Assembly: GCA_031268615.1 (NCBI GenBank)
Contig: JAIRWZ010000095.1
Location: 1-11,537 of the forward strand
Reading direction: 5' to 3'
From: Actinomycetes bacterium
GTDB lineage: Bacteria; Actinomycetota; Coriobacteriia; WRKU01; WQUG01
Length of the DNA stretch: 11,537 nucleotides
Part shown: piece after piece, positions 1 through 11,537 of the stretch
Numbering within the stretch: position 1 is the stretch's first letter
How the letters are laid out: every line of letters begins with the position of its first letter
Notes under the pieces: model-generated
Seen by the model: the letters and a program-made list of their open reading frames with translations, nothing else
Told to the model about the DNA's origin: nothing
The model's database searches: none
Position numbers and translations under genes: made by a program

Positions 1-24
1 ATCCGCACGCTTGCGCGTGCGGAT
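1..24. repeat. Perfect 10-bp hairpin at window edge
   Basis: The arm ATCCGCACGC (1-10) and its exact reverse complement (15-24) enclose the tetraloop TTGC. No T-run follows on the + strand, so a classical intrinsic terminator is not shown. It may still mark the end of an upstream gene outside the window, or be a dispersed palindromic repeat. The left flank is cut off, so the choice cannot be made here. Confidence 0.6.
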
Positions 25-89
25 TGCGGTCCCTGTATGCGGCAGGTATGGGCGTACTCACTTCGCTTCTCCCATCGTCTGCGCAATTG

Positions 90-98
90 TGCTACACT
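90..98 (+). promoter_or_regulatory. Candidate extended -10 promoter for the ccm operon
   Basis: TGCTACACT matches the extended -10 form (TG, one base, TAnnnT). No good -35 hexamer lies 16-18 bp upstream, which extended -10 promoters can tolerate. It would give a leader of about 85-90 nt before ccmE. This is pattern matching only; no start site is known. Confidence 0.35.
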
Positions 99-191
99 GC
101 AATAGTTCAGGTAGCAGGCAGGTGTGCGTACGTTTCACCCTGCGCATTAGGTAGGAAGATACGATTGTAGATTTGAGGATAAGGAGCCGCC

Positions 192-869
192 ATGAATAAG
201 CGTGCGCGTAACCGTCTGATTGGAATCTCAGTTATCTTGCTGGTGGTCATTGCTGGCGCCTTGCTATTTTTCACGCAACAGGGCGCGGCGACGAATATGA
301 CCGTCGCCGAAATCGTGAAAGACCCGGAGGCCGTCGGGCGGCGCGTTGAGGTGACTGGGACGGTCGTGAACGGCAGCTGGGACAAAAAAACTAATCCGAT
401 GACCTTTAAAATTCGCGAGGCGGACGACAAGAAAGATGTCGGCCCTCAGATTACGGTGGTCTATACCGGCGGGCTGCCGCAGACCTTCGGCGACGGGGTC
501 GAGGCTATCGTGACGGGCGATTACGAGCAGGGCGAACTGTTGAAATCGGCCAGCATGATTACCAAGTGTCCGTCGAAATATGAGAGTTCAACAGACGCCT
601 ATCAGGTAACGCAGCTGAAAGAGCGGGCAGAACAGATGGTGAACATTCCGGTGAAAGTGGCCGGTGTGGTCAAGCCGGGCAGTCTGCAACCGCCCGGAGG
701 CGCGGTGCGCTTCATTATTCTGAATGCGGAGGGCGCCAGTGATGAGCTGAATATCAAGTTTGACGGCGCTTTGTCCGATGAGGTGAAAGACGATGCCAAG
801 GTAGTCATTACCGGGGAGCTGGATGAGAACGGCGCCTATATAGCAACTGAGGTGGCGCTGGAGAAATAG
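192..869 (+). CDS. ccmE: Cytochrome c maturation heme chaperone CcmE, Cys-type, with a second OB-like domain
   Basis: CcmE is a membrane-anchored periplasmic heme chaperone that binds heme covalently and passes it to CcmF. The N-terminus (KRARNRL, then a hydrophobic helix at about 10-28) matches the usual CcmE anchor. Residues about 36-131 form the first OB-like domain, with VGRRVEVTGTVV and YTGGLPQTFGDG, ending in CPSKY (Cys126, Tyr130). This is the CxxxY form of the heme-binding site, in place of HxxxY. Residues about 150-225 repeat the CcmE pattern (VKVAGVVKPGSL, then DENGAYIATEV) but stop where a heme-binding motif would follow. At 225 aa it is well above the usual 140-160. AAGGAG at 181-186 lies 5 nt before the ATG. 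It is the first gene of the cluster, 118 bp ahead of ccmF. Confidence 0.93.
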   Translation: MNKRARNRLIGISVILLVVIAGALLFFTQQGAATNMTVAEIVKDPEAVGRRVEVTGTVVNGSWDKKTNPMTFKIREADDKKDVGPQITVVYTGGLPQTFGDGVEAIVTGDYEQGELLKSASMITKCPSKYESSTDAYQVTQLKERAEQMVNIPVKVAGVVKPGSLQPPGGAVRFIILNAEGASDELNIKFDGALSDEVKDDAKVVITGELDENGAYIATEVALEK

Positions 870-900
870 CCTTGGGGGCGGGGGACAAGCGGGGCTGTAG

Positions 901-940
901 GGCGGGCATTTCACGCCCGCCGTGCGTGAGCGTACTCGCG
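901..940. repeat. Two tandem hairpins between ccmE and ccmF
   Basis: The first hairpin has a perfect 7-bp stem, GGCGGGC (901-907) with GCCCGCC (915-921), around a 7-nt loop. The second pairs CGTGAG (925-930) with CTCGCG (935-940) over the loop CGTA, with one G-U pair. No T-run follows either, so termination is unlikely. They could set the ccmE to ccmF transcript ratio. The left edge reads TGTAGGGCGGG, which resembles the GTAGGG edge of the repeat in hemD. The rest of the 118-bp gap shows only the ccmF ribosome binding site, AGGAG at 974-978. Confidence 0.6.
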
Positions 941-987
941 GTCGTGATGGGGAAGGTTGCAGAGTCGAGGGATAGGAGACTGACACG

Positions 988-3111
988 ATGTTGATGCTGG
1001 GACGAATCGGACTGTGGGCTGGATTTCTGGCGGCGCTCTTTGCGGTGCTGATGTTGCTGATTGGCAGAACACCGGATAAGGCGGGACGCCAGGCTACGCG
1101 TGGGGGCTTTTATTTGACGCTGGCCTCGGCGGTTGGCATGACGGTTGCGGTCGTTGTTGTTGTGGCCGCGTTTATGACGAAGGACTACAGTTTCGCCTAT
1201 GTAGCTGAAAATCACAGTACCGATGCTTCGGGCCTGGCCTGGTTGTACCAGCTGGCGGGGCTTTGGGCGGGGCAGGCTGGGTCTGTCCTGTTCTGGACCT
1301 GGCTGATGACTTTGTTTTCCGGTTATCTGGCTTTCAAAAGCAGTCGTGACAGTGCTGAAGGAGGAACTTTGGGTTCGGCGGCGCTGATGGTGATGAATGC
1401 CATCATCGTGGTGTTTTGTCTGCTGATGGTGCTGACGGATGGCAATAATCCGTTTTTGGTAACGCCCGCGGAATACTATGTGAATGGTCAGTTGATTGGC
1501 GCGGCCAGTCAGTGGGGTATGAGTCCGCTGCTGCAACACTGGGCCATGATTTTGCACCCGCCGACGCTCTTTATCGGCTACGCAGGTCTGGCGGTTCCCT
1601 TCGCCTATGCTTTGGGAGCGCTGATTGTGGGCGATACCAGTTCGCGCTGGGTCAAAGAGGTGGACCGCATTACGGTGTTTAGCTGGCTGTTTTTGGGCAT
1701 TGGTATTGGACTGGGCGCGGTGTGGGCCTACGTGGTATTGGGTTGGGGTGGTTTCTGGGGTTGGGACCCGGTGGAAAACGCCTCCATCCTGCCGTGGTTT
1801 GTCGGTTTGGCGCTGATACATTCCATGACGGTGTATCGTCGCAAAGGCAACCTGAAAGGCTGGACCTTTATTCTGACGGCGATTACCTTTGTGATGGTCG
1901 TGATGGGTACCTTTATTACGCGCAGCGGCGTAGTGCAATCGGTGCATATGTTTGACAAGGATACGATGGCGTATACGATTTTCTTGTCGTTAATGATAGT
2001 GTCGTTGGCAGCGATGGTCATCGCCATGTTAGTGCGCAAAAATCAGCTGCAGAACACGAGCGAGTTTGAATCGCTGACAGGCAAAGATGCCATGTACTTT
2101 TTGAACAACGTCATCATGACCCTGGCCTCGGTTATCATTTTGTTTATGACGATGGCGCCAGCGCTGATTAAGCGCACGTATGGCGTGAATCAGTATGAGG
2201 TCATTGCTCGTATCGTTGGCCTGATATATCTGGCGATTTTAGCAATCTGTCCGACCTTGAACTGGGGCAGCACCGACCGGGGCACCGTCTGGTCACGGGT
2301 TAAATGGCCGCTTGCGGTGACGATAATCCCCTTGGGGCTGTTGGTTTGGGAATGGCTGGCCAACCTGCGTCCGGTGTATGCGGACATGGTGCAGGCTGGT
2401 GGCGAAACGGCGAAGGCCTTCACGATGTATGGACCGTTTTTATACGACGCCATTACCTTGCTGGGCTTTGCTTTGGGTTCGTTCCTGATAGTTAACACGG
2501 GCGCGCTGTTCGTGCGTGGCGTGAAGGCGCGGAAAAAAGCAACGGGCGAGAGCGTCCTTTCCAGCCTCGGCACCATTTTGTGGAAGGCACGGAGGCAGTC
2601 CGGCGGTTATATTGCGCATATGGCTATGGGCATTGTCGTCATTGGGTTGATTGGTTCGGTCATGTATGTGCGCAGTGGCATGTATAACCTGCCGAATAAG
2701 CCTGGCGAGTCCAAGATTGAGATAGCTGATTATACCTTTACTTTTATGGGTTTGACCTCGGAAACTTTGCCTAACGGGGATGTGAACTCGATTGCCACAT
2801 TCAATGCAGAGCAGGACGGCAAATCTGTCGGTGTTTTTGCCCCATCAGTCACCCGTTTTGCTGTACAAGGGCAGAGTCGCCACAATGCCTCGGTCAGAAG
2901 TGAGGCGCTGCGCGATATTTTCTTCGCGTTAGGAGACCAGAACGACGAAAACGTAATTCCCGTTGAGATTAAAATCAACCCGTTGATTTGGCTTACCTGG
3001 ATTGGTTTTGCGTTGCTTATGGTGGGGAGCGCCCTATCGACGTTTCCCAAGAAAGCGCCTGTTGCTGCGCCGGGCGGCGCGGGTAAGAAAAAGGCGGCGA
3101 AGGCGCGCTAA
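988..3111 (+). CDS. ccmF: Cytochrome c heme lyase subunit CcmF
   Basis: CcmF is the multi-spanning inner-membrane component that takes heme from holo-CcmE and attaches it to the CxxCH motif of apocytochrome c. This 707-aa protein shows the family marks in order: LLQHWAMILHPPTLFIGYAG (His184, His190), the WWD heme-handling motif WGGFWGWDPVENAS (253-266), GTFITRSGVVQSVH (His320), and SGGYIAHMAMG (His544), which matches the second conserved transmembrane heme-ligand region. A periplasmic domain (about 565-665) precedes a last helix and a Lys-rich cytoplasmic tail. AGGAG at 974-978 lies 9 nt before the ATG. Its TAA overlaps the ccmA ATG by one base (TAATG), which indicates translational coupling. 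No partner CcmH or CcmG gene is present here. Confidence 0.96.
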   Translation: MLMLGRIGLWAGFLAALFAVLMLLIGRTPDKAGRQATRGGFYLTLASAVGMTVAVVVVVAAFMTKDYSFAYVAENHSTDASGLAWLYQLAGLWAGQAGSVLFWTWLMTLFSGYLAFKSSRDSAEGGTLGSAALMVMNAIIVVFCLLMVLTDGNNPFLVTPAEYYVNGQLIGAASQWGMSPLLQHWAMILHPPTLFIGYAGLAVPFAYALGALIVGDTSSRWVKEVDRITVFSWLFLGIGIGLGAVWAYVVLGWGGFWGWDPVENASILPWFVGLALIHSMTVYRRKGNLKGWTFILTAITFVMVVMGTFITRSGVVQSVHMFDKDTMAYTIFLSLMIVSLAAMVIAMLVRKNQLQNTSEFESLTGKDAMYFLNNVIMTLASVIILFMTMAPALIKRTYGVNQYEVIARIVGLIYLAILAICPTLNWGSTDRGTVWSRVKWPLAVTIIPLGLLVWEWLANLRPVYADMVQAGGETAKAFTMYGPFLYDAITLLGFALGSFLIVNTGALFVRGVKARKKATGESVLSSLGTILWKARRQSGGYIAHMAMGIVVIGLIGSVMYVRSGMYNLPNKPGESKIEIADYTFTFMGLTSETLPNGDVNSIATFNAEQDGKSVGVFAPSVTRFAVQGQSRHNASVRSEALRDIFFALGDQNDENVIPVEIKINPLIWLTWIGFALLMVGSALSTFPKKAPVAAPGGAGKKKAAKAR

Positions 3112-3824
3112 TGCAAGCCCTGGAGGTTGAACATCTGTCCAGAGTGTTCGGTGCGCGCAAAGCGCTGGATGCTTTGAGTTTCCAGTTGCCGGTCGGCGCC
3201 TTTCTGTCCATCTTTGGGCCGAATGGGGCTGGCAAGACCACGCTGCTGCGGGTGCTGTCCACCCTGACGCCTCCTTCTCGGGGAGGGACGGCGAAGGTGT
3301 TTGGCTACGATGTGGTCGCCGACGCCGTCGAACTGCGCAGTCGCATTGGCGTTATCAGCCACAACCCCTTATTATATCCTGATTTGACCGCGGAAGAAAA
3401 TCTGCATTTTTTTGCTGACTTGTACTGTATCGAAAATCCCCAGACGCGCATTGATGAGCTGTTGGAAGCCGTCGAGTTGAAGCACCGGCGTCTGGATTTG
3501 GTACGCACCTTTAGTCGCGGCATGACCCAGCGCTTGTCTATCGCACGCGCCCTGTTGCCCCATCCTGATATTCTGTTCCTGGATGAGCCGTATTCAGGTC
3601 TGGACCCTCACGCGGCTGACATTTTGGACAGTTTGCTGGCACAGGTACGCGACCGCTATACCTTTGTGATGGTCAGCCATGATCTGGACAAGGGGCTGGA
3701 GCTGTCGTCACATGTGCTGATTTTGGCGCGGGGGAAGAAAGTGTTGTTCGAGCAGCGCGGCGACATTGACGACACACAGTTCAAACAGCTGTATCGTGAT
3801 ACCGTAGGGCTGGGGGTGAGCTGA
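3111..3824 (+). CDS. ccmA: Heme exporter ABC ATPase CcmA
   Basis: CcmA is the cytoplasmic ATPase of the CcmABCD complex, which uses ATP to release holo-CcmE from CcmC. At 237 aa it has the full ABC set: Walker A GPNGAGKTT (36-44), Walker B ILFLDE (154-159), D-loop SGLD (162-165) and H-loop His190. The signature reads FSRGMTQRLS (134-143) instead of LSGGQ, a looseness also seen in other exporter ATPases. On its own it could be a general ABC-2 ATPase; its place between ccmF and ccmB fixes the call. It starts inside TAATG at the end of ccmF and ends in TGATG overlapping ccmB. The last codons (TVGLGVS) overlap ACCGTAGGG at 3801-3809, which also forms the left edge of the repeat in hemD. Confidence 0.93.
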   Translation: MQALEVEHLSRVFGARKALDALSFQLPVGAFLSIFGPNGAGKTTLLRVLSTLTPPSRGGTAKVFGYDVVADAVELRSRIGVISHNPLLYPDLTAEENLHFFADLYCIENPQTRIDELLEAVELKHRRLDLVRTFSRGMTQRLSIARALLPHPDILFLDEPYSGLDPHAADILDSLLAQVRDRYTFVMVSHDLDKGLELSSHVLILARGKKVLFEQRGDIDDTQFKQLYRDTVGLGVS

Positions 3825-4651
3825 TGCCTGAATTGCGCGATGACTTTCGTCGGAAGGACAGCTTGCCGTCTGCGGACGCCAAACATCCTGCGGGCGGAAG
3901 GCGTCCTTTCAGGGAGCAATCGGTTTCGTCGATGGACGTACTCCCAAAGATTAATTCGTGGCGGCAATTCCGGGCTTTACTTCGTAAAGATATTGTGATG
4001 GAGCTGCGCACGAAGGAAATGATTACCTCGATGGGCTTGTACGCCTTGCTGGTGCTGGTCATCTATTATGTTGCCTTGTCGCAGGCCGGCGACAACTTTG
4101 ATGTCGGACGCATTGCGGCCGGGCTGCTGTTGCTGGTGATTGTGTTCACCTCGATGTTGGGGCTGAATCGCTCGCTGGTACACGAGCAGGATCAGGGGCA
4201 GCTGGAGGCCTTGTTGTTGTCTCCGGTGGACCGCCCGATTATCTTTTTCGCGAAGGCGCTCACGAATCTGTTGTTTCTGGGGCTGGTCGAGTTGGTGGTC
4301 ACCCCGATTTTTCTGCTCTTTTTCGTGGCGCGGTCAGAATCTGTGCAGTTTGGCCCTGCCTGGATGCTGGTTCTGGCGCTGCTGGTTGGCAGTATCGGGA
4401 TTGCTGGTGTGGGCACCTTGCTGGCTACAATGTCGGTCAACACGAAGGGGAAGGATTTCGTGTTAGCCGTGCTGTTTATACCGGTGATGTATCCTCTGTT
4501 GATGGCGATTATTGCGGCGCTGTCAGCGGTGATTGCTGGTCCTTTAGGTTGGCAGACCGGATATTGGCAGATGTTAGCGGTAGCTGTCGGCTATGATGTG
4601 ATTATGCTGACTGCTGCCTTTGGTTTGTACGAATTTATTCTATCGGTTTGA
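3824..4651 (+). CDS. ccmB: Heme exporter membrane subunit CcmB with N-terminal extension
   Basis: CcmB is the integral membrane partner of CcmA. The family-like part begins near residue 46 (WRQFRALLRKDIVMELR) and contains about six membrane segments, with the conserved stretch LNRSLVHEQDQGQLEALLLS after the second. The 275-aa length exceeds the usual 220-230 because of about 40 N-terminal residues rich in Arg, Ser and Pro. That extension is encoded by a palindromic sequence (3854-3908). The start at 3824 is preferred because it overlaps the ccmA stop (TGATG) behind the G-rich stretch GGGGGTGAG. The alternative ATG at 3932 (Met37) would give a normal-length protein, but its nearest Shine-Dalgarno-like AGGGAG ends 15 nt upstream, which is too far. 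ccmC follows after 25 nt. Confidence 0.92.
   Translation: MPELRDDFRRKDSLPSADAKHPAGGRRPFREQSVSSMDVLPKINSWRQFRALLRKDIVMELRTKEMITSMGLYALLVLVIYYVALSQAGDNFDVGRIAAGLLLLVIVFTSMLGLNRSLVHEQDQGQLEALLLSPVDRPIIFFAKALTNLLFLGLVELVVTPIFLLFFVARSESVQFGPAWMLVLALLVGSIGIAGVGTLLATMSVNTKGKDFVLAVLFIPVMYPLLMAIIAALSAVIAGPLGWQTGYWQMLAVAVGYDVIMLTAAFGLYEFILSV
3854..3908. repeat. Palindromic element at the start of ccmB
   Basis: GGACGCC (3874-3880) pairs perfectly with GGCGTCC (3900-3906). An outer pair, AAGGAC (3854-3859) with GTCCTT (3903-3908), competes for the same right arm. The layout resembles the element in hemD: both have GGACAGC, a GC-rich core followed by GCGGAA, and arms of the form GGACnnC/GnnGTCC. ACCGTAGGG at 3801-3809 may be its left edge, but no matching CCCTACGG right edge is seen. 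If translated from 3824 it encodes residues 11-29 of CcmB. Confidence 0.5.
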
Positions 4652-4676
4652 GTGACGAGGACGAGGAGGCGATTGT

Positions 4677-5465
4677 GTGAAAAAGGAATTGAAATGGGCC
4701 ATTGTGCTGGCCGTCATCGGTGGATTGCTGACGACGGTGGCCTTTGTGATGGCTTTCACGACAGCCGGGGTGCGCACCTTCGGTTTTGTGGATACGCCCG
4801 GGGCGGTTGATACTGTCTATCCCTTAGCGCCGCCGGATTCGCAACCCACAGATGGCACTCTTAGATATCAGCGACCCTGGTTCAGCCAAAAGATATTTTA
4901 TTTCCACGTACCGCTTGCCGAGGCATCGCTTCTGGTGTTTACGCTGGCCGCTGTGTTTGCCGTACTGTTTTTGATTAAGCGAAAAAAGAGCTACGATACG
5001 CGCAGTTACGTGGGTATGGAGACCACGCTGGTGTTCTCGGTGGGCACCATGATTACCGGTGTTTTGTGGACGATACCTTCCTGGTTGTCTGACTGGACGC
5101 AAATTGTGCCCGTTATGATGGCCGAGCCTCGACTGGTGACCTATCTGTTTATGCTGCTATTGGTCGTTGCCTATTTTGTCCTGCGCAATTCCATCGACGA
5201 CGAGGAACGCCGCGCTGTCTACAGTTCGGTCTTTGCTATTGTTGCCTGGCTGTCGGCGCCGATTACCTTTTTTATCACGCGTATCAATCCGAATGGGCAA
5301 CACCCCGTTGTGTTTCAGTCGGGTATGGATCCGTCTAACCTCATTCCGTTTATTCTGGGGCAACTGGGTATGCTGGCTCTGGGTTTCGCCATCTATTCTT
5401 TGAGGATTGCCGAGGAGTCCTCGCGCGAGGCGCTGGCGGTCATCAAGGATTCTTTTGAGGGTTGA
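4677..5465 (+). CDS. ccmC: CcmC-family heme-handling protein with degenerate WWD motif
   Basis: CcmC is the membrane protein that presents heme to CcmE. This 262-aa protein has the CcmC mark FYFHVPLAEA (His77) and a later QHP (His209) at the place of the second conserved histidine, with about six membrane segments. Between them the usual WGTWWVWDARLTS is replaced by a longer stretch, WLSDWTQIVPVMMAEPRLV (136-154), which keeps Trp140 and a PRL similar to the canonical ARL. The canonical WWxTLHQ before the second His is also lost. The call therefore rests on order, the FYFHVP motif and IDDEERR after the fourth helix. The start is GTG, with GAGGAGG at 4663-4669 and a 7-nt spacer. ccmD-like and CcsA/HemX-like genes follow. 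Confidence 0.85.
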   Translation: MKKELKWAIVLAVIGGLLTTVAFVMAFTTAGVRTFGFVDTPGAVDTVYPLAPPDSQPTDGTLRYQRPWFSQKIFYFHVPLAEASLLVFTLAAVFAVLFLIKRKKSYDTRSYVGMETTLVFSVGTMITGVLWTIPSWLSDWTQIVPVMMAEPRLVTYLFMLLLVVAYFVLRNSIDDEERRAVYSSVFAIVAWLSAPITFFITRINPNGQHPVVFQSGMDPSNLIPFILGQLGMLALGFAIYSLRIAEESSREALAVIKDSFEG

Positions 5466-5510
5466 GATGAACGATAGCGATAATGACAATGACAAATGAC
5501 AACGACAACG
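5466..5510. repeat. Degenerate GAYAAY tandem repeat between ccmC and ccmD
   Basis: After the ccmC stop the sequence reads as imperfect hexamers of the form GATAAT, GACAAT, GACAAC and GACAAC. It contains a tiny open frame (5467-5499, MNDSDNDNDK) with no Shine-Dalgarno site, probably chance. The A-rich, unstructured stretch fills most of the 81-bp gap before ccmD. Confidence 0.5.
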
Positions 5511-5546
5511 GCTGAACTGACTGAATAGAACAGGAGATTTGAAATC

Positions 5547-5729
5547 ATGGAACTTATCAATCCCACCAACACCGAGCTGTATAAACTGGCCATTCACGAC
5601 GCACCCTATGTCATTGCTGCCTACGCCGTGCTGTGGGTGGCGCTGGTCGGCTATGTGACGCTGATTTTGCGCCGCATGTTAAAAATCGAAAAAGAAATTG
5701 ACGTGCTGGAAGACGCCGTCAAGAAATAA
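5547..5729 (+). CDS. ccmD: CcmD-like small membrane protein
   Basis: This 60-aa protein has one membrane helix (APYVIAAYAVLWVALVGYVT, about 19-38) followed by a basic patch (LRRMLKIEK) and an acidic, coiled-coil-like tail (EIDVLEDAVKK). CcmD proteins have this size and layout: a short N-terminus, one helix and a charged cytoplasmic tail. CcmD helps release holo-CcmE from the CcmABC complex. The sequence alone is too short for a firm family match, but the position right after ccmC supports the call. AGGAG at 5532-5536 lies 10 nt before the ATG. The next gene starts 23 nt downstream behind GAGGGGG. Confidence 0.82.
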   Translation: MELINPTNTELYKLAIHDAPYVIAAYAVLWVALVGYVTLILRRMLKIEKEIDVLEDAVKK

Positions 5730-5752
5730 AAAGTTGAGGGGGCACGCGCGTT

Positions 5753-6619
5753 ATGCACACACTATCTATCATATTGTTCTGGGCGGCGTTCTGCGTCTTT
5801 CTGTTGGCCAGTTCAGCTTTTGCCCATAACCTGGTGCGTCCGCACCTGTTCTCTGAGCGAACGGGGCGTATCGCGACTGTGCTGGCCTGGCTGTTGCTGA
5901 CCGCAAGCATTGGTTTGAGCCACGCGTCGGCTGCCCAGTTGGGTGGCAGCACGCCACTGACCGGTTCAAACCAGCTGGTCCTGGTAGCATGGGCCTTGGT
6001 GCTGGCTTATTTTCTGCTGACGTATGTGCTGAAATTCCCTCGTTATGGCGCTGCTCTTATCCCCCTTACGGCGGCGCTGATGTTTGTCGCGCAAATCATT
6101 CCCTCTCGCAGCGCGGTTCCCGGTCTGGCGCCGACAGCGACGACGGTCACGTCACAGATGAGTTCGGCCTATGTCACGCTGCATGTGATACTCATCATAT
6201 TCGGCAACGCCCTGTTGCTGATTGGTTGTGTCGCGGCAGCGCTCTATCTCTACGCTGACCACGCCCTGCGCGCGCACCTGAACTCTGCGTTGGCACGCGC
6301 CCTGCCCTCACTGGGTAACATTGAACGCCTGACGGTGCGCGTTATCTCCATCGGCCTGCCCATCTATGTGATGGGGATGGCGCTGGGCGTTACGCGTGCC
6401 ATAGTGGTTGACGCGCGCCTCTGGTGGGCTGACCCGCGCATTATTTTGTCCGGCGCCGTGCTGGTCATATTCGTTACCTATCTGGTAGTGCAGCTGCGAC
6501 AGCGTCTCTCTGCGGTGACGACCAGCTGGATGGCCGTCGGTGGCGGTGTCGTCATTGTTGTGCTGATGGTTTTGGCTCGCACTTTGCCCTACGGCTTTCA
6601 TATTTTCGGGGTACTTTGA
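5753..6619 (+). CDS. hemX: CcsA/HemX-family membrane protein, probably HemX-like
   Basis: This 288-aa protein with about eight membrane segments belongs to the CcsA/ResC/HemX family. It shows SSAYVTLHVILIIFGNALL (His144), LPSLGNIERLTVRVISIGLP (185-204), typical of the family, a reduced WWD-like motif LWWADPRI (223-230) and a final YGFHIF (His283). CcsA proteins handle heme in System II cytochrome c assembly but need ResB/Ccs1, which is absent here. HemX proteins are about this length, sit beside hemA, and in Bacillus subtilis lower the level of glutamyl-tRNA reductase. The place between the ccm genes and hemA fits HemX best, but a role in heme delivery for cytochrome c is possible. It is separated from hemA by a 445-bp gap. 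Confidence 0.75.
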   Translation: MHTLSIILFWAAFCVFLLASSAFAHNLVRPHLFSERTGRIATVLAWLLLTASIGLSHASAAQLGGSTPLTGSNQLVLVAWALVLAYFLLTYVLKFPRYGAALIPLTAALMFVAQIIPSRSAVPGLAPTATTVTSQMSSAYVTLHVILIIFGNALLLIGCVAAALYLYADHALRAHLNSALARALPSLGNIERLTVRVISIGLPIYVMGMALGVTRAIVVDARLWWADPRIILSGAVLVIFVTYLVVQLRQRLSAVTTSWMAVGGGVVIVVLMVLARTLPYGFHIFGVL

Positions 6620-6737
6620 TTATGCGCATTACGCAAGACATGAGGGTTCTGATTAGCGAAGGGTTCCTAGGTAGGGGAGCGGTTATTGTCAGCGCGCGTG
6701 TTGCGCGCGGTGCATGATTCGGCAGCGTCAGGCCGAT

Positions 6738-6765
6738 TTGACATAAGGTATCTCGCGGGTAGGAA
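6738..6765 (+). promoter_or_regulatory. Candidate promoter for hemACD
   Basis: A perfect TTGACA (-35) at 6738-6743 is followed, 16 bp later, by TAGGAA (6760-6765), a weak -10 (3 of 6). A better -10-like TATATT sits at 6799-6804 but lacks a correctly spaced -35. Transcription from here would give a leader of about 300 nt. Confidence 0.4.
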
Positions 6766-6862
6766 TTACCGTCTGCTGTGACGGTGCGCCCGCTGGATTA
6801 TATTCGCCCTCTGTGGCCTGCTTGCCTGAACACCATGTACGCCGCCGGGGGGCGAGATTTTG

Positions 6863-6917
6863 GACAAGGCATCCGGGACTTTTGTGCTTTGTGCGGCAGA
6901 AGTTCCGGAGCCTTGTC
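6863..6917. repeat. Large imperfect hairpin in hemA leader
   Basis: GACAAGGC (6863-6870) pairs perfectly with GCCTTGTC (6910-6917). After one bulged A (6871), TCCGGGACTT (6872-6881) pairs with AAGTTCCGGA (6900-6909) through a single G-U, and four more pairs, two of them G-U, continue inward. This makes about 22 bp around a 10-nt loop. No T-run follows, so it is not a simple terminator. It may be a leader RNA structure controlling hemA or a palindromic repeat unit. Confidence 0.65.
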
Positions 6918-7017
6918 AGTGTGTGCGGTGTCAAGGGCGTCAGAGACAAAAGGACAGTGGGTCGTGGACGCGAGAGAGCGGGCACGGAGCGCTGGACAGG
7001 AGACAGAGGTCAGGTAT

Positions 7018-7037
7018 CTGTTGCGTGACGCAAACAG
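7018..7037. promoter_or_regulatory. Near-perfect palindrome upstream of hemA
   Basis: TTGCGT (7021-7026) and ACGCAA (7028-7033) flank a single G. The symmetry extends to CTG and CAG if one A (7034) is bulged. It ends 27 nt before the hemA ATG. It could be a protein operator or a short RNA hairpin next to the ribosome binding site. It does not match the Rex or CRP/FNR consensus. Confidence 0.35.
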
Positions 7038-7064
7038 TGACTGAGAAACGATGAGGATTTTGGA

Positions 7065-8408
7065 ATGCAACTGACAGTAGTGGGGTTGAGTCATAAGACC
7101 GCGCCGGTTGACATGCGCGAGCGTGTGAGTTTTCCGGCCGATGTGCAAGCTGCGGCGCTGCATGCGCTGCTGGGGCGGACAGGGATGCTGGAAGCGTTGA
7201 TACTATCAACTTGCAACCGTACCGAGGTCTATGTGGTCAGCGACGATGAAAGTGACGGTCCGGCTGAGGTCAGCGCGTTTATCGCGGAATTTCACGGTCT
7301 GGACCTTGTCGGCATGACGCGCTATCTGTATGTGAAAACTGGCGAGGACGTCGTGCGGCATTTGTTCCGCGTGGCGGCGTCGTTGGATTCCATGGTGGTG
7401 GGAGAGGCACAGATTTTAGGGCAACTGAAAGAGGCCTATGACTATGCCTTCAAAGAAGGAGCAACGGCGCGTATTTTCAACAAGCTGTTTCGGGCTTCGT
7501 TTGAAGTGGGGAAAAGGGTACGTAGCGAAACGGCCATTGGTTCGTCAGCCGTCTCTATTTCCTACGCGGCGATTGAGCTTGCGAAGCGTGTGTTTGAGAG
7601 TCTGGAAGGTCGGCGTGTGCTGCTGCTGGGCGCTGGAGAGATGAGCGAGCTGACAGCGACGCATTTGCAGGCAAACGGCGCCGGACAGGTATACGTTGCT
7701 AACCGGACCTTCGCCCGTGCCGAAGAACTGGCGGCGAAGTTTTCAGGTCAGGCTGTGCCCTTCGAGCAGAGATACGAGATATTAAAAAAGGTTGACATTG
7801 TGGTGTCGGCTACAGCCGCCAAAGACTATATCATCACCTATGAGGGTCTGGCAGCTGCTGTTCTGCGTCGTCGAGACCCCTTGTTCATGATTGACATTGC
7901 CGTTCCGCGCGACATCGACCCGCGCTGTGGCGAATACCGCAACGTGTACGTGAGCGACGTGGATGCGTTAGATGGCGTAGTAGCGGCCAATAGAGAAGAA
8001 CGTATGCGGGAGGCGCGACGCGCCGAAGGGATTATTGAGGAAGAAATTACTGGTTTTGAACACTGGCTGGAAATTATGGAAGTTGAACCGACCATTGCTG
8101 CTTTGCGTGAGCAGGCAGAGACCGTGCGGGAGGCCGAGTTGGAGCGTGCATTGAAACGTCTGGGACATTTGAGCGAGGTTGACCGAGAGACAGGTCAAAA
8201 ACTAACCCAGTCCATTACGAATAAAATGCTGCACTATCCCACCCGCAAGCTGCGCGAAGCCAGCGGAGGGCGCAAAGGAATCGCGACGATTGAGACGGCA
8301 CGGTATTTGTATGGGCTGGAGGATAAGGCGGACGGGCAGCAGGGCTTTCGCCTGATACAATCGCTGTTAGGGCGCCGCCCCCGCAGCGCTGACGTGGACG
8401 ATTTATGA
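7065..8408 (+). CDS. hemA: Glutamyl-tRNA reductase
   Basis: HemA reduces glutamyl-tRNA(Glu) to glutamate-1-semialdehyde with NADPH, the committed step of C5-pathway tetrapyrrole synthesis in the cytoplasm. The 447-aa protein shows VVGLSHKTAPVDMRE near the start, the catalytic Cys50 in STCNRTEVY (48-56), conserved His99, VGEAQILGQ (112-120), the NADPH-binding GAGEMSELT (189-197) with ANRT (212-215), and a C-terminal helical dimerisation domain (about 330-447). Length and order are those of a complete enzyme. GAGG at 7053-7056 precedes the ATG by 8 nt. Its stop lies 17 nt before the preferred hemC start, so the two are translated together. Regulation may act through the leader hairpin, the upstream palindrome, or the HemX-like protein encoded upstream. 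Confidence 0.98.
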   Translation: MQLTVVGLSHKTAPVDMRERVSFPADVQAAALHALLGRTGMLEALILSTCNRTEVYVVSDDESDGPAEVSAFIAEFHGLDLVGMTRYLYVKTGEDVVRHLFRVAASLDSMVVGEAQILGQLKEAYDYAFKEGATARIFNKLFRASFEVGKRVRSETAIGSSAVSISYAAIELAKRVFESLEGRRVLLLGAGEMSELTATHLQANGAGQVYVANRTFARAEELAAKFSGQAVPFEQRYEILKKVDIVVSATAAKDYIITYEGLAAAVLRRRDPLFMIDIAVPRDIDPRCGEYRNVYVSDVDALDGVVAANREERMREARRAEGIIEEEITGFEHWLEIMEVEPTIAALREQAETVREAELERALKRLGHLSEVDRETGQKLTQSITNKMLHYPTRKLREASGGRKGIATIETARYLYGLEDKADGQQGFRLIQSLLGRRPRSADVDDL

Positions 8409-8425
8409 CAGAAGAAGGGGCGCAC

Positions 8426-9370
8426 ATGAATACACGCACGAAACTGACTATCGGAACTCGCGGCAGCAAGCTGGCGCTGTGGCAATCGCGTTATGTCGCC
8501 AGTCTGCTCAGTGAACAGACTGGTCTGCCGGTCGAGCTGGAGATTATCAAGACCACGGGCGACAAGATACTCGACGTACCGCTGGCCAAAGTGGGAGGCA
8601 AAGGGCTGTTCACCAAAGAGCTGGAAGTCGCTCTGCTGGACGGACGGGTGGACTTGGCAGTGCATTCGATGAAAGACGTGCCGACCGAGTTGCCTGAAGG
8701 TTGTGTGCTGGCCGGTATGCCGGCTCGTGAAGATGCACGGGACGTGCTGGTGTCGCACCACGATGAGGATTTGCTGACTCTGGCAGACGGCGCGCGCGTG
8801 GGCACCAGTTCGCTGCGTCGTATAGCTCAACTGCGCAGTCTGCGTCCTGACATCGAAATCGTTGATGTGCGTGGCAATCTGGACACGCGTATGCGCAAAG
8901 CCGAGGAAGGCGAAGTTGATGCCGTTCTGTTGGCGGCAGCCGGTATTCGCCGCATGGGTTGGAAGACGCGTATCAGTTCGTATATTTCGGTTGAACAGAT
9001 GGTGAGCGCGGTCGGTCAAGGCGCCATTGGTATCGAGATTCGCAAGGATGACAATTTCATGAAGGAGGCGTGCGAAGCATTGAGCGACGCGCCGACCCTG
9101 CTGTGTGTTAACGCGGAGCGCGTAGTGATGAAAACTCTGGAAGGAGGGTGTCAGGTACCCATTGGCGCCTGGTGCAGGCTCGTTGATACGGGGAAGCGGG
9201 ACGAAGCGTTGCTCATGGATGCCATGGTTGGCTCGGTGGATGGAACGCGAATCCTGCGCACGCAACGTCGCGGGGACGTGACGGAGCCGGAAGCTCTGGG
9301 CTTGGCTGTGGTTGCCGACTTGCGCGCTCAGGGCGCCGACGAGATACTGGCAGAAATACGGGTAGAGTGA
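8426..9370 (+). CDS. hemC: Hydroxymethylbilane synthase (porphobilinogen deaminase)
   Basis: HemC joins four porphobilinogen molecules into hydroxymethylbilane using a dipyrromethane cofactor built on a cysteine. The motifs below are numbered from the longer start at 8405: IGTRGSKLALWQ (16-27), HSMKDVPTE (87-95) with catalytic Asp91, GTSSLRRIAQL (133-143), DVRGNLDTRM (154-163) and LEGGCQVPIG (245-254) with cofactor Cys249. The enzyme is complete. The start at 8426 is preferred because AAGGGG (8415-8420) lies 5 nt upstream and the resulting N-terminus is of usual length. The ATG at 8405 overlaps the hemA stop (ATGA) but has no Shine-Dalgarno site and would add 7 residues. The stop overlaps the GTG of hemD. 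Confidence 0.96.
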   Translation: MNTRTKLTIGTRGSKLALWQSRYVASLLSEQTGLPVELEIIKTTGDKILDVPLAKVGGKGLFTKELEVALLDGRVDLAVHSMKDVPTELPEGCVLAGMPAREDARDVLVSHHDEDLLTLADGARVGTSSLRRIAQLRSLRPDIEIVDVRGNLDTRMRKAEEGEVDAVLLAAAGIRRMGWKTRISSYISVEQMVSAVGQGAIGIEIRKDDNFMKEACEALSDAPTLLCVNAERVVMKTLEGGCQVPIGAWCRLVDTGKRDEALLMDAMVGSVDGTRILRTQRRGDVTEPEALGLAVVADLRAQGADEILAEIRVE

Positions 9371-10251
9371 CCCGCACCATCATACTGACCCGCCGTCGCG
9401 AACAAAGCTCCGAGTTAGCGGCAGCCTTAACCGCGCATGGCGTGTGCGTCCTGTATTTTCCGACAATCGCTCTGGCTCCCCCGCCTGATGAAGCGCCGAT
9501 TCGCGCGGCGCTTGGGCACTTGGATAGCTACGACTGGCTTTTATTTACCAGCGCCAACGCGGTGGAACGATTTTTCCGGTATATGACCGTAGGGACACCT
9601 TCTGACCGGGAAAGTCAATTGGTGTCCGAACGGACAGCAATCTGCCCGCAGAGCGTGCGGAAAGCTGTCCCTACGGGTTGTGCCCCTCGTGTTGCCGCCG
9701 TGGGGACGGCGACGGCTGCGGCCTTAGAACGGCGGGGTATTCGTGTTGATATGGTTCCTCAGGATTTTCGCGCGGAAGGACTGATTGCTGAGTTTGAGCG
9801 AATTGCCGCGGCTCACGATACCTCGTCTACGGGAAATGTATCCGGGCAGGTATCGGCGCAGGCGAGGGCGGTACGGATATTGCTTCCCCGTGCCCTCAAA
9901 GCGCGTGAGATACTGCCCGAACAGTTGAAAGCTCTGGGTTTTACGGTTGACGTAGCGCCCGTGTATCAGACCTTGTGCGCGACGCCGACACCCGATGAAT
10001 TGGCAGAGCTGACGATGACAGATGGTAGCCCCGCGGCGGACGGCATTGTCTTTGCCTCGCCGTCGGCGGCGCGCAATTTTGCCGACATTGTGAATGGTGC
10101 GGGTATGGACGCACTCACTTATTTGAAAGCGTTGGACATAATCGCCATCGGCGAGGTGACGGCAGAGACTGTGCGGGAGCTGGGCGTTCGCCCCATCGTT
10201 GCCGCTGCCGCTTCGGTAGGAGGCATTGTGTCGGCCCTAGGGCTGGGGTGA
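9367..10251 (+). CDS. hemD: Uroporphyrinogen-III synthase with two insertions
   Basis: HemD closes hydroxymethylbilane with inversion of ring D to give uroporphyrinogen III. Family marks are TIILTRRREQSSELAAAL at the start, WLLFTSANAVERFF (57-70), VAAVGTATAAAL (109-120), ILLPRALKAREILPEQL (171-187), VAPVYQT (196-202), IVFASPSAARNF (227-238) and AIGEVTAETVRELG (260-273). The protein is 294 aa against the usual 240-260. The excess sits in two stretches that interrupt the fold between conserved blocks: about 74-104, encoded by a 90-bp palindromic element, and about 150-168, which holds an 8-bp inverted repeat. Both lie where loops are expected and keep the frame, so the enzyme is probably active. 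The GTG start overlaps the hemC stop (GTGA). The end overlaps the convergent AI-2E gene by 15 nt. Confidence 0.93.
   Translation: MTRTIILTRRREQSSELAAALTAHGVCVLYFPTIALAPPPDEAPIRAALGHLDSYDWLLFTSANAVERFFRYMTVGTPSDRESQLVSERTAICPQSVRKAVPTGCAPRVAAVGTATAAALERRGIRVDMVPQDFRAEGLIAEFERIAAAHDTSSTGNVSGQVSAQARAVRILLPRALKAREILPEQLKALGFTVDVAPVYQTLCATPTPDELAELTMTDGSPAADGIVFASPSAARNFADIVNGAGMDALTYLKALDIIAIGEVTAETVRELGVRPIVAAAASVGGIVSALGLG
9587..9676. repeat. 90-bp compound palindromic element inside hemD
   Basis: The ends CCGTAGGGACA (9587-9597) and TGTCCCTACGG (9666-9676) are perfect 11-bp inverted repeats. Inside are two hairpins. One pairs GGACACC (9593-9599) with GGTGTCC (9621-9627), with inner TGAC/GTCA. 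The other pairs GGACAGC (9632-9638) with GCTGTCC (9664-9670), with inner CCGCA/TGCGG (9646-9650, 9656-9660). The outer and inner stems share bases, so they compete. The length is a multiple of three with no stop in the hemD frame, and it encodes residues 74-104. It resembles a non-autonomous palindromic repeat of the kind that can settle in coding DNA. Confidence 0.8.
9816..9855. repeat. Second inverted repeat inside hemD
   Basis: CGATACCT (9816-9823) and AGGTATCG (9848-9855) form a perfect 8-bp inverted repeat around 24 nt, with only a weak inner CGG/CCG pair. It encodes residues about 150-163, a Ser/Thr/Gln-rich stretch missing from typical HemD proteins. It may be another, more eroded palindromic insertion. 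Confidence 0.5.
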
Positions 10252-11433
10252 CGCGCGGCGGCTTGGTGGTGGCGCTAGTTCCCTTTTTGGCTGGTCGTCG
10301 GCATGTTTTTGTATGCGGTGATAACTGCAGAGGGCAATGGAGACAGCGGGGGCGGCGAGTGCGGCCCCTAGCAGGCCGCCGAAGGTTGAGCCCAACATGG
10401 TTGAGATTAGCACCACCAGCGGGTGTAGGTTCAGGCTGTCACCCATCAGGCGGTTGATGACGACCGATTGCAGCAGGTTTTGCGCGACAATCACGATGGC
10501 CAGCACGATGAGCGCTTGGACGGGGCCGCCGTTGCCCAGTGCGATGAGGCAGGCAAAGAGGCTGGAGATGATGGCGCCGAAAAAGGGAATGTAGGCGGTC
10601 AGGAAGGTCACAATGAGGATGGGGATGACCAGCGGAACGCCCAGAATCCAAAGGCCAATGCCAATGGCGACGTCAACTATCAACGCCGTGATAGTGGTCG
10701 ATTTGAAGTAACCGCGCAGGCTGCGAGCCGCGTCGTCAATAATGCCCTCACCCAGTGCCTGGTTCTGTCCGATGTGGTCGCCCACCCAGGTCATGATGCC
10801 TTCGTAGTCGGTCAGGAAGTAATACAGACAGCAAAGGCCGATGAAGCAGCCGAATACCACGCCGAACGCGCCGGAGAGCAAGTTTGCCAGTCCGGTGAAG
10901 CCGCTGGCCAGCCCGGAGGCGACGCTGCCGGCAGTCCCGCCAGCTCCCAGGTCGGAGAGGCGGATGGTGGAGGCGAAGTCTTGCAGGGTGTTGCCGATTT
11001 GGGCGGGGCTTAGGTCAATCCTGCCGGACAGGTGGAAGCTGGCCAGCTGGTCGTTGATGAAGCGAATCAGGTCGGAGGCTCCGGTGGCCAGCTGTTTTCC
11101 GATAGCGGGCGCCTGACTGACTACGCCACTCAAGGTGATTTGTATGGCAGCCCAGGCCAGCGCCGCCAGTACCAGCAATACCAGCGCAGCGGACAGGGGG
11201 CGGGGGAGCTTTGCGCGGTCGCCCAGACGCATGAGGGGGTAAGCGATGATGGCGACGACAACGGCGATAATGAGCGGGACAGAAATCGTGGCGCTAAGTT
11301 TGACGAGGTACAGGGCGGCTGCCATCGCCAGACCCAAGAGCAGCAGCAGCCCGGCATTCACGCCGCCAATTATCAGCCAGCGGGGGACGCCGCGAAACTG
11401 TGAGAAAGCGGGCGGTTTAGGTGACGGTGACAT
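10237..11433 (-). CDS. AI-2E family transporter (PF01594-type membrane protein)
   Basis: This 398-aa protein has about eight membrane segments in the AI-2E family layout: two helices (about 20-45 and 50-68), one more near 80-100, a variable extracytoplasmic region (about 105-175), then a helical core. Family marks are FLTDYEGIMTWV (206-217), FLTAYIPFFGAIISS (277-291), VVINRLMGDSLNLHPLVVLIS (split across 324-344) and GGLLGAALAAP (352-362). Members export diverse small molecules or act as ion antiporters; the substrate cannot be told. The ATG at 11433 lies behind AGGAAGG in the end of the upstream GtrA gene, which it overlaps by 17 nt, so the two are probably co-transcribed. The Pro- and Arg-rich tail overlaps hemD on the other strand. 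It has no evident link to heme genes. Confidence 0.92.
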   Translation of the reverse strand: MSPSPKPPAFSQFRGVPRWLIIGGVNAGLLLLLGLAMAAALYLVKLSATISVPLIIAVVVAIIAYPLMRLGDRAKLPRPLSAALVLLVLAALAWAAIQITLSGVVSQAPAIGKQLATGASDLIRFINDQLASFHLSGRIDLSPAQIGNTLQDFASTIRLSDLGAGGTAGSVASGLASGFTGLANLLSGAFGVVFGCFIGLCCLYYFLTDYEGIMTWVGDHIGQNQALGEGIIDDAARSLRGYFKSTTITALIVDVAIGIGLWILGVPLVIPILIVTFLTAYIPFFGAIISSLFACLIALGNGGPVQALIVLAIVIVAQNLLQSVVINRLMGDSLNLHPLVVLISTMLGSTFGGLLGAALAAPAVSIALCSYHRIQKHADDQPKRELAPPPSRRASPQP

Positions 11434-11537
11434 CGCTGCTTCCTTCCTCTTCTTTGTGCGGGTGAAAGGTAAAAAACTTGTGGCCCAGATAGGATATCAC
11501 GGTTGAGAAGGCGATAGAGCCCAGCTGTCCTACCAAG
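11417..11537 (-). CDS. GtrA-family membrane protein, C-terminal fragment cut by window edge
   Basis: Reading the minus strand from 11536, 39 codons end in TAA at 11417-11419. The end of a membrane helix (LVGQLGSIAFSTVISYLG) is followed by HKFFTF and a charged tail (HPHKEEEGSSDVTVT). GtrA-like proteins end in a helix followed by a short basic-aromatic motif of this type (for example NRKWVF). They are four-helix membrane proteins linked to lipid-carrier-bound sugar transfer in cell-surface polysaccharide synthesis. Only about a third of the protein is visible. The stop lies inside the start of the AI-2E gene. The fragment is too short for a tool-free certain call. Confidence 0.7.
   Translation of the reverse strand, partial: LVGQLGSIAFSTVISYLGHKFFTFHPHKEEEGSSDVTVT

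Follow-up and report, generated by a model that had tools for sequence, protein, structure and literature searches.

A palindromic repeat dimer of the GTAG REP type lies in frame within hemD of a Coriobacteriia genome

The hemD locus and its palindromic insert

The window, that is the whole 11,537-nt stretch of DNA analysed here, carries on its forward strand an ORF resembling hemA, followed by hemC and hemD, the latter containing a palindromic element in its 5' half (Table 1). Named relatives of HemC among its best 120 matches are Actinomycetes, Actinomycetia, Actinobacteria, Coriobacteriia or Coriobacteriales bacteria. An earlier note on this DNA had described a 90-bp palindrome in hemD, stop-free and bounded by perfect 11-bp terminal inverted repeats enclosing two hairpins. 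The terminal repeats and both inner hairpins are present on direct reading of the sequence, 9587–9676 is free of stops in the hemD frame, and a repeat search extends the terminal arms to 15 nt at 93% identity. The length of exactly 90 bp fits this stretch as described, but the repeated unit, running from GTAG to CTAC, measures 86 bp. Among 17 head-to-head dimers of the same kind found in the genome (see below), complementarity beyond the GTAG tags amounts to 2 bp only in the hemD copy and in a copy on contig C23, to 1 bp in six and to none in nine. As 15 of the 17 have 0–1 bp, the outer CC/GG of the hemD copy is probably coincidental, and 86 bp describes the mobile unit better than 90 bp.

Table 1 Features of the window and in-frame copies of the element elsewhere in the host genome (own contigs, C numbers)
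Feature	Position	Strand	Details
Decayed head-to-head dimer, same family	3852–3910	-	5' part of ccmB ORF; 22.2 bits (3873–3910, minus), 12.7 bits (3852–3872, plus)
ORF resembling hemA (named by eye)	7065–8408	+	Precedes hemC
hemC	8405–9370	+	Precedes hemD
hemD, uroporphyrinogen-III synthase, host gene	9367–10251	+	ORF 294 aa; Pfam HEM4 E 6e-51; structure model
Left 11-bp terminal inverted arm CCGTAGGGACA	9587–9597	+	Outer two bases probably host sequence
Head-to-head REP dimer (REPIN), GTAG...CTAC	9589–9674	+	86 bp, in frame in hemD, residues ~74–103; accepted in-frame element
REP unit 1	9589–9628	+	Covariance model R1, 48.7 bits; fold
Unit 1, GTAG tag	9589–9592		
Unit 1, basal stem GGACACC/GGTGTCC	9593–9599 / 9621–9627		Upper stem TGAC/GTCA
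Unit 1, internal loop TT + TT	9600–9601 + 9619–9620		C-A mismatch widens it to 3 nt
Spacer between units	9629–9630	+	2 nt; ~19 nt in several other dimers
REP unit 2, inverted	9631–9674	-	Covariance model R1, 52.1 bits
Unit 2, GTAG tag	9674–9671		
Unit 2, basal stem GGACAGC/GCTGTCC	9670–9664 / 9638–9632		TT/TT internal loop (AA on plus strand)
Right 11-bp terminal inverted arm TGTCCCTACGG	9666–9676	-	Direct reading of sequence
Accepted in-frame element	C12		Dihydropteroate synthase/HPPK fusion (folP)
Accepted in-frame elements, two	C33		TsaB-RimI-TsaD fusion, one per linker
Accepted in-frame element	C36		DUF3866
Accepted in-frame element	C59		CarA
Accepted in-frame element	C7		CoaE
Accepted in-frame element	C90		Acyl-CoA synthetase
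Accepted in-frame element	C119		MetH-like protein, between S-methyltransferase and pterin domains
Accepted in-frame element	C10		Double ECF ATPase; insert separates the two ABC domains
Accepted in-frame element	C142		PrmC
Accepted in-frame element	C109		GMP_PMI/ManC
Accepted in-frame element	C94		PRK11445-type FAD-binding protein

In both hemD units an exact GTAG abuts the hairpin foot (distance 0), and the 7-bp basal stem leads to a bulge, of 3 nt in unit 1 and of 2 nt in unit 2, and then to the upper stem; each departs from the covariance model by two non-standard pairs. The predicted RNA minimum free energy of 9587–9676 is -46.6 kcal/mol, compared to -26.9 ± 3.2 in shuffled sequences (z -6.2), and with DNA parameters the z score is -5.7; none of 200 shuffles was as good in either case. 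Of the alternative folds proposed earlier, a closed three-way structure and two side hairpins, the three-way form is the predicted RNA form, combining a 6-bp outer stem with both hairpins, whereas the DNA optimum is another fold that uses the full 11-bp outer stem and other inner pairs.

The interval F69–G113 of the encoded protein, which spans the insert, comprises 43 residues compared to a median of 22 in 119 listed HemD homologs. A short loop (≤24 residues) is found at this position in 115 of the 119, so the insert is not a conserved feature of distant HemD proteins, and at least 30 residues in four (P0006, P0044, P0058 and P0070). In all ten family or order relatives that could be aligned the insert is absent, the HemD search giving no match in three other order members. 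Among the matches listed (the best 120 of 467) the closest HemD proteins, the window's own copy aside, are 43% identical by E-value, followed by one at 46%, and none is near-identical; a HemD search of genome contigs yielded one distant locus, from Nitrospirae (32% identical). No strain of the same species was found, and the insert-free hemD is therefore known from relatives, with the exact DNA junction unseen. The ~31 added residues given earlier match the ~30 that the element spans (74–103), but the net gain over relatives is ~21, so that some native loop residues must have been lost or replaced. In an AlphaFold2 model based on a 22-sequence alignment (mean pLDDT 87.4), residues 78–103 are the sole stretch below 50 and sit between helix 63–74, which contains NAVERFF, and strand 108–111; residues 151–170 are also less certain, with block means of 64. 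The best Foldseek match of the model is a solved HemD structure (4es6; E 3e-15, TM 0.63/0.73). As pLDDT below 50 is confined to the insert and the remainder resembles a solved HemD, the insert is most simply read as a floppy loop on an intact HemD fold; translation of the element probably yields a disordered loop without harm to HemD.

A repeat family with copies inside genes

The earlier note had suggested that the element belongs to a repeat family, with a second genomic copy as the check. The examined host genome (1.07 Mb in 157 contigs, 62% complete) returned 21 blastn matches to the hemD element, itself included, and at least 65 matches at E ≤ 0.001 to a covariance model built from 42 units, with 150 of 624 candidates scored. 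Sequence patterns were enriched over a reversed control (61 versus 32 matches for one pattern, 101 versus 19 for a second), as were hits in a structure-only scan (24 versus 3). By blastn, by covariance model and by further copies in frame, the hemD element belongs to a family of repeats present in this genome. The model had no match in 18 relatives, eight of them of the same family, with at most 150 candidates scored per genome, and in a phylum-wide sample run with stricter filters and 16 candidates scored, four of 395 other genomes had one match each (best 30.9 bits). As far as sampled, the GTAG repeat family is thus specific to this lineage.

The family unit consists of an unpaired GTAG and a hairpin (GTAGGGAC hairpins) with a 7-bp stem, usually a TT/TT internal loop, and an upper stem. 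Across copies the left unit follows the plan GTAG-GGACACC-TT-CCGACC..GGTCGG-TT-GGTGTCC-G; the right unit is a similar hairpin, inverted, at a spacing of 0–3 nt, ~19 nt or more. In an alignment of 42 units, from which, as from the model, seven of 49 units were excluded (six AA-variant, one decayed), 94.5% of cells are standard pairs and nine of 13 pairs have changes on both sides, values each reached by none of 500 shuffles; further pair types were reached by three of 500, and sliding the partners left at most 46% paired in all six slides. Among 64 units tested, 44 have an exact GTAG or GTGG tag, 46 a 7-bp basal stem (GU allowed) and 44 an exact TT/TT, and just 31 combine the tag and the 7-bp stem with a 2x2 loop that the upper stem follows immediately. 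On average 6.67 of seven basal pairs are kept in units within genes (n=21, including those of C23) and 6.53 in the others (n=43). The unit structure is constrained as nucleic acid, and in-gene and other units keep it about equally.

A total of 66 units make up 46 elements: 27 singles, 17 head-to-head dimers with tags outside (including the hemD copy, and 17 of the 18 two-unit elements), one tail-to-tail dimer and one three-unit cluster. T precedes the tag directly in 37 of 62 outer flanks, with T making up 21% of the DNA in the own contigs. Other GTAG-tagged perfect hairpins, of the GGCAAGTTGA, GGTAAGTTGG and GGCGGGCATT types, occur on contigs C39, C150, C102, C152 and C154, and some of these adjoin or nest within GTAG elements. 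Within the window, the decayed dimer in ccmB lies upstream of an internal Met codon (3932) and would form either an N-terminal extension of CcmB or a leader, and positions 1–35, at the contig end, resemble a truncated unit. Contigs C1, C30, C56, C76 and C123 likewise carry units within 150 bases of an end, so that the repeats have probably contributed to breaks in the assembly.

Of the 46 elements, 41 were scorable with a codon model trained on the genes of the window, the remaining five being too close to a contig end. By this model eleven are in frame through the element, 15 have coding sequence on one side and nine on neither, four on both sides of one strand in different phase and one on opposite strands, while one (C51:5291) keeps one frame on both sides with stops inside. 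Based on the codon model and protein families combined, we accepted 13 of the 46 elements as in frame within recognisable genes (Table 1), which extends the in-frame insertion noted for hemD to other proteins. These are the 11 codon-model calls minus C58:3007 and C77:745, preceded by just 5 and 24 open residues, plus C10:6569, C94, C109 and C142, which were counted because family matches flank the insert or run across it; the codon model had called these neither side, one side, one side and opposite strands, respectively. An element at C23:428 is in frame at the extreme C-terminus of a permease and stands outside the 13, though its two units were grouped with those in genes. In CoaE and DUF3866 the Pfam match is confined to the part downstream of the insert, the upstream part resting on the codon model and, for DUF3866, also on alignment: the DUF3866 proteins of G003 and G004 (68% and 65% identical) are without 35 residues spanning the 28 encoded by the dimer, and two of the eight relatives aligned (L200 and L201) carry other residues of their own in this region. 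In the folP fusion the pterin-binding match falls into two parts; the later one begins with profile position 73 about 20 residues after the unit, and the stretch between resembles a decayed second half. Apart from the REP insert, the PrmC ORF (L185, C142:260-1447) contains another additional stretch, in which the peptide GNAASD is repeated.

With 90% of the window coding and 13 of the 46 elements (28%) in genes, the family is still depleted from genes, as expected if most gene insertions are lost. The elements are stop-poor to a modest excess over shuffles: the 16 dimers examined have 3.38 of six frames open compared to 2.69 (maximum 3.31), and the 27 singles 4.93 compared to 4.44 (maximum 4.85). 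The hemD dimer itself is open in two of the six frames only.

Probable origin and movement of the element

We consider it probable, at roughly 85%, that the hemD element is a REPIN of a lineage-restricted GTAG REP family, moved by a TnpA-REP (RAYT) enzyme and kept where tolerated. Such an HUH enzyme, encoded in trans, would read the two hairpins as single-stranded DNA and move or copy the dimer elsewhere, frequently to positions preceded by a T. Insertions into genes would mostly be harmful and lost, and those kept would be in phase, stop-free and situated in loops or inter-domain linkers; the insertion in hemD would have lengthened the loop between helix 63–74 and strand 108–111. Since no Y1 transposase was found in the genome's own contigs (no Y1_Tnp, PF01797, candidate in an assembly missing ~38% of the genome), we infer the mobiliser. 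PF07282 is likewise absent from these contigs. PF01797 was positive in nine of 39 genomes searched, giving 19 Y1_Tnp loci in relatives; exact GTAGGG[AG]C was present in the fetched flanks of none of the 19. Seven of these loci were scanned for repeats, and in six the gene is flanked on either side by inverted repeats that differ in sequence from the GTAG family. These flanking repeats contain GGGGAC in L123, L125, L128 and L129, GGGACGG in L130, and are of another sequence in L121.

A further-reaching reading, which we regard as possible yet on balance doubtful, is that this REPIN family is adapted to coding sequence as a ready-made disordered loop or linker, with the hemD loop as a recurrent landing pad. 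Insertion beside a T would then tend to set GTAG at a codon boundary, so that copies read V-G-T ... V-P-(T). Readable entries are V-G-T in eight of nine cases and exits V-P-(T) in eight of 11 (accepted genes plus C23, the decayed exits of C12 and C23 omitted). The corresponding phase bias (P 0.02 and 0.009) is post hoc, with counts made by eye and entry and exit phases not independent. In-gene dimers of 83, 83, 86 and 104 bp would be phase-neutral with one added base, but the 99- and 100-bp dimers are exceptions. Repeats of a second kind also bear on the landing pad. CGTC-type repeats such as CGTCATGCCGGGCTTGACCCGGCATC occur seven times in the genome (L190–L196) versus none in the reversed control, and one of them (L190, C33:1124-1149) lies in the open frame of the TsaB-RimI linker and adjoins a GTAG unit. 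The relative closest by HemC has a HemD (P0003) whose residues 79–87, at the hemD loop position, read RHSGLDPES, the peptide encoded by a CGTC-type repeat of contig C45; P0003 and P0122 have the same longest contig (5,001 bp) and are thus probably on one contig. This hints that unrelated repeats have entered the hemD loop on more than one occasion, P0003 being known as a protein alone. If true, a coding-adapted REPIN family would be the counterpart of the Rickettsia palindromic element phenomenon in another phylum.

It is improbable that the element is a MITE of the classical sort, in which a non-autonomous remnant of a DDE-transposase IS is mobilised via its terminal inverted repeats. The short terminal inverted repeats, the lack of a gene inside and the many copies in the genome would fit such an origin, but a target duplication of ≥2 nt directly at the ends was found in none of the 17 head-to-head dimers. 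Movement of the IS200/IS605 type is not known to leave a target duplication. Furthermore, 27 of the 46 elements consist of one hairpin that carries the same tag, which identifies the hairpin as the unit rather than a pair of ends, and DDE_Tnp_1 (PF01609), one DDE family, is absent from the contigs of this incomplete genome. Less probable still is a selected RNA structure of the hem operon mRNA, controlling processing or translation and situated in hemD by chance. The RNA fold is very stable and many REPs have been proposed to act as RNA elements (PMC3733652), but the element also occurs in unrelated genes and outside genes, is missing from hemD of the ten aligned relatives, and a scan of the window gave no Rfam family at gathering score. 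An ancestral, lineage-specific HemD loop that became palindromic through chance of codons is effectively refuted in spite of the variable HemD loop length, as the DNA matches at 20 other places in the genome and covariation across copies cannot stem from hemD coding constraint.

Comparison with known palindromic repeats

The REPIN reading is drawn from published REP marks: a GTAG tag, a hairpin with a stem bulge and head-to-head dimers. For REPs with long hairpins the published rule is a GTAG or GTGG tag 0–2 nt from the foot, at least seven paired nt, a bulge of 1–3 nt and an additional stem (PMC6006769). With the GTAG-tagged REP superfamily (PMC3733652) the hemD family shares the unpaired GTAG at one end, the hairpin, the occurrence as singles and mostly head-to-head dimers, and in-frame copies. 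Dimer spacers in that superfamily range from 1 to 100 bp, which includes the 2 nt of hemD, and our family is likened to its 24 families by anatomy and not by consensus sequence. The tyrosine transposases flanked by TIRs described in the same paper resemble the arrangement at L123, L125 and L128–L130. In Pseudomonas fluorescens SBW25 the REP doublet is likewise the replicating unit and singlets are remnants, although REPs there were analysed in extragenic space (PMC3116915), whereas 13 of 46 elements were accepted inside genes here. The E. coli REPs of TnpA-REP share GTAG and an imperfect palindrome with a conserved two-mismatch stem bulge, and the enzyme needs both tag and bulge for cleavage (PMC8266576); their bulge is AA-GC rather than mostly TT-TT, and E. 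coli has TnpA-REP while our contigs, 62% complete, yielded no such gene. Crystals have been obtained of REP-derived oligonucleotides that carry double T-T mismatches (PMC7709200), but their TT forms the centre of the palindrome, here the stem bulge.

In-frame palindromic insertions are best known from Rickettsia. As an analogy for in-frame tolerance, the earlier comparison to these elements stands, with 13 of 46 elements in genes; in anatomy our element comes closest to GTAG-tagged REPs and their head-to-head dimers (REPINs), and not to the Rickettsia palindromic element, with which it was compared by length, tag and mode of insertion. Rickettsia palindromic elements are also palindromes inserted in frame in unrelated genes, but are ~150 bp long with a conserved peptide (PMC10969869), compared to 86 bp in hemD, and RPE-4 and RPE-6 have been placed among the CGTC-tagged REPs (PMC3733652), while the hemD element is GTAG-tagged.

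No report of a GTAG REP family in Actinomycetota was found in the literature searched, subscription papers being mostly beyond reach, and neither PMC3733652 nor PMC6006769 uses the word "Actinobacteria" in its main text. We describe a REP/REPIN family of a distant phylum in frame in core genes, including hemD, carA, folP, a metH-like gene, prmC, coaE and a tsaB-rimI-tsaD fusion. New loops and linkers of proteins may thus plausibly arise from REP elements beyond the groups where this has been reported. The finding is also a warning that family-specific "insertions" of enzymes in such genomes can be repeat DNA, and the set of in-gene copies makes target choice versus selection testable as the cause of the reading phase. 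The GTAG tag, head-to-head dimers, RAYT association and intragenic copies have all been published, GTAG and CGTC REPs being found inside genes of several species, with the highest numbers in O. terrae and R. conorii, and in-gene dimers or groups encoding 20–30 residues (PMC3733652). In-frame intragenic REPs as described there are accordingly not new; what is new here is the family itself, which is restricted to its lineage.
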